This document shows positions 1 to 64,000 of a stretch of DNA of 64,000 bases, piece after piece. A program made the position numbers and the translations under genes. Below the pieces are notes generated by a model. The model was not told the origin of the DNA. It did not search any database and saw nothing but the letters and a program-made list of their open reading frames with translations. Position 1 is the first letter of the stretch; each line of letters opens with the position of its first letter. This DNA comes from Streptomyces sp. NBC_01478 (GTDB taxonomy: Bacteria > Actinomycetota > Actinomycetes > Streptomycetales > Streptomycetaceae), in contig NZ_CP109444.1 in assembly GCF_036227225.1 (NCBI RefSeq), positions 5,933,501-5,997,500 on the forward strand. The letters run 5' to 3'.

Positions 1-264
1 GGTCCGGAGGACCGACTCGTTCAGGTTCATCTGGCGGTCGAGCTCCTTGACGACCGCAGGCTCGGCCTGCAGGTCGATGACCGAGTAGATGCCCTCGGGC
101 TTCTTCTTGATCTCGTACGAGAGACGACGACGGCCCCAGGTGTCGACCTTCTCCACCTTTCCGTTGCCCTCACGGACGACGGAGAGGAAGTTCTCGATCA
201 GGGGGGAGACAGCGCGCTCCTCCAGATCGGGGTCGAGGATGACCATCACTTCGTAGTGACGCAT
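1..264 (-). CDS. rpsF: 30S ribosomal protein S6, 3' end cut by window edge
   Basis: Ribosomal protein S6, a component of the platform of the small subunit that binds 16S rRNA together with S18. The reverse-strand translation begins [16 protein letters not shown] and continues through [18 protein letters not shown], which is the classic S6 pattern. About 88 of the usual 96 or so residues are visible, and the C-terminus lies beyond position 1. A strong ribosome binding site (aaaggagg) lies just upstream of the ATG at 264. In actinobacteria rpsF is normally followed by ssb, rpsR and rplI, which would lie outside the window. The 276 bases to the next gene must hold the promoter of this ribosomal operon. 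Confidence 0.97.
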
Positions 265-540
265 GTGGAACCCACCTCCTTTGGACTCAGCGGCCACGGT
301 CGTTCCGTGGCAGGAGGGTTGTGATGCGTAAGCAACAGTGTGTGCCAGTAAAACAGCCGCCACTGACATCGGGTGCCCCTCGCGGGGATTCCGAGCCGTG
401 GCATGGGCAGACACCAGTGCAGAGGGTACAGAGTACCCGCACACCGGCTTCCGGTTGAAATCCGGTGGCGGAGAGCGTCAATCTGTACACATCGGGTGTG
501 TCCGGCGCGACGATGCGCCGCCTTCCGCAGGAGGTGCCAC

Positions 541-855
541 ATGGCACAGGCATTGCGACCCAACACCGCCGGCTCTCTCTTCGCCACAGACGGCAAGCCC
601 CATCCGCTCCAGGACACGCTGCTCGCGGTGACCCTGGTGCTCGGACTGACCGCGTTCATCACGGGCTTCTTCCACAGCCTGCATCTGCTCAGCTCCTGGA
701 CCGGCCTGCTGGGGATCCTCACCGGCGCGTACGGGCAGTGGATCTCCGAGACGACGAGGGAGCGCTTCGGCCTGATCCTGGGTCTCGGTGCCGCGGGTGT
801 CGGCTTCTTCCTCGGCATGGCGCACGGTGGCCTGTTCGGCGGCGTCATCAGCTAA
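541..855 (+). CDS. small membrane protein, unknown function
   Basis: A 104-residue protein with three hydrophobic segments, roughly residues 23-45, 48-63 and 76-98, rich in glycine near the end (GLILGLGAAGVGFFLGMAHGG). The start at 541 is chosen because aggaggtgccac directly precedes the ATG; longer in-frame starts have no such site and would add an arginine-rich, non-membrane leader. It is divergent from rpsF. I do not recognise a named family. By position it matches the hypothetical membrane protein usually found between rpsF and femX in Streptomyces, but nothing in the sequence gives a function. Confidence 0.8.
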   Translation: MAQALRPNTAGSLFATDGKPHPLQDTLLAVTLVLGLTAFITGFFHSLHLLSSWTGLLGILTGAYGQWISETTRERFGLILGLGAAGVGFFLGMAHGGLFGGVIS

Positions 856-1064
856 CGGCCCGGAAGCCGGCGGGTCAGAAGCCGACGGCCAGGACGCCGT
901 AGTCCGAACTCCACGTAAAACAGCACGGAACGCCTTGGCGGCCGACAGGCCGAGGCGAAGGTTGCATACGCCCAGTCGGGGCGCTCGCAAGGCGCAGTAG
1001 GCTTCGGCGCGAGAGCCGGAGCCCCTGTACCCATGGGGACACACCAGCCCGAGGAGCGCCCCGA

Positions 1065-2186
1065 ATGAGCCTGACCCTGAGGACCATCAGCCGTGAGCAG
1101 CATCTGGCATTCATCCAGAGCCTGCCCTCGGCTAGCCACATGCAGGTCCCGGCGTGGGCTGATGTGAAGGCGGAGTGGCGCTCCGAGAGCCTCGGCTGGT
1201 TCGACGAGCGGACCGGCGAGCTGGTCGGCGCGGGGCTGGTCCTCTACCGGCAACTCCCCAAGATTAAGCGCTACTTGGCCTATCTGCCCGAGGGCCCGGT
1301 CATCAACTGGTTCGCGCCGAACCTGGACGAGTGGCTCCAGCCGATGCTGGCCCACCTCAAGCACCAGGGCGCCTTCTCCGTGAAGATGGGCCCGCCGGTC
1401 ATCATCCGGCGCTGGGAGGCCATCTCCATCAAGGCGGGCATCCAGAACCCGGACGTGAAGCGACTGCGCGACATCGAGGCCGACTTCATCGAACCGCGCG
1501 CCTTCGAGGTGGCCGACAAGCTGCGCCGTATGGGCTGGCAGCAGGGTGAGGACGGCGGCGCCGGCTTCGGCGACGTCCAGCCGCGCTACGTCTACCAGGT
1601 GCCGCTGGCGAACCGCTCCCTGGAAGAGGTCCACAAGAACTTCAACCAGCTCTGGCGCCGCAACATCAAGAAGGCCGAGAAGGCCGGTGTCGAGGTCGTC
1701 CAGGGCGGCTACCACGACCTCGAGGAATGGCAGCGGCTGTACGAGATCACGGCCCTGCGCGACCACTTCAGGCCCCGCCCGCTGTCGTACTTCCAGCGCA
1801 TGTGGACGGCCCTCAACACCGAGGACCCCAACCGGATGCGGCTGTACTTCGCCCGGCACGACGGCGTGAACCTGTCGGCGGCGACGATGCTCGTGGTCGG
1901 CGGACACGTCTGGTACTCCTACGGCGCCTCCGACAACATCGGGCGTGAAGTCCGGCCCTCGAACGCGATGCAGTGGCGGATGCTGCGTGACGCCTACGCG
2001 CTCGGCGCCACCGTGTACGACCTGCGCGGCATCTCCGACTCGCTGGACGAGACCGACCACCTCTTCGGTCTGATCCAGTTCAAGGTGGGCACCGGCGGGC
2101 AGGCCGCCGAATACCTCGGCGAGTGGGACTTCCCGCTCAACAAGCTGCTCCACAAGGCGCTCGACATCTACATGTCGCGCCGCTGA
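1065..2186 (+). CDS. femX: FemX-type lipid II glycyltransferase (FemAB family)
   Basis: A FemAB-family aminoacyl transferase of 373 residues, the usual length. These enzymes use aminoacyl-tRNA to add the first bridge residue to the stem peptide of lipid II at the inner face of the membrane; in Streptomyces the bridge is a single glycine on LL-diaminopimelate. Visible family features are the tandem GNAT-like halves, a charged helical stretch between them (NFNQLWRRNIKKAEKAGVEV) and the C-terminal AMQWRMLRDAYALGATVYDLRGI block. The ATG at 1065 follows gaggagcgcc. The next gene, an alanine-racemase-like protein, follows 90 bases later on the same strand, suggesting a wall-related pair. In S. coelicolor the chromosomal femX (SCO3904, from memory) holds this position; its essentiality is family knowledge, not seen here. 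Confidence 0.9.
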   Translation: MSLTLRTISREQHLAFIQSLPSASHMQVPAWADVKAEWRSESLGWFDERTGELVGAGLVLYRQLPKIKRYLAYLPEGPVINWFAPNLDEWLQPMLAHLKHQGAFSVKMGPPVIIRRWEAISIKAGIQNPDVKRLRDIEADFIEPRAFEVADKLRRMGWQQGEDGGAGFGDVQPRYVYQVPLANRSLEEVHKNFNQLWRRNIKKAEKAGVEVVQGGYHDLEEWQRLYEITALRDHFRPRPLSYFQRMWTALNTEDPNRMRLYFARHDGVNLSAATMLVVGGHVWYSYGASDNIGREVRPSNAMQWRMLRDAYALGATVYDLRGISDSLDETDHLFGLIQFKVGTGGQAAEYLGEWDFPLNKLLHKALDIYMSRR

Positions 2187-2276
2187 CCTGACGGTCCTCG
2201 CTTCGGTTTCGATAGCGTCGACAGCTCTCATTACTCCTGATACACCGCAGCCACCCGAAAGGTTCCAGGTCCGGCC

Positions 2277-3308
2277 ATGGCGCTCACGCTCTACGTCGAC
2301 ACTGCTCGCTGGCGGGCGCATCACAAGCACGTTGCCGGGCAGTTCCCGGGGCTCGTCCCGGTCTGCAAGGGCAACGGCTACGGCTTCGGGCACGAGCGGC
2401 TGGCCGAGGAGGCGACCCGGCTCGGCGCGGACGTCCTCGCCGTCGGTACGACGTACGAGGCCGCCCGGATCAAGGACTGGTTCGGCGGTGACCTGCTGGT
2501 GCTGACGCCGTACCGCCGCGGCGAGGAGCCCGTACCGCTGCCGGACCGGGTCATCCGCTCGGTGTCGTCCATCGACGGTGTCTACGGCCTTGTGGGCGCC
2601 CGTGTGGTCATCGAGGTGATGTCCTCGATGAAGCGTCACGGTGTCAGCGAGCAGGAACTGCCGCAGTTGCACTCCGCCATAGAGAACGTGCGCCTGGAGG
2701 GCTTCGCCATCCACCTCCCGTTGGACCGCACCGACGGCTCGGACGCCGTCGAGGAGGTCATCGGCTGGATGGACCGTCTGCGGGCGGCCCGGCTGCCGCT
2801 GCACACGATGTTCGTCAGCCACCTCAAGTCGGAGGATCTGGCCCGGCTGCAGCAGCAGTTCCCGCAGACCCGCTTCCGGGCCCGGATCGGCACCCGGCTG
2901 TGGCTGGGGGACCACGAGGCCACCGAGTACCGCGGCGCGGTCCTGGACGTCACCCGCGTCTCCAAGGGCGACCGCTTCGGCTACCGGCAGCAGAAGACGG
3001 CCTCTGACGGCTATCTGGTGGTCGTGGCGGGCGGTACGTCGCACGGGGTGGGCCTGGAGGCCCCCAAGGCGCTGCACGGCGTCATGCCGCGCGCCAAGGG
3101 CGTCGCCCGCGCCGGCCTGGCCACGGTCAACCGGAATCTTTCTCCGTTCGTCTGGGACGGCAAGCAGCGCTGGTTCGCCGAGCCGCCGCACATGCAGGTC
3201 TCGATCCTGTTCGTACCGGTGGAGGCGGCCGAGCCGAAGGTGGGCGAGGAACTGGTGGCCCATCTGCGGCACACCACCACGCAGTTCGACCGCATCGTGG
3301 ACCGCTGA
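2277..3308 (+). CDS. alanine-racemase-like PLP protein
   Basis: A 343-residue protein with the N-terminal PLP-binding barrel of the alanine racemase fold. The motif VPVCKGNGYGFG (Lys31 as the presumed Schiff-base lysine) corresponds to the KANAYGHG motif of true Alr. A shortened C-terminal domain follows. True alanine racemases are usually about 370-390 residues and carry a more conserved C-terminal catalytic tyrosine block, which I cannot identify with confidence here. The substrate could therefore be something other than alanine. The gene follows femX on the same strand and ends at a strong terminator, so a role in peptidoglycan precursor chemistry is plausible but inferred. The start at 2277 (ATGGCGCTCACG) is the only good in-frame choice near the beginning of the PLP domain. 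Confidence 0.75.
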   Translation: MALTLYVDTARWRAHHKHVAGQFPGLVPVCKGNGYGFGHERLAEEATRLGADVLAVGTTYEAARIKDWFGGDLLVLTPYRRGEEPVPLPDRVIRSVSSIDGVYGLVGARVVIEVMSSMKRHGVSEQELPQLHSAIENVRLEGFAIHLPLDRTDGSDAVEEVIGWMDRLRAARLPLHTMFVSHLKSEDLARLQQQFPQTRFRARIGTRLWLGDHEATEYRGAVLDVTRVSKGDRFGYRQQKTASDGYLVVVAGGTSHGVGLEAPKALHGVMPRAKGVARAGLATVNRNLSPFVWDGKQRWFAEPPHMQVSILFVPVEAAEPKVGEELVAHLRHTTTQFDRIVDR

Positions 3309-3326
3309 ACCCCTTCACAGCAGCCG

Positions 3327-3364
3327 AAAAGGCCGTACACGGAGCTTCCCGTGTACGGCCTTTT
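3327..3364. terminator. strong bidirectional rho-independent-type hairpin
   Basis: A perfect 16-bp stem (aaaaggccgtacacgg paired with its complement) with a 6-base loop, with A-rich and T-rich flanks on opposite strands. It lies between the convergent alanine-racemase-like gene and the mannosyltransferase gene and can serve both strands. Confidence 0.9.
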
Positions 3365-3409
3365 CGCGTGGTCTCTCCGTCTTTCGTGGGCTCCTGGCAC
3401 CCTGTTCGC

Positions 3410-4909
3410 TCAGAGCGAACGGTCGGCCGTTCCCTCACTGCCCCACTCCACCTGCGGCCCGTCGAAGGGGGCCGCGTGCCGCCCGGGACGGGCGGCGGCT
3501 CCGAACACGAACGCGTCCTCCGCCCGGTCGAGCACGCCGCCCGAGGGGTCGTCGTCGCCCGCCAGGCGCACCACGTCCCGCTCCGGCATGAGGATGTCGC
3601 GCACGATCACGGCGCACAGGTAGAGCGTGCCCAGCAGGTGCAGGCCGATGGCCCAGTGGTAGCCGTCGGTCGGCAGGCCCTTGTGGGCGTCTCCGCTGGT
3701 CGTGTACGCGAGGTACAGCCAGATGCCCAGGAAGTACGCCACCTCGCACGCCTGCCAGATCAGGAAGTCCCGCCACTTCGGCCGGGCCAGCACGGCCAGG
3801 GGGACCAGCCACAGCACGTACTGCGGCGAGTAGACCTTGTTGGTCACGATGAACGCCGCGACGATCAGGAAGGCCAACTGAGCGAAGCGCGGCCGGCGCG
3901 GAGCCGTCATCGTGAGTGCCGCGATGGCACCACAGCACAGCAGCATCAGCAGGGTCGCGAACGTGTTGACGGTGTCGGTGCTGAGCGGGTCGGTGGAGTT
4001 CTGGGCCAGGATCAGCCAGAACGACCCGAAGTCGACGCCCCGTTCCTGGCTGAACGTGTAGAACTTCGACCAGCCGTCGAAGGCGAAGAGCATCACCGGC
4101 AGGTTCACCGCCAGCCAGGCGACGACGGTTCCGCCCAACGCCTTCCCGAAGTCCCGCCACTTGCCCGCGCGCCAGCACAGCAGGAACAGCGGGCCGAGCA
4201 GGAAGACGGGATAGAGCTTGGCGGCCGTTGCAAGGCCCAACAGGACGCCGAACGCGAGGGAACGGCCCCGCGACCACATCAGCATCGCCGCGGCCGTCAG
4301 AGCGACCGCCAGCAGGTCCCAGTTGATGGTGGCGGTGAGCGCGAAGGCGGGCGCCAGGGCGACCAGCAGGCCGTCCCAGGGGCGCCGGGCGTGCGTGCGG
4401 CTGACGCATACGACGATGACGGCCGCGCACACCATCAGCATCCCGGCGTTGACCATCCAGTACCACTGTTCCTGGTGCTGGATGCTGCCGCTGCCCGGCG
4501 TGAGCCAGGCGGCCACCTCCATGAACACACCGGTCAGCACCGGGTATTCGAGGTACTGCATGTCTCCGGGAAGCTTGTCGAAGTACGGCACGAGCCCGTC
4601 GGCGAAACCACGCCCCTGATAGAGGTGCGGGATGTCCGAGTAGCACGCGTGCGTGTACTGCGAGCTGGCGCCGAAGAACCAGCCGCTGTTGTAGCAGGGC
4701 GCCTTCTGCACCAGGCCGAGGGCGAAGATGCCGATCGCCACCAGCGCGACGACCCGTACGGGAGTCCACCAAGACGTCCCCAGGAGAGCGCGCCGGCCGA
4801 TGGGGCCACCGATCAGTTCACTGCCGGCGGCGGCGACCTGATCGTCCTTGGTCGGCAGTACCGGATCGGGCTCGTGCACGCTCGTGGGCGTCAGTTCTGC
4901 ACTGGGCAT
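3410..4909 (-). CDS. GT87-family polyprenol-linked mannosyltransferase-like membrane protein
   Basis: A 499-residue polytopic membrane protein of the DUF2029/GT87 type, the family of mycobacterial alpha-(1->2)-mannosyltransferases that use polyprenyl-phosphomannose on the outer face of the membrane. Visible features are about ten or eleven hydrophobic helices, an acidic extracytoplasmic stretch after the first helix (PYFDKLPGDMQYLEYPVLTG) and a conserved helix with KLYPVFLL. The long reverse-strand open frame begins at 5128, but its first 70 residues are proline- and arginine-rich with no membrane character. The ATG at 4909, preceded by ggcagga at good spacing, is chosen; 4918 is an alternative. 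The acceptor is unknown: lipomannan-type glycolipid or a mannoprotein are both possible. Confidence 0.8.
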   Translation of the reverse strand: MPSAELTPTSVHEPDPVLPTKDDQVAAAGSELIGGPIGRRALLGTSWWTPVRVVALVAIGIFALGLVQKAPCYNSGWFFGASSQYTHACYSDIPHLYQGRGFADGLVPYFDKLPGDMQYLEYPVLTGVFMEVAAWLTPGSGSIQHQEQWYWMVNAGMLMVCAAVIVVCVSRTHARRPWDGLLVALAPAFALTATINWDLLAVALTAAAMLMWSRGRSLAFGVLLGLATAAKLYPVFLLGPLFLLCWRAGKWRDFGKALGGTVVAWLAVNLPVMLFAFDGWSKFYTFSQERGVDFGSFWLILAQNSTDPLSTDTVNTFATLLMLLCCGAIAALTMTAPRRPRFAQLAFLIVAAFIVTNKVYSPQYVLWLVPLAVLARPKWRDFLIWQACEVAYFLGIWLYLAYTTSGDAHKGLPTDGYHWAIGLHLLGTLYLCAVIVRDILMPERDVVRLAGDDDPSGGVLDRAEDAFVFGAAARPGRHAAPFDGPQVEWGSEGTADRSL

Positions 4910-5113
4910 GGGGCACATCCTGCCGTACGCACCTAGGAGCGTGCCGTCAGCACCTGAGATTCGCCGCCGCCCCCGGTTGGTGCACAAGGCCGTGATCGGG
5001 CGGCCCCGCTGGGGGTGCCGTTCCCCCAGGAGGTGCGGACGTGGCTCCTCATGAACGACGGCAGGACCGAGTGGCGTTGACCGGAGGGGAAGCCGACTCA
5101 CCCAGACATACGC

Positions 5114-5150
5114 CGAGGGCCGCCGCACCCGATGGGTGCGGCGGCCCTCG
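5114..5150. terminator. 17-bp perfect stem hairpin touching a parS site
   Basis: A perfect 17-bp stem with a 3-base loop (gat) lies downstream of the leftward penicillin-binding protein gene. Its right edge, base 5150, is the first base of a parS site. It probably terminates transcription leaving the penicillin-binding protein gene. Confidence 0.8.
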
Positions 5151-5163
5151 TTTCACGTGAAAC
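5150..5163. promoter_or_regulatory. parS site (perfect 14-mer)
   Basis: Exact GTTTCACGTGAAAC, the ParB-binding centromere element of Streptomyces and most bacteria. It is the first of a pair; the centre of the second is 28 bp to the right. Confidence 0.92.
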
Positions 5164-5167
5164 ATCC

Positions 5168-5201
5168 CGTGAAGGGTGTTTCACGTGAAACACCCTTCAC
5201 G
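5168..5201. promoter_or_regulatory. parS site embedded in a 34-bp perfect palindrome
   Basis: The perfect parS 14-mer occupies 5178-5191. Complementarity continues ten bases further on each side (ccgtgaaggg on the left arm's outer part), giving an uninterrupted 34-bp palindrome centred between 5184 and 5185. It begins 14 bases downstream of the penicillin-binding protein stop codon, so in RNA it could also fold as a terminator hairpin. Confidence 0.9.
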
Positions 5202-5214
5202 AGCGATATGGCAG

Positions 5215-7821
5215 CTAGCCGGTTGAGCCTCCGAAGATGCCCCCATTGTCACTGCCTCTGTTACTGCCGCTGCTTTCCGTGGCAGTGGCCGTGGCCGATG
5301 GTGAGGTCGTCGTACCTCCGTCGGTGCCACCGTCGTTGCTGCACTGCCAACTGAACTTGCAGGACTCGGTGGCCGAAGGCGTCGCGCTCGGCGTCGTCAC
5401 GATGGGCGTCTCGCTCGGCGTCTCGCTGGGCGTCTCGCTCGGCGTCACAACGGGCGTCGGAGTGGGAGACGGTGCGCCGGACTCGTCCTCGACATTGTCG
5501 ATCTTGGTGGCGTCCGGGAAGCCGAGGTCGGACTTCCCCTTCAGCGCGGACTCCATGTACTCGGTCCACACCGCCGTCGGGATGTCACCACCGTGGATGG
5601 ACGCCACGCCTGCCGTGCCGTTCATGGAGAGGAGTTGGGCGTCCTTGGGGTTCTCCCTGAACATCGCGATCGACGTCGAGAGCTGCTGGGTGTAGCCGAC
5701 GAACCAGGCCGACTTGTTGCTGTCGGTGGTACCGGTCTTGCCGGCCGCCGTACGGCCCAGAGCCTTCGCGTTCTTGGCCGTACCGTTCTGGATGACGTTC
5801 TCCAGGGTGTTCGTGACGTTGTTCGCCACGTTCTCCGGCATCGCCTGCTTCACGGCCGGCTTGGTGAAACCGGACACCGGCTGCCCGCCCTCCTTCACGG
5901 CCGTCACCGAGTACGGGTCCGCCTGCTTGCCGGACGCGGCGAACGTTGCGTACGCGTCAGCCATCCGGATCGCGCTGGGGGTCGAGGTACCGATGGCGAA
6001 GGACGGGTTGAGCGTGGCGAAACTGTCGTCCAGTATCCCGGACGCCTTGGCCACGTCCCGCACCTTCGAGTTCCCGACGTCCATGCCCAACTGCACGAAC
6101 GGCGTGTTGATGGACTGCTCCATCGCCTTGCGCAGCGAGATGTAACCCCAGGGGTAGTTGCTCTCGTTGTTCTGGTAGAAGATCGAGTTGTCCTTGTTCA
6201 GGACATATGTGCCGTCCTGGTTTCTGACCTTGAGATGGTCGTCGCCGTTGTACTTGCTCAGCGGCGAGATACCGACGCCGTCGGTCTTGTACGTGCCGTA
6301 CTCCATGGCGGCGGCGAGCACGAACGGCTTCCAGGTCGAACCCACCGGGACACCCGAGGTGTCGGCGTTGTTGGTGAAGTGGCCGTTCTCGTAGCCGTCA
6401 CCGCCGTAGAGGGCGACGATCGCGCCGTCCTTGGGCACCACCGACGCCGCTCCGAACTGGACGTACTTGTCCAGGTCGCGCTTCTTCGGATCGATCCGGT
6501 CCTTCTGGATCTTCTTCACGGCCGCGCTCAGTTCGTCGACCTTGTCCTTCTGGAAGGTCGTGTAGATCTGATAGCCGCCCTGGTCGAACTCGGTCTGTGA
6601 GATGTCCGAGTGGTTCAGGACGTACTTCTTGGCCGTGTCCACCAGGTAGCTGATCTGGCCGGTCATGCCCTTGGTCGCCTTGAGCCCCTGGGGCATGGGG
6701 TACTTCTTGATGGCCGTCTGGTACTCGGCGTCCGTGATGCGCTTGTCGTCGTGCATCTGCTCCAGGATCCAGGCCCAACGCGCCTTGGAGCGGGCGGTGT
6801 TGGACTTGGCGTCCGCCGCCGGGTCGATGTTCGTGGCGCCGATCGGGTCGTAGTACGTCGGCCCCTTCAACAGGGCCGCCAGGAAGGCGCACTGGCTCGG
6901 CGTCAGCTTGACCGCGTCCACGCCGTAGTAGGTCTGCGCGGCGGCCTGTATGCCGTAGGCGCCACGGCCGTAGTACGAGGTGTTCAGGTAGCCCTGCAGC
7001 ACCTGCTGCTTGCTGAGCGACGTCCCCACCTTGATGGAGATGAACATCTCCCTGAGCTTCCGGGTGACCGTCTGTTCCTGGCTCAGGTAGGTGTTCTTGA
7101 CGAACTGCTGGGTGATCGTCGAGCCGCCCTGCGTCTGACCGCCCCGGGCCATGTTGGCCAGGGCACGGGCGATGCCCATGGGGTCGACGCCCGAGTCCGT
7201 GTAGAAGCTCTTGTTCTCGGCCGAGATCACCGACCACTGCATGGCCTTGGGGATCTCCGCGATGTTGATGTTCTGGCGGTTGGTGCCGGTGCCCGTGGCG
7301 ACCATCTGGTCACCGTTCGACCAGTAGTAGACGTTGTTCTGCGACTTGGCCGCGGTGTTCTCGCTGGGGATGCCGACCATGGCGTAGCCAACACCGACCG
7401 CGGCCACGAGGCTGCCGAAGAAGAAGAGACACAGGCCGGAGACAAGCTTCCAGGAGGGCATCCAGCGGCGCCATCCGTACTTGTCGAAGCGCGGATAGTC
7501 GATGAACCGCTTCTTGCCGGGCGCGGGAGCGCGGCCTCTGCCCCGGCCGGGCCCGTTCGGGCCCCCTGGACCTTGACCGGCGGGCTCTCTGCGGCGGCCA
7601 CCGCCTCTCTGGGCAGCCCGGCGGGCTTCGGCGCGGCTGCCGTACTGGCGCTCTTCACCCCCCGGCTCGGCGGAGTTGGACCCATAGGCGTCGGAAGGAG
7701 ACCCGGTGGTGGCGCCTCGCGGTGCCGCGCGGCGGCCGGAGGTCGGTCCGGGCTGGCCGCGTCGGTCCGCGGCACGTCCGCCTCCCTGCGGCTGCGGCGG
7801 TTTGCGACGGTGCTCGCTCAT
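5215..7821 (-). CDS. bifunctional class A penicillin-binding protein (GT51 transglycosylase plus transpeptidase)
   Basis: An 868-residue class A PBP that polymerises and cross-links peptidoglycan outside the membrane. In order: a cytoplasmic tail rich in Arg, Gly and Pro (1 to about 130); one membrane anchor (about 135-158, LVSGLCLFFFGSLVAAVGVGY); a GT51 domain with the catalytic glutamate in SAENKSFY near residue 200 and GGSTITQQFVKN; a transpeptidase domain with STWK near 494, SINT, and KTGTT near 696; then a Pro/Thr/Ser tail with SETP repeats. The ATG at 7821 (MSEHRRKPPQ) is preferred; the open frame extends 32 residues further upstream without a credible start. It is divergent from the padR gene. 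By position it matches the PBP near oriC in other Streptomyces. Two parS sites and a terminator follow it. Confidence 0.93.
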   Translation of the reverse strand: MSEHRRKPPQPQGGGRAADRRGQPGPTSGRRAAPRGATTGSPSDAYGSNSAEPGGEERQYGSRAEARRAAQRGGGRRREPAGQGPGGPNGPGRGRGRAPAPGKKRFIDYPRFDKYGWRRWMPSWKLVSGLCLFFFGSLVAAVGVGYAMVGIPSENTAAKSQNNVYYWSNGDQMVATGTGTNRQNINIAEIPKAMQWSVISAENKSFYTDSGVDPMGIARALANMARGGQTQGGSTITQQFVKNTYLSQEQTVTRKLREMFISIKVGTSLSKQQVLQGYLNTSYYGRGAYGIQAAAQTYYGVDAVKLTPSQCAFLAALLKGPTYYDPIGATNIDPAADAKSNTARSKARWAWILEQMHDDKRITDAEYQTAIKKYPMPQGLKATKGMTGQISYLVDTAKKYVLNHSDISQTEFDQGGYQIYTTFQKDKVDELSAAVKKIQKDRIDPKKRDLDKYVQFGAASVVPKDGAIVALYGGDGYENGHFTNNADTSGVPVGSTWKPFVLAAAMEYGTYKTDGVGISPLSKYNGDDHLKVRNQDGTYVLNKDNSIFYQNNESNYPWGYISLRKAMEQSINTPFVQLGMDVGNSKVRDVAKASGILDDSFATLNPSFAIGTSTPSAIRMADAYATFAASGKQADPYSVTAVKEGGQPVSGFTKPAVKQAMPENVANNVTNTLENVIQNGTAKNAKALGRTAAGKTGTTDSNKSAWFVGYTQQLSTSIAMFRENPKDAQLLSMNGTAGVASIHGGDIPTAVWTEYMESALKGKSDLGFPDATKIDNVEDESGAPSPTPTPVVTPSETPSETPSETPIVTTPSATPSATESCKFSWQCSNDGGTDGGTTTSPSATATATESSGSNRGSDNGGIFGGSTG

Positions 7822-8196
7822 CGAACGATTACTCCTCGGGCAGGCGCACCCGTGCGCGCCTGGAAACGGCGGCTGGTTTCCGGTCCCCCCGAAGTACGGA
7901 TGTGGTCGGTTCTGCATTCATCCGTACCGCACCGGGGACGTTGACGCCCCCACGCGTCACTTGGTTCCCGGTGGTGTGCATGCCGCACAGACTACGCACC
8001 GTCAAAACCTGCTTAGCCCCGAAGTTCACCCCAAATCAGGCAACTTGATTCCAACGAATCAGTGATGTGACGGCGGTCACCATCTCCCCACTTGTCGCAT
8101 CCGGAAGGCCGTTCTATCGTCTGGATGTATCGAGTCGATACATCAGCTCGGCATAAAGACCGTCACGGTCGGACAGCGGACAGGAAGGAGGCGACG
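7822..8196. promoter_or_regulatory. divergent promoter region between PBP and padR
   Basis: A 375-base gap carrying the promoters of the leftward penicillin-binding protein gene and the rightward padR-ino1 genes. Apart from the 21-bp operator-like palindrome at 8124-8144 and a good ribosome binding site (aaggagg at 8184-8190) I see no gene and no further ordered element. Confidence 0.6.
8124..8144. promoter_or_regulatory. probable PadR operator, 10-1-10 perfect palindrome
   Basis: The half sites gatgtatcga and tcgatacatc are exact reverse complements around a single central G. The outer ATGTAT/ATACAT cores match the kind of site PadR-family dimers bind (ATGT-n8-ACAT-like). The palindrome lies about 55 bases before the padR start, where it would overlap or border the promoter, so autorepression is the simplest reading. 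Confidence 0.75.
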
Positions 8197-8883
8197 ATGA
8201 GCAGACGCTCCGGCATCCTCGAGTTCGCCATCCTCGGCCTGCTCCGCGAATCCCCGATGCACGGCTATGAGCTGCGCAAACGACTCAATACGTCACTCGG
8301 TGTGTTCCGTGCGTTCAGCTACGGGACGCTCTACCCCTGTCTCAAGACGCTGGTCGCCAACGGCTGGTTGATCGAGGAGACGGGGAACACCCCCGAGGAC
8401 GCCCTCACCGCCACCCTCGCGGGACGTCGCGCCAAGATCGTCTACCGGTTGACGGCGGAAGGTAAGGAGCACTTCGAGGAGCTGCTCTCGCAGACGGGGC
8501 CCGACGCGTACGAGGACGAACATTTCGCCGCTCGTTTCGCCTTCTTCGGGCAGACGTCACGCGACGTACGCATGCGCGTACTGGAAGGTCGCCGCAGCCG
8601 GCTGGAGGAGCGTCTCGACAAGATGCGTACCTCCTTGGCGCGGACCCGGGAGCGCCTCGACGACTACACGCTTGAGCTGCAGCGCCACGGAATGGAGTCC
8701 GTGGAGCGCGAAGTGCGCTGGCTGAACGAGCTCATCGAGAGCGAGCGGGCCGGACGGGACCTGAAGGGTCCCGCTTCGGATCGTTCCGCTCAGCAGGACA
8801 GCACATCTGGGGAGTCGGGCGGCCTGCCCCGGCTCGGGGGCGCCACCCCCGGGCCGGATCCGTCCGACGAAACCACCACATGA
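8197..8883 (+). CDS. PadR-family transcriptional regulator
   Basis: A 228-residue PadR repressor. The N-terminal winged helix is clear: [23 protein letters not shown], then the recognition-helix region [19 protein letters not shown] and the wing [13 protein letters not shown]. The C-terminal part (about residues 120-185) is a long Arg/Glu-rich helical region typical of PadR dimerisation, followed by a low-complexity tail. The ATG at 8197 follows aaggaggcgacg. The inositol-phosphate synthase gene begins 44 bases later, so padR and ino1 are probably one transcript. The upstream palindrome suggests self-regulation and control of inositol synthesis. The ligand is unknown. Confidence 0.9.
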
Positions 8884-8927
8884 GGTCCAGTCAGGGCCTC
8901 ACCTCGCACACACAGGGAGCAACCGGA

Positions 8928-10010
8928 ATGGGTTCGGTTCGCGTAGCCATCGTCGGCGTGGGCAACTGCGCCGCCTCACTGGTACAGGGCGTCGAGTACT
9001 ACAAGGACGCCGATCCGGCGGCCAAGGTGCCGGGTCTGATGCACGTCCAGTTCGGCGAGTACCACGTCGGTGACGTCGAGTTCGTCGCCGCGTTCGACGT
9101 CGACGCGAAGAAGGTCGGCCTCGACCTCTCCGACGCCATCGGTGCCAGTGAGAACAACACCATCAAGATCTGCGACGTCCCGAACAAGGGCGTCACGGTC
9201 CAGCGCGGTCACACCCTCGACGGCCTGGGCAAGTACTACCGCATGACGATCGAGGAGTCCGACGAGACCCCGGTCGACGTCGTCCAGATCCTCAAGGACA
9301 AGCAGGTCGACGTCCTCATCTGCTACCTGCCCGTCGGTTCCGAGGACGCGGCGAAGTTCTACGCCCAGTGCGCCATCGACGCCAAGGTCGCCTTCGTCAA
9401 CGCCCTCCCGGTCTTCATCGCCGGCACCAAGGAGTGGGCGGACAAGTTCACCGAGGCCGGCGTCCCGATCGTCGGCGACGACATCAAGTCGCAGGTCGGC
9501 GCCACCATCACGCACCGTGTGATGGCGAAGCTGTTCGAGGACCGCGGTGTCCGTCTTGAGCGCACGATGCAGCTCAACGTCGGCGGCAACATGGACTTCA
9601 AGAACATGCTGGAGCGCGACCGCCTCGAGTCCAAGAAGATCTCGAAGACGCAGGCCGTCACCTCGCAGATCCCGGACCGCGACCTGGGCGAGAAGAACGT
9701 CCACATCGGCCCGTCGGACTACGTCCAGTGGCTCGACGACCGCAAGTGGGCCTACGTCCGCCTCGAAGGCCGCGCCTTCGGCGACGTCCCGCTGAACCTG
9801 GAGTACAAGCTGGAGGTCTGGGACTCCCCGAACTCCGCGGGTGTCATCATCGACGCCCTGCGCGCCGCGAAGATCGCCAAGGACCGCGGCATCGGCGGCC
9901 CGATCCTCTCCGCGTCGAGCTACTTCATGAAGTCCCCGCCGGTGCAGTACTTCGACGACGAGGCCTACGCCAACGTCGAGAAGTTCATCAAGGGCGAGGT
10001 CGAGCGCTAG
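8928..10010 (+). CDS. ino1: myo-inositol-1-phosphate synthase
   Basis: Converts glucose-6-phosphate to L-myo-inositol-1-phosphate (EC 5.5.1.4) with NAD as a bound cofactor, feeding phosphatidylinositol and mycothiol synthesis in actinobacteria. The 360-residue protein has the N-terminal Rossmann motif [16 protein letters not shown], the catalytic-domain block [10 protein letters not shown], and the C-terminal [17 protein letters not shown]. Length matches the short prokaryotic actinobacterial form. The ATG at 8928 ([10 protein letters not shown]) follows cagggagcaaccgga; an in-frame start at 8880 overlapping the padR stop is less likely. It is preceded by the PadR gene and ends in a strong hairpin at 10034-10066. 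Confidence 0.96.
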
Positions 10011-10033
10011 GACCCGCCACCGGTTCGGTCGTC

Positions 10034-10066
10034 GAGGGTCCCCGGGCATTGCGCCCGGGGACCCTC
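10034..10066. terminator. 14-bp perfect stem hairpin after ino1
   Basis: gagggtccccgggc is paired with its exact complement around the loop attgc. It lies 24 bases after the ino1 stop and 22 bases before the next gene, so it probably separates the two transcripts. Confidence 0.85.
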
Positions 10067-10087
10067 CTCGTATGTGAGGCTGTGCCC

Positions 10088-11365
10088 ATGGCCGTCGTCC
10101 GTGACCTGCGCATCCTCCTGCGCTTCCAGGGCTTCCGGCGCCTGCTCGCCGTACGCCTGCTCTCCCAGGGCGCGGACGGCGTCTACCAGGTCGCACTCGC
10201 CGCCTACGTCGTCTTCTCCCCGGAGAAACAGACCTCGGCCGCCGCGATCGCCTCAGCGATGGCGGTCCTGCTCCTCCCGTACTCCCTCATCGGCCCCTTC
10301 GCCGGCGTCCTCCTGGACCGCTGGCGCCGCCGCCAGGTCTTCCTCTACGGCAACCTGCTGCGCGCCCTGCTGGCCGCGCTGACCGCCGTCCTGATGGTGA
10401 GTCACGTCCCGGACTGGCTCTTCTACGTCTCCGCGCTGTGCGTCACCGCAGTCAACCGCTTCGTCCTCGCCGGCCTGTCCGCCGCCCTCCCGCGCGTGGT
10501 CGACGACGAACGGCTGGTCGTCGCCAACTCCCTTTCCCCCACGGCCGGAACACTGGCGGCGACGCTGGGCGGCGGCCTCGCCTTTCTCGTACGGCTGCTG
10601 GTCGCGGACACCGACGCCGCGGTGGTGCTGCTGGGAGCGGCCCTCTACCTGTGCGCGGCCCTCACGTCCCTGCGCATGGCCCCCGAACTCCTCGGCCCCG
10701 ACCAGGCGTTGACCCGGCCCCGCCTCGCCACGGCCCTCGCCGGCACCGCCCGGGACCTGACAGCGGCGGTACGGCACCTCGCCGCGCCGCAGCGCCGGGA
10801 GGCGGTCTGGGCGCTCGGCGCGATGACGCTGATGCGGTTCTGCTACGGCGCCCTGACGGTGCTGCTGCTGATGCTCTGCCGGTACGCCCTGTCGTCGACC
10901 CCGGACGACGGACTGCGCCTGCTGGGGCTGGCGTTGGGGGTGTCCGGCGCCGGCTTCTTCGTGGCGGCCGTGGTGACACCCTGGGCCGCCGGACGGCTCG
11001 GCCCCGGCCGCTGGATCGCCATGTGCGCCGCGGGCGCCGCACTCCTCGAACCGGCCCTCGGCCTCCCGTTCACCACCGTCCCCATGCTGGCGGCCGCCTT
11101 CGTCCTCGGCCTGACCACACAGGGCGCGAAGATCGCCACGGACACCATCGTGCAGTTCTCGGTGGACGACGGCTTCCGCGGCCGGATCTTCTCCGTCTAC
11201 GACGTGCTGTTCAACGTCGCCTTCGTCGGCGCCGCCGCGATGGCCGCGCTGATGCTTCCCCCTGACGGCCGCTCAGCGGTGCTGGTGATCACCGTGGCCA
11301 TCGTCTACGGAGCGGTTGCGGCGACTATGGCCCACTTTGAGCGCCGGAAAGTGTCACATCCCTGA
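10088..11365 (+). CDS. major facilitator superfamily transporter
   Basis: A 425-residue polytopic protein with about twelve hydrophobic segments and the MFS loop motif GVLLDRWRRRQVFLYG between helices 2 and 3. It resembles the H+-antiport drug-efflux-like group, including the characteristic end-of-repeat glycine-rich helices (LGVSGAGFFVAAVVTPWAAGRLG). The ATG at 10088 is preceded by tgagg at eight bases; a GTG two codons earlier is possible. The long open frame that begins at 9728 runs antisense-free through ino1 in another frame and is not real before 10088. The substrate cannot be inferred. By position it matches a conserved transporter next to ino1 in Streptomyces. Confidence 0.85.
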   Translation: MAVVRDLRILLRFQGFRRLLAVRLLSQGADGVYQVALAAYVVFSPEKQTSAAAIASAMAVLLLPYSLIGPFAGVLLDRWRRRQVFLYGNLLRALLAALTAVLMVSHVPDWLFYVSALCVTAVNRFVLAGLSAALPRVVDDERLVVANSLSPTAGTLAATLGGGLAFLVRLLVADTDAAVVLLGAALYLCAALTSLRMAPELLGPDQALTRPRLATALAGTARDLTAAVRHLAAPQRREAVWALGAMTLMRFCYGALTVLLLMLCRYALSSTPDDGLRLLGLALGVSGAGFFVAAVVTPWAAGRLGPGRWIAMCAAGAALLEPALGLPFTTVPMLAAAFVLGLTTQGAKIATDTIVQFSVDDGFRGRIFSVYDVLFNVAFVGAAAMAALMLPPDGRSAVLVITVAIVYGAVAATMAHFERRKVSHP

Positions 11366-11484
11366 CACGGAGTCCAACCGAGTCTGAGCAGTGTCAGTGG
11401 GGGCCGGTAGCTTACGTGCGTCTTACTTCGCACCATGCCGCGTGCCATGCCGCGCCATGCGTCCACGTTCCAGGGGGGACCTCG

Positions 11485-12072
11485 ATGACAACTCCGCCGC
11501 CTCAGAGCCAGAACCCATACGCTCAGGATCCGAACCCGTACTCGCAGGGTCAGCAGCCCTTCGGCCAGCCTCAGACGCCGGCTCCCTACCCGCCTCAGGC
11601 CCAGTCCCAGCAAGCGCCCTACCCGCCGCAGCCTCAGGCTCCGTACCCGCCGCAGGGCGGCTACCCGCAGCAGCCCGGTCAGCCCGGTTTCCCGCCGCAG
11701 GGCGGTGCCCCGGTTCCGCCGCAGCCGAAGCGCAAGTTCAGCTTCAAGATGATCCGGCTCGTCGTCATCATCGTGATCGCTGCCGGCGCGGCCATCTTCA
11801 GCTACATATCGAGCCAGGACGACGCCGACACCGCAAAGGTCGGCGACTGCATGCACCGCGGCAGCACCAGCGACACCAACCCGGACCTTGAGGTCGTGAA
11901 GTGCAGCGACTCGAAGGCCGAGTACGTGGTGTTGGCCAAGATCAGCGGCACGTACTCCGAGACCGCGGCCGACGCCAAATGCACGGCGGCCGCGAAGGAC
12001 TTCCAGTACTCGTACACCGAGAGCGGCGACGGCAGTAACTTCCTGCTCTGCCTGAAGGACTACTCGAAGTAA
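11485..12072 (+). CDS. LppU/SCO3897-like proline-rich membrane protein
   Basis: A 195-residue protein. The first 85 residues are Pro/Gln/Tyr-rich repeats (PYPPQ units), then basic residues, one membrane segment (MIRLVVIIVIAAGAAIFSY, about 91-109) and an extracytoplasmic domain of about 80 residues containing four cysteines (VGDCMHRG, EVVKCSDS, DAKCTAAA, LLCLKDY), which probably form two disulfides. This cysteine pattern matches the domain of LppU-type proteins described from Streptomyces. There is no lipobox, so this copy is anchored by its membrane helix. The ATG at 11485 follows caggggggacctcg. It is convergent with cca across two parS sites. Function unknown. Confidence 0.8.
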   Translation: MTTPPPQSQNPYAQDPNPYSQGQQPFGQPQTPAPYPPQAQSQQAPYPPQPQAPYPPQGGYPQQPGQPGFPPQGGAPVPPQPKRKFSFKMIRLVVIIVIAAGAAIFSYISSQDDADTAKVGDCMHRGSTSDTNPDLEVVKCSDSKAEYVVLAKISGTYSETAADAKCTAAAKDFQYSYTESGDGSNFLLCLKDYSK

Positions 12073-12101
12073 GGCAGATGTGGCGAGGGGCGGTGTCTCA
12101 T

Positions 12102-12115
12102 GTTTCACGTGAAAC
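12102..12115. promoter_or_regulatory. parS site (perfect 14-mer)
   Basis: Exact GTTTCACGTGAAAC, 30 bases after the LppU-like gene. It is flanked by ggggcggtgt and acaccgcccc, which can pair to form a hairpin around the site and may act as that gene's terminator. The paired site is centred 41 bp to the right. Confidence 0.92.
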
Positions 12116-12133
12116 ACCGCCCCTGATGCTGTC

Positions 12134-12165
12134 CGGGGTCATGTTTCACGTGAAACATGACCCCG
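12134..12165. promoter_or_regulatory. parS site embedded in a 32-bp perfect palindrome
   Basis: The parS 14-mer at 12143-12156 is extended by nine complementary bases on each side (cggggtcat / atgaccccg), giving a 32-bp palindrome with no interruption. It sits 10 bases beyond the stop of the leftward cca gene and so can double as its terminator stem. Confidence 0.9.
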
Positions 12166-12175
12166 TTCCACGACC

Positions 12176-13618
12176 TCAGCTCTCCGAGGCCCACCACCCC
12201 TTGAGCGCGGCCACCGCCGCCTCATGCTCCATCGGCCCGTTCTCCAGCCGCAGTTCCAGCAGGAACTTGTACGCGCGTCCGATGACCGGCCCGGGCCTGA
12301 CGCCCAGGATCTCCATGATCTGGTTGCCGTCGAGATCGGGCCGGATCGAGTCCAGCTCCTCCTGCTCCTGCAGTTGAGCGATGCGATCCTCCAGACCGTC
12401 GTACGCACGGGACAGGGCGGCGGCCCTGCGCTTGTTCCGTGTGGTGCAGTCCGAGCGGGTCAGCTTGTGGAGACGGTCGAGGAGCGGGCCGGCGTCCCGG
12501 ACATAGCGGCGCACGGCCGAGTCGGTCCACTCGCCGGTGCCGTAGCCGTGGAAACGCAGGTGGAGTTCGACGAGATGTGAGACGTCCTTCACCAGGTCGT
12601 TGGAGTACTTGAGCGCCAGCATGCGCTTCTTGGTCATCTTCGCGCCGACCACCTCGTGGTGGTGGAACGAGACCCGGCCGTCGTTCTCGAACCGGCGGGT
12701 GCGCGGCTTGCCGATGTCGTGCAGCAGCGCGGCCAGGCGGAGGGTGAGGTCGGGACCGTTCTCCTCCAGTTCGATCGCCTGCTCCAGAACGATCAGCGTG
12801 TGTTCGTAGACATCCTTGTGCCGGTGGTGCTCGTCGCTCTCCAGCCGGAGAGCCGGAAGCTCGGGCAGGACATGGTCGGCGAGTCCGGTGTCGACGAGCA
12901 GCGTCAGTCCCTTGCGGGGGTGCGCGGAGAGGATCAGCTTGTTCAGCTCGTCCCGCACCCGCTCGGCCGAGACGATCTCGATCCGCCCGGACATCTCCGT
13001 CATGGCCGCGACGACCTCGGGAGCGACCTCGAAGTCGAGCTGCGCGGCAAAGCGTGCCGCCCGCATCATCCGCAGGGGATCGTCCGAGAAGGACGCCTCG
13101 GGGGTGCCCGGGGTCCGCAGCACACGAGCCGCGAGGTCGTCGAGGCCGCCGTGCGGGTCGATGAACTCCTTCTCCGGGAGCGCGACAGCCATCGCGTTCA
13201 CCGTGAAGTCCCGCCGGACGAGATCCTCCTCGATGGAGTCGCCGTACGACACCTCGGGCTTGCGGGAGGTCCGGTCGTACGCCTCCGACCGGTAGGTGGT
13301 CACCTCGATCAGGTAGCCGTCCTTCTGCGCCCCCACCGTGCCAAAGGCGATCCCGACCTCCCACACGGCGTCCGCCCACGGCCGGACGATCTTCAGTACG
13401 TCCTCGGGGCGTGCGTCCGTCGTGAAGTCCAGGTCGTTGCCGAGCCGGTCGAGCAGCGCGTCCCGGACCGAGCCTCCGACCAGGGCGAGGGAGAACCCGG
13501 CCTCCTGGAAACGGCGGGCGAGGTCGTCGGCGACGGGAGCCACCCGCAGCAGCTCGCTCACCGCGCGATGCTGCACCTGGCTCAGGGCACTGGGGTTGTC
13601 TTCGTTGGCGTTCGGCAC
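12176..13618 (-). CDS. cca: CCA tRNA nucleotidyltransferase / poly(A) polymerase family with HD domain
   Basis: Adds or repairs the 3' CCA of tRNA (class II nucleotidyltransferase family; some actinobacterial members are called PcnA). The 480-residue protein has the nucleotidyltransferase motif LVGGSVRDALL near residue 50, the metal-binding aspartates in NDLDF, the RRDFTVNAMA block, and an HD phosphohydrolase domain (RLAALLHDIGKPRTR, about residue 300). I chose the GTG at 13618 (VPNANEDNPS) because the open frame before it is poorly coding; a start about 23 codons upstream is possible. It is oriented toward the LppU-like gene, with two parS sites in between, and divergent from the DUF6049-like gene. 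Confidence 0.9.
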   Translation of the reverse strand: MPNANEDNPSALSQVQHRAVSELLRVAPVADDLARRFQEAGFSLALVGGSVRDALLDRLGNDLDFTTDARPEDVLKIVRPWADAVWEVGIAFGTVGAQKDGYLIEVTTYRSEAYDRTSRKPEVSYGDSIEEDLVRRDFTVNAMAVALPEKEFIDPHGGLDDLAARVLRTPGTPEASFSDDPLRMMRAARFAAQLDFEVAPEVVAAMTEMSGRIEIVSAERVRDELNKLILSAHPRKGLTLLVDTGLADHVLPELPALRLESDEHHRHKDVYEHTLIVLEQAIELEENGPDLTLRLAALLHDIGKPRTRRFENDGRVSFHHHEVVGAKMTKKRMLALKYSNDLVKDVSHLVELHLRFHGYGTGEWTDSAVRRYVRDAGPLLDRLHKLTRSDCTTRNKRRAAALSRAYDGLEDRIAQLQEQEELDSIRPDLDGNQIMEILGVRPGPVIGRAYKFLLELRLENGPMEHEAAVAALKGWWASES

Positions 13619-13876
13619 AACAGAAAAGGGTACGTGGCCCCGGCCATTGAGAGCGCCTCCATTAAATGCGCGCGGACACATCCCCCGATACCAGCGCGAT
13701 CGATGCCCTTGCGACGTACCTGAGCGCTCACCTTTATACGGGCGCATACGGGACAGCCCGGCGCTGTTCTCCGATCTTGTGGAGCAGACCGCGGCACTTC
13801 CCCTCAGCGCGCATCGTTACCATGCGTGGACGCACATTGCGACGACCACTGACGATGACGAGGGACGGGCGAGCGC

Positions 13877-16276
13877 GTGGCCGAGGCGGCAGACTTCCAG
13901 GGGACGTGTCCCTCACCTGCCCGCCGGTGGCTGCGGCGCACCGGCGCACTGCTCGCCGGGGCGCCTCTGCTGGCCGGCCTCCTCCAGTTGTCCGCCGTCT
14001 CGCCCGCCGGTGCGGCCGAGCAGACGTCCGCGAAGGCCGCCTCCGGCTCGCAGACGGTGTCCGTCTCCCTGGACACGCTCAGCCCCAGCATCCCCACGGA
14101 CGGGGACACCCTGACCGTCTCCGGCACGGTGACCAACAACGGCAAGCAGGCGGTCACCGACGCCCATGTGGGCCTGCGCCTGGGCCAGGCACTCAGTACC
14201 CGCTCGGCGATCGACAGCGTCGCCAAGCGCACCGACTACGTCCAGGGCGTCGACGGCTCGGAACTCGACGACAAGTACACCGAGCAGTTCTCCAAGCTCA
14301 CTCCGGGCGTCGCCGAACCCTTCACCCTCTCCGTACCGGTCGACAAGCTGGACCTCGGTGACGACGGCGTCTACCCGCTCGGTGTCTCGCTCTCCGGCCA
14401 GACCTCGGCGCAGCCGTGGGAGCAGGTGCTGGGCATCCAGCGGACGTTCCTGCCATGGCAGTCCGACGATGCGGACACGAAGACGAAGACGACGTATCTG
14501 TGGCCGCTCGTCTCCAGCGTCCACATGACGGCACAGACGGGTTCCAACGAGCAGCAGACACCCGTCTTCCTCAACGACGACCTGGCCAAGGAGATCGCCC
14601 CGGGCGGGCGCCTCGACCAGATGCTGTCGCTCGGCAAGGATCTCGACGTCACCTGGGTGATCGACCCGGACCTGCTGGCCTCCGTCGACGCGATGACCCG
14701 CAGCTACAACATCCAGGGCGACGGCGACACCACGACGACGGGCACCCACCAGGCGGTCGCCAAGGCGTGGCTCTCCGAGCTGCAGTCGGCGGTGGCGGAC
14801 AAGGAGGTCGTCGCCCTGCCCTTCGCCGACCCTGACCTGGCGTCCCTCGCCCACAACGGCACCAGCGTCACCGGCTCGCTGAGCCACCTCAAGGACGCCA
14901 CGGACGTCGCCGCGACCACCGTGGAGACAGTGCTCCACGTGACCCCGACCACGGACTTCGCCTGGCCGGTGAGCGGCGCTGTGGACCCGTCGATCATCAA
15001 GGTCGCCACCTCGGCCGGCGCCGACAAGGTGATCGCCCGCAGCGACAGCCTCCAGGAGACCGGCGGCCTGTCGTACACCCCCTCCGCCGCCCGTCCCATC
15101 GGCGGCGGTACGACCGCTGTGGTCGCGGACTCGCGGCTCTCGACGGCGTTCCAGGGGGACCTGACGACGGCCGGGGCCGCCACACTCGCCGAGCAGCGGT
15201 TCCTCGCCCAGAGCCTGACGCTCGACCTGCAGACGGACAAGCAGCGCAGCATCGTGGTCGCCCCACAGCGCATGCCGACCGCGAGCCAGGCACAGACGAT
15301 GGCCGAGGCACTGACGACCCTCCAGGGCAGCACCTGGAGCGAGCCGCAGGATCTCTCTGCGGCGGCCAAGGCCAAGCCCGACCCGAACGCCACCACGAAG
15401 ATCCCGTCGTCCTCCTCGTACCCTTCCTCGCTGCGCAAGCAGGAGCTGCCGAAGTCGGCCTTCGAGCAGATCGCGGCCACCCAGGACAAGCTCGACAACT
15501 TCCGGGTGATCCTCACCGACGAGTCCCGGGTCGTGACCCCGTTCGGGCGGGCCTTGAACCGTGAGATGTCCACGTCGTGGCGGGGACAGGCGGGCGAGGC
15601 GGCGAACTTCCGCCAGAGCGTGCTGAACTATCTCGACGACCTCACCAATCAGGTGAAGCTGATCGACAAGTCCGAGACCAAGCTCTCGGGCCGCAGCGCG
15701 ACCATCCCGGTGACCGTGCAGAACAATCTGGTGCAGGGCGTCGAACACCTGGTCCTACGCCTCACCTCGACGAACCCCACCCGACTGAAGATCGGCGGCA
15801 AGGCCTACTTCGAGCAGCGGGTCACGGTGAACGGCGGACACAGCCAGTCGGTGAAGTTCACCACGTCGGCCAACGCCAACGGCAAGGTGGGCGTGACCGC
15901 CCAGCTGTATACCGAGGACGGCCAGCAGTACGGGCAGGCCGTCAACTTCGACGTGAAGGTCACCGAGGTCACGGCCACCGTCATGCTGGTCATCGGCGGC
16001 GGTGTCCTGCTGCTCGTCCTCGCCGGCTTCCGGATGTACACCCACCGCAAGCGCGCCGTCGCCCGCCAGGCCGAGGAGGGTCCCGACGGACCCGACGACG
16101 AGGCGACCGAGGAACCCGGCGGCCCGGAGAACCCCGAGGACCCCCAGGACCGTCTCAAGGAGGAGTCCGGCGCTCCGTCCCGGGCAGACGACCCGGAGCA
16201 GCCGAGTGACCCGACACCGGACACCGCACCGGAAAGCGCCGACCCGTCCGGCACGGGTGAGAGAGTGGACCGTTGA
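13877..16276 (+). CDS. large secreted membrane-anchored protein (DUF6049-like)
   Basis: A 799-residue protein with a signal peptide (basic RRWLRR, then a hydrophobic core ending near PAGAAE, residue about 47), a long extracytoplasmic region, and a C-terminal membrane helix (about 690-712, VMLVIGGGVLLLVLAGFRMY) followed by an acidic/proline cytoplasmic tail. An N-terminal Ig-like segment (SIPTDGDTLTVSGTVTNNGK) and a C-terminal beta-sandwich stretch are visible. The GTG at 13877 is the only start that includes the signal peptide. It precedes murJ by 46 bases on the same strand, as in other Streptomyces and mycobacteria (where the equivalent is Rv3909, from memory). A role in envelope assembly is inferred from this pairing only. 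Confidence 0.82.
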   Translation: MAEAADFQGTCPSPARRWLRRTGALLAGAPLLAGLLQLSAVSPAGAAEQTSAKAASGSQTVSVSLDTLSPSIPTDGDTLTVSGTVTNNGKQAVTDAHVGLRLGQALSTRSAIDSVAKRTDYVQGVDGSELDDKYTEQFSKLTPGVAEPFTLSVPVDKLDLGDDGVYPLGVSLSGQTSAQPWEQVLGIQRTFLPWQSDDADTKTKTTYLWPLVSSVHMTAQTGSNEQQTPVFLNDDLAKEIAPGGRLDQMLSLGKDLDVTWVIDPDLLASVDAMTRSYNIQGDGDTTTTGTHQAVAKAWLSELQSAVADKEVVALPFADPDLASLAHNGTSVTGSLSHLKDATDVAATTVETVLHVTPTTDFAWPVSGAVDPSIIKVATSAGADKVIARSDSLQETGGLSYTPSAARPIGGGTTAVVADSRLSTAFQGDLTTAGAATLAEQRFLAQSLTLDLQTDKQRSIVVAPQRMPTASQAQTMAEALTTLQGSTWSEPQDLSAAAKAKPDPNATTKIPSSSSYPSSLRKQELPKSAFEQIAATQDKLDNFRVILTDESRVVTPFGRALNREMSTSWRGQAGEAANFRQSVLNYLDDLTNQVKLIDKSETKLSGRSATIPVTVQNNLVQGVEHLVLRLTSTNPTRLKIGGKAYFEQRVTVNGGHSQSVKFTTSANANGKVGVTAQLYTEDGQQYGQAVNFDVKVTEVTATVMLVIGGGVLLLVLAGFRMYTHRKRAVARQAEEGPDGPDDEATEEPGGPENPEDPQDRLKEESGAPSRADDPEQPSDPTPDTAPESADPSGTGERVDR

Positions 16277-16322
16277 GCGATGTCGTGGCCGGTGGGCCCG
16301 GGGACGATGAGGTGGGGTAACC

Positions 16323-18575
16323 ATGAACGCGCCGTACGACGGTGACCGCGGTCAGGGCGCGGGCGGCTCGGACTACCCCGAGAGTCCGCCGCCCGAGCAC
16401 GGCCAGGTGCCGCCGCAGCCCCCCGCGGACATGTACCTCCAAGACGCCTACGACCAGGACCCCTACCGGGCACAGGACCTCTCCGCCCAGGACCCGGTCG
16501 CCGAGGCGCTCTACGACCGTGCCGCCCACCCCCCGCCCCCTCCGGGCACGTACCAGCCGCAGCCCCCGCTCTACGCACAGCCGCCCCAGTCCCCGTACGC
16601 CCCGGACCCCCGCGTGTGGGCGCAGACCCCGGCCCCCGAGCCGGAGGGCCCGACCCAGTACCTGCCGTACGGCGACGACGCCCGGACGACCCAGTTCGTG
16701 GGCGTGGACGACCTGGTGACCGGGGCCGGCGAGGAGTACCACGAGCCGGACGCCTTCGCTCATCTCTTCCGGGACCAGGGCCAGGGCGGCGGACGCCCGC
16801 CGATGGACGCCCCGGCGGTCCCCGGCCCGTCCCCGGCACCCCACTCGGGCCAGGCGCCCGTCGCGCCGTCCCCGGCGCCGATGTCCGACGCCACGATGCA
16901 GCTCACTCCCACGGCGCCGGCACCCGCGGCCGCTCCCAAGAAGGGTGGGCGGGCCACCGGTCTGCTGAAGTCGAGTGCCGTGATGGCGGCGGGCACGATG
17001 GTCTCCCGCCTGACCGGCTTCGTCCGCTCCGCGCTGATCGTCTCCGCGCTGGGTGTCGGCATGCTCGGCGACACTTTCCAGGTCGCCTACCAGTTGCCGA
17101 CGATGATCTACATCCTGACCGTGGGCGGTGGCCTCAACTCCGTCTTCGTGCCGCAGCTCGTGCGTGCCATGAAGGAGGACGACGACGGCGGTGAGGCGTT
17201 CGCCAACCGGCTGCTGACCCTCGTCATGGTGGCGCTGGGCGCGCTCACCGCGCTCGCGGTCTTCGCGGCACCCCTCCTGATCCGTCTGTTGTCCGACTCG
17301 GTGGCCAACGACCCGGCGGCCAACGAGGTGGGCGTCACCTTCGTCCGCTACTTCCTGCCCTCGATCTTCTTCATGGGCGTCCACGTCGTGATGGGCCAGA
17401 TCCTGAACGCGCGCGGCAAGTTCGGCGCGATGATGTGGACCCCGGTCCTCAACAACATCGTCATCATCGTGACGCTCGGCATGTTCATCTGGGTGTACGG
17501 CACCTCCGCGAACTCCGGCATGAAGGTCACGAACATCCCGCCGGAGGGCCAGCGACTGCTCGGCATCGGCGTGCTGCTCGGCCTGGTCGTCCAGGCGCTC
17601 GCGATGATCCCGTACCTGCGGGAGACCGGCTTCCGGCTGCGGTTGCGCTTCGACTGGCGCGGACACGGTCTCGGCAAGGCCGCGACGCTCGCCAAGTGGA
17701 CCGTCCTCTTCGTCCTCGCCAACCAGGCCGGCGCGATCGTCGTGTCCCAACTGTCCACCGCCGCGGGCAAGTCCTCGCCCGTCGACGGTACGGGCTTCGC
17801 CGCCTACGCCAACGCGCAGCTCATCTGGGGCCTGCCACAGGCGATCATCACCGTCTCCCTGATGGCCGCGCTGCTGCCGCGCATCTCGCGCTCGGCGGCG
17901 GAGGGCGACGGAGGAGCCGTCCGCGACGACATCTCCCAGGGGCTGCGCACGACCGCCGTGGCGATCGTGCCGATCGCCTTCGGCCTGCTCTCGCTCGGCA
18001 TCCCGATGTGCACGCTGATCTTCGGCTCCTCGGGGACCAGTGAGGCCACCAACATGGGCTTCATGCTGATGGCCTTCGCCCTCGGCCTGATCCCGTACTC
18101 GGTGCAGTACGTCGTCCTGCGCGCCTTCTACGCGTACGAGGACACCCGAACTCCCTTCTACAACACGGTCATCGTGGCCGCCGTCAACGCCGGCGCCTCA
18201 GTGGCCTGCTACTTCGTCCTCCCGGCCCGCTGGGCCGTGGTGGGCATGGCCGCCTCGTACGGTCTCGCCTACGCGATCGGTGTCGGCGTCGCCTGGAACC
18301 GGCTGCGCAAGCGGCTGAACGGCGACCTGGACGGCGCGCGCGTGCTTCGGACGTACGCTCGGCTCTGTATCGCCTCCGTGCCGGCCGCACTGCTCAGTGG
18401 TGCGGCTTGCTACGGGATCGGACATACGCTCGGCCAGGGGGTCGTCGGCTCGTTCGCCGCCCTCCTGGTGGGCGGTGCCGTACTGCTCGGAATCTTCTAC
18501 GTCGCGGCCCGCCGCATGCGCATCGAGGAGCTCAACTCCCTCGTGGGCATGGTGCGCGGGCGCTTGGGGCGTTGA
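16323..18575 (+). CDS. murJ: lipid II flippase MurJ (MviN)
   Basis: Translocates the peptidoglycan precursor lipid II across the membrane (MOP superfamily). The 750-residue protein has a cytoplasmic Pro/Tyr-rich disordered leader of about 210 residues followed by the 14-helix MviN core, starting at SSAVMAAGTMVSRLTGFVRSALI, with family motifs such as YQLPTMIYILTVGGGLNSVFVPQLV and RAFYAYEDTRTPF. Most bacterial MurJ proteins are about 510-550 residues, so the leader is an actinobacterial addition. The ATG at 16323 follows gatgaggtggggtaacc. The next gene encodes a membrane pseudokinase; in mycobacteria the two parts are one polypeptide. The flippase domain here ends normally, so this is a genuine split, not a frameshift. 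Confidence 0.95.
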   Translation: MNAPYDGDRGQGAGGSDYPESPPPEHGQVPPQPPADMYLQDAYDQDPYRAQDLSAQDPVAEALYDRAAHPPPPPGTYQPQPPLYAQPPQSPYAPDPRVWAQTPAPEPEGPTQYLPYGDDARTTQFVGVDDLVTGAGEEYHEPDAFAHLFRDQGQGGGRPPMDAPAVPGPSPAPHSGQAPVAPSPAPMSDATMQLTPTAPAPAAAPKKGGRATGLLKSSAVMAAGTMVSRLTGFVRSALIVSALGVGMLGDTFQVAYQLPTMIYILTVGGGLNSVFVPQLVRAMKEDDDGGEAFANRLLTLVMVALGALTALAVFAAPLLIRLLSDSVANDPAANEVGVTFVRYFLPSIFFMGVHVVMGQILNARGKFGAMMWTPVLNNIVIIVTLGMFIWVYGTSANSGMKVTNIPPEGQRLLGIGVLLGLVVQALAMIPYLRETGFRLRLRFDWRGHGLGKAATLAKWTVLFVLANQAGAIVVSQLSTAAGKSSPVDGTGFAAYANAQLIWGLPQAIITVSLMAALLPRISRSAAEGDGGAVRDDISQGLRTTAVAIVPIAFGLLSLGIPMCTLIFGSSGTSEATNMGFMLMAFALGLIPYSVQYVVLRAFYAYEDTRTPFYNTVIVAAVNAGASVACYFVLPARWAVVGMAASYGLAYAIGVGVAWNRLRKRLNGDLDGARVLRTYARLCIASVPAALLSGAACYGIGHTLGQGVVGSFAALLVGGAVLLGIFYVAARRMRIEELNSLVGMVRGRLGR

Positions 18576-18693
18576 GGCGGGGGCACACGCACAACCATCG
18601 TCCGCCGCTGTGTGTCGTGCATAGCGGCAGACTGTGGGCACAATTGGTTTCGGCGTCGGACAGCGTGCAACGGATGGGGAGGCAGGAGCGACG

Positions 18694-20406
18694 GTGGCGG
18701 AACGGAGCACGGCTGCCGTCGACGTGGCAGACAACAGCGGCGACGAGCCGCTGACCGCCAAGGCGGACCAGGCCACGGCCGACGGGGTGGCCCAGAACCC
18801 GGAGCGGGACACGGAGAGCGACAAGGCACAGGGGAGCGGCGGGATCGAGGAAACCGAGAAGGCCTCGCCTCCCGAACTGCACAGCGGTCACAAGCTCGCC
18901 AGACGCTATCGCCTCGAAGAGTGCGTCACCCGTCTGGACGGCTTCAGCAGTTGGCGCGCGGTGGACGAGAAACTCCGCCGTGCCGTCGGCGTCCACATCC
19001 TGCCCGCAGACCATTCGAGAGCCCGTTCTGTGCTGGCCGCGGCCCGTTCCTCGGCGCTGCTGGGTGATCCCCGCTTCGTCCAGGTCCTGGACGCCGTGGA
19101 GGAGAACGACCTCGTCTACGTCGTGCACGAATGGCTGCCCGACGCCACGGAACTGACGGCGCTTCTGGCCCCCGGCCCGCTGGAAGTGCACGACGCCTAC
19201 CAGATGGTCAGCCAGATCGCCTCGGCCATGGCCGCCGCGCACCGCGAGGGCCTCGCCCATCTGCGCCTGAACCCGAACGCGGTGCTGCGCACCTCGTCCG
19301 GCCAGTGGCGCATCCGTGGCCTGGCCGTCAACGCCGCGCTGCGCGGCATCAGTTCGGACACCCCGCAGCGCGCGGACACAGAGGCGATCGGCGCCCTGCT
19401 GTACGCGGCGCTCACTCAGCGCTGGCCGTACGAGAGCGACGCCTACGGCCTGTCCGGGCTGCCCAAGGGCGTCGGCCTCATCGCCCCCGACCAGGTGCGT
19501 GCGGGTGTCCACCGCGGTCTGTCGGAGCTCGCCATGCGTGCGCTCGCCAACGACGGTGCCACGGCCTCCCGGCACGAATCGGCGTGCACCACGCCGGAGG
19601 AGCTGGTGAAGGCGATCGGCGAGATGCCCCGCATCCGTCCGCCGGAGCCGGCGTTCACCGCACCGCCCGAGTACCAGCGCACGACGTACCAACAGGGCAC
19701 GTACGGCCGTCCGTCGCCGCCCGGTGCCACCCAGGTTCCGCCGACCCCACCGCCCCCGCTGCAGAGCCGCACCGGCAAGGCCCTCAAGTGGGCCGTGTCC
19801 GCGCTGCTGATCGCCGCGCTGGGTCTGGGCAGTTGGCAGCTCGCGGACGCGCTCATGGACCAGGGCAACAAGTCCGAGGACACGAAGCAGACGCAGACCA
19901 CGGACGGGAACGACAAGGGCGGCGACAAGACCAAGCCGGTCAAGACGCTCGCGATCCAGGGCGCCAAGGAGTTCGTGGCCAAGGGCGACGCGCAGCATCC
20001 GAACGACGTCGACAAGACCTACGACGGCGACCCGTCGACCTACTGGCGGACCTCCAGCTTCATAGGGGGCCCGGTGCTCGCGCCGTACAAGCCTGGCGTG
20101 GGCATCGTCTACGACCTCGGTTCGGCCCAGAACGTCTCCGCGGCGACCATAGGGCTCTACTACAGCGGCGATCACACAACGGTGAAGCTCTACGCAGCCG
20201 ACTCGCTGTCGCCCTCCTCGCTGGACTCCATGACGCAGATCGGCACTGTCACGACAACCGGGACCAGTGCCACGGTGAAGGTCACCAAGCAGGTGAAGAG
20301 CCGGTACGTTCTTGTCTGGCTCACCGCTCTGCCGCACGCGGACGGCGACCAGTACAGCGACGCCGGCTACAAGCAGGCCATCACCGACGTGAAGTTCACG
20401 GGCTGA
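18694..20406 (+). CDS. membrane pseudokinase, MviN-associated
   Basis: A 570-residue protein with a kinase-like cytoplasmic domain (about 60-330), one membrane helix (about 366-386) and an extracytoplasmic beta-sandwich domain (about 420-570, discoidin/galactose-binding-like by eye). The kinase fold lacks all three catalytic signatures. The VAIK lysine is replaced by His101 (VGVHIL), the HRD aspartate by Arg191 (HLRLNPN), and DFG by Arg208-Gly209-Leu210. It should therefore be catalytically dead. In M. tuberculosis the same domain order is fused to MviN and, when phosphorylated, recruits the FHA protein FhaA. The GTG at 18694 is preceded by ggaggcaggag; an upstream GTG at 18634 has no such site. 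It lies between murJ and sigM on one strand. Confidence 0.88.
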   Translation: MAERSTAAVDVADNSGDEPLTAKADQATADGVAQNPERDTESDKAQGSGGIEETEKASPPELHSGHKLARRYRLEECVTRLDGFSSWRAVDEKLRRAVGVHILPADHSRARSVLAAARSSALLGDPRFVQVLDAVEENDLVYVVHEWLPDATELTALLAPGPLEVHDAYQMVSQIASAMAAAHREGLAHLRLNPNAVLRTSSGQWRIRGLAVNAALRGISSDTPQRADTEAIGALLYAALTQRWPYESDAYGLSGLPKGVGLIAPDQVRAGVHRGLSELAMRALANDGATASRHESACTTPEELVKAIGEMPRIRPPEPAFTAPPEYQRTTYQQGTYGRPSPPGATQVPPTPPPPLQSRTGKALKWAVSALLIAALGLGSWQLADALMDQGNKSEDTKQTQTTDGNDKGGDKTKPVKTLAIQGAKEFVAKGDAQHPNDVDKTYDGDPSTYWRTSSFIGGPVLAPYKPGVGIVYDLGSAQNVSAATIGLYYSGDHTTVKLYAADSLSPSSLDSMTQIGTVTTTGTSATVKVTKQVKSRYVLVWLTALPHADGDQYSDAGYKQAITDVKFTG

Positions 20407-20433
20407 CGTCTCATCGGAGGGGGAGGGGGTCCG

Positions 20434-21159
20434 ATGGCGGAAGGCGCCGGATACGACGGAACGAGCGATCAGGATCTGCTCGCCCGCCATGTTGAAGGTG
20501 ACCCCGACGCCTTCGGTGAGCTCGTACGGCGGCACCGGGACCGGCTCTGGGCCGTGGCCCTGCGCACGCTGGGAGACCGCGAGGAGGCCGCTGACGCGGT
20601 CCAGGACGCCCTTGTCTCCGCCTACCGGGCCGCCCATACCTTTCGCGGCCAGTCGGCCGTCACGACCTGGCTCCACCGGATCACGGTGAACGCCTGCCTG
20701 GACCGTGCCCGCAAGGCCGCCTCCAGGAAGACGTCTCCGGTCGACGACACCGAGCGCCTGGAACAGCTCCTTGAACCGCACGAGTCGGCCGCCGCTCCCG
20801 CTGAGCGCAACGACCTGCACCGCCAACTGCTGGAAGCCCTGGGCACCCTTCCGCCCGACCAGCGTGCCGCTCTCGTTCTGGTGGACATGCAGGGTTACCC
20901 CGTCGCGGAAGCCGCTCAGATGCTCGATGTGCCGACCGGCACGGTGAAGAGCCGCTGTGCCCGCGGAAGAGCGAGGCTGCTGCCGCTGCTCACCCACCTA
21001 CGGCCGGAAAGAGCCGGTGACGGCAAGGAACCCGGCGCAGGACGGAACCGGGCGCAGGGGACATCCGTCCCACCGGCAGCGGGACCGCGCGATGCGGGTC
21101 CCAAGGATGCAGGGCCGAGCGGTTCAACTGCTGTGAAGGGCGGAGGTGGGCGAGCGTGA
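20434..21159 (+). CDS. sigM: ECF RNA polymerase sigma factor SigM
   Basis: An extracytoplasmic-function sigma factor of 241 residues. Region 2 (HVEGDPDAFGELVRRHRDRLWAVALRTLGD through TFRGQSAVTTWLHRITVNACLDRAR) and region 4 (LPPDQRAALVLVDMQGYPVAEAAQMLDVPTGTVKSRCARGRARL) are complete. A low-complexity C-terminal tail of about 40 residues follows. It starts 27 bases after the pseudokinase gene and overlaps the next gene by four bases (GTGA), so sigma and anti-sigma are translationally coupled. The neighbours trxB-trxA match the sigM-trx arrangement of mycobacteria, where SigM is a stress sigma factor. Confidence 0.93.
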   Translation: MAEGAGYDGTSDQDLLARHVEGDPDAFGELVRRHRDRLWAVALRTLGDREEAADAVQDALVSAYRAAHTFRGQSAVTTWLHRITVNACLDRARKAASRKTSPVDDTERLEQLLEPHESAAAPAERNDLHRQLLEALGTLPPDQRAALVLVDMQGYPVAEAAQMLDVPTGTVKSRCARGRARLLPLLTHLRPERAGDGKEPGAGRNRAQGTSVPPAAGPRDAGPKDAGPSGSTAVKGGGGRA

Positions 21160-22136
21160 CATCCACGACAGACACGGCCGGGCACCCGGACGTCGCGGAG
21201 ATCTCCGACCTCACCGAGGGCCTTCTCCCGCCGTCCAGGACAGCGGAGGTACGACAGCATCTGGACGAGTGCGAACTCTGCGCGGACGTCCACGACTCAC
21301 TCGACGAGATCCGGGGCCTGCTGGGCACCATGCCCGGGCCGCCCCGCATGCCCGCCGAGATCGCCGGCCGTATCGACGCGGCCCTCGCTGCGGAGGCACT
21401 GCTGGGTGCCACCACTCCCGAGTCCCTGGCCGCATCGACTTTGGTGACCGCCTCCCGGTCCACGTCCGGCGAGAACAGCGAGGACGGGGAGTACACCGAG
21501 GCGCATGTTTCACGTGAAACATCGCCCGCGGCAGCCCGACCGTCTGGACACGCACATGCGGCGACCGGTCCCGGGCGCAAGGATCGTAAGGAACGCAAGG
21601 AGCGGAATCGCGGCGGACGTCGCGGAAGGATCGTCCTGGGTGCCGTATTCACGGCGGCCGTTCTGGGAGCCGGCTCTCTGTTCATCCAGTCGCTGGGCGA
21701 TCACAACTCGTCCGACACAGCCCACGGGAACGCGACCAGTTCCGCGGACACCTTCTCCAAGGGGAAGCTGGAGAGCGAGGTCTCGGGTCTCCTGGCCACC
21801 AAGCCGGCCATAAGCCAGGGCGTCAAGAGCGGGGGGCCCTGGAATGCCGCGACGGAACCCGACGGAGCCGAGTCTTCCACCAAGACTCCCAAAATCCTGA
21901 TCGAACCCTCCGGCTCCATCCCGGACTGCATCCGGCAAGGCGTGGACCGTGGCACCACGGATGTCCTCGGTTACAAGAAGGGCACCTACAACGGGACCGC
22001 CGCCTATCTCGTGGTGCTGCCCGACGCTTCCGACAGCAGCCGGGTCACGGCTTACATCGTCGACGCGACCTGCGTGAGCCGACAGACGTCGACTCCTGGC
22101 AAGGTCCTTCTGACGCAGTCCTTCGCGCATTCCTGA
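21156..22136 (+). CDS. zinc-type anti-sigma factor for SigM, membrane anchored
   Basis: A 326-residue protein beginning with a short anti-sigma domain that carries the ZAS metal motif His35-x3-Cys39-x2-Cys42 (HLDECELC), which holds an ECF sigma factor inactive. A charged linker, one membrane helix (about 147-171, GRIVLGAVFTAAVLGAGSLFIQ) and an extracytoplasmic domain of about 150 residues follow. The GTG start overlaps the sigM stop (GTGA). A perfect parS site lies inside the coding sequence and encodes HVSRET in the linker before the membrane helix. A redox or envelope signal is likely, given the adjacent thioredoxin genes, but this is inference. Confidence 0.87.
   Translation: MTSTTDTAGHPDVAEISDLTEGLLPPSRTAEVRQHLDECELCADVHDSLDEIRGLLGTMPGPPRMPAEIAGRIDAALAAEALLGATTPESLAASTLVTASRSTSGENSEDGEYTEAHVSRETSPAAARPSGHAHAATGPGRKDRKERKERNRGGRRGRIVLGAVFTAAVLGAGSLFIQSLGDHNSSDTAHGNATSSADTFSKGKLESEVSGLLATKPAISQGVKSGGPWNAATEPDGAESSTKTPKILIEPSGSIPDCIRQGVDRGTTDVLGYKKGTYNGTAAYLVVLPDASDSSRVTAYIVDATCVSRQTSTPGKVLLTQSFAHS
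21507..21520. promoter_or_regulatory. parS site inside the anti-sigma gene
   Basis: A perfect GTTTCACGTGAAAC lying entirely in the anti-sigma reading frame, where it reads as Val-Ser-Arg-Glu-Thr. It falls in the low-conservation linker, so the site could be kept without disturbing a domain. Confidence 0.9.
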
Positions 22137-22307
22137 CTCCGGACGGCTTCTCTCCATCCGTCGTGGCGCCTCCCCGCTGCGTGCCGTCTTCGTGTGCCCG
22201 GACACAGCGGGAATGCGGGCCCCGTAGGATCCGTTGGGTGGGGTGGAGGCTCTGAGAGGGGCTCCCACCGGTCGTACTGACGCAGTCCAGAGACGAGGAA
22301 CCAAGCC

Positions 22308-23276
22308 GTGAGCGACGTCCGAAACGTGATCATCATCGGCTCAGGGCCCGCCGGCTATACGGCGGCGCTCTACACCGCGCGCGCGTCGCTGAAGCCGCTG
22401 GTGTTCGAAGGTGCCGTCACCGCCGGTGGTGCGCTGATGAACACCACCGAGGTCGAGAACTTCCCGGGCTTCCAGGACGGCATCATGGGCCCCGAGCTCA
22501 TGGACAACATGCGCGCGCAGGCTGAGCGCTTCGGCGCCGAGCTGATCCCGGACGACGTGGTCTCCGTCGACCTGACCGGTGAGATCAAGACCGTCACGGA
22601 CACTTCGGGCACCGTGCACAAGGCGAAGGCCGTCATCGTCACCACCGGCTCCCAGCACCGCAAGCTGGGTCTGCCGAACGAGGACGCGCTCTCCGGCCGG
22701 GGTGTCTCCTGGTGTGCGACCTGTGACGGGTTCTTCTTCAAGGACCAGGACATCGCCGTCATCGGAGGCGGTGACACGGCGATGGAGGAGGCGACCTTCC
22801 TCTCCCGCTTCGCCAAGTCCGTGACGATCGTCCACCGCCGGGACAGCCTGCGTGCCTCCAAGGCGATGCAGGAGCGCGCCTTCGCCGACCCGAAGATCAA
22901 GTTCGTCTGGGACAGCGAGGTCGCCGAGATCGAGGGCGACCCGAAGCTCGCCGGCCTCAAGCTGCGCAACCTGAAGACCGGGGAACTCTCCGACCTCGCG
23001 GTGACGGGCCTGTTCATCGCGATCGGCCACGACCCCCGCACGGAACTCTTCAAGGGCCAGCTCGACCTGGACGGAGAGGGCTACCTCAAGGTCGAGGCTC
23101 CCTCGACCCGCACCAACCTGACCGGTGTCTTCGGCGCCGGTGACGTCGTCGACCACACCTACCGCCAGGCCATCACCGCTGCCGGTACGGGCTGCTCCGC
23201 TGCTCTGGACACCGAGCATTTCCTTGCCGCCCTCGCGGACAAGGAACAGGCAGAGCCCGCGAAGACCACCGTCTGA
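22308..23276 (+). CDS. trxB: thioredoxin reductase
   Basis: NADPH-dependent flavoprotein (EC 1.8.1.9) that reduces thioredoxin. The 322-residue protein has the FAD-binding [18 protein letters not shown] near the start, the redox-active Cys136-Ala-Thr-Cys139 followed by DG, the NADPH-binding [12 protein letters not shown], and the C-terminal FAD motif [24 protein letters not shown]. The GTG at 22308 follows gacgaggaaccaagcc. There is a 170-base gap after the anti-sigma gene, so it probably has its own promoter, possibly a SigM or SigR target. trxA follows after 42 bases. Confidence 0.97.
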
Positions 23277-23318
23277 CCCCCATCCTCCCCACCGCACGAT
23301 CAAGTTAAGGAGCCCGCC

Positions 23319-23654
23319 GTGGCCGGCACTCTGAAGAATGTGACCGACGCTTCCTTCGACGAGGACGTACTCAAGAGCGACAAGCCCGTCCTGGTGGACT
23401 TCTGGGCTTCCTGGTGCGGCCCGTGCCGTCAGATCGCTCCGTCCCTCGAAGCCATCGCCGCCGAGCACGGCGACCAGATCGAGATCGTCAAGCTCAACAT
23501 CGACGAGAACCCGGCCACGGCCGCCAGGTACGGCGTCATGTCCATCCCGACCCTGAACGTCTACCAGGATGGCGAGGTCGCCAAGACCATCGTCGGTGCC
23601 AAGCCGAAGGCTGCGATCCTTCGCGACCTCGACGAGTTCATCGCCGCCAAGTGA
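23319..23654 (+). CDS. trxA: thioredoxin
   Basis: A 111-residue thioredoxin with the active site WASWCGPC (Cys33 and Cys36) and the cis-proline region MSIPTLNVYQDGE. It is reduced by the adjacent TrxB. The GTG at 23319 is preceded by aaggagcccgcc. Two parS sites begin immediately after its stop codon: the TGA at 23652-23654 shares its last base with the inverted repeat. Confidence 0.97.
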   Translation: MAGTLKNVTDASFDEDVLKSDKPVLVDFWASWCGPCRQIAPSLEAIAAEHGDQIEIVKLNIDENPATAARYGVMSIPTLNVYQDGEVAKTIVGAKPKAAILRDLDEFIAAK

Positions 23655-23688
23655 TGTTTCACGTGAAACCGTGTTTCACGTGAAACAT
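23654..23688. promoter_or_regulatory. two parS sites forming a 35-bp inverted repeat
   Basis: Perfect GTTTCACGTGAAAC at 23656-23669 and again at 23673-23686, with centres 17 bp apart. With the flanking at/at bases the whole block is an inverted repeat with only the three central bases (cgt) unpaired. This is the closest-spaced parS pair in the window and it abuts the terminator at 23689-23720. Confidence 0.92.
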
Positions 23689-23720
23689 GAAGGGGCCGAC
23701 TCTCCGGAGTCGGCCCCTTC
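23689..23720. terminator. hairpin between trxA and the GNAT gene
   Basis: gaaggggccgactc is paired with its exact complement around the loop tccg, a 14-bp stem. It lies between convergent genes and adjoins the parS pair. Confidence 0.88.
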
Positions 23721-23723
23721 GCG

Positions 23724-24341
23724 TTAGAGCGGTCGAAGCGCTGGTTCCTTCTGTACGGCTCCCAGTAGCCGGTCGAGCGCCATCTCCACGTCTTCCTTCC
23801 AGGAGAGCGTCGTGCGCAGTTCCAGCCGCAGCCGTGGATAGGCGGGATGCTGACGGACCGTCTTGAAGCCCACGGCGAGCAGATGGTCGGCAGGCAGCAC
23901 GCAGGCGGCCTCTTTCCCGTGGGCATCGCCGAAGGCCTCGATCGCCTTGAAGCCCCGCCGCAGCAGATCCTTGGCGACCGTCTGAACCATGACCCGACCC
24001 AGTCCCTGCCCCTGGTAGCCCGGCATGATGAACGACGTCATCAGTTGTACGGCGTCCGGTGACACGGGGCTCGTGGGAAACGCCGTCGAGCGGGGGACGT
24101 AGGCCGGGGGCGCGTAGAGGACGAAGCCCACCGGCACGTCATCGACGTAGACCACCCGCCCACAGGAGCCCCAGTCGAGTAGGACGGCGGAGATCCAGGC
24201 TTCCTTCTCCGAGGCTGCCGTGCCCGCCTTCAGCGCGGCTTGCCCGCTGACGGGGTCCAACTCCCAGAAGACGCACGACCTACAGCGCTTGGGAATATCC
24301 GGGAGGTTGTCCAGCGTGAGCGGTACGAGCCGACGCCCCAT
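23724..24341 (-). CDS. GNAT-family N-acetyltransferase
   Basis: A 205-residue acetyl-CoA-dependent acetyltransferase. The acetyl-CoA pyrophosphate-binding loop is visible as PGYQGQGLGRVMVQTVAKDLLRRG (Q/RxxGxG/A type), preceded by the beta-strand MTSFIM. An N-terminal CRSCVFWELDP motif is characteristic of a group of actinobacterial acetyltransferases next to parB/trxA. The ATG at 24341 follows gaggatcagccttc; the open frame continues about 90 residues upstream with no membrane or domain character. The substrate is unknown. Confidence 0.85.
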   Translation of the reverse strand: MGRRLVPLTLDNLPDIPKRCRSCVFWELDPVSGQAALKAGTAASEKEAWISAVLLDWGSCGRVVYVDDVPVGFVLYAPPAYVPRSTAFPTSPVSPDAVQLMTSFIMPGYQGQGLGRVMVQTVAKDLLRRGFKAIEAFGDAHGKEAACVLPADHLLAVGFKTVRQHPAYPRLRLELRTTLSWKEDVEMALDRLLGAVQKEPALRPL

Positions 24342-24487
24342 GAAGGCTGATCCTCGCTTCCTTCGCCCGCAGCGTCGCGGGCGGCTGTCAGAGCGCTGCG
24401 TTCCCTGAGCAGACTGCCGACGAACCCGCCGACCGCCCCCAGGCCCAGACCCGCGCTCACCAGTCCGGTGCGGCTCACCGTTCGCAT
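24230..24487 (-). CDS. possible small hydrophobic protein overlapping the GNAT gene
   Basis: A possible 85-residue protein starting at the ATG at 24487, which has a strong ribosome binding site (ggggaggcaggggcc). The first 45 codons use G or C in the third position as real genes here do, and encode a basic start followed by a glycine-rich hydrophobic segment (LVSAGLGLGAVGGFVGSLL). The last 37 codons overlap the start of the GNAT gene in another frame, where codon bias is lost. It might be a real membrane microprotein translated ahead of the acetyltransferase, or a longer true gene that has decayed at its 3' end. Tentative. Confidence 0.35.
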   Translation of the reverse strand: MRTVSRTGLVSAGLGLGAVGGFVGSLLRERSALTAARDAAGEGSEDQPSWGVGSYRSRWTTSRIFPSAVGRASSGSWTPSAGKPR

Positions 24488-24584
24488 GGCCCCTGCCTCC
24501 CCTAAGAGGTGCTGCCAGGTGGATGCGCCATACCCGAACGCATCGTATCCATGATGTGATTTCATCGATACCGCCAGAAAGCAA

Positions 24585-24627
24585 AGAGCGGGCCGCGTTC
24601 CGGTACACACCGGACACGGCCCGCTCT
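24585..24627. terminator. hairpin downstream of parB
   Basis: agagcgggccg is paired with cggcccgctct, with a second inner stem (ttccggt/accgga). It lies about 40 bases beyond the parB stop codon on the leftward strand. Confidence 0.8.
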
Positions 24628-24668
24628 GCTGGTCGGACGAACAGAAACCATGCCGAAGGCAGGACGGC

Positions 24669-25757
24669 TCAGGCCTCGTCCTCCGCGTCGTCGTCCAGCA
24701 GACTCCGCTGCAGGACCGGTCCCTCGCCCGGAGCCAATGAACCGAGGATCCGCTCAAGGTCCTCCATCGAGGCGAACTCGACAGTGATCTTGCCCTTCTT
24801 CTGGCCCAGGTCGACCTTCACCCGGGTCTCGAAGCGGTCAGAGAGACGCGTGGCGAGATCGGACAGCGCCGGGGAGACCAGGGCGCCGGCCCGCGGTCCC
24901 TTGGAGCGCTGAGCAGTCTGGGGCCGCGAACCCATCAGGGTCACGATCTCCTCGACGGCCCGCACCGAGAGCCCCTCGGCCACGATCCGGTGGGCCAGGC
25001 GGTCCTGCTCCTCCGAGTCGTCGACGGAGAGCAGTGCCCGTGCATGACCGGCGGAGAGGACTCCGGCGGCGACACGGCGCTGGACCGACGGCGAGAGCTT
25101 CAGCAGACGCAGGGTGTTGGAGACCTGCGGACGCGAACGCCCGATGCGGTCCGCCAACTGGTCGTGCGTGCAGTTGAAGTCCTTGAGCAACTGGTCGTAG
25201 GCAGCCGCCTCTTCGAGCGGGTTCAACTGCGCGCGGTGCAGGTTCTCCAGCAGTGCGTCCAGGAGAAGCTTCTCGTCGTCCGTGGCCCGCACGATCGCCG
25301 GGATCGCCTCCAGGCCCGCCTCACGGCAGGCCCGCCAGCGCCGCTCGCCCATGATGAGCTCGTAGCCCGTCGGAGAGATCTGCCGGACGACGACGGGCTG
25401 GAGGAGGCCGACTTCCTTGATGGAGGTGACGAGTTCCTGCAGCGCGTCCTCGTCGAACACCTCACGCGGCTGACGCGAGTTCGGTGTGATGTCGTCGAGC
25501 GGCAGCTCGGCGAAGTAAGCACCGACGGGCGGCGCCGGCATCTGCGGGATGCCGTACGACGATTCCTCTGTCTCGTACGAGACCGGCGGCAGCGTGGTGA
25601 CCTTCGCTGCGGCCACCCCTCGGTCGCCGGTGATGACCGGAACAGCCGTGGGGGACGCGGAGCCCACCGCGGCCGGTGCCACCGTCTTCTCCCCGGTCGG
25701 GGCTGCGGGGATCAGTGCGCCGAGCCCACGGCCCAAACCCCTCCGTCGCTCGCTCAC
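24669..25757 (-). CDS. parB: chromosome partitioning protein ParB
   Basis: The centromere-binding CTPase that loads at parS sites and organises the origin region for segregation. The 362-residue protein has the N-terminal ParA-interacting start [17 protein letters not shown], the CTP/parS-binding boxes ([17 protein letters not shown] and [22 protein letters not shown]), the helix-turn-helix ([22 protein letters not shown]) and a C-terminal dimerisation domain. It starts with GTG at 25757, overlapping the parA stop by four bases (GTGA). The nine perfect parS sites in the window are its targets. In Streptomyces ParB assembles into regularly spaced complexes during sporulation septation. Confidence 0.98.
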
Positions 25758-26827
25758 TGGATACCCTCCACCATGCTCTGGTCGCTCTGAGCGCCGATGT
25801 GCGCATGCGGTGCGTCGTAGCTGACGCCCACACCCTTCAACGCGATTTCCCTTGCCGCCTCAAAGTAGGAGAGGGCACCGCTCGATCCGGGATCGTAGGT
25901 CAGTACCGTCTGCCCATAGCTCGGTGCCTCGGAGATACGGACGGAGCGGGGAATGCTCGTCCGCAGCACCTCGTCGCCGAAGTGGCTGCGCACCTCGTCC
26001 GCGACCTGGGACGCGAGACGCGTCCGGCCGTCGTACATGGTGAGCAGGATGGTCGACACATGCAGGTTGGGGTTGAGGTGCCCCCGCACCAGGTCGACGT
26101 TGCGAAGCAACTGCCCGAGGCCTTCCAGCGCGTAGTACTCGCACTGGATCGGGATGAGGACCTCCGCACCGGCGACCAACGCGTTGACCGTCAGCAGGCC
26201 GAGCGAGGGCGGACAGTCGATGAGGATGTAGTCCAGCGGCTGCTCGTAGGCCTGAATCGCCCGCTGCAGTCTGCTCTCGCGTGCCACCAGGGACACCAGC
26301 TCGATCTCCGCACCGGCGAGATCGATCGTGGCAGGGGCGCAGAAGAGACCCTCGACATCGGGAACCGGCTGCACGACCTCGGAGAGAGGCCTGCTGTCGA
26401 CCAACACGTCATAGATGGAAGGGACTTCCGCGTGGTGATCGATCCCCAGTGCCGTGGACGCGTTGCCCTGTGGGTCGAGGTCGACCACCAGAACACGGGC
26501 ACCGTGCAGTGCCAGCGAAGCGGCAAGATTGACGGTCGTCGTCGTCTTGCCCACCCCGCCCTTCTGGTTGGCGACGACCATGATGCGGGTCTGCTCGGGA
26601 CGTGGCAGGCCTTCGCCGGCACGACCTAGAGCTTCTACCGCCAGTTGGGCAGCACGACCGATGGGAGTGTCGTCCATAGGGGGCGGTGTTTCACGTGAAA
26701 CATCCTCCCCCATCGACTCGGTACGGGGACCGGGGACCGGATCGGTCATCGGTCCCGCGATGTTGGCGTCGGACCGCAAGGATTCACTCTCCTCGACTTC
26801 AGGCTCGCAATGAACAGAGCCTCCCAT
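25754..26827 (-). CDS. parA: chromosome partitioning ATPase ParA
   Basis: A Walker-type ATPase that positions ParB-origin complexes along the hypha. The 357-residue protein has the deviant Walker A motif [20 protein letters not shown], the ParA box [12 protein letters not shown], and [14 protein letters not shown]. The N-terminal 70 residues before the ATPase core are an actinobacterial extension. The start at 26827 ([10 protein letters not shown]) gives the 357-residue length I remember for S. coelicolor ParA; the frame is open up to a GTG at 26998, whose first codons would be formed by a parS site (VFHVK). A parS site within the gene (26688-26701) encodes VSRET in the extension. parB follows with a 4-base overlap. 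Confidence 0.96.
26688..26701. promoter_or_regulatory. parS site inside parA
   Basis: A perfect GTTTCACGTGAAAC within the 5' coding part of parA, read on the reverse strand as Val-Ser-Arg-Glu-Thr in the poorly conserved leader. It is paired with the site at 26983, 295 bp upstream with respect to parA. Confidence 0.92.
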
Positions 26828-26863
26828 GTCTTCAGGGTCGTGAACCAGTGAGGCCTGTTGTTC

Positions 26864-26890
26864 TGTGGAGAATTCCACCTCTGTGGACAA
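26864..26890. promoter_or_regulatory. two DnaA boxes upstream of parA
   Basis: TGTGGAGAA at 26864-26872 and TGTGGACAA at 26882-26890. The second is an exact reverse complement of the high-affinity TTGTCCACA box. They lie 37-63 bases upstream of the chosen parA start, within the probable promoter or leader. Confidence 0.6.
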
Positions 26891-26982
26891 CTCCGTGACC
26901 TCTCCGAGTGATCCGAGAGGCTTCCGATCGCGGGGTTCAGCCGCGCGGCTGCGGCTGATGATGCCGTGGAGCAGTGAGCGAC

Positions 26983-26996
26983 GTTTCACGTGAAAC
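26983..26996. promoter_or_regulatory. parS site in the parA promoter region
   Basis: A perfect GTTTCACGTGAAAC in the 339-base gap between rsmG and parA. ParB bound here would sit on or near the parAB promoter, allowing autoregulation. Apart from this site and the two DnaA boxes, the gap shows no gene. Confidence 0.93.
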
Positions 26997-27166
26997 ACGA
27001 TGCACAGCAGCCGAGGCCGAACTGTCGCGACACTCCGGCATGTATAGGTTTGGCAGCTTGTGTGGAGTAAGTTTCGTCGTCAGGACGGATCAGCGACGCG
27101 CTTCACGTGCCGACACCGACGCATCTCACGCGCTGAGGCCGACCCGCCTCAGGCACTGAGACACCC

Positions 27167-27883
27167 TCAACGACGCCGCCGAGTACGCCCCGTACGAGCC
27201 GCCTTGGCTCGCTTCGCCGCGAAGCGAACCCCGCCGGGGCTCTCTCCTACCTCGACACGAACCACCGTGGACAGCGGATCCACGATGCCTTCGCCGACCT
27301 GCAGGATGGACGTCTCCACGGCTCCGAGCTTGCTCAGTACGGTCGCCGCACTCTTGAGCTCCTCCTCGGCCGTGTCCCCCTTGAGGGCGAGCATCTCGCC
27401 GTAGGGACGCAGCAACGGGATGCCCCAGGTGGCCAGTCGCTCCAGCGGAGCCACGGCCCGGGCCGTCACCACGTGGACCGGTTGAAGGGTGCCCATGACC
27501 TCCTCGGCGCGCCCCCGCACGACGGTGACGTGGTCGAGGCCCAGGAGTTCGACGACCTCGGTGAGGAAGTTCGTACGGCGGAGCAGTGGTTCGAGCAGGG
27601 TGATCTTGATGTCCTCGCGGACCAGGGCCAGGGGAATGCCCGGGAGGCCGGCACCGGAGCCGACGTCGCAGACCGTCACTCCGTCCGGCACGACCTCCGA
27701 GAGGACCGCGCAGTTCAGCAGGTGCCGTTCCCACAGGCGGGGCACCTCACGTGGGCCGATCAGGCCGCGCTGCACACCCGCGTCGGCGAGCAGCTCCGCG
27801 TATCGGACCGCGTCCTCGAAGCGATCGCCGAACACCTCGCGCGCCTGCTCGGGCGCGGGGGGAAGCTCCGCTGCCTCCGTCAC
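27167..27883 (-). CDS. rsmG: 16S rRNA (guanine-527-N7) methyltransferase RsmG
   Basis: Methylates G527 of 16S rRNA (formerly GidB); loss of function gives low-level streptomycin resistance and can activate antibiotic production in Streptomyces. The 238-residue protein shows the SAM-binding motif VCDVGSGAGLPGIPLAL and the LLEPLLRRTNFL and RAVAPLERLATW blocks. The GTG at 27883 (VTEAAELPPA) has a ggaaggacgg site; the open frame begins 11 codons earlier without one. The C-terminus is strongly basic (TGRTRRRR). It is the last gene of the rpmH-side group before parAB. Confidence 0.95.
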   Translation of the reverse strand: MTEAAELPPAPEQAREVFGDRFEDAVRYAELLADAGVQRGLIGPREVPRLWERHLLNCAVLSEVVPDGVTVCDVGSGAGLPGIPLALVREDIKITLLEPLLRRTNFLTEVVELLGLDHVTVVRGRAEEVMGTLQPVHVVTARAVAPLERLATWGIPLLRPYGEMLALKGDTAEEELKSAATVLSKLGAVETSILQVGEGIVDPLSTVVRVEVGESPGGVRFAAKRAKAARTGRTRRRR

Positions 27884-27971
27884 GGGGGACCGTCCTTCCG
27901 TACCGCAAAAGCGCATTGGGCGCTGATCACCAGGACCACCAGAACTACAGGACTATCAGGCTGACAAAGTT

Positions 27972-28000
27972 CGGCCCCGTCTGCTCAACAGACGGGGCCG
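27972..28000. terminator. hairpin after khpB (jag)
   Basis: cggccccgtctg is paired with its exact complement around ctcaa, a 12-bp stem, 18 bases beyond the khpB stop on the leftward strand. It marks the probable end of the rpmH-rnpA-yidD-yidC-khpB transcript. Confidence 0.85.
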
Positions 28001-28018
28001 GTGGAACGTCGGGACCGA

Positions 28019-28534
28019 TCAGGCGGGAAGTACGACGACGAAGCGCTGCGGCTCCTCGCCCTCCGACTCGCTGCGCAGTCCCGCGGCCTTGACCGCGTCG
28101 TGCACTACCTTGCGCTCGAACGGCGTCATCGGGTTCAGCTTCACCGGCTCGCCGGTGTTCTTCACGTCGGCCGCGGTCTTGGCACCCAGCTCGGAGAGCT
28201 CGGTGCGCTTCTTGGCGCGGTAGCCCGCGATGTCCAGCATCAGCCGGCTGCGGTCCCCGGTCTCCCGGTGCACGGCCAGGCGGGTGAGCTCCTGGAGTGC
28301 TTCCAGCACCTCACCGTCACGGCCGACGAGCTTCTGGAGGTCGCGGCCGCTGCTGTCGCTGATGATCGAGACAGCGGCGCGGTCGGCCTCGACATCCATG
28401 TCGATGTCGCCGTCGAGATCGGCGATGTCCAGCAGACCCTCGAGGTAGTCCGCCGCGATCTCGCCCTCCTGCTCCAGGCGGGACAGGGTGTCTGCACCCT
28501 CGGCAGCGGCGGAGGTGGTGGTGCCTTCCGTCAC
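28019..28534 (-). CDS. khpB: RNA-binding protein KhpB (Jag/SpoIIIJ-associated family)
   Basis: A 171-residue protein of the Jag family, which binds RNA and is linked to cell elongation control in Gram-positive bacteria. A degenerate KH-like domain (GRDLQKLVGRDGEVLEALQELTRLA) precedes an R3H domain (LNPMTPFERKVVHDAVK, then EGEEPQRFVVVLP). The N-terminal Jag_N domain is absent and replaced by an acidic leader, as usual in actinobacteria. The GTG at 28534 has aaggagtccatccc. It lies 15 bases after yidC, so the two are co-transcribed. Confidence 0.93.
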   Translation of the reverse strand: MTEGTTTSAAAEGADTLSRLEQEGEIAADYLEGLLDIADLDGDIDMDVEADRAAVSIISDSSGRDLQKLVGRDGEVLEALQELTRLAVHRETGDRSRLMLDIAGYRAKKRTELSELGAKTAADVKNTGEPVKLNPMTPFERKVVHDAVKAAGLRSESEGEEPQRFVVVLPA

Positions 28535-28549
28535 GGGATGGACTCCTTC

Positions 28550-29848
28550 TTACTTCTTGGACGGGGACTTGGGCCGCTGCGGACCCTTGCGCTGTCCGGA
28601 CTGGGCCTTGCTGCGGGTGCCGCCGGCGGGCTTCGGGGCGGGCTTCTTCGCGGCGGTGGCGGGCTTGGCGTCCTCGGGCTCGTCCGACTTGCTCAGCGAG
28701 GTCTTCGGCTCGTCGGCGTCGTCGGCCGCGTTCTCGGCATTGTCGTCGGCGGCCTTCGCGGCGGCGGACTGGCGCTGGGCCTTGGTCTGCCGCTTGGGCT
28801 GCTGACGCCTGGGGGCGGCCGTGGTCGGCGTACCGTCCTCGGACTCCACAGCCGTGTTCTCGCCCTTCACCACAGTGCCGTCCGCCTGGGCCACGAGGCC
28901 CACCTTGGTGAGGCTGTTGACGAACTTGCGCTCGAACTCGTTGCGGTCACGGCCCTTGGAGACGATCGCCTTGACGATGGCCCGCTCGCCGCGGCTGCGG
29001 GTCTTCTCGTGGTGCGTGACGTGCTTGGTGAGTCGCTCCAGGTAGGCGGCCTGGGCCTTGGAACCCGGGGTCGGGTTGTTGCGGATGACGTACATCTGCT
29101 GGCCCATGGTCCACACGTTGGTGGTCAGCCAGTAGACGAGGACACCGACGGGGAAGTTGATGCCGAAGATGGCGAACATGACCGGGAAGACGTACATCAG
29201 CATCTTCTGCTGCTGCATGAACGGCGTCTTCACCGTGGTGTCGACGTTCTTCGTCATGAGCTGGCGCTGCGTGTAGAACTGCGACGCCGACATCATCACG
29301 ATCATGATCGCGGTGACGACCCGGACGTCGGTCAGCGTGGCACCGAGCGCCTCGACCTTGCTGCTGCCGTCCGTGAACTTCGCGGCAAGCGGGGCGCCGA
29401 AGATGTGCGCCTTACGCGCGCTGGCGAGCAGCGAGTCGTTGATGACGCCGATCGTCGAGCCCGTCGCGATGCCGTTGAGCACGTGGTACAGGGCGAAGAA
29501 GAACGGGGACTGCGCCAGGATGGGAAGGCACGAGGAGAGCGGGTTGGTACCCGACTCCTTGTACAGCTTCATCATCTCTTCGGACTGACGCTGCTTGTCG
29601 TTCTTGTAGCGTTCCTGGATCTTCTTCATCTCGGGCTGCAGGGTCTGCATGGCCCGGGTCGCCTTGATCTGCTTCACGAAGAGCGGGATCAGACAGATGC
29701 GGATCAGGATCACCAGGGACACGATGGACAGGCCCCAGGCCCAGCCCGTGTCGGGACCGAAGACCTTCCCGTACACCGAGTGGAACTGGACGATGACCCA
29801 AGAAACGGGTGTCGTGATGAAGCTGAAAAGACTGGCAATCGTGTCCAC
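28550..29848 (-). CDS. yidC: membrane protein insertase YidC
   Basis: Inserts and folds inner-membrane proteins, alone or with SecYEG. The 432-residue protein is of the short Gram-positive type with five predicted helices, starting directly with a helix after [13 protein letters not shown]. The conserved arginine of the hydrophilic groove lies in [15 protein letters not shown] coiled region after helix 1 ([29 protein letters not shown]) is the cytoplasmic hairpin. Unusually long is the charged, Lys/Ala/Pro-rich C-terminal tail of about 150 residues, a probable ribosome-binding extension typical of actinobacteria. The GTG at 29848 follows aaggagcatgatta, which overlaps the yidD stop. Confidence 0.96.
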
Positions 29849-29851
29849 TAA

Positions 29852-30205
29852 TCATGCTCCTTGGGCATGGGACGGTGTCTCTGCGGCCGGGCTCGAAGGA
29901 CTCAGCCCTTCAGTGGCCGTTTCGGCGGCGGAGGTCCCGCCCTTGTCTGCGCGCCGTGCGCCCCGCAGCATCTCGTGCCACCTAGGGCGCTTGCGCGGCG
30001 GGACATGGTCCACGCCGCCGAGCGACCACGGATTGCACCGCAGGATGCGCCAGGCCGTGAGCGCGGTGCCCTTGATCGCGCCGTGCCGGTCGATGGCCGT
30101 ATAGCCGTAGTGGGAGCACGACGGGTAGTACTTGCAGACCGGCCCCAGCAGTGGACTGATCGTCCACTGGTACAGCTTGATCAGTGCCAGTAGTGGGTAC
30201 TTCAT
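29852..30205 (-). CDS. yidD: membrane protein insertion efficiency factor YidD
   Basis: A 117-residue small basic protein that assists YidC-dependent insertion. The family core is [23 protein letters not shown] followed by [17 protein letters not shown]. The C-terminal 30 residues are a variable Ser/Ala tail. It overlaps rnpA by four bases (ATGA at 30202-30205) and lies three bases before yidC, so the three are translationally linked. Confidence 0.94.
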
Positions 30206-30573
30206 CGCGCGCCCCCTCCCAGCAGCCGCTGAACGGCGGCATCCAGGTCTTGGGCCAGCTTTGCATGGTCGGCGTCGCCCGCTCCGGGCAGCGCTCGTAC
30301 GACTACCAGGCTACCGGGGGGAAACAGGGCGACTCGCTCGCGCATCAGATGGCGAAGTCTGCGCTTCACCTTGTTGCGCACCACGGCGCCGCCCACTGCC
30401 TTGCTGACGACGAAACCCGCACGCGTCGGGGGAGCGCTCTCCCCTGGCGCGTGCGGGTCCGTGGCACCGCTACGAAAGTGGACGACGAGAAGCGGGCGGC
30501 CGGCCCGGCGACCCCGTCGTACCGCGGTCGCGAACTCTTCGCGCCGCCTCAGCCGATGCTCGGTAGGCAGCAC
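30202..30573 (-). CDS. rnpA: ribonuclease P protein component
   Basis: The protein subunit of RNase P, which helps the catalytic RNA to mature tRNA 5' ends. The 123-residue protein has the signature [15 protein letters not shown] (RNR motif) and the N-terminal [13 protein letters not shown]. The central part carries an insertion ([20 protein letters not shown]). The GTG start at 30573 lies 21 bases after rpmH. A small hairpin (cctgat/atcagg) in this spacer could tune the ratio of L34 to RnpA. Confidence 0.95.
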
Positions 30574-30594
30574 GACGTCATGACCTGATCGGGA

Positions 30595-30732
30595 TCAGGC
30601 GGACAGGCTGGCGCGACCCTTGCCACGACGGTTCGCGAGAATCGCGCGACCGGCACGGGTACGCATCCGCAGGCGGAAGCCGTGGGTCTTGGCCCGGCGA
30701 CGGTTGTTCGGCTGGAAGGTGCGCTTGCTCAC
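30595..30732 (-). CDS. rpmH: 50S ribosomal protein L34
   Basis: A 45-residue basic ribosomal protein with the family sequence [19 protein letters not shown] near the start and ending GRASLSA. The GTG start at 30732 is preceded by ggagcccccc at suitable spacing. It is divergent from dnaA and heads the leftward rpmH-rnpA-yidD-yidC-khpB operon, the standard arrangement next to oriC. Confidence 0.96.
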
Positions 30733-31129
30733 GAGGGGGCTCCAGAAATAAATCGGTGGTGGCGGGTGCCGTCCTGGCTGTCACCGTGCGCCCACGAGTA
30801 GCTCGCAGTTACGCCCGAGTGCACCGCTTCCCGATCACCTCGAAGTGATCTGTGCCCATCGGAGGCAGGCGGCAGCAGCCATCGACAACTCGACCTGGTC
30901 ACGGTACGCGGGGCTACGCCATCCGGTCAAACCAAGGGTCACGAGGAGACACTATCCACAGGCTGGGGACAACAACTTGAACCGCAGCCGTCGCCCTGAC
31001 TACCGTGGCTGGACTCCGATTCGTTCCTTTGTCCCCCGCCCCACACCTTTTTCCCGAGCGCCCCACCCGATGTACATCCCGTCCGTCCGCGAACCACACG
31101 TTCGTGGGACCCGTGAGAGAGCGTGCCCT
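30733..31129. promoter_or_regulatory. divergent rpmH/dnaA promoter region
   Basis: A 397-base gap with no credible gene. A single DnaA-box-like CTATCCACA lies at 30952-30960, followed closely by ggctggggacaacaactt. It is placed where DnaA could repress its own gene. I cannot locate promoter hexamers with confidence in this GC-rich sequence. Confidence 0.55.
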
Positions 31130-33067
31130 GTGGCTGACGTACCTGCCGATCTTGCCGCAGTGTGGCCACGAGTGCTGGAGCAACTTCTCGGTGAGGGGCG
31201 TGGGCAGGGTGTCGAGACCAAGGACGAGCACTGGATCCGGCGTTGCCAACCCCTGGCACTCGTGGCAGACACCGCCTTGCTCGCCGTACCGAACGAATTT
31301 GCGAAAGGCGTGCTCGAAGGCCGCCTCGCGCCGATCGTCAGCGAGACCCTGAGCCGCGAGTGCGGCCGACCGATCCGTATCGCGATCACCGTCGACGACT
31401 CCGCCGGCGAGCCCCCCGGCCCGCCGGCACCCCCTGCCCAGCCCCAGCGTCGCTACGAAGAACCCGAGCAGAGCCGCGACCCGTACGAGGGCGGCTACGG
31501 CCGGCACCGCGCCGAGCCGCTCCCCGGCGGCCCGGGCGACCAACTGCCCACCGCCCGCCCCGCCTACCCGTCGGAGTACCAGCGCCCCGAGCCGGGCGCC
31601 TGGCCGCGGCCGGCGCAGGACGACTACGGCTGGCAGCAGCAGCGACTCGGCTTCCCGGAGCGCGATCCGTACGCCTCGCCGTCGCAGGACCAGTACGGAC
31701 CGCCGTCCCAGGATCAGTACGGGGCGCCGGCGAAGGACAAGTACGGCCCGCCCCAGGACTCGTACCAGTCGCAGCAGGACCCGTACGCGCCGCCGACGCA
31801 GGACTACCGCCCGCAGTCGATGGAGCGTCCGTCGTACGAGCAGCAGCGCGCGGAGTACGAGCAGTCGCGGGCCGAGTACGAGCAGTCCCGCGCGGAGTAC
31901 AACCAGCGCGACGCGCGCCGCGACCTGTCCGACTCGCGTTCGTCCTCGAACTCCGGTCATGTGCACCGCGGCGGTCCGGGGTCGCCGGGACCGCTGGGCT
32001 CGAAGCCCGCGCCGGCGGCCGGCCCGGGCGAGCCGACCGCACGCCTGAACCCGAAGTACCTCTTCGACACGTTCGTCATCGGTGCCTCGAACCGCTTCGC
32101 GCACGCGGCCGCGGTCGCCGTCGCCGAGGCGCCCGCGAAGGCGTACAACCCCCTTTTCATCTATGGGGAGTCGGGGCTCGGCAAGACGCACCTGCTGCAC
32201 GCGATCGGGCACTACGCGCGAAGCCTGTACCCCGGCACGCGCGTGCGGTATGTCAGCTCGGAGGAGTTCACCAACGAGTTCATCAACTCCATCCGCGACG
32301 GCAAGGGCGACAGCTTCCGCAAGCGGTACCGCGAGATGGACATCCTTCTTGTCGACGACATCCAGTTCCTCGCGGACAAGGAGTCGACGCAGGAGGAGTT
32401 CTTCCACACGTTCAACACGCTCCACAACGCGAACAAGCAGATCGTGCTCTCCAGCGACCGGCCGCCCAAGCAGTTGGTCACCCTGGAGGACCGGCTGCGG
32501 AACCGTTTCGAGTGGGGACTGATCACCGACGTCCAGCCGCCCGAGCTGGAGACCCGTATCGCCATCCTTCGTAAGAAGGCGGTGCAGGAGCAGCTCAACG
32601 CCCCGCCGGAGGTCCTGGAGTTCATCGCCTCCCGCATCTCGCGCAACATCCGCGAGCTGGAGGGGGCGCTGATCCGGGTGACGGCGTTCGCGTCGCTCAA
32701 CCGGCAGCCGGTGGACCTCGGTCTCACCGAGATCGTCCTCAAGGACCTCATCCCGGGCGGCGAGGACTCGACACCCGAAATCACCGCGACGGCGATCATG
32801 GGCGCGACCGCCGACTACTTCGGCATCACGGTCGAGGACCTGTGCGGCAGTTCGCGCGGCCGCCAGTTGGTCACGGCCCGGCAGATCGCCATGTACGTGT
32901 GCCGCGAACTGACCGACCTCTCCCTGCCGAAGATCGGCGCGCAGTTCGGCGGCCGCGACCACACCACGGTCATGCACGCCGACCGCAAGATCCGCGCACT
33001 GATGGCCGAGCGCCGCTCGATCTACAACCAGGTCACCGAACTGACCAACCGCATCAAGAACGGCTGA
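31130..33067 (+). CDS. dnaA: chromosomal replication initiator DnaA
   Basis: Binds DnaA boxes at oriC, melts the origin and recruits the helicase. The 645-residue protein has domain I (1 to about 100, [14 protein letters not shown]), an exceptionally long domain II linker (about 100-305), the AAA+ domain III with Walker A GESGLGKT near residue 346 and Walker [11 protein letters not shown] near 405, and the domain IV signature [15 protein letters not shown] near residue 608. E. coli DnaA is 467 residues; the excess is the linker, which contains repeats (SQDQYGPP and RAEYEQS units). The GTG at 31130 ([10 protein letters not shown]) follows gagagagcg; the upstream open frame is not coding in character. 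Confidence 0.98.
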
Positions 33068-33085
33068 CAGCAACGGAGTTACGAC

Positions 33086-33127
33086 GCCGAAGGGCGCCCA
33101 GGGATCTCTCCTGGGGCGCCCTTCGGC
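33086..33127. terminator. hairpin after dnaA
   Basis: gccgaagggcgcc is paired with its exact complement, and the stem continues with one bulge to a loop of about 8 bases. It lies 19 bases beyond the dnaA stop and insulates oriC from dnaA transcription. Confidence 0.85.
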
Positions 33128-33189
33128 TTGCCGGGAGCCGGCCGGGACGGGGCGCTCGGAGGGAGACGGAAAGTCCTGCGGCGGGCGCC

Positions 33190-33690
33190 GGGGAGAGGAG
33201 CCCGAAGGGTGTCCTGGGAGGAGTTCCCGGAGGCGTCCGGAGGCGATCCGCAGAGGATTCCCAGGAGGCGTCCCACCAAGCGGTGTAGCCGGTCAGCCTT
33301 CGCGGTTTCGCCGCTTCGCAGCTCGCGACCGGGTTCGGCCAGGCATCCCGGGACCGGGGAACCCGCACCGCCCTGACTGGCTCGCGCGGCGGGAGCCGAT
33401 GGTGCAGCCGGGCCGGCCGATCACAGGTCCTCCGGACCGCCGCGATCCAGGTGACTGCGCGACGTGGTGGGACGCCACCGATTCCCAGCCGGTCCGGCGC
33501 CGCTCAGTGCCGAGAGAGCACCGCTCCCCAGTCTCCCCGGAGGTGCTCCGGAGAGATCCGGAGTCGCTTTGAAGCAATCCGAGGCTCGTCCAGGCCCTCT
33601 CCAATGCCGATCCCAGCCCCTCCGTAGCCCTTCTTGAGGCGCTCCGCAGCCCCTCGGAGCCGATCCGAAGCCCCTCCACGGCCGCTCCGG
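33190..33690. repeat. imperfect short repeats left of the DnaA-box region
   Basis: The stretch between the dnaA terminator and the first DnaA box contains recurring short motifs: GCCGATCC followed by AGCCCCTCC twice (33606-33623 and 33659-33677), a related GCTCCGCAGCCCCTCGG between them, several copies of tccggag, and two ggaggcgtcc copies near 33230-33280. No open frame here has convincing codon bias. It may be spacer DNA or a binding region for origin-associated proteins. Confidence 0.45.
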
Positions 33691-33761
33691 AGGACGTTCG
33701 CTGCCCTCTCCCGCCCGCCCGTCCGCCGCCCGCTGTTCGAATACCCGCCGGGTTACGGCTG

Positions 33762-34300
33762 CCCTCCACAGATTTGGTGACTTTCTTCCGTCCACATCCT
33801 GGGGACTGTGAAGTTGTCCAGATCGTGTCCACAGGCGCTGCAGGTGAGGGACGATCAGACCAGGTCAGGTGCTTGTGGATTCGTGGACAAAAGATCTCCA
33901 CAGGCTGTGGACAAAACCGTGATCCACAGGCTTGGGACGAAGTTGTCCACCGACAACCCACAGGCTGGGGGCGGTTGTCCCCAGCGATCTCCAGCTTCTC
34001 CACACCGCTGTCCACTGTTCGGCAACGCAACGCGCCACCTCACCGTGTCGAGTGAAAGGCGTCACACGAAGGTGCCGGGTTGGGCTGTGGGAAAGGTGGG
34101 TAAAGCTGGGGACGGCGCTGGGGAGAAGTGGCCCTCGGCTGTGCATGGGGTGTGCAGAACTTTCCGTTCTCCACAGAAACCCGAGGTTGTCCACCGCCGT
34201 CGCCCACAGGGTCGGTGGACAAAATTCCTGCCCTGAGCTGCGAAAACGCGGTTATCCACGGTATCCACAGCCCCTACTACTACTAGCAACTAGAGAGAGC
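33762..34300. other. oriC: origin of replication oriC with DnaA-box arrays
   Basis: About 18 DnaA boxes with at most two departures from TTGTCCACA, in two groups. Group one begins at 33762, 33788, 33814, 33825, 33874(-), 33882(-), 33894, 33906(-), 33920, 33943, 33975, 33996 and 34008. Group two begins at 34167, 34187, 34214(-), 34252 and 34261. The only exact TTGTCCACA is at 33906-33914 on the reverse strand. A box-free gap of about 150 bases separates the groups. The position between dnaA and dnaN and the number of boxes match the experimentally defined Streptomyces origin (about 19 boxes, from memory). There is no strongly AT-rich block. Confidence 0.95.
34252..34286 (+). promoter_or_regulatory. 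tandem DnaA boxes plus DnaA-trio-like unwinding element
   Basis: Two abutting boxes, TTATCCACG (34252-34260) and GTATCCACA (34261-34269), are followed by a short GC tract (gccc) and then CTACTACTACTA at 34274-34285. Read 3' to 5' on the opposite strand this is GAT repeated four times. The order box, box, GC tract, GAT trinucleotides is that of the basal origin unwinding element described in Bacillus subtilis. Confidence 0.65.
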
Positions 34301-34514
34301 TGGGAAACCGTTTCGAAGCGGGGCCTGTGCACAACTCGCGCTTCGTCGCCCGACAGCCCCTCGTCACGACTTGACCCCGATAGGCACCTACTGTCAGTGC
34401 CGTGCGTCAGACTGTTCCCCGGATGTCCTTCCCCTCACAGGGACCGACGACACCGAGACAGACGACGAAGCCAGGCAGGCCGAGAAGCGCCGGCAACAGC
34501 AGGAGGCGGCAACA

Positions 34515-35645
34515 GTGAAGATCCGGGTGGAACGCGACGTACTCGCGGAGGCAGTGGCCTGGGCGGCACGCAGCCTTCCGGCCCGTCCGCCGGCGCCGGT
34601 CCTCGCCGGCCTCCTGCTGAAGTCCGAGGAGGGGCAGCTCAGCCTGTCCAGCTTCGACTACGAGGTCTCCGCGCGCGTGTCGGTCGACGCGGAGATCGAG
34701 GAGGAGGGCACGGTCCTCGTATCGGGCCGACTGCTCGCCGACATCTGCCGTGCGCTTCCCAACCGGCCGGTGGAGATTTCCACAGACGGTGTACGGGCGA
34801 CGGTGGTCTGCGGCTCCTCCCGCTTCACCCTCCACACACTGCCTGTGGAGGAGTACCCGGCGCTGCCGCAGATGCCGGGCGCGACCGGCACCGTCCCCGG
34901 TGAGGTGTTCGCGTCGGCCGCCGCCCAGGTGGCCATCGCCGCCGGGCGCGACGACACGCTGCCGGTCCTCACCGGTGTGCGCATCGAGATCGAGGGCGAC
35001 ACGGTGACGCTGGCGTCCACCGACCGCTACCGCTTCGCGGTCCGCGAGTTCCTGTGGAAGCCGGAGGACCCGGAGGCGTCCGCGGTCGCCCTGGTGCCCG
35101 CCAAGACGCTCCTGGACACCGCCAAGGCCCTCACGAGCGGCGACAGCGTGATCCTGGCGCTGTCCGGCTCGGGCGCGGGAGAGGGGCTCATCGGCTTCGA
35201 GGGCGCCGGTCGTCGTACGACGACCCGTCTCCTGGAGGGCGACCTCCCGAAGTACCGCTCGCTGTTCCCGACGGAGTTCAACTCCATCGCCGTGATCGAG
35301 ACCGCGCCCTTCGTGGAGGCCGTCAAGCGCGTGGCCCTGGTCGCCGAGCGCAACACCCCGGTGCGGCTGAGCTTCGAGCAGGGCGTGCTCATCCTGGAGG
35401 CCGGTTCCAGCGACGACGCACAGGCTGTGGAGCGGGTCGACGCGCAACTGGAGGGCGACGACGTGTCGATCGCCTTCAACCCGACGTTCCTGCTGGACGG
35501 CCTGAGCGCGATCGACTCCCCGGTGGCCCAGTTGTCCTTCACGACCTCCACCAAGCCCGCGCTGCTCAGCGGCAAGCCCGCCCTGGACGCCGAGGCGGAC
35601 GAGGCCTACAAGTACCTGATCATGCCGGTGCGCCTCAGCGGCTGA
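34515..35645 (+). CDS. dnaN: DNA polymerase III beta subunit (sliding clamp)
   Basis: The ring-shaped processivity clamp of the replicative polymerase. The 376-residue protein has the three-fold repeated clamp domains; MKIRVERDVL-like start, LAGLLLKSEEGQLSLSSFDYEVSA, ATDRYR-equivalent STDRYRFAVREF, and the C-terminal PVRLSG end. The GTG at 34515 is preceded by an optimal aggagg at 34501-34506; the open frame extends 48 codons upstream into oriC but without coding character. It is followed by gnd and recF, as in other Streptomyces. Confidence 0.98.
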   Translation: MKIRVERDVLAEAVAWAARSLPARPPAPVLAGLLLKSEEGQLSLSSFDYEVSARVSVDAEIEEEGTVLVSGRLLADICRALPNRPVEISTDGVRATVVCGSSRFTLHTLPVEEYPALPQMPGATGTVPGEVFASAAAQVAIAAGRDDTLPVLTGVRIEIEGDTVTLASTDRYRFAVREFLWKPEDPEASAVALVPAKTLLDTAKALTSGDSVILALSGSGAGEGLIGFEGAGRRTTTRLLEGDLPKYRSLFPTEFNSIAVIETAPFVEAVKRVALVAERNTPVRLSFEQGVLILEAGSSDDAQAVERVDAQLEGDDVSIAFNPTFLLDGLSAIDSPVAQLSFTTSTKPALLSGKPALDAEADEAYKYLIMPVRLSG

Positions 35646-35794
35646 TCGGCACCGACGAGAACACCGCAGGTCGGGGCATACCGCTCGGTACTTTTGAGCG
35701 CGTATGCCCACAGGTGTGCATGACCGTCCGGGTTTAGGCTCGGACACAGGTACGCAAGTGCCTTCATGCCACGTCGCACCTTAAGGAACAACTG

Positions 35795-36670
35795 ATGGAG
35801 CTCGGTCTCGTCGGCCTCGGCAAGATGGGCGGCAACATGCGCGAGCGCATCCGCCGCGCAGGCCACACCGTCATCGGATACGACCGCAACCCGGACCTCG
35901 CCGATGTCCACAGCCTGGGAGAGCTTGTGGGCAAGCTCAAGAGCCCGCGCGTGGTGTGGGTGATGGTCCCGGCCGGCGCCCCGACCCAGGCGACCGTCGA
36001 CGAGCTGGCCGAGCTCCTGGAGCCTGGCGACGTCGTCGTGGACGGCGGCAACTCCCGCTGGACGGACGACGAGAAGCACGCCGAGGAGCTGGGCGCCAAG
36101 GGCATCGGCTTCGTCGACGCGGGCGTCTCAGGCGGCGTCTGGGGTCTCCAGAACGGCTATGCCCTGATGGTCGGCGGCGACGCCGAGAACATCGCCAAGG
36201 TCCAGCCCGTCTTCGACGCCCTCAAGCCGGAGGGCGAGTTCGGCTTCGTGCACGCCGGCAAGGTCGGCGCCGGGCACTTCTCGAAGATGGTCCACAACGG
36301 CATCGAGTACGCCATGATGCAGGCCTATGCCGAGGGCTGGGAGCTCCTGGAGAAGGTCGACTCGGTGACGGACGTCCGCGAGGTCTTCCGGTCCTGGCAG
36401 GAGGGCACGGTCATCCGGTCCTGGCTGCTCGACCTGGCCGTCAACGCCCTGGACGGCGACGAGCACCTCGACAAGCTCAAGGGCTACGCGGAGGACTCCG
36501 GCGAGGGCCGCTGGACCGTCGAGGCCGCCATCGACAACGCCGTGCCGCTGCCCGCGATCACGGCCTCCCTCTTCGCGCGGTTCGCATCGCGCCAGGAGGA
36601 CTCGCCGCAGATGAAGATGATCGCGGCGCTGCGCAACCAGTTCGGCGGCCACGCGGTCGAGACCAAGTAA
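35795..36670 (+). CDS. gnd: 6-phosphogluconate dehydrogenase, decarboxylating, short form
   Basis: Oxidative pentose phosphate pathway enzyme converting 6-phosphogluconate to ribulose-5-phosphate. The 291-residue length marks the short YqeC/GndA-like class rather than the 470-residue form. Visible are the Rossmann motif [16 protein letters not shown], the substrate-binding [23 protein letters not shown], and the catalytic lysine block [22 protein letters not shown]. The ATG at 35795 follows aaggaacaactg. A metabolic gene between dnaN and recF is a standing feature of the Streptomyces origin region. Cofactor preference (NAD or NADP) cannot be assigned by eye. Confidence 0.95.
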
Positions 36671-36706
36671 TCCACAGATCCACAGGCCCCGGCCCGTGGA
36701 TCCACA
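36668..36706. promoter_or_regulatory. DnaA-box-like repeats before recF
   Basis: Three overlapping or close ATCCACA cores: TAATCCACA (36668-36676), AGATCCACA (36676-36684) and GGATCCACA (36698-36706), plus the inverted cgtggatcc. All carry one or two mismatches to TTATCCACA. They fill most of the short gnd-recF gap. Confidence 0.4.
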
Positions 36707-36731
36707 AGCTGGGGGAGGTCGGCGAACGACC

Positions 36732-37853
36732 ATGCACGTCACGCATCTGTCGCTGGCCGACTTCCGCTCGTACGCCGGGGTCGACGTCCCGCTCGACCCC
36801 GGCGTCACCGCGTTCGTGGGCCCGAACGGCCAGGGCAAGACCAACCTCGTCGAGGCCATCGGCTATCTCGCCACCCTGGGCAGCCACCGCGTCTCCTCCG
36901 ACGCCCCGCTGGTCCGTATGGGCGCCGACCGCGCGATCATCCGGGCGCAGGTCAGACAGGGCGAGCGGCAGCAACTGGTCGAGCTTGAGCTGAACCCCGG
37001 CCGCGCCAACCGCGCCCGCATCAACCGGTCCTCGCAGGTCAGACCCCGTGACGTGCTGGGCATCGTACGGACCGTGCTGTTCGCGCCCGAGGACCTCGCC
37101 CTGGTGAAGGGGGATCCCGGGGAGCGGCGGCGTTTTCTCGACGAGCTGATCACCGCGCGGTCTCCGCGCATGGCCGGTGTGCGGTCCGACTACGAGCGGG
37201 TGCTCAAGCAGCGCAACACCCTGCTGAAGTCGGCCGCGTTGGCGCGTCGGCACGGCGGGCGGTCGATGGACCTGTCCACGCTCGACGTGTGGGATCAGCA
37301 TCTCGCGCGCGTGGGGGCCGAGTTGCTCGCCCAGCGCCTCGATCTGATCGCGGCGGTGCAGCCCCTCGCCGACAAGGCGTACGAGCAACTGGCGCCCGGC
37401 GGTGGGCCGTTGGCCCTGGAGTACAAGCCGTCGGCGCCCGGTGAGGCGCACACGCGCGAGGATCTCTACGAGCAGTTGATGGCGGCGATCGCCGAGGCGC
37501 GCAAGCAGGAGATCGAGCGGGGCGTCACCCTCGTAGGGCCCCATCGGGACGATTTGATTCTCAAACTCGGTCAGATGCCCGCCAAGGGATATGCCTCGCA
37601 CGGGGAGTCCTGGTCGTACGCGCTGGCGTTGCGGCTGGCGTCGTACGACCTGCTCAGGGGTGAGGGCAATGAGCCGGTGCTCGTGCTCGACGACGTGTTC
37701 GCCGAGCTGGACACGCGCCGTCGGGAGCGGCTGGCCGAACTGGTGGCGCCCGGCGAGCAGGTGCTGGTGACGGCCGCGGTCGACGACGACGTGCCGCACG
37801 TGCTGGCGGGGACGCGGTACAGCGTGGCGGAGGGGGCGGTGGAGCGCGTATGA
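36732..37853 (+). CDS. recF: DNA replication and repair protein RecF
   Basis: An SMC-like ATPase that helps load RecA at gaps. The 373-residue protein has Walker [10 protein letters not shown] near the start, the signature LLLG-type region represented by [17 protein letters not shown], and Walker [13 protein letters not shown]. The N-terminal LSLADFRSY motif is typical. The ATG at 36732 follows gggggaggtcggcgaacgacc. It overlaps the next gene by four bases (ATGA). Confidence 0.97.
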
Positions 37854-38398
37854 GCACCGACAGGCCCGCTGCGGGGGAACCCGCGCCCGAGAAGGCCCCC
37901 GAGCCCTCCGGCGTCGACCTCGCGCGCGTGGCGTTGCGCGCCGCGAAAGAGCAGGCACGCGCGCGTGGGGACGCGGCGCAGCAGAAGAAGCAGGCGCGGC
38001 GCGGTGGCCTGCGCTCCGGCGCGCGCGCCGACGGCCGTGACCCGATGGCGCTCGGCGCCGCCATCAACCGGCTGCTGAACGAGCGCGGCTGGGAGACGCC
38101 GGCCGCGGTGGGCGGTGTGATGGGCCGCTGGCCGCAGATCGTCGGCGAGGATCTGGCCAACCACTGCGTACCGGAGAGGTACGACGAGGACGAGCGGGTG
38201 CTGGTCGTGCAGTGCGACTCCACGGCCTGGGCGACCCAGTTGCGGCACCTCACGCCCACGCTGGTGGCCAGGCTCAACGAGGACCTGGGGCACGGCACCG
38301 TACGGATGATCAAGGTGCTCAATCCCGGCGGACCGCCCCGCCGCTACGGCCCGCTGCGGGCTCCGGGCAGCACGGGTCCCGGCGACACCTATGGGTGA
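37850..38398 (+). CDS. dciA: DciA (DUF721) replicative helicase loader
   Basis: DciA is the ancestral loader or operator of the DnaB helicase in bacteria lacking DnaC/DnaI. The 182-residue protein has a lysine/arginine-rich leader and the DUF721 domain (about 65-165): [44 protein letters not shown], then [27 protein letters not shown]. The ATG overlaps the recF stop, so the proteins are coupled. Its position between recF and gyrB matches the mycobacterial homologue. Confidence 0.93.
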
Positions 38399-40812
<2,414 letters not shown>

Positions 40813-40854
40813 GTCGGTCTCAGCTGACCGCATCAGGAAGGATCTTCACCAGCA

Positions 40855-43446
<2,592 letters not shown>

Positions 43447-43464
43447 CACGAGGAGAGAGTCATC

Positions 43465-44298
43465 GTGAGCGGAGCCACGGGCGCCGGATCGACCGGTACG
43501 GACACGGACGGCGGCGGCCGTGGCTCCGCCGCGAACGCGACAGATCCGCACACGACCCAACTGCGTGCGATCGACGTGAAGAAGGCCGACTCGCACGCGC
43601 CCGACACGCATGGATCCCAGGGGGGAACTGTGACGGACACCCGAGGTCCGGGCACCCAGCAGCAGTCCGCTGGACCGGGCCCGGCCGCACCCGGCGCGAA
43701 GGCTCCGGCCCAGGGGCAGCAGCCGCCCCCGCCGGCCGCACCGGCCGCGCCGCCGACGGGGTCCCCGCTCCAGGGTTCTCCGCTACCGGGTTCGCCCCTG
43801 CCCGGTGAGCGTCAGCCGCAGCAGGCGGCGGGGCCGTACCACCCGCCGCAGGCCTATCCCACGCAGGCGCCCGCCGCCCAGAGCGGTGCCGTACGGCGTC
43901 CTCGTACGGGTGCGCGGACGGCGCCCCGCACCCGCAAGGCGCGGCTGCGGGTGGCGAAGGCCGACCCGTGGTCGGTGATGAAGGTCAGTTTCCTGCTCTC
44001 CATCGCGCTGGGCATCTGCACGGTCGTGGCGTCCGCGGTGCTGTGGATGGTCATGGACGCGATGGGGGTCTTCTCGACGGTCGGCGGCACGATCTCGGAG
44101 GCGACCGGCTCGAACGAGTCGAACGGCTTCGACCTGCAGTCCTTCCTGTCCCTCCCGCACGTCCTGACGTTCTCCGGGATCATCGCGGTCATCGACGTCG
44201 TCCTGGCCACGGCCCTCGCGACGCTCGCCGCGTTCATCTACAACCTCTCCGCCGGCTTCGTCGGCGGCATCGAGCTGACGCTCGCCGAGGACGAGTGA
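43465..44298 (+). CDS. DUF3566 membrane protein
   Basis: A 277-residue protein: a 160-residue disordered leader rich in Gly, Pro, Gln and Ala, then a DUF3566 domain beginning KARLRVAKADPWSVMKVSFLLSIALGI, with two membrane helices (about 172-195 and 232-257) separated by an extracytoplasmic loop. This family always follows gyrA in actinobacteria (the mycobacterial equivalent is Rv0007, from memory) and its function is unknown. The GTG at 43465 has gaggagagagtcatc. It lies 18 bases after gyrA and is probably the last gene of the gyrBA transcript. Confidence 0.9.
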   Translation: MSGATGAGSTGTDTDGGGRGSAANATDPHTTQLRAIDVKKADSHAPDTHGSQGGTVTDTRGPGTQQQSAGPGPAAPGAKAPAQGQQPPPPAAPAAPPTGSPLQGSPLPGSPLPGERQPQQAAGPYHPPQAYPTQAPAAQSGAVRRPRTGARTAPRTRKARLRVAKADPWSVMKVSFLLSIALGICTVVASAVLWMVMDAMGVFSTVGGTISEATGSNESNGFDLQSFLSLPHVLTFSGIIAVIDVVLATALATLAAFIYNLSAGFVGGIELTLAEDE

Positions 44299-44434
44299 GA
44301 AGCCGGACGAGAACGCGGGTGTACGGGGGTTGAAACCTCCCCCGGCGGTCCTGTGACTATCGATTTTGGGACTGCCCATGTCGTGCGCTAATCTTCAGGA
44401 GTCAGCGCGCGGGACACACTCCGCAGAGCGCGGC

Positions 44435-44511
44435 GGGGCTATAGCTCAGTTGGTTAGAGCGCATCCCTGATAAGGATGAGGCCACAGGTTCAAATCCTGT
44501 TAGCCCCACCA
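44435..44511 (+). tRNA. tRNA-Ile (GAU)
   Basis: A complete cloverleaf: the acceptor stem GGGGCTA pairs with TAGCCCC, the D-arm is AGCTCAGTTGGTTAGAGC, the anticodon loop CTGATAA gives anticodon GAU, the T-arm is ACAGGTTCAAATCCTGT, and CCA is encoded at 44509-44511. It lies downstream of the gyrA-DUF3566 genes, its usual place in actinobacteria. Confidence 0.97.
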
Positions 44512-44513
44512 GC

Positions 44514-44550
44514 CAGAAGACCCCCAGCCGATCAGGCTGGGGGTCTTCTG
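44514..44550. terminator. 16-bp perfect stem hairpin after tRNA-Ile
   Basis: cagaagacccccagcc is paired with its exact complement around gatca, starting three bases after the tRNA 3' end. A clear transcription end. Confidence 0.93.
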
Positions 44551-44572
44551 CCATCCTCGGTAGCGTGACGGC

Positions 44573-44779
44573 ATGGATGAACCCCGGATCAGGGTGTACG
44601 GCTCAGCCACCGAAATCACCGTCGCGGGCAATGCCGCCGGGCTGCTGGAGCTGGCCGAGCGGCTCGTAGGTCTCGCCGATCCCGAGCTCCGGAGCGGCTA
44701 CCACGAGCACCTTGACAGCGGCATCGACCTCGAAGACGGCTCGATCAGCCTGATCCTGGAACGCGATGACAAGCTCTAG
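44573..44779 (+). CDS. small conserved-looking protein, unknown function
   Basis: A 68-residue acidic protein (MDEPRIRVYGSATEI through ERDDKL) with a compact alpha/beta pattern: a beta-strand, a Leu-rich helix (AAGLLELAERLVGLADP), then HLDSGIDLEDGSISLIL. The last block faintly resembles Imm32-type immunity domains, but this is a visual impression only. It starts 22 bases after the tRNA-Ile terminator with no strong ribosome binding site (cggtagcgtgacggc). No toxin gene is adjacent. Confidence 0.6.
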   Translation: MDEPRIRVYGSATEITVAGNAAGLLELAERLVGLADPELRSGYHEHLDSGIDLEDGSISLILERDDKL

Positions 44780-44888
44780 GACGCATCCCGACCCGGCGTC
44801 ATGATGCGTGCCGCACCCACTGGTCATCGCCGCGACGGCGGTCTTCAAGTCTGTTGCGGCGGTGGGGCGTTGCTGATTCGATCCCCGG

Positions 44889-45530
44889 ATGACAGAGATC
44901 AAGGAGCCCTGGGGGCTCAGCGTGCTCGGTGCGGGGCACGTGTCGGCGGAGCCCCGGATCGCCCAGGCAAAGCTCGCGGTCGACCTCCTGGCCGCGACAC
45001 CCAAAGAAGCCTTCGAACAGGCTGGAGCAGCAGTGGTCAGGCTGCGGACCGTGCTGCGTGAGCATGGAATACCCGACTCCGACGTCTCCGGATCGCGTCT
45101 CGCCCTCCAGTCGGAATTCAAGGGCTACGGCGCGGAGCGGGCGTTCGTCGGCTATCGCTGCGAGGCGACGTACATCGTGCAGACCGAAGACCTCGACCGG
45201 CTCGAGCTTCTGATAGAGGACGCCGTCCGAGCCGGCGCGAACCGGGTCGACGAGGTGCGCTTCGACGTGCTGGACAAGCCCGCGCTCCGGGACGAGGCCC
45301 GCCGCAGGGCAGTCGGGGCCGCACGGCGCAAGGCCGAGGTCTACGCGGATGCCTGTGGTGTGCGGCTTGGCCCTGTAGTGCACATTCAGGACGTTGATCC
45401 GGAATCGGTCGGGCTGCGCAGTCATGGGAGCCGTATCGGAGGCGATCCCGAATCCACCGGTGTCTTCGCTCCCGGGGCGGTGCGTGTCGAGGCCGCTGTG
45501 CTGCTCGGCTTCGGTCTGTTGCCTGACTAG
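44889..45530 (+). CDS. SIMPL-domain (DUF541) protein
   Basis: A 213-residue SIMPL-domain protein. The family features are the N-terminal SVLGAGHVSAEPRIAQAKLAV (GxGxVxxxPD-like strand), the repeated helix-strand units, and DEARRRAVGAARRKAEVYADACGVRLGPVVHI. Members often form large periplasmic or surface oligomers; this copy has no obvious signal peptide. The ATG at 44889 is the natural start. It ends 23 bases before a terminator. Its role in Streptomyces is not known. Confidence 0.82.
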   Translation: MTEIKEPWGLSVLGAGHVSAEPRIAQAKLAVDLLAATPKEAFEQAGAAVVRLRTVLREHGIPDSDVSGSRLALQSEFKGYGAERAFVGYRCEATYIVQTEDLDRLELLIEDAVRAGANRVDEVRFDVLDKPALRDEARRRAVGAARRKAEVYADACGVRLGPVVHIQDVDPESVGLRSHGSRIGGDPESTGVFAPGAVRVEAAVLLGFGLLPD

Positions 45531-45553
45531 GAGCTTCCCGGCAAGCACGAAGA

Positions 45554-45577
45554 CCCCCGACCGGTTGCGGTCGGGGG
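45554..45577. terminator. hairpin after the SIMPL gene
   Basis: cccccgaccg is paired with cggtcggggg around gttg, with further pairing possible in the flanks (gaag/cttc). It lies 23 bases past the stop. Confidence 0.85.
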
Positions 45578-45793
45578 CCTTCGGAGTGCTGAGGGTTTCC
45601 GGGGTCCTCTGTGTCTTCTCTGAAGCGTTGTACGCAAGTTCGCCGCTGTGTCAGAGGGGGCGGGTGGTCGGGCAGGTCGGGTGAGGCAGGCGACGGGTCG
45701 GGCAAGGCCGTCGAGACGTCGCGGGCCGGGGAGCGGGCGCCGGGATCAGCGCTGGAGCAGGCACCCGGATCAACGCTGGAGCAGGCGCCGGGA

Positions 45794-46153
45794 TCAGCGC
45801 TGGAGCGGAGCGCCCGGCTCGGCGTGGTCCGGCTGCTGAGCCTGGTCCACGGCCTCCGCAGTCTCCGTGGCCTCGTCCGTGTCTGTCGGCGGGCGGTGGC
45901 GGCAGCTCGGGGTCTTGCCGTGGGCCTCGGCGCGGATGCGCTGCTTCATCGTGGGGGGCAGGGACCTGGTGAAGGTCCAGGGGGAGAGCGCCGGTGTCGT
46001 CTCCTGGGCGACCGCGCTCGTGCTCGTCGCCTCGGACCGCGGAGTCGCGGCGGCGGCCGCCGCGGTGACCGTGATGAGTCCGAGCGCCGTGCACAGCGCG
46101 AGGAAGCCGGTGACGAAGGCGTTCCACAACTTCATGACCTTGATCTGGGCCAT
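45794..46153 (-). CDS. small secreted or membrane-anchored protein, unknown
   Basis: A 119-residue protein with an N-terminal hydrophobic segment (KLWNAFVTGFLALCTALGLITVTAAAAAA, residues 8-36) that could be a signal peptide or anchor, followed by a Thr/Pro-rich polar region with the charged segment PTMKQRIRAEAHGKTPSCRHRPP. The ATG at 46153 follows gtgaggggcc. Codon bias is good over most of the length but weakens at the 3' end. It is divergent from the DLW-39 gene. I do not recognise the family with confidence. Confidence 0.6.
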   Translation of the reverse strand: MAQIKVMKLWNAFVTGFLALCTALGLITVTAAAAAATPRSEATSTSAVAQETTPALSPWTFTRSLPPTMKQRIRAEAHGKTPSCRHRPPTDTDEATETAEAVDQAQQPDHAEPGAPLQR

Positions 46154-46490
46154 GGCCCCTCACTTTCAGGTTGGGCGATTTGCGTACTTTCCTCATGATG
46201 TGTATGGAGGTCGCGAAGTGGTGGACCGACGCCCATGGCGCGTCGGTGTTCTGATGAACACCACTCGGATGGGTGCAAGGAGCCTGAAAATGGCCGAAGA
46301 TGCGCGAAAGGCGGGCGAAGTAACCGTCCGTGGGGGTGTGATCACCCTCCGATCGGAGCGGTCGCATCCACTTCTACTGCGCTGTCCCGGGCGGGAGTTG
46401 GCCCCGGACGCAGGTCACCGATCGGTCTCGGTCGGTGTGTATAGTCGGGCGCCAGAGGTCCCCTACGTCAAGGAAAGACGAGGTCGCGCG
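46154..46490. promoter_or_regulatory. divergent region before DLW-39
   Basis: A 337-base gap. It holds a 7-bp stem inverted repeat, ggtgttc and gaacacc around tgat (46245-46262), and a possible -10 element TATAGT at 46440-46445 before the DLW-39 gene. The frame is open through this stretch in phase with DLW-39, but with no good start before 46491. Confidence 0.4.
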
Positions 46491-46619
46491 GTGAAGAAGC
46501 TTCTCCTGGTCGCACTGGCCGCCATCGGCGGGCTCCTCGTGTACCGCCAGATCCAGGCGGATCGCGCCGAGCAGGATCTGTGGACGGAGGCGACCGACTC
46601 CGTGCCCACGGGTTCGTGA
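46491..46619 (+). CDS. DLW-39 family small protein
   Basis: A 42-residue protein, too short for many gene finders. It has a lysine-rich start (VKKLLLVALAAIGGLLVYRQIQ) forming one membrane helix and ends with AEQDLWTEATDSVP, containing the Asp-Leu-Trp triplet for which the actinobacterial DLW-39 family is named. The GTG at 46491 has gacgagg seven bases upstream. The family is found near gyrA-tRNA-Ile in many actinobacteria; its function is unknown. Confidence 0.85.
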   Translation: MKKLLLVALAAIGGLLVYRQIQADRAEQDLWTEATDSVPTGS

Positions 46620-46810
46620 GTACCGAGATCCAGTTCTGAGCACGCCCCGGCCGCCTTGCGGTCGGGGCTTTGTGTTGCGCCCCCGCCGCCGTGCGGCTAC
46701 GGCCGCCACGACCCGGGAGTTTCGGACGCTCGCACGGATTGCCCGGATGCCACGCGCGCGTGCGGGGCAGGATGGGCCACGTCCGGAGCAACGACGAGGG
46801 GTGGCGCGTG

Positions 46811-48178
46811 ATGGGGCGGCGTACGGCGTGGTGGCGGACACGGATACAGGGCGGTCGTACGCCCGTCTCCGGGGCCGTACGACGTGTCGTGGTGCTCGCC
46901 GCGGTGCTGTGCGCGACGGTCGGTCTCACGGGCCGGCCCGCCATGGCGGCCGGGTCCCCCGGAGCCTACGGCTACGACCAGGGCGACCGGGTCGTGGCCG
47001 GAGCGACCGGCACCGCCGACGCCGAGGAACTGAAGGTCGGCGGGACGTACCGGAGTTCTCTCCCCAAAGGCGCCGGCGTCTACTACGGCCTCGATCTCGA
47101 CCCCACGTCGAACGCCTACGTCTCCGTGACCGCCGTGCCTCCGGCGGGCACCACGGTCGCCGCCACCGACGGCATCAAGGTGTCGATGCAGAACGCCCAA
47201 GGCACCGCCTGCACCCACCGGAGCGCCACCTTCGGCGCGGGCAGGAGCCCCCACCCCGTGGCCGCCTGGGCCGTGCGGGAGGCCGGCAAGATCCTGTGCA
47301 AGGGCAGCGGCAAGTACTACGTGTTCGTCCAGCGCGTCGACGCGGCGGACTCCTCGCCGGACACCTGGGGCCTGGAACTGACGGCGGTGTCGGAACCCTC
47401 TCTGGCACAGGCCGGCACGACCAGCCCGCCCCAGGACTGGAACTCCGCGTCGCCCGAGGCCGTCACGGGGGAGGCCCGGCACCGTGCGGGCGGTTCGGGC
47501 TTCGCAGGGGCGGTCGCCGTCGGGCAGGGCGCGTGGCGGGACGACATCGCGCCCGGCCGGACCCTCTTCTACAAGGTGCCGGTCGACTGGGGCCAACAGC
47601 TTTCCGTCACCGCCGAGTTGGGTGCCACGGACGGCGGCAGCGGCTATGTGACCCGCGCGCTGGACCTGGCCCTCTACAACCCCGTGCGCGGCTCCGTCGA
47701 CCAGGCGGGCCTCAGCTACCAGGGCAGCGAGAGATCGGTGGCACTGGACTCTCTGCCACCCGTCGAGTACCGCAACCGCTACTCCGTCGTCGACCACGAG
47801 AACGGGATGCGCTTCGCCGGGTCGTACTACCTCGTCGTGCACCTCGATGCGCAGGTGGCCGACGATTTCGGCCAGGGGCCGTTCCCGGTGACGCTGCGCG
47901 TGCGCGTCGCCGGTACGGCGCACGCCGGTCCCGGGTACGCGGCCCGGCCCGATCCCCGGAACATCTTCGAGGTCACCGCACAGGACCGCGAGGCGGCCGC
48001 CGCGGGGGGCGCCGGAAGCCTCGGAAGTGCCGGGAGCGCCGGTAGCACCGGGGGAGGCGGCGACACCGCGATGAAGGTGCTCGCGGTGGCCGGGATCGGC
48101 GGGGGCAGCGTGCTGCTGGCGACGCTCGGCGTGTGGACGGTGTCGGCCCGGCGCCGGGCTTCGACGACCGCCCATTGA
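46811..48178 (+). CDS. secreted, membrane-anchored protein of unknown function
   Basis: A 455-residue protein with a signal peptide (RRVVVLAAVLCATVGLTGRPAMAAG, cleavage near residue 45), an extracytoplasmic beta-rich body of about 340 residues with at least one cysteine pair (ACTHRSAT and KILCKGSG), a Gly/Ala/Ser linker (about 400-422) and a C-terminal membrane helix (VLAVAGIGGGSVLLATLGVWTV) ending in an Arg-rich stop-transfer. The ATG at 46811 or the GTG one codon earlier both fit the gagggg site. The type I topology suggests an envelope sensor or accessory protein. I do not recognise the family. It is convergent with a Ser/Thr kinase gene. Confidence 0.75.
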   Translation: MGRRTAWWRTRIQGGRTPVSGAVRRVVVLAAVLCATVGLTGRPAMAAGSPGAYGYDQGDRVVAGATGTADAEELKVGGTYRSSLPKGAGVYYGLDLDPTSNAYVSVTAVPPAGTTVAATDGIKVSMQNAQGTACTHRSATFGAGRSPHPVAAWAVREAGKILCKGSGKYYVFVQRVDAADSSPDTWGLELTAVSEPSLAQAGTTSPPQDWNSASPEAVTGEARHRAGGSGFAGAVAVGQGAWRDDIAPGRTLFYKVPVDWGQQLSVTAELGATDGGSGYVTRALDLALYNPVRGSVDQAGLSYQGSERSVALDSLPPVEYRNRYSVVDHENGMRFAGSYYLVVHLDAQVADDFGQGPFPVTLRVRVAGTAHAGPGYAARPDPRNIFEVTAQDREAAAAGGAGSLGSAGSAGSTGGGGDTAMKVLAVAGIGGGSVLLATLGVWTVSARRRASTTAH

Positions 48179-48214
48179 CTTCTCCGCGACTTCCCCGCGC
48201 TGTTCAGATGCGGG

Positions 48215-49654
48215 TCAGATGCGGGTCAGCGCCCAGAACCCCACCGCGTAGCAGGCCAGCGCGAGCAGTAGGACCGGGATCGCCACCTTCGCGGGCGGCC
48301 CGGGACGGCGCCGGGCCCGTCTGCCGCGGTGCTGCGCGACCGGCGGCGCGGAGGGCGGAACCTGCGGGACCTGAGCGGTGTACGAAGCAGTGGAGGGATC
48401 GGCACGCGGCTGCTGGACCATCTGCCGCGCCTCGTACGCATGGTCCGCCTGCTGTACGTACGGGGCCCGCGGGGGCGGCAGATGGAAGCTGCCGGTGTCC
48501 GACATCGAGGACGGAAGGGGGACAGGTGGGGAAGCCGGGGGTGCCGGAGTCGGGGTCGGAGTCGGGGTCGGAGTGGGAGTGGGGGTCGGCCGGGCGACGA
48601 CGCCCTGCCGAGGATCCGCGGGGACGGAGTCCGTGCCGGGCCAGGCCGAGTCGAGCGCTTGGCCGTTGGTGCCTGCACCGGTGCCGAGGTCGTTCTCGGG
48701 TTCGGGGGACGCCGATGATCTTCCGGCCGGCGTGGCGGATGTCGTCGCCCCCGTGTCCACCCCGGAAGCCCGCTGCAGCGGCCCCTCGGGCGCGAACCCC
48801 GAAGGAAGCGGCCCCACTTGGTCGAAGATCTCGATCAACTCGTCGTCGGGGCCCGGCTCCGGCAGAAGTTCCGCGGCTGCGGCGAGCGCCTTGCGCGCCC
48901 CCGTGGCCGTGCGGAAGCGGGCCTGCGGATCGGGCTGCAGCAGCGTCGCCACGACCTGCCACAGCGGCTCGGGAATCCCCTTGGGCGCCCCCGGAGTCCC
49001 ATGCTCGGCGAAGTACTGCACCAGCGCCTTGGAGTCCGGCTTGGCCCCCTCCAGCAGATACAGCGCCACCAGTCCTACGGCGAAGAGGTCGGCGGGGAAG
49101 TCCGGTTCCGCGCCCATCATCTGCTCGGGCGCGAGGTAACCCGGCGTCCCCACCACGAGGTTGGTCTCCGTCAGGCGTGCCTCGCCGAGCCGCATCGCGA
49201 TGCCGAAGTCGGACAGGCGCAGGCGGGGACGGGCCGTGCCGGTGGCTTCGAGGAGCAGGTTCGCGGGCTTGATGTCCCGGTGCACGACACCTTCCGCGTG
49301 CACGGCGGCGAGTCCGGAGAGGAGCTGGTCGAGCAGCGTGCAGACGAACGCGGGGGGCAGGGGACCGTAGTCCCCGATGAGATGGACGAGCGAACCGCCG
49401 GCCACCAGGTCCATGGTGAACAGGACTTTGTCGTCGTCGGCGGCCCAACTGGCCGGTGCGAGCACATGGGGGTGGTCGATCCGCAGCGCCTGTTCCCGTA
49501 CGAAGCGCAGCAGGGAGTGCGCGTCGCTCTGCTGCAGGACCTTGGCCGCCACATAGCGGCGACGCCGGTGGTCCCAGGCGCGCCAGACCGCGCCGACACC
49601 ACCGCGCCCGATCGGGTCGACCAGTTCGTACCGGCCGGCGAAGACCTCACCCAT
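48215..49654 (-). CDS. Ser/Thr protein kinase with C-terminal membrane anchor
   Basis: A 479-residue Hanks-type kinase. The catalytic elements are intact: glycine loop IGRGGVGAVW, lysine in VAAKVLQ, HRDIKPANLLLE, DFGIAMRLGEA, and GTPGYLAPEQMMG. The domain ends near residue 265. A long Ser/Pro/Thr-rich linker follows, including a tract of alternating Thr-Pro, then basic residues and a single membrane helix at the very C-terminus (AIPVLLLALACYAVGFWAL), with essentially no extracytoplasmic domain, unlike PknB. Sensing must therefore be cytoplasmic or through partners. The ATG at 49654 (MGEVFAGRYELV) is preceded by gaggagcgacgcacagcc. The HTH gene lies 201 bases upstream on the same strand. Confidence 0.93.
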   Translation of the reverse strand: MGEVFAGRYELVDPIGRGGVGAVWRAWDHRRRRYVAAKVLQQSDAHSLLRFVREQALRIDHPHVLAPASWAADDDKVLFTMDLVAGGSLVHLIGDYGPLPPAFVCTLLDQLLSGLAAVHAEGVVHRDIKPANLLLEATGTARPRLRLSDFGIAMRLGEARLTETNLVVGTPGYLAPEQMMGAEPDFPADLFAVGLVALYLLEGAKPDSKALVQYFAEHGTPGAPKGIPEPLWQVVATLLQPDPQARFRTATGARKALAAAAELLPEPGPDDELIEIFDQVGPLPSGFAPEGPLQRASGVDTGATTSATPAGRSSASPEPENDLGTGAGTNGQALDSAWPGTDSVPADPRQGVVARPTPTPTPTPTPTPTPAPPASPPVPLPSSMSDTGSFHLPPPRAPYVQQADHAYEARQMVQQPRADPSTASYTAQVPQVPPSAPPVAQHRGRRARRRPGPPAKVAIPVLLLALACYAVGFWALTRI

Positions 49655-49855
49655 GGCTGTGCGTCGCTCCTCCCCCTTCGGCTACCCCCGTTGCTTCCCC
49701 CGAGACGAGCGACACGACTCCCCCTCATGGCACTTCCTGGCACTTCCTCGCGGCTGTTCCGCACGTGCTTCCGGTGAGCGGCACGACCCCCTCGTGCCCC
49801 TCGCCGACCGCGTGCCCGGCTGCCGAACCCCCGATCGGCGGCCGGGCCGTGGGGC

Positions 49856-50404
49856 TCAGCTCTGGTGGGACTGGTAGTGCGCGACCGCGTCGGAGGTGCG
49901 GCCGGCGCCGTACACCCGGAGGAACTCTGCCAGTTCGGGGTGGGTCGGGGCGAGGGTGTCCGCCGCGTCGATGATGTCGCCCGCGGCGGCCACCGAGCGC
50001 AGCAGTGACTGGATCTCGCGGACCACTCGTTTGACCGTGGGCGCTCCCGAACTGCTCGTCGTGGTCGTGGTGTTGCTCAGCACCGAACCCCCCTGGGACT
50101 TCTTGATCTCGTCCATGCGCTCGGTCGCCTCGGCCGCGCTCACGCTGCCGTCCGCGACCTGCCCCGCCAGGTCCTGCAGCAACTGCACCCGCTGCACCAC
50201 CGCGGGATTGCCGATCTTCGCCCGCTGACCGCTCATCAACTGGGACAACATCGGCGCGGACAGTCCCAACACCCCCGCGAGACGAGCCTGGTTGAGCCCA
50301 AGATCGTCGATGAGCTTACGGAAGAGCGCCCCCAAAGGCTCTCCGTACCAATTCCGCTGCAGCTCCCGCGCTCTGGCGGTGGCTTCCTGCTGTGCGGCGT
50401 CCAT
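49856..50404 (-). CDS. helix-turn-helix DNA-binding protein
   Basis: A 182-residue protein with an XRE/Cro-like HTH in its N-terminal third (ALFRKLIDDLGLNQARLAGVLGLSAPMLSQLMSGQRAKIGNP), a connecting helix, a Ser/Thr-rich linker (SNTTTTTSSSG) and a C-terminal helical region (VVREIQSLLRSVAAAGDIIDAADTL and PELAEFLRVYGAGRTSDAVAHY). The ATG at 50404 follows ggggagacgca. Genes of this type sit beside a Ser/Thr kinase near tRNA-Ala in Streptomyces; the multiple Thr/Ser residues in the linker could be kinase targets, which is speculation. Regulon unknown. Confidence 0.85.
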   Translation of the reverse strand: MDAAQQEATARARELQRNWYGEPLGALFRKLIDDLGLNQARLAGVLGLSAPMLSQLMSGQRAKIGNPAVVQRVQLLQDLAGQVADGSVSAAEATERMDEIKKSQGGSVLSNTTTTTSSSGAPTVKRVVREIQSLLRSVAAAGDIIDAADTLAPTHPELAEFLRVYGAGRTSDAVAHYQSHQS

Positions 50405-50583
50405 TGCGTCTCCCCATCGCTTCCCCAAAACCGCGGTTCGCTCTAGCGAACCACGACGAGCATCTTACGGAGAGTGGTCGTTCACCGGGACCCCCAAATT
50501 TTTGCGAGATACCCGGGGTGACCCGGTACGCTGGTCTCCGAAGCTCATCGGTGTGTGGTTCTACCGGTAGGGGCTTCTCTAGC

Positions 50584-50656
50584 GGGGCCTTAGCTCAGTT
50601 GGTAGAGCGCTGTCTTTGCATGGCAGATGTCAGGGGTTCGACTCCCCTAGGCTCCA
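50584..50656 (+). tRNA. tRNA-Ala (UGC)
   Basis: The acceptor stem GGGGCCT pairs with AGGCTCC (one G-T wobble), the D-arm is AGCTCAGTTGGTAGAGC, the anticodon loop TTTGCAT gives anticodon UGC, and the T-arm is CAGGGGTTCGACTCCCCT. CCA is not encoded. It is followed by a hairpin. Confidence 0.96.
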
Positions 50657-50663
50657 CATCCCG

Positions 50664-50706
50664 CACCGGCCGGTCGCCCTCAGTGGCGTCCGGCCGGTGT
50701 TTCTTT
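50664..50706. terminator. hairpin after tRNA-Ala
   Basis: caccggccg (50664-50672) is paired with cggccggtg (50691-50699) around an inner partly paired region, followed by a T-rich stretch (tttctttg). Confidence 0.8.
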
Positions 50707-51012
50707 GTGCCCGGTAGGTGACGTGCGTCACGCAAAGGGCGACTCTTCGTTGCAGTTGTTTGCGCAAATACCGGTGCCGGACGGAGGGTGAGGGGCGTCG
50801 CGTCGACGATCGGCGTGATGTGGCGAAGGTGTGCCCGCGTGTGCGGGAGGTGTGTGAGCTGGTGTGAATACAGCCGTGTAATCAGGGGTGTGCAGTCCGT
50901 TAAGGGAGTCTGTGCGCTGCTTGTACACCTGGGCCGTTGCAAACGTCATCGCAGGCAACTTGCGTACATCAAGGAATCAAGGCCGTTCGGATACGGCCGC
51001 GAGGTGACGGAT

Positions 51013-51026
51013 GTTCCACGTGAAAC
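51013..51026. promoter_or_regulatory. parS-like site with one mismatch
   Basis: GTTCCACGTGAAAC, one base away from the consensus. It is intergenic and touches the terminator hairpin of the DUF5324-like gene, the same arrangement as the perfect sites left of oriC, which supports it being functional. The rest of the 50707-51012 gap shows no gene. Confidence 0.65.
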
Positions 51027-51028
51027 AT

Positions 51029-51070
51029 CGCCGTGGGGCAGGAGACCCTCAAGTCTCCTGCCCCACGGCG
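51029..51070. terminator. 17-bp perfect stem hairpin
   Basis: cgccgtggggcaggaga is paired with its exact complement around an 8-base loop. It lies 22 bases beyond the stop of the leftward DUF5324-like gene. Confidence 0.92.
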
Positions 51071-51091
51071 GTGTTGAAAGTGCGTCGAACG

Positions 51092-51793
51092 TCAGCGGTG
51101 GTCGTCGTTCTCCGCGGCCTCGTCCTCGGCCTGCTTCGCCTCGACCTCGGGGTCGAGCACAGCCTCGGGGCTGCCGTCCACCGCGGCGAGCCGCCCCGAC
51201 TCGGGCACCTCGGTCGCGGCGGGCGGTTCGACCAGCCAGTCCGGGTTGGCCTGCTTGTCCCACCACTTCCAGGCGGCGAAAGCGCCGCCCGCCAGGATGC
51301 CCAGTACCGCCAGCCCCTTCGCGAGACGGCCGGCCCTCGCCCGCCGCTCGTGCTTGCGGACCAGCTTCTGGATCTCCTTGGGCGAGACCTGGCCGCGCAG
51401 CGCGGCGAGCGCGGCCGCACCGCGCGCGGCGGCCTCGTCCTTGACCGGGCCCGCGGCGGCGACCGCCTGCTCGATCCTCGGCCGTGAGTACTCGGCGGCC
51501 TGCTGGGCAGCCCTGCGGGTACGGACGGCGGCTTCCTGGGCGGCCTGGTCGACCTTCGGCGGTACATGGGTGCGGGCCTGTTCCAGGCGTGGCACGACGT
51601 GGGCGCCGTACTGGACGCGGGCCTGGTCCGCGGCCAGCGACACCTTGGGCGCGAGTCGTACGCGTGCCTCATGGGCGTAGTACGAGGCCCTGTCCTTGGC
51701 CGTGTCGGCGTAGGGCGCCACCACTTCCGCGGCGTGCAGCACGCTGTCCTTCGCCGATCCGGTCGCGGAGCGCACGCTGTCGATGCGGGTCAC
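51092..51793 (-). CDS. DUF5324-like coiled-coil membrane protein
   Basis: A 233-residue protein with a long Ala/Arg/Gln-rich amphipathic helical region (1 to about 150, with repeated apolipoprotein-like patterns such as RVRLAPKVSLAADQARVQYG and VRTRRAAQQAAEYSRPRIEQ), one membrane helix (AKGLAVLGILAGGAFAAWKWW, about 159-179) and an acidic tail. This layout matches the actinobacterial DUF5324 family as I recall it. The GTG at 51793 follows a gaggaggaa-type purine run. Function unknown. Confidence 0.8.
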   Translation of the reverse strand: MTRIDSVRSATGSAKDSVLHAAEVVAPYADTAKDRASYYAHEARVRLAPKVSLAADQARVQYGAHVVPRLEQARTHVPPKVDQAAQEAAVRTRRAAQQAAEYSRPRIEQAVAAAGPVKDEAAARGAAALAALRGQVSPKEIQKLVRKHERRARAGRLAKGLAVLGILAGGAFAAWKWWDKQANPDWLVEPPAATEVPESGRLAAVDGSPEAVLDPEVEAKQAEDEAAENDDHR

Positions 51794-52110
51794 GAGTTCC
51801 TCCTCCTCGGTGGCGTACGGTTCTTCGTCTATCCACCCAATTACGGATCATGCCTGCCAGAGGGCTACCGGGCATGTGAGGGCGGGCATCCGGGTCACGA
51901 TCACGTGCAATACGGATGAATCCGGGGGAACGGGAGCTTGTCGTCGACAATGCCACGGATCCCCGGCCGGTGCCCCTGCCCGGGACCCACTCGGCCGGTT
52001 TTCTGCAAGCGGATCCTGTGGAAAGGCCCTGAGCGAAGGTCGTCGGGCGACGCGGCACGGCGAGCGTGCGAGGATCTGTGAGGTCACCGGAAGACAACGG
52101 AAGGCAGATC
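51794..52110. other. intergenic region, nothing recognised
   Basis: A 317-base divergent gap between the DUF5324-like gene and the cyclophilin gene. It must hold both promoters. I see no gene, no long inverted repeat and no DnaA or ParB site in it. Confidence 0.5.
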
Positions 52111-52638
52111 GTGGCTGAGCAGCTTTACGCCACCCTGAAGACCAACCTTGGCGACATCGAAGTCCGGCTGCTGCCGAACCACGCGCCCAAGACGGTCAAG
52201 AACTTCGTCGAGCTCGCCACGGGTGAGCGTGAGTGGACCAACCCCGAGACCGGTGTGAAGTCCACGGACAAGCTCTACGACGGCACGGTCTTCCACCGGG
52301 TGATCAGCGGCTTCATGATTCAGGGCGGGGACCCGCTGGGCAACGGCACGGGCGGCCCGGGCTACCAGTTCGAGGACGAGTTCCACCCGGAACTCCGGTT
52401 CGACAGGCCCTACCTGCTGGCCATGGCCAACGCCGGGCCGGGCACCAACGGCTCGCAGTTCTTCGTCACCGTCTCCCCGACGGCCTGGCTGACCCGCAAG
52501 CACACCATCTTCGGTGAGGTCACCGACGCGGCGAGCCAGAAGGTCGTGGACACCATCGCGGCCACGAAGACCAACCCGCGCACCGACCGCCCGGTCGAGG
52601 ACGTCGTCATCGAGTCGGTCGTCGTCGAGACCCGCTAG
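52111..52638 (+). CDS. ppiB: cyclophilin-type peptidyl-prolyl cis-trans isomerase
   Basis: Catalyses proline isomerisation during protein folding in the cytoplasm (no signal peptide). The 175-residue protein has the cyclophilin core: [63 protein letters not shown], and HTIFGEVTD. The catalytic arginine is in FHRV. The GTG at 52111 is preceded by ggaaggcagatc. It is an orthologue of the oriC-near ppiA/B of mycobacteria by position. Confidence 0.96.
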
Positions 52639-52677
52639 ATCGCAGCTCGGCACCGGCCCTTACCGCCGGGAACCAAA

Positions 52678-52709
52678 CGCCCCGTTCATCCGTAAGGATG
52701 GGCGGGGCG
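52678..52709. terminator. hairpin between ppiB and the rhomboid gene
   Basis: cgccccgttcatcc is paired with ggatgggcggggcg (two G-T wobbles) around gtaa. It lies 39 bases after the ppiB stop. Confidence 0.75.
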
Positions 52710-52741
52710 GTGCATTGCGTACGAAGGATTGAGGGGACCCC

Positions 52742-53653
52742 ATGGAACAGGCGCCAGGCAGCCCGCAGGGCCCGGAGGAGCAGCGGCCCCAGGATGCCCA
52801 GGGCCTGCCGGGCTGTTATCGCCACCCGGACCGTGAGACCGGCGTCCGCTGCACCCGTTGCGAGCGTCCGATCTGCCCCGAGTGCATGGTCAGCGCGTCG
52901 GTCGGTTTCCAGTGCCCCGAGTGCGTCCGCGGCGGCTCCGGCACAGGTCACGCCCCGACCGCGGCCCAGCCCCGCACGATCGCCGGCGGCACGGTGGCGG
53001 CGGATCCGCGGCTCGCCACCAAGATCCTGATCGGCGTCTGCGTCGCCGCGTATCTGGTCCAGCGGGTCGTGGGGGATCGCTTCACCGAACACTTCGAACT
53101 CCTCGGCCAGGCGTACGTCCCGCTCTTCGGCTCCGTCGAGGGTGTCGCCGAGGGCCAGCCGTACCGGTTGCTGACCGCGATGTTCCTGCACGGCAGCCCG
53201 ATCCACATCATCTTCAACATGATGAGCCTGTGGTGGATCGGCGGCCCTCTGGAGGCGGCCCTCGGCCGTGCCCGCTATCTCGCCCTGTACTTCGTCTCGG
53301 GCCTCGCGGGCAGCGCGCTCACCTATCTCATCGCGGCCCCGAACCAGCCTTCGCTCGGTGCCTCCGGTGCCATCTTCGGGCTCTTCGGGGCGACCGCCGT
53401 CCTGATGCGCCGGCTCCGGTACGACATGCGGCCGATCATCGCCCTGCTGGTGATCAACCTCATCTTCACCTTCGGCTGGGCCAACATCGCCTGGCAGGCC
53501 CACATCGGTGGCCTGGTCGCCGGAGTCATCACCGGCTACGCGATGGTCCACGCCCCGCGTGAGCGGCGGGCCCTGATCCAGTACGGCACGTGTGCCGTCG
53601 TCCTGGTCGTCGTCGTGGTGTTGACGCTGATCAGGACGGCTCAGCTCGGCTGA
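52742..53653 (+). CDS. rhomboid-family intramembrane serine protease
   Basis: A 303-residue membrane protease that cuts within membrane segments. The catalytic dyad is visible as Ser208 (GASGAIFG) and His254 (AHIGGLVAG). The hydrophobic helices fit a six-helix rhomboid core from about residue 98, with the conserved HGSPIHIIFNMMSLWW region. The N-terminal 70 residues contain a B-box-like zinc finger (CYRHPDRETGVRCTRCERPICPECM and FQCPECV), an actinobacterial fusion. The ATG at 52742 follows gaggggacccc. The DnaA-box cluster begins 11 bases after its stop codon. Confidence 0.93.
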   Translation: MEQAPGSPQGPEEQRPQDAQGLPGCYRHPDRETGVRCTRCERPICPECMVSASVGFQCPECVRGGSGTGHAPTAAQPRTIAGGTVAADPRLATKILIGVCVAAYLVQRVVGDRFTEHFELLGQAYVPLFGSVEGVAEGQPYRLLTAMFLHGSPIHIIFNMMSLWWIGGPLEAALGRARYLALYFVSGLAGSALTYLIAAPNQPSLGASGAIFGLFGATAVLMRRLRYDMRPIIALLVINLIFTFGWANIAWQAHIGGLVAGVITGYAMVHAPRERRALIQYGTCAVVLVVVVVLTLIRTAQLG

Positions 53654-53663
53654 TATCAAACCG

Positions 53664-53876
53664 TTGTCCACAGTGCGTGGCGGATCTTGTGCATACCGTG
53701 GAGAAAAGCTGCACCCCCTGTCACCGACCCGTGTTTGTGCAGGTCAGGCAGGGGGCGAACAGGCTTGCGGTTGCCGGTGTGTCAGTCACACCAGCGTCAA
53801 CACCCGGTGGGTTATCCACAGATCGTCGTTCTTTTTCCCCAGGCTCGCTGTGGATACTTCTCTGGCCTGTGGATAA
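53664..53876. promoter_or_regulatory. DnaA-box cluster between rhomboid gene and crgA
   Basis: Four strong boxes in 213 bases: TTGTCCACA (53664-53672), TTATCCACA (53812-53820), and on the reverse strand TGTGGATAC (53849-53857) and TGTGGATAA (53868-53876). A weaker one, CGTGGAGAA, is at 53697-53705. Three are exact consensus, more than in oriC itself. The gap holds no gene. Confidence 0.8.
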
Positions 53877-53935
53877 CTCAGCGGAAAGCCGTGGGCAGAG
53901 CTGCGTTCACCGGGTGGCAGCCGCAGCTTCCGCCG

Positions 53936-54190
53936 CTACTTCCACTGCGTGGAGACGCCGAACCCGGCGGCGATGAAGCCGAAGCCCACCACGATGTTCC
54001 AGTTGTCCAGGCTGTCGATGGGCATGGAGCCGTCGGTGACGTAGAAGACGACGATCCAGGCCAGTCCGATGACGAACATGGCCAGCATGACCGGAGCGAC
54101 CCAGGCACGGCTGTTCAACTTGATGGCGGTCGCCGTCTTCGCCGGCGGCGGCGTGTAGTCGGCCTTCTTGCGGATACGTGACTTCGGCAC
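53936..54190 (-). CDS. crgA: cell division protein CrgA
   Basis: A small membrane protein that, in Streptomyces, inhibits FtsZ-ring formation and times sporulation septation, and in mycobacteria links FtsZ to wall synthesis. The 84-residue protein has a basic N-terminus ([15 protein letters not shown]) and two helices ([22 protein letters not shown] and [17 protein letters not shown]), ending TQWK, which fits the family well. The GTG at 54190 follows aggagagaccctc. It is divergent from the DUF881 gene. Confidence 0.95.
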
Positions 54191-54332
54191 GAGGGTCTCT
54201 CCTGTCGATGCGCTGCGTGGCCGCGCAGGGAACTGGGGCGGGCTCCGGGGCAGCGTACAAGGGGACACTGAGTGCTCCCCCGGGCGTCCGTTAGCGTAGT
54301 GCTTCCGCGGCGCCGAAGGAGATAAGGGTACG

Positions 54333-55112
54333 TTGAGCAATTCTGCCGACTCCCCCGGGACGGGTACCAGTCCTGCCGGTATCCGCCGTTTCCGTCCCGT
54401 GCGAATTCTCACGGTGGCCGTCTTCGCCCTCGCGGGACTCATCTTCTTCACCAGTTTCAACACGGCCAAGGGCACCAACATCCGCACGGACGCCTCCCTG
54501 CTGAAGCTGTCCGACCTCATCCAGACCCGCAGCCAGAAGAACGGCCGGCTGAACGACGCCAACGGGGTCCTGCGCGACGAGGTCGACGCCCTCCGAAAGG
54601 AGGACGACACCAGCACGGGCGCCGATGACGAGAAGCTCACGAAGCTGGAGCGGAGCGCGGGCGCGCAGCAGCTCAAGGGCAAGGCCGTCACCGTCACCCT
54701 CAACGACGCCCCGCCCAACGCCACCGCCAAGCTCCCCGGCTACCCCGAGCCGCAGCCCGACTACCTCGTCATCCACCAGCAGGACCTCCAGGCCGTGGTG
54801 AACGCCCTGTGGCAGGGCGGCGCCCAGGGCATCAAGGTCATGGACCAGCGGCTGATCTCGACCAGCGCCGTGCGCTGCGTGGGCAACACCCTGATCCTCC
54901 AGGGCCGGGTCTACTCACCGCCGTACAAGATCACGGCCGTAGGGGACCCGGAAAAGCTCCAGCAGGCGTTGACGGCGTCCAAGGCGATTCAGAACTACAT
55001 GGTGTACGTCGACGTCTACGGGCTCGGGTGGAAAGTGACCGACGACGGGACGGTGACTCTTCCCGGGTACTCGGGCACAGTGGATCTGCACTACGCGAAG
55101 CCAGTGGAGTAG
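54333..55112 (+). CDS. DUF881 family protein
   Basis: A 259-residue protein with a cytoplasmic basic start, one membrane helix ([19 protein letters not shown], about 25-43), a coiled coil (about 60-95, [29 protein letters not shown]) and the DUF881 domain (about 115-255: [56 protein letters not shown]). The start is TTG at 54333, with a strong aaggagataaggg. The family occurs next to crgA and sortase genes in actinobacteria. Its role in the envelope is not known. Confidence 0.9.
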
Positions 55113-55133
55113 GCGTCCGTACGGGAGCTGCCG

Positions 55134-55820
55134 GTGCGCATGATCGTCAGGAGCGTCAGCGAACTCTGCGTCACCGTAGGCACCCTGATCGTCCTCTTCG
55201 TGGTCTACGTCCTCTTCTGGACCGGCGTGAAGGCCGACCACACGATGAGCGACCAGATCCACCAGTTGCAGGACCAGTGGGCGCAGCAGACCGCGCGCCC
55301 GAAGGTGTCCGCAGCGCCCTCGCCCGTTCCGGCGAAGCCGGCCGCGTACAAGGACGGCAAGCCCTTCGCGATCATGTACATCCCGCGGCTTGGTTTCACG
55401 TGGAACAAGCCCGTCCTCGAGGACACCGACGTCAGCACCCTCAAGAAGGGGCTCGGCCACTACGCCGGCACCGCGCGGCTGGGGCAGGTCGGGAACTTCG
55501 CGGTGGCGGGGCACCGGCGGACGTACGGCAACCCCTTCGTGAACTTTCCGGAGCTGCGCGTGGGTGACGCGGTGGTGCTGACGGACGGGACCACCTGGTT
55601 CACGTATCGGATCGACAAAGGGCCTTACAAAACAGTGCCCACCGACATTGAGGTGATCGATCCTGTGCCACGTAAGTCCGGGTACACGGCTTCGGGCCGC
55701 TATCTCACGCTGACCACGTGCGATCCGGAGTGGGGGCACAGCCACCGGCTGATCGTCTGGGCCCATCTCGACTCCACACAGCCTGTGGAGGCCGGGAGAC
55801 CAGCCGCGCTGCGCCGTTAG
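55134..55820 (+). CDS. class E sortase, first of three
   Basis: A 228-residue transpeptidase that joins secreted proteins to the peptidoglycan. An N-terminal membrane helix (LCVTVGTLIVLFVVYVLFWTG) precedes the sortase barrel. Catalytic residues: His in VAGHRRTYGNPF, Cys196 in YLTLTTCDPEWG, and the arginine in SHRLIVW. The GTG at 55134 has gggag at correct spacing; ATG two codons later is too far from it. It lies 21 bases after the DUF881 gene. A parS-like sequence at 55393-55406 lies in the coding region. Confidence 0.92.
   Translation: MRMIVRSVSELCVTVGTLIVLFVVYVLFWTGVKADHTMSDQIHQLQDQWAQQTARPKVSAAPSPVPAKPAAYKDGKPFAIMYIPRLGFTWNKPVLEDTDVSTLKKGLGHYAGTARLGQVGNFAVAGHRRTYGNPFVNFPELRVGDAVVLTDGTTWFTYRIDKGPYKTVPTDIEVIDPVPRKSGYTASGRYLTLTTCDPEWGHSHRLIVWAHLDSTQPVEAGRPAALRR
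55393..55406. promoter_or_regulatory. parS-like sequence with one mismatch inside a sortase gene
   Basis: GTTTCACGTGGAAC, one base from consensus, reading Gly-Phe-Thr-Trp-Asn in the sortase frame. The encoded residues lie in a plausible structural strand, so the match could be chance. Confidence 0.4.
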
Positions 55821-55872
55821 TCTGGTGACGTACGGCGTGAGTCTGGTGCCGTGGCGCGACGGAAGGGACGGC

Positions 55873-56034
55873 ATGTACGGCTGGATCTGGCGGCATCTGC
55901 CGGGGAACGCGTGGGTGAGGGCGCTGATTTCGCTTGTCCTGGCCCTGGCCGTCGTCTACATCCTCTTCCAGTACGTCTTCCCGTGGGCCGAACCGCTGCT
56001 GCCCTTCAACGATGTGACGGTGGACAACCAGTGA
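55873..56034 (+). CDS. small membrane protein, unknown function
   Basis: A 53-residue protein (MYGWIWRHLPGNAW, one helix ALISLVLALAVVYILFQYVFPWAEP, then FNDVTVDNQ). The ATG at 55873 has ggaaggga upstream. Its stop overlaps the pabA start (GTGA). It recurs as an unnamed small gene before pabA in Streptomyces, as far as I recall. Function unknown; by position it may belong with the sortases. Confidence 0.75.
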   Translation: MYGWIWRHLPGNAWVRALISLVLALAVVYILFQYVFPWAEPLLPFNDVTVDNQ

Positions 56035-56669
56035 GCGCACGGATTCTCGTCGTCGACAACTACGACAGCTTCGTCTTCAACCTGGTCCAGTACCTGTACC
56101 AGTTGGGCGCCGAGTGCGAGGTGCTGCGCAACGACGAGGTGTCGACGGCGCACGCCCAGGACGGCTTCGACGGCGTCCTCCTCTCGCCCGGCCCCGGCAC
56201 CCCCGAGGAGGCCGGCGTCTGCATCGAGATGGTGCGGCACTGCGCCTCGACCGGGGTACCCGTCTTCGGCGTCTGCCTCGGCATGCAGTCGATGCAGGTG
56301 GCCTACGGCGGCGTCGTGGACCGCGCCCCCGAACTGCTGCACGGCAAGACCTCGCTCGTCGAGCACGAGGGCAGGGGCGTCTTCGCCGGACTGCCCTCGC
56401 CCTTCACGGCGACCCGCTACCACTCGCTGGCGGCCGAGCCGGGCACGGTCCCGGCCGAGCTGGAAGTCACCGCCCGGACGCACGACGGCATCATCATGGG
56501 CCTGCGCCACCGCCGACTGCCCGTCGAGGGCGTCCAGTTCCACCCGGAGTCGGTGCTCACCGAGCACGGACACCGGATGCTGGCCAACTGGCTGGTGGAG
56601 TGCGGCGACCAAGGTGCCGTGGCGAGGTCGGCGGGGCTCGCCCCGGTGGTGGGCAGGGCCACGGCGTGA
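56031..56669 (+). CDS. pabA: class I glutamine amidotransferase, PabA/TrpG type
   Basis: The glutaminase subunit that supplies ammonia to aminodeoxychorismate synthase (folate) or anthranilate synthase (tryptophan). The 212-residue protein has the triad: Cys82 in FGVCLGMQ, then His and Glu in VQFHPES. NYDSFVFNLVQYL at the start and RYHSLAAE are family signatures. There is no large subunit gene nearby, which favours a shared PabA-type role. The GTG at 56031 overlaps the upstream small gene, and its stop overlaps the next sortase start (GTGA), so a folate/tryptophan gene is translationally coupled to wall-anchoring genes. Confidence 0.93.
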   Translation: MSARILVVDNYDSFVFNLVQYLYQLGAECEVLRNDEVSTAHAQDGFDGVLLSPGPGTPEEAGVCIEMVRHCASTGVPVFGVCLGMQSMQVAYGGVVDRAPELLHGKTSLVEHEGRGVFAGLPSPFTATRYHSLAAEPGTVPAELEVTARTHDGIIMGLRHRRLPVEGVQFHPESVLTEHGHRMLANWLVECGDQGAVARSAGLAPVVGRATA

Positions 56670-57748
56670 CCGCGCTGCGCCCCGAGCGCGAGTCCGAGGC
56701 CTCGTACGGGGAGCAGGCGTACGGGGAGCAGGGCGGGTTCGAGCAGTGGCACGGCGCGCAGGCGCAGGGTGCGCCCGGGGTGCCGTACGGTCCGGTCGAC
56801 GAAGAGACCGTGGCGCTGCGGATAGCCGACCTCTCGCCGGAGCGGACGGGCCACGGCAGGTCCATATCGGCGTCTGACGCCCCATCCGCCTCTTCCGCCA
56901 CAGGAACCCCCACAGGCGGGCGTGCGGCCCGCAGAAAGGCCGCCAAGGGGCGGCACGGGCGTCATGGGGCCGGTGGGGCGGCCGATGAGTCCGCGGAGAG
57001 TGCCGAGAACGCGGCACCAGGAGCGGGCGCACCCCTCTCGCGCGTCGAGGCGCGACGGCGGCAGCGGGCGAACAAGCCGGGGCCCGCGGTCGTCGCGAGC
57101 CGGGCCATCGGCGAGGTGTTCATCACCACCGGTGTACTCATGCTGCTGTTCGTCACCTACCAGTTGTGGTGGACGAACGTACGGGCGCACGCGCAGGCCG
57201 GCAGCGAGGCGAGCCAGCTCCAGAACGACTGGGCGAGCGGCAAGCGCGCCCCCGGCGAGTTCTCGCCGGGGCAGGGCTTCGCCATCCTGCACATCCCCAA
57301 GCTGGACGTGGTCGCGCCGATCGCCGAGGGCGTCAGCAACAAGAAGGTGCTCGACAAGGGCATGGTCGGGCACTACAGCGAGGGCGAGCTCAAGACCGCG
57401 ATGCCGGACGCGAAGACCGGCAACTTCGCGCTCGCCGCGCACCGCAACACCCATGGCGAACCGTTCCGGTACATCAACCAGCTCAAGCCGGGCGACGAGG
57501 TCGTCGTCGAGACCCAGACCACGTACTACGTCTACAAGATGACGAAGACGCTGCCCGTGACGTCGCCGAGCAACACCAGCGTCATCGACCCCATCCCCAA
57601 GGGCTCGGGTTTCACCAAAGCCGGCCGCTACATCACGCTGACGACCTGTACGCCGGAGTTCACCAGCAAGTACCGGCTGATCGTCTGGGGCAAGATGGTC
57701 GAGGAACGGCCGCGCAGCAAGGGCAAGCCGGATGCGCTCATCGAGTAG
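56666..57748 (+). CDS. srtE1: class E sortase, second of three, long cytoplasmic leader
   Basis: A 360-residue sortase. The first 145 residues are a disordered cytoplasmic leader with YGEQ repeats and basic patches, then a membrane helix (AIGEVFITTGVLMLLFVTYQLWW) and the sortase domain. Catalytic residues: His in LAAHRNTHGEPF, Cys328 in YITLTTCTPEF, and the arginine in KYRLIVW. The GTG at 56666 overlaps pabA by four bases. By order it corresponds to SrtE1 of S. coelicolor, which anchors the long chaplins needed for aerial growth; the symbol rests on that positional match. Confidence 0.88.
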   Translation: MTALRPERESEASYGEQAYGEQGGFEQWHGAQAQGAPGVPYGPVDEETVALRIADLSPERTGHGRSISASDAPSASSATGTPTGGRAARRKAAKGRHGRHGAGGAADESAESAENAAPGAGAPLSRVEARRRQRANKPGPAVVASRAIGEVFITTGVLMLLFVTYQLWWTNVRAHAQAGSEASQLQNDWASGKRAPGEFSPGQGFAILHIPKLDVVAPIAEGVSNKKVLDKGMVGHYSEGELKTAMPDAKTGNFALAAHRNTHGEPFRYINQLKPGDEVVVETQTTYYVYKMTKTLPVTSPSNTSVIDPIPKGSGFTKAGRYITLTTCTPEFTSKYRLIVWGKMVEERPRSKGKPDALIE

Positions 57749-57754
57749 GGGCAG

Positions 57755-58510
57755 ATGAACGTGGCAGCGACCACCGACGACACCGAAGAGCAGACCGACA
57801 CGCCCGCGTCACCACCGGACCGCCCGCGCGGCGCCGGCCCGGTCGCGACGGCGGTCAGCGTCTTCGGTGAACTCCTCATCACGGCGGGCCTGATCCTCGG
57901 GTTGTTCGTCGTCTACTCCCTGTGGTGGACGAACGTCGTCGCCGACCGCACGGCCGACAAGCAGGGCGACAAGGTCCGCAACAACTGGTCCAAGGACAAC
58001 GACAGCGGTCCGGGCGCCCTCGACACCAAGGACGGCATCGGCTTCCTGCACGTGCCCGCGATGAAGAACGGCGAGGTGCTGGTCGAGAAGGGCACCGAGA
58101 CGAGCGTCCTGAACGACGGCGTCGCCGGCTACTACACCGACCCCGTCAAGGCCGCCCTCCCCACCACGGGCAAGAACGGCAACTTCACCCTCGCCGCCCA
58201 CCGCGACGGCCACGGCGCCAAGTTCCACAACATCGACAAGCTCGAGAAGGGCGACCCGATCGTCTTCGAGACGAAGGACAAGTGGTACGTCTACAAGGTC
58301 TACGACATCCTTCCCGAGACCTCGAAGTACAACGTGAAGACCCTCGCCCAGATCCCCACGGAGTCCGGCAAGAAGAAGGCCGGCCACTACATCACGCTGA
58401 CGACCTGCACGCCGGTGTACACGTCCCGGTACCGGTATGTGGTGTGGGGCGAGCTGGTCCGCGTCGACAAGGTGGACAGCGCGCGGACACCGCCGAAGGA
58501 GCTTCGCTGA
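57755..58510 (+). CDS. srtE2: class E sortase, third of three
   Basis: A 251-residue sortase beginning six bases after the previous one. A membrane helix (VFGELLITAGLILGLFVVYSLWW) precedes the catalytic domain with His in LAAHRDGHGAKF, Cys218 in YITLTTCTPVY and the arginine in RYRYVVWGEL. The two sortases are clearly related along their whole catalytic domains, indicating tandem duplication. By order it matches SrtE2 of S. coelicolor. It is convergent with pknB. Confidence 0.88.
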   Translation: MNVAATTDDTEEQTDTPASPPDRPRGAGPVATAVSVFGELLITAGLILGLFVVYSLWWTNVVADRTADKQGDKVRNNWSKDNDSGPGALDTKDGIGFLHVPAMKNGEVLVEKGTETSVLNDGVAGYYTDPVKAALPTTGKNGNFTLAAHRDGHGAKFHNIDKLEKGDPIVFETKDKWYVYKVYDILPETSKYNVKTLAQIPTESGKKKAGHYITLTTCTPVYTSRYRYVVWGELVRVDKVDSARTPPKELR

Positions 58511-58543
58511 CGGCGGGGCCGTAGCGCACCGTACGTACGAAAG

Positions 58544-58575
58544 AGCCCCGGCACCCTTCTCAGGGTGCCGGGGCT
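58544..58575. terminator. bidirectional hairpin between srtE2 and pknB
   Basis: agccccggcaccct is paired with its exact complement around tctc, a 14-bp stem between convergent genes. Confidence 0.92.
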
Positions 58576-58597
58576 CCGTCATGTCGTACCGGTGCCG

Positions 58598-60589
58598 CTA
58601 TCCGGAGTTGCCTCCGAAGAAGCCACCGCCACCGTTGTTGTTGCCGTTGCCGGTGCCCACGCTGGTGAGGGTGATCTGCGTGTTGCCGGGGTTGTCCACC
58701 TGGTTGCCCGAGCCCGGGTCCTGCTGGGTCACGATCGCGTTGTCGCCCTGATCGCTGTTGTCGGCGAACTGGATGTTGGTGAAGCCGTTCTGCTGCAGGA
58801 TCTGCTTGGCGTTCGCCACCGTCTGGCCGACGACGTTCGGGACCTGGGTCTGGGAGACCTTGCCGATCTGGATGTTGACCGACGAGTTCTTGTCGACCTG
58901 TGTCCCGGCCGAGGGCGAGGTCGTGACGACCTTGCCGTTCAGGTTCGTGTCGGTGGTCGCCACCTCGGTGCAGTTGCCGACGAGGTCGTTCTGCTGCATC
59001 TGCTTCTTGGCGTCGTCACAGCTCTGACCACTGACGTCCGGGACCGTGGACTTCTCCTGGGCCTTGGCGACGGTCAGGGTGATGGTGGTGCCCTTCTGGA
59101 CCTCCGCGCCGAGTGCCGGGTTCTGGTCCAGAACAGTGCCCGGGTCCTCGCCGGACACCTTCTGCTGTGTCTTCACGACGAACTTGTACTTGTCGCCCTC
59201 GAGCGTCGAGGTGGCGTCGTCGACGTTCTGGCCGACGACACTCGGTACGACGACCTTCGGGGCCCCGGTCGAGACGACCAGGTTGACGGTGTCGCCCTTG
59301 TGGACGTCGGCGTTCGGCTTCGGGTCCTGTGAGCAGACGCTGCCCTTCGGCGCGTTCTCGCAGGCCTTGCGGGTGGGTTCCGCCAGCTTCAGGCCGGAGT
59401 TGACGGCCATGGTCTTCGCGGTGTCGTAGGTCTGGCCGACGAAGTTCGGAGCCGCGAACGGCTTGTCCGCGCCCCCGCTCCCGCTGAACGCCCATTTCCC
59501 GATCAGGATCGCGCCCACCAGAACCAGTACCGCCGCCACGACCAGCAGGATCGTCGAGGTGTTCGACTTCTTCTGCTGGCGGCGCCGGTCGGGGCGGTCG
59601 TCGTAGCCGAAGCCGCCGTCGTCCGGGTTCATCGGGGGCAGCATCGTCGTGGCGCCGGCACCCGCGTCGGAGCGCAGGGCCGTGGTCGGCTGGTCGTCGC
59701 CGTAACCGCCGTAGCCGACCGAACCCATCGCCGCCGTCGCCGCGACCGGCTGGCCGTCGAGGCAGGCCTCGATGTCCATGCGCATGTCGTCGGCGGACTG
59801 GTAGCGGTAGTTGGGGTCCTTGACCAGGGCCCGCAGGACGATCGCGTCCATCTCGGGCGTGATCTCGGGGTCGAAGACCGACGGAGGCTGCGGCTCCTCC
59901 CGTACGTGCTGGTACGCGACCGCGACCGGGGAGTCGCCCACGAACGGCGGCCGCACGGTCAGGAGTTCGTAGAGGAGGCAGCCCGTCGAGTAGAGGTCCG
60001 AGCGGGCGTCGACCTGCTCGCCCTTCGCCTGCTCCGGGGAGAGGTACTGGGCGGTGCCGATCACCGCGGACGTCTGCGTCATCGTCATGCCGGAGTCGCC
60101 CATCGCGCGGGCGATGCCGAAGTCCATCACCTTGACCTGGCCGGTGCGCGTCAGCATGACGTTGGCCGGTTTGATGTCGCGGTGGACGATGCCGGCCCGG
60201 TGTGAGTACTCCAGGGCCTGGAGGATGCCGATGGTCATCTCCAGCGTGCGCTCCGGCAGCAGCTTGCGGCCGCTGTGGAGCAGCTCACGGAGCGTGGAGC
60301 CGTCGACGTACTCCATGACGATGTACGGGATCGAGACCCCGTCGACGTAATCCTCGCCCGTGTCGTAGACCGCGACGATCGCGGGATGGTTGAGCGAGGC
60401 GGCCGACTGGGCCTCCCGGCGGAACCGGGCCTGGAAGGAAGGGTCGCGCGCAAGGTCGACGCGCAGCGTCTTCACCGCCACCGTGCGGCCGAGGCGTGTG
60501 TCATGGGCGAGGTATACCTCCGCCATGCCACCACGGCCGAGCACCTGGCCCAGCTCGTACCGGCCGCCGAGGCGACGCGGCTCTTCCAT
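58598..60589 (-). CDS. pknB: PASTA-domain Ser/Thr protein kinase PknB
   Basis: The conserved kinase that senses muropeptides or lipid II and controls wall growth and division. The 663-residue protein has a complete kinase domain (1 to about 275: LGRGGMAEVYLAHD, VAVKTLR, HRDIKPANVML with Asp138, DFGIARAMGDSG), a juxtamembrane linker, one membrane helix (about 345-367) and four extracellular PASTA repeats (about 375-655), each with a VPNVVGQ-like start. The ATG at 60589 (MEEPRRLGGRY) is clear. pbpA and rodA lie upstream on the same strand, as in the mycobacterial pstP-rodA-pbpA-pknA-pknB operon; here no pknA is present. Confidence 0.97.
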   Translation of the reverse strand: MEEPRRLGGRYELGQVLGRGGMAEVYLAHDTRLGRTVAVKTLRVDLARDPSFQARFRREAQSAASLNHPAIVAVYDTGEDYVDGVSIPYIVMEYVDGSTLRELLHSGRKLLPERTLEMTIGILQALEYSHRAGIVHRDIKPANVMLTRTGQVKVMDFGIARAMGDSGMTMTQTSAVIGTAQYLSPEQAKGEQVDARSDLYSTGCLLYELLTVRPPFVGDSPVAVAYQHVREEPQPPSVFDPEITPEMDAIVLRALVKDPNYRYQSADDMRMDIEACLDGQPVAATAAMGSVGYGGYGDDQPTTALRSDAGAGATTMLPPMNPDDGGFGYDDRPDRRRQQKKSNTSTILLVVAAVLVLVGAILIGKWAFSGSGGADKPFAAPNFVGQTYDTAKTMAVNSGLKLAEPTRKACENAPKGSVCSQDPKPNADVHKGDTVNLVVSTGAPKVVVPSVVGQNVDDATSTLEGDKYKFVVKTQQKVSGEDPGTVLDQNPALGAEVQKGTTITLTVAKAQEKSTVPDVSGQSCDDAKKQMQQNDLVGNCTEVATTDTNLNGKVVTTSPSAGTQVDKNSSVNIQIGKVSQTQVPNVVGQTVANAKQILQQNGFTNIQFADNSDQGDNAIVTQQDPGSGNQVDNPGNTQITLTSVGTGNGNNNGGGGFFGGNSG

Positions 60590-60759
60590 AGTTCCCTACC
60601 AGCCCTCTCCGTCGGTCCCGACCCGCACGGATGTGCGGTCGGAGGCTAGCCGTCCGGGCCTACCGTACCCGGCTGGCTCTGTGTGACCTGGCCAAGCCCG
60701 TCACCCGATACAGGACCGGTATCCCAACGTGCACCGATGTGAAGGGGACGTGATCGGGG

Positions 60760-62247
60760 TCACTTCTTGCTGTCGATGACCGCCTCCATCACGCTCTTCG
60801 CGATGGGGGCCGCGAGGCCGCCGCCGGAGATGTCGTCACGGTTGGCGCTGGAGTCCTCGATGACCACGGCCACGGCCACCGGCGAGCTGCCGTCGGGGAG
60901 CTTGGCGTAGGAGAGGAACCAGGCGTACGGGTTCTCGCTGTTGTCGACGCCGTGCTGGGCGGTACCGGTCTTGCCGCCGACGGTGACGCCGTCGATCTTC
61001 GCCTTCGTGCCCGTGCCCTTCTCGACGACCGTCTCCATCATCGACTGCAGGATCTGCGCGTTCTTCGAGGAGAGCGGCTGGCTCATCTCCTCCGGCTCGG
61101 TCTGCGCGATGGTGTCGACGCCCGACGACTGGAGCTTGTCGACCATGTACGGCTTCATCAGCTTGCCGTCGTTGGCGACCGCGGAGGCGACCATGGCCAT
61201 CTGCAGCGGGGTCGCCGCGGTGTTGAACTGGCCGATCGAGGAGAGCGCGGTCTGCGAGGAGTTCATGTTGTCGGAGAAGACCGAGGCGCTGGAGCGGATC
61301 GGGGTGAACTGCTCGGAGTCGAAGCCGAACTTCTTCGCCTCGGCCAGCATCTTGTCGTTGCCGAGGTCCGAGCCGATCTTGCCGAAGACGGTGTTGCAGG
61401 AGTACTGCAGCGCGACGCGCATGGTCGCGTTCTTGCAGGGGATGCTGCCCTCGTTCTTCAGCTCGGTCGTGGTGCCCTTCATGATGTAGGGCAGCGGCGA
61501 GTCGGTCGCCGAGTCGGCGGACGAGTACAGGTTGTTCTCCAGGGCGGCGGCCGCGGTGACCACCTTGAAGGTGGAGCCCGGAGGGTAGGTCTCGCGCAGC
61601 GCCCGGTTGAGCATCGGGTCGTTCGGGTCGTACTTCTTCTGGAGCTTCTGCCAGGCCTTGGAGTCCGTGGAGGTGGAGTTCCCGGCGAACGACGACGGGT
61701 CGTACGACGGGTAGGACGCCAGCGCCAGGATCTTGCCGGTGGACGGGTCGAGGGCGACGACCGCGCCCTTGCCGCCCTGCTTCGTCAGACCGCTCCACGC
61801 GGCCTTCTGCGCGGCCTCGTTGAGGGTGGTGACGACGTTGCCGCCCGACTTCGCCTTGCCCGTGATCATGTCGAGGGTGTTGCGGAAGAAGAGCCGGTCG
61901 TCGGTGCCGGAGAGGATGCCGTCCTCGATGGACTCGAGTTGGTTGGCGCCGAAGGCCTGCGAGGCGTATCCCGTGACCGGCGCCCACATCGCGCCGTTCT
62001 TGTACGTGCGCTTGTACTTCAGGTCGTTCAGCCCGGACGTGCTGGTCTCGGTGGAACCGGTGATCGGGTTGCCGTCGACGATGATGTCGCCGCGCGGGGT
62101 GGAGTAGCGCGCGATGGTGACCCGGCGGTTCTTCGGGTCTTCCTTGAGGCTGTCGGTCTTGACGTACTGGAGCCAGTTGTCGCGCAGCAGCAGGGTGAGG
62201 ACCAGGAGGCCGCAGAAGAGCGCGATCCGGCGCAGGGGCTTGTTCAT
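60760..62247 (-). CDS. pbpA: class B penicillin-binding transpeptidase PbpA
   Basis: A peptidoglycan cross-linking transpeptidase that pairs with the SEDS protein RodA. The 495-residue protein has a short cytoplasmic tail, one helix (IALFCGLLVLTLLLRD), a dimerisation domain, and the transpeptidase motifs STFK (Ser225), SCN in YSCNTVFG and KTGTAQ (Lys426). The ATG at 62247 overlaps the rodA stop (ATGA), so the two are translationally coupled. Sequence upstream of 62247 in this frame is inside rodA and not part of the gene. Confidence 0.96.
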   Translation of the reverse strand: MNKPLRRIALFCGLLVLTLLLRDNWLQYVKTDSLKEDPKNRRVTIARYSTPRGDIIVDGNPITGSTETSTSGLNDLKYKRTYKNGAMWAPVTGYASQAFGANQLESIEDGILSGTDDRLFFRNTLDMITGKAKSGGNVVTTLNEAAQKAAWSGLTKQGGKGAVVALDPSTGKILALASYPSYDPSSFAGNSTSTDSKAWQKLQKKYDPNDPMLNRALRETYPPGSTFKVVTAAAALENNLYSSADSATDSPLPYIMKGTTTELKNEGSIPCKNATMRVALQYSCNTVFGKIGSDLGNDKMLAEAKKFGFDSEQFTPIRSSASVFSDNMNSSQTALSSIGQFNTAATPLQMAMVASAVANDGKLMKPYMVDKLQSSGVDTIAQTEPEEMSQPLSSKNAQILQSMMETVVEKGTGTKAKIDGVTVGGKTGTAQHGVDNSENPYAWFLSYAKLPDGSSPVAVAVVIEDSSANRDDISGGGLAAPIAKSVMEAVIDSKK

Positions 62248-63686
62248 GACGGGCGGACCACCTGGGTCATCTCGGCGTCGGGACTGGGAGCGGGCGCGGG
62301 GGCCGGCCGGCGGGCGGTGTCGCTGATGCGGATCAGGATGCCGATGAGCGCCCAGTTGGCCAGCACGGAGGAACCGCCGTAGGCCATGAACGGCATGGTC
62401 ATACCGGTCAGCGGGATGAGGCCCATGACGCCGCCGGCCACCACGAAGACCTGGAGGGCGAAGGCGCCGGACAGGCCGACGGCGAGCAGCTTGCCGAACG
62501 GGTCGCGGGCGGCCAGCGCGGTGCGTACGCCGCGCTCCACGATCAGGCCGTAGATCAGCAGGATCGCCATGATGCCGGCCAGGCCCAGCTCCTCGCCGAA
62601 GGTGGCGAGGATGAAGTCGGAGTTGGCGGCGAACCGGATCAGGTCGGAGTGGCCCTGGCCGAGGCCGCTGCCGAGGGTGCCGCCGGAGCCGAAGGCCCAC
62701 AGCGCCTGCATCGACTGCTCGGAGTGGCCGGCCGAGCCCGCCTGGCTGAGCTTGTACTCCTTCATCGGGTCCAGCCAGGCCTGGACACGCTGCTGGACGT
62801 GCGGTTCGAAGGTGGCCACACCGACCGCGCCGGCCGCGGACATCAGCAGACCGAAGACGATCCAACTGGTCCGCTCGGTGGCGACGTACAGCATGATGAT
62901 GAACATTCCGAAGAACAGCAGCGAGGTGCCGAGGTCCGTCTCGAAGACCAGGATCAGGATCGAGATGAACCAGACGACCAGGATCGGGCCGAGGTCGCGG
63001 CCGCGCGGCAGATACAGGCCGATGAAGCGGCGGCTGGCCAGGGCGAGCGCGTCGCGCTTCACCATCAGGTAGCCGGCGAAGAAGACGGCGAGGGCGATCT
63101 TCGCGAACTCACCGGGCTGCAGGGAGCCGAGGCCGGGGATCTTGATCCAGATCTTGGCGCCGTAGATGTTGGCCCCGAGGCCGGGCACCAGCGGCAGCAG
63201 GAGCAGCACCAGGGCGGCGAACATCGAGATGTACGTGTAGCGCTGCAGGACGCGGTGGTCCTTGAGGAAGATCAGCACCACCACGAAGAACGCGATGCCC
63301 AGCGCGGTGTAGAGCAGTTGCCGTGGCGCCGCGTTGCCCGCCTGGCCGATGGACTGCAGCAGCTTCGACTGGTCGAGCCGCCAGATGATGACGAGCCCCA
63401 GGCCGTTGAGCAGCGTGGCCAGCGGCAGGAGCAGCGGGTCCGCGTACGGCGCGAACTTGCGCACGCCCAGATGCGCGACGCCGGCCAGCAGGCCGAGGCC
63501 CAGGCCGTAACTCAGCAGCCCGGTCGGCACCTTGTCGTCGATGGCCAGGCCCACGTTGGCGTAGGCGAAGACCGGGATGACGACCGCGAACACCAGGAGC
63601 GCCAGCTCGGTGTTGCGCCGGCTCGGTGCGCCGATGGAGCCGATCGTGGACGTGTGGTGCGACGGCGTGTTGGTAGAACTGCTCAT
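62244..63686 (-). CDS. rodA: SEDS-family peptidoglycan polymerase (RodA/FtsW)
   Basis: A membrane glycosyltransferase that polymerises lipid II. The 480-residue protein has about ten to twelve helices and SEDS signatures: the extracellular loop WIKIPGLGSLQPGEFAKIALAVFFAGYL and the late GGVMGLIPLTGMTMPFMAYGGSS. The ATG at 63686 overlaps or abuts the upstream gene. Whether it acts in elongation (RodA) or division (FtsW) cannot be decided from sequence alone; the coupled pbpA favours the RodA-PbpA pair. Confidence 0.95.
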   Translation of the reverse strand: MSSSTNTPSHHTSTIGSIGAPSRRNTELALLVFAVVIPVFAYANVGLAIDDKVPTGLLSYGLGLGLLAGVAHLGVRKFAPYADPLLLPLATLLNGLGLVIIWRLDQSKLLQSIGQAGNAAPRQLLYTALGIAFFVVVLIFLKDHRVLQRYTYISMFAALVLLLLPLVPGLGANIYGAKIWIKIPGLGSLQPGEFAKIALAVFFAGYLMVKRDALALASRRFIGLYLPRGRDLGPILVVWFISILILVFETDLGTSLLFFGMFIIMLYVATERTSWIVFGLLMSAAGAVGVATFEPHVQQRVQAWLDPMKEYKLSQAGSAGHSEQSMQALWAFGSGGTLGSGLGQGHSDLIRFAANSDFILATFGEELGLAGIMAILLIYGLIVERGVRTALAARDPFGKLLAVGLSGAFALQVFVVAGGVMGLIPLTGMTMPFMAYGGSSVLANWALIGILIRISDTARRPAPAPAPSPDAEMTQVVRPS

Positions 63687-63716
63687 CGTGTGACGGGGCC
63701 TCTCACGGCTTGCCTA

Positions 63717-64000
63717 TTACTTGCTGCACTGCGAGACGACCTGCTGCTCTTCCTCCGAAAGACTGGGACCGGGGCTGGGAGTCGCAGACGGGGTCGGGGA
63801 CGGGGACGTCGAAGTCGAGGTCGAAGGAGTCGGCTTCGGCGTGGCCTTGGACGTGAGCGAGGTGCTGGTGGTTCCCGTGGTGCCGCCGGGCTTGCTCGCG
63901 GCACTCTCGCGCTCGGACTCCTTCTTGCACGCGGAGGCCTGCACGGCCAGGTCGGCGATCTTCTTCTGGGCGTCCTGGAGACCGCCCTCGGCGATCGTCG
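63717..64000 (-). CDS. pstP: C-terminal tail of a probable PP2C Ser/Thr phosphatase (PstP), partial
   Basis: Only the last 94 residues are in the window: DAQKKIADLAVQASACKKESER, then a Thr/Ser/Pro-rich stretch (about 45 residues) and SLSEEEQQVVSQCSK. The two cysteines may form a disulfide in an extracytoplasmic tail. No phosphatase motif is visible because the catalytic part lies beyond 64000. The identification rests on position: in actinobacteria a PP2C phosphatase precedes rodA-pbpA-pknB. The stop is 30 bases before rodA. Confidence 0.6.
   Translation of the reverse strand, partial: TIAEGGLQDAQKKIADLAVQASACKKESERESAASKPGGTTGTTSTSLTSKATPKPTPSTSTSTSPSPTPSATPSPGPSLSEEEQQVVSQCSK

Follow-up and report, generated by a model that had tools for sequence, protein, structure and literature searches.

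The dnaA-dnaN intergenic region of Streptomyces sp. NBC_01478 raises the question of where, in an origin with many DnaA boxes, the two DNA strands first separate. In the 64-kb stretch of DNA analysed (hereafter the window), this region (oriC, 33068–34514) lies between dnaA (30845–33067, plus strand; this is the longest open reading frame, and the true start is probably further in) and dnaN (34515–35645, plus strand), which served as the anchor for comparison. Between 33814 and 34334 it contains 18 matches to the box sequence TTNTCCACA, one mismatch being allowed. A sequence-only reading of this DNA had proposed an answer: two abutting DnaA boxes, a GC tract and CTA trinucleotides, arranged in that order as in the basal unwinding system (BUS) of Bacillus. 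We compared this element with the origins of related genomes, with those of Bacillus relatives and with the published record.

Layout of the element

The letters from 34252 to 34285 confirm the proposed order. The upstream box, TTATCCACG (34252–34260, plus strand), and the downstream box, GTATCCACA (34261–34269, plus strand), are each one mismatch from TTNTCCACA, and they are co-oriented with no gap between them (34252–34269). They are followed by GCCC, a 4-nt GC spacer read from the sequence (34270–34273), and by the four-trio run CTACTACTACTA (34274–34285; G at 34286), the minus strand of which reads as four 3'-GAT-5' trios. Trios 1–3 (34274–34282; 3'-GAT-GAT-GAT-5' on the minus strand, CTACTACTA on the plus strand) form a constant unit, followed by a fourth trio on the minus strand (34283–34285, CTA on the plus strand) that is variable in the family. 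The element lies about 230–260 nt before dnaN in the window and in most relatives. It is found at position 5,967,752 of a 12,124,816-base contig, 49% of the way along, and a central oriC fits the linear chromosome of Streptomyces (PMC4285127).

No other copy of CTACTACTA was found in the 64-kb window on either strand, and the pattern TATCCACAGN{1,8}CTACTACTA has a single match in the window's own 12.12-Mb genome. This pattern matches in 111 of the 295 genomes of the genus, and its backwards-read control in none of the 295. A search of a plasmid collection found no similar oriC at the sensitivity used. The origin had also been described as lacking an AT-rich block, and this stands to the extent that no intergenic 100 nt exceeds 49% AT (the intergenic maxima are 49% per 100 nt and 52% per 50 nt); however, the 100-nt maximum of the intergenic region, at 34218–34319, covers the element and ranks high within the 64 kb (roughly the 99.95th percentile). 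Over 20 nt, the element ties with a site at 33768 (both 65% AT). An AT-rich block beside the boxes, as in the classical AT-rich DUE of the E. coli type, was not found here.

Conservation in the Streptomycetaceae

The DNA upstream of dnaN was compared in 153 genomes of the family, of which 104 belong to the same genus as the window and 49 represent 16 other genera; two genomes (G325 and G329) were left out because they had no usable stretch. Each origin was anchored on the best abutting box pair by box score alone, at most 700 nt from dnaN, the letters of the trios being unused. In all 153 origins the box pair is followed by a 4-nt spacer with C as its last base and by CTA-(C/T)TA-CTA, and the sole variable base of trios 1–3 is the first of trio 2 (C in 138, T in 15). 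In the upstream box TTNTCCAC is almost invariant (153/153 origins), and the downstream box has TCCACA in 153/153. The fourth trio is CGA in 46 origins, CTC in 36, CTA in 26 and CTG in 16, with the rarer forms CCC (13), CCA (8), AGA (4) and others (4). Three trios are thus the constant unit, since the fourth varies among family origins, and only a minority of the family shares the fourth CTA of the window. The sequence-only reading had named unconserved CTA repeats as a finding that would speak against it; trios 1–3 are kept in 153/153 origins, and only the fourth CTA varies.

Among the 104 aligned genomes of the genus, the best-conserved 20-mer in the last kilobase before dnaN is 34264–34283 (mean identity 98.1%, against a median of 76.2% over all 20-mers), and the best-conserved 35-mer is 34250–34284 (94.3%; median 77.1%).

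Several other features of these loci were observed. In one genome (G099, locus L150), 635 nt separate the element from the inferred start of dnaN, as against about 190–330 nt in other family genomes, and this dnaN start may be misplaced, or an insertion may be present. A TAGA-like block at 34291–34297, about 18 nt past the start of the trios, is well conserved (A 126, G 104/T 47, A 143; n = 153). A second DnaN-like gene, 43–53% identical to the oriC-linked one, is present in 30 of 101 genomes of the genus. AGATCT, which resembles an ATP-DnaA box, follows the trios in only 5 of the 153 Streptomycetaceae and 2 of the 51 actinomycete genera described below, so an ATP-DnaA-box-like site after the trios is no general feature.

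Comparison with the BUS of Bacillus subtilis

The BUS of B. subtilis comprises DnaA-box#6/7 and DnaA-trios, and Richardson 2016 is reportedly among the studies of it. Its literature also includes Richardson 2019, Pelliciari 2021 and Pelliciari 2023. DnaA-dependent strand separation in B. subtilis requires elements of this type, boxes followed by trios (PMC6669920; PMC8287927). In the cryo-EM analysis of the B. subtilis protein, six trios are engaged, two bases of each trio are captured via N187, R202 and E228, and I190 and I193 flank the third trio base (PMC10721633). The equivalents of these five pocket residues are encoded at 32273–32398 (plus strand) in the window's dnaA, and all five are identical.

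Eighty loci of Bacillus relatives, collected with B. subtilis DnaA as the query, were compared; 55 have a box pair by box score alone and 25 do not. In 50 of the 55, the boxes are phased by 8 bp and followed by a 4-nt spacer and then by trios; the other five, in which a 9-bp pair 550–601 nt after dnaA is followed by sequence that is not trio-like, were left out. The sequence in Bacillus halotolerans (L295), whose DnaA segment of 341 residues shows 100% identity to the B. subtilis protein, is TTATCCACA-AATCCACA-AGCC-CTACTATTACTTCTACTAC, and the window trios have the same strand orientation, permitting 3'-to-5' filament growth from the boxes. Both the window and the B. subtilis BUS have two co-oriented boxes, a GC spacer of 4 nt, trios that read GAT on the complement of TTATCCACA, and the same pocket residues in DnaA, but the window boxes are phased by 9 bp rather than 8, its family has three constant trios, and no T-rich run directly follows the trios. 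The likeness to the Bacillus system that had been claimed is supported by observed features of sequence and geometry (order, spacing, orientation and strand), by genomic position, by near-invariance in the family and by the pocket residues of DnaA. Two actinomycete genomes (G350, locus L214, and G404, locus L233) share the 8-bp phasing of the Bacillus relatives, in place of 9 bp.

The element is of a known type. A BUS has been predicted in 1755 of 2070 species with a search rule calling for a box, a spacer of at most 16 bp and at least three consecutive 3'-NAN-5' trios, GAT being the commonest (PMC8287927), and the window element, with a box, the 4-bp GCCC and four GAT trios, follows this rule. 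Streptomyces is not named in the main text of that paper, and the species tested mechanistically, as far as its available text tells, include no actinomycete. DnaA-trio entries exist in DoriC and Ori-Finder 2022. Streptomyces may well be listed in the supplementary tables of Pelliciari 2021 or in DoriC, and origin databases may already list the element. The origin of Kocuria rhizophila is likewise an actinomycete origin between dnaA and dnaN with annotated DnaA-trios, but, in the available text, this is annotation only, in one genome (PMC12500396). In the text examined from papers that mention both DnaA-trios and Streptomyces, the genus appears in other contexts or in reference lists. In the AT-rich DUE of the E. 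coli type, DnaA boxes also adjoin the unwinding site (PMC13220808), but the Streptomyces window has no AT-rich block; the need of E. coli for its trio-like sequences is described as unsettled (PMC13220808).

The central trio base across actinomycetes

A further 102 genomes of the same order and class were examined, 77 of which have a box pair by box score alone; the 25 without one were left out, and the set was reduced to one genome per genus (51 genera, 33 family labels, with one family split in three). After the 4-nt spacer, trios 1–5 show a strong 3-nt rhythm in the 51 genera, ending after trio 5. The third plus-strand base is A in 49, 44, 44, 37 and 28 of the 51 genera for trios 1–5, respectively, and the central base is T or G (A or C on the bound strand) in 49, 44, 37, 38 and 39. 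Trios of the form N-(T/G)-A number 3.51 of five on average in register, at most 0.33 when shifted by 1 or 2 nt, and 0.44 in the regional background; none of 5000 random placements reached the observed mean.

The central base is divided between T and G in ratios of 40:9, 21:23, 19:18, 16:22 and 10:29 at trios 1–5 (51 genera), and the central letters of A-ending trios are T 91, G 88, C 18 and A 5. G makes up 88 of the 111 non-T central letters, where 39% would be predicted from the same regions (binomial p ~1e-17, a value that ignores relatedness). With one genome per family, it makes up 55 of 71 non-T central letters, and a sign test by family comes out 21 to 6 for central G, 6 families being tied (p = 0.003). 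The higher the local GC, the commoner is central G on the plus strand (Spearman 0.39, p = 0.004, 51 genera). Three consecutive central A's are present in register in 13 of the 51 genera, and in 15 if all registers up to 16 nt from the second box are counted, although the published program scans whole origins, so other sites in these genomes may have been scored; three consecutive central A or C bases are present at the anchored site in 36 of the 51. Residue 187 is N in all 63 readable loci of the 102 class genomes.

A looser pattern search of 394 genomes, conditional on A at the third base, gave 83 matches in genomes above G498, outside the 102, some of which are due to chance, as the backwards control also matches in some genomes. 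G makes up 75 of the 109 non-T central letters of these matches; with an exact TTNTCCACA required as the first box, the figure is 31 of 50 (p = 0.001). In other classes of the phylum, 22 loci (L381–L402, of 88 genomes with a dnaN match) yielded five box pairs and at most four trio-like starts. In the 50 Bacillus-relative origins, the central plus-strand letter is T at trios 1–3 in 50/50, and the 21 non-T central letters of trios 4–6 comprise 20 G and one A (central G against 21% expected, p ~7e-13, again ignoring relatedness).

A review holds that only A can stand in the middle of a trio (PMC6727663), and three or more central A's were required by the published search (PMC8287927). Deviant trios were suspected in Pelliciari 2021. 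Pelliciari 2023 reported that C, which also bears an amine read by N187, can replace the central A in B. subtilis, and that central G and T impair opening there, and considered that other DnaAs might recognise different sequences (PMC10721633). The natural trio sequences follow this amine preference deduced from altered B. subtilis trios, which suggests that the published letter code for trios is too narrow. On positional and compositional grounds, from 51 actinomycete genera and 50 Bacillus-relative origins, the natural trio alphabet is probably 3'-G-(A or C)-T-5', with a central amine read by N187 and with cytosine commonly used by GC-rich Actinomycetes.

Some observations count against so wide a rule. 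In the Streptomycetaceae, trio 5 has a central G on the bound strand in 117 of 153 origins, and central C on the plus strand persists in 13, 11 and 12 of the 51 genera at trios 3, 4 and 5, respectively. At residue 202, the contact to the first trio base in B. subtilis, the 84 matched class loci have R in 39, Q in 25 and K in 6, with 14 unread, and residue 228 is A in 3 of the 84. No link was found between residue 202 (R, or Q/K) and either the first trio base or central T (Mann-Whitney p = 0.45 and 0.99, 36 genera). A quarter of the 102 class genomes yielded no box-pair anchor. The literature searched showed no title on a central-C actinomycete array assayed with its own DnaA. In one family (f38; G488 and G498, that is, loci L291 and L292, and G526, G607 and G686), the box pair is followed by a near-palindrome of the GTTAACACC(GTTAA) type instead of trios, possibly a different opening element.

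Origin opening and alternative explanations

The element is highly likely to be the BUS of oriC, with DnaA-ATP on the boxes seeding a filament on the trio strand and the duplex being opened. By homology with B. subtilis, DnaA would be loaded and the strands separated here, and the first opening of the strands would very probably occur at this element. DnaA-ATP would bind the two abutting boxes and so form a platform; beginning at 34274 and proceeding towards dnaN, further DnaA subunits would then line the minus strand in the 3'-to-5' direction, with roughly one subunit for every trio. The G and the A with which each trio begins would be captured in the N187/R202/E228 pocket, and the filament would hold the duplex open for helicase loading. 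Some points argue against a BUS: the boxes are phased by 9 bp here, as against 8 bp in 50 Bacillus-relative origins; there are three constant trios, with a mostly G central base on the bound strand of trio 5, as against six trios engaged in B. subtilis; and no actinomycete is among the species used to test the mechanism (PMC8287927).

The strands might instead melt first elsewhere in oriC, for example near 33768, close to dnaA, the element then being a later DnaA docking or helicase-loading site. The 20-mer at 33768 is equally AT-rich (65%), and the available text of the literature searched (including PMC3411110) yielded no melting map and no melting data for any Streptomyces origin; however, 33768 does not adjoin such a box pair among the listed boxes, and it is at the element, not at 33768, that AT content per 100 nt and conservation peak, which makes first melting elsewhere unlikely. 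A role for the element in transcription rather than in unwinding, as a site through which DnaA regulates dnaN, is more doubtful still. Its position some 230–260 nt ahead of dnaN, in the window as in most relatives, could suggest such a role, but a promoter would not need the strict 3-nt rhythm of trios in register with the boxes seen over 51 further genera, and the spacing to dnaN ranges from 199 to 647 nt. A CTA repeat is simple sequence, and its fourth copy varies here, as might be expected of a run that lies beside two boxes by chance, but such an accident is scarcely credible given conservation in 153/153 family origins and a backwards control of 0/295. The chance repeat and the dnaN control element were both considered and rejected on this evidence of conservation, control and rhythm.

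Significance

The preference for a central amine, seen here in natural sequences, had previously been found by altering B. subtilis trios, and it is the relatives that hold the unexpected part. If the wider alphabet is true, some origins thought to be free of trios would carry central-C trios, and the results suggest that origin-finding programs should accept C besides A at the central trio base. For Streptomyces, the element provides a base-precise, near-invariant candidate for the site of origin opening, where DnaA boxes are many and an AT-rich block is lacking, and the unwinding site thereby becomes directly testable. More broadly, the results suggest a way in which GC-rich origins could keep a single strand readable by DnaA without a run of central A's.
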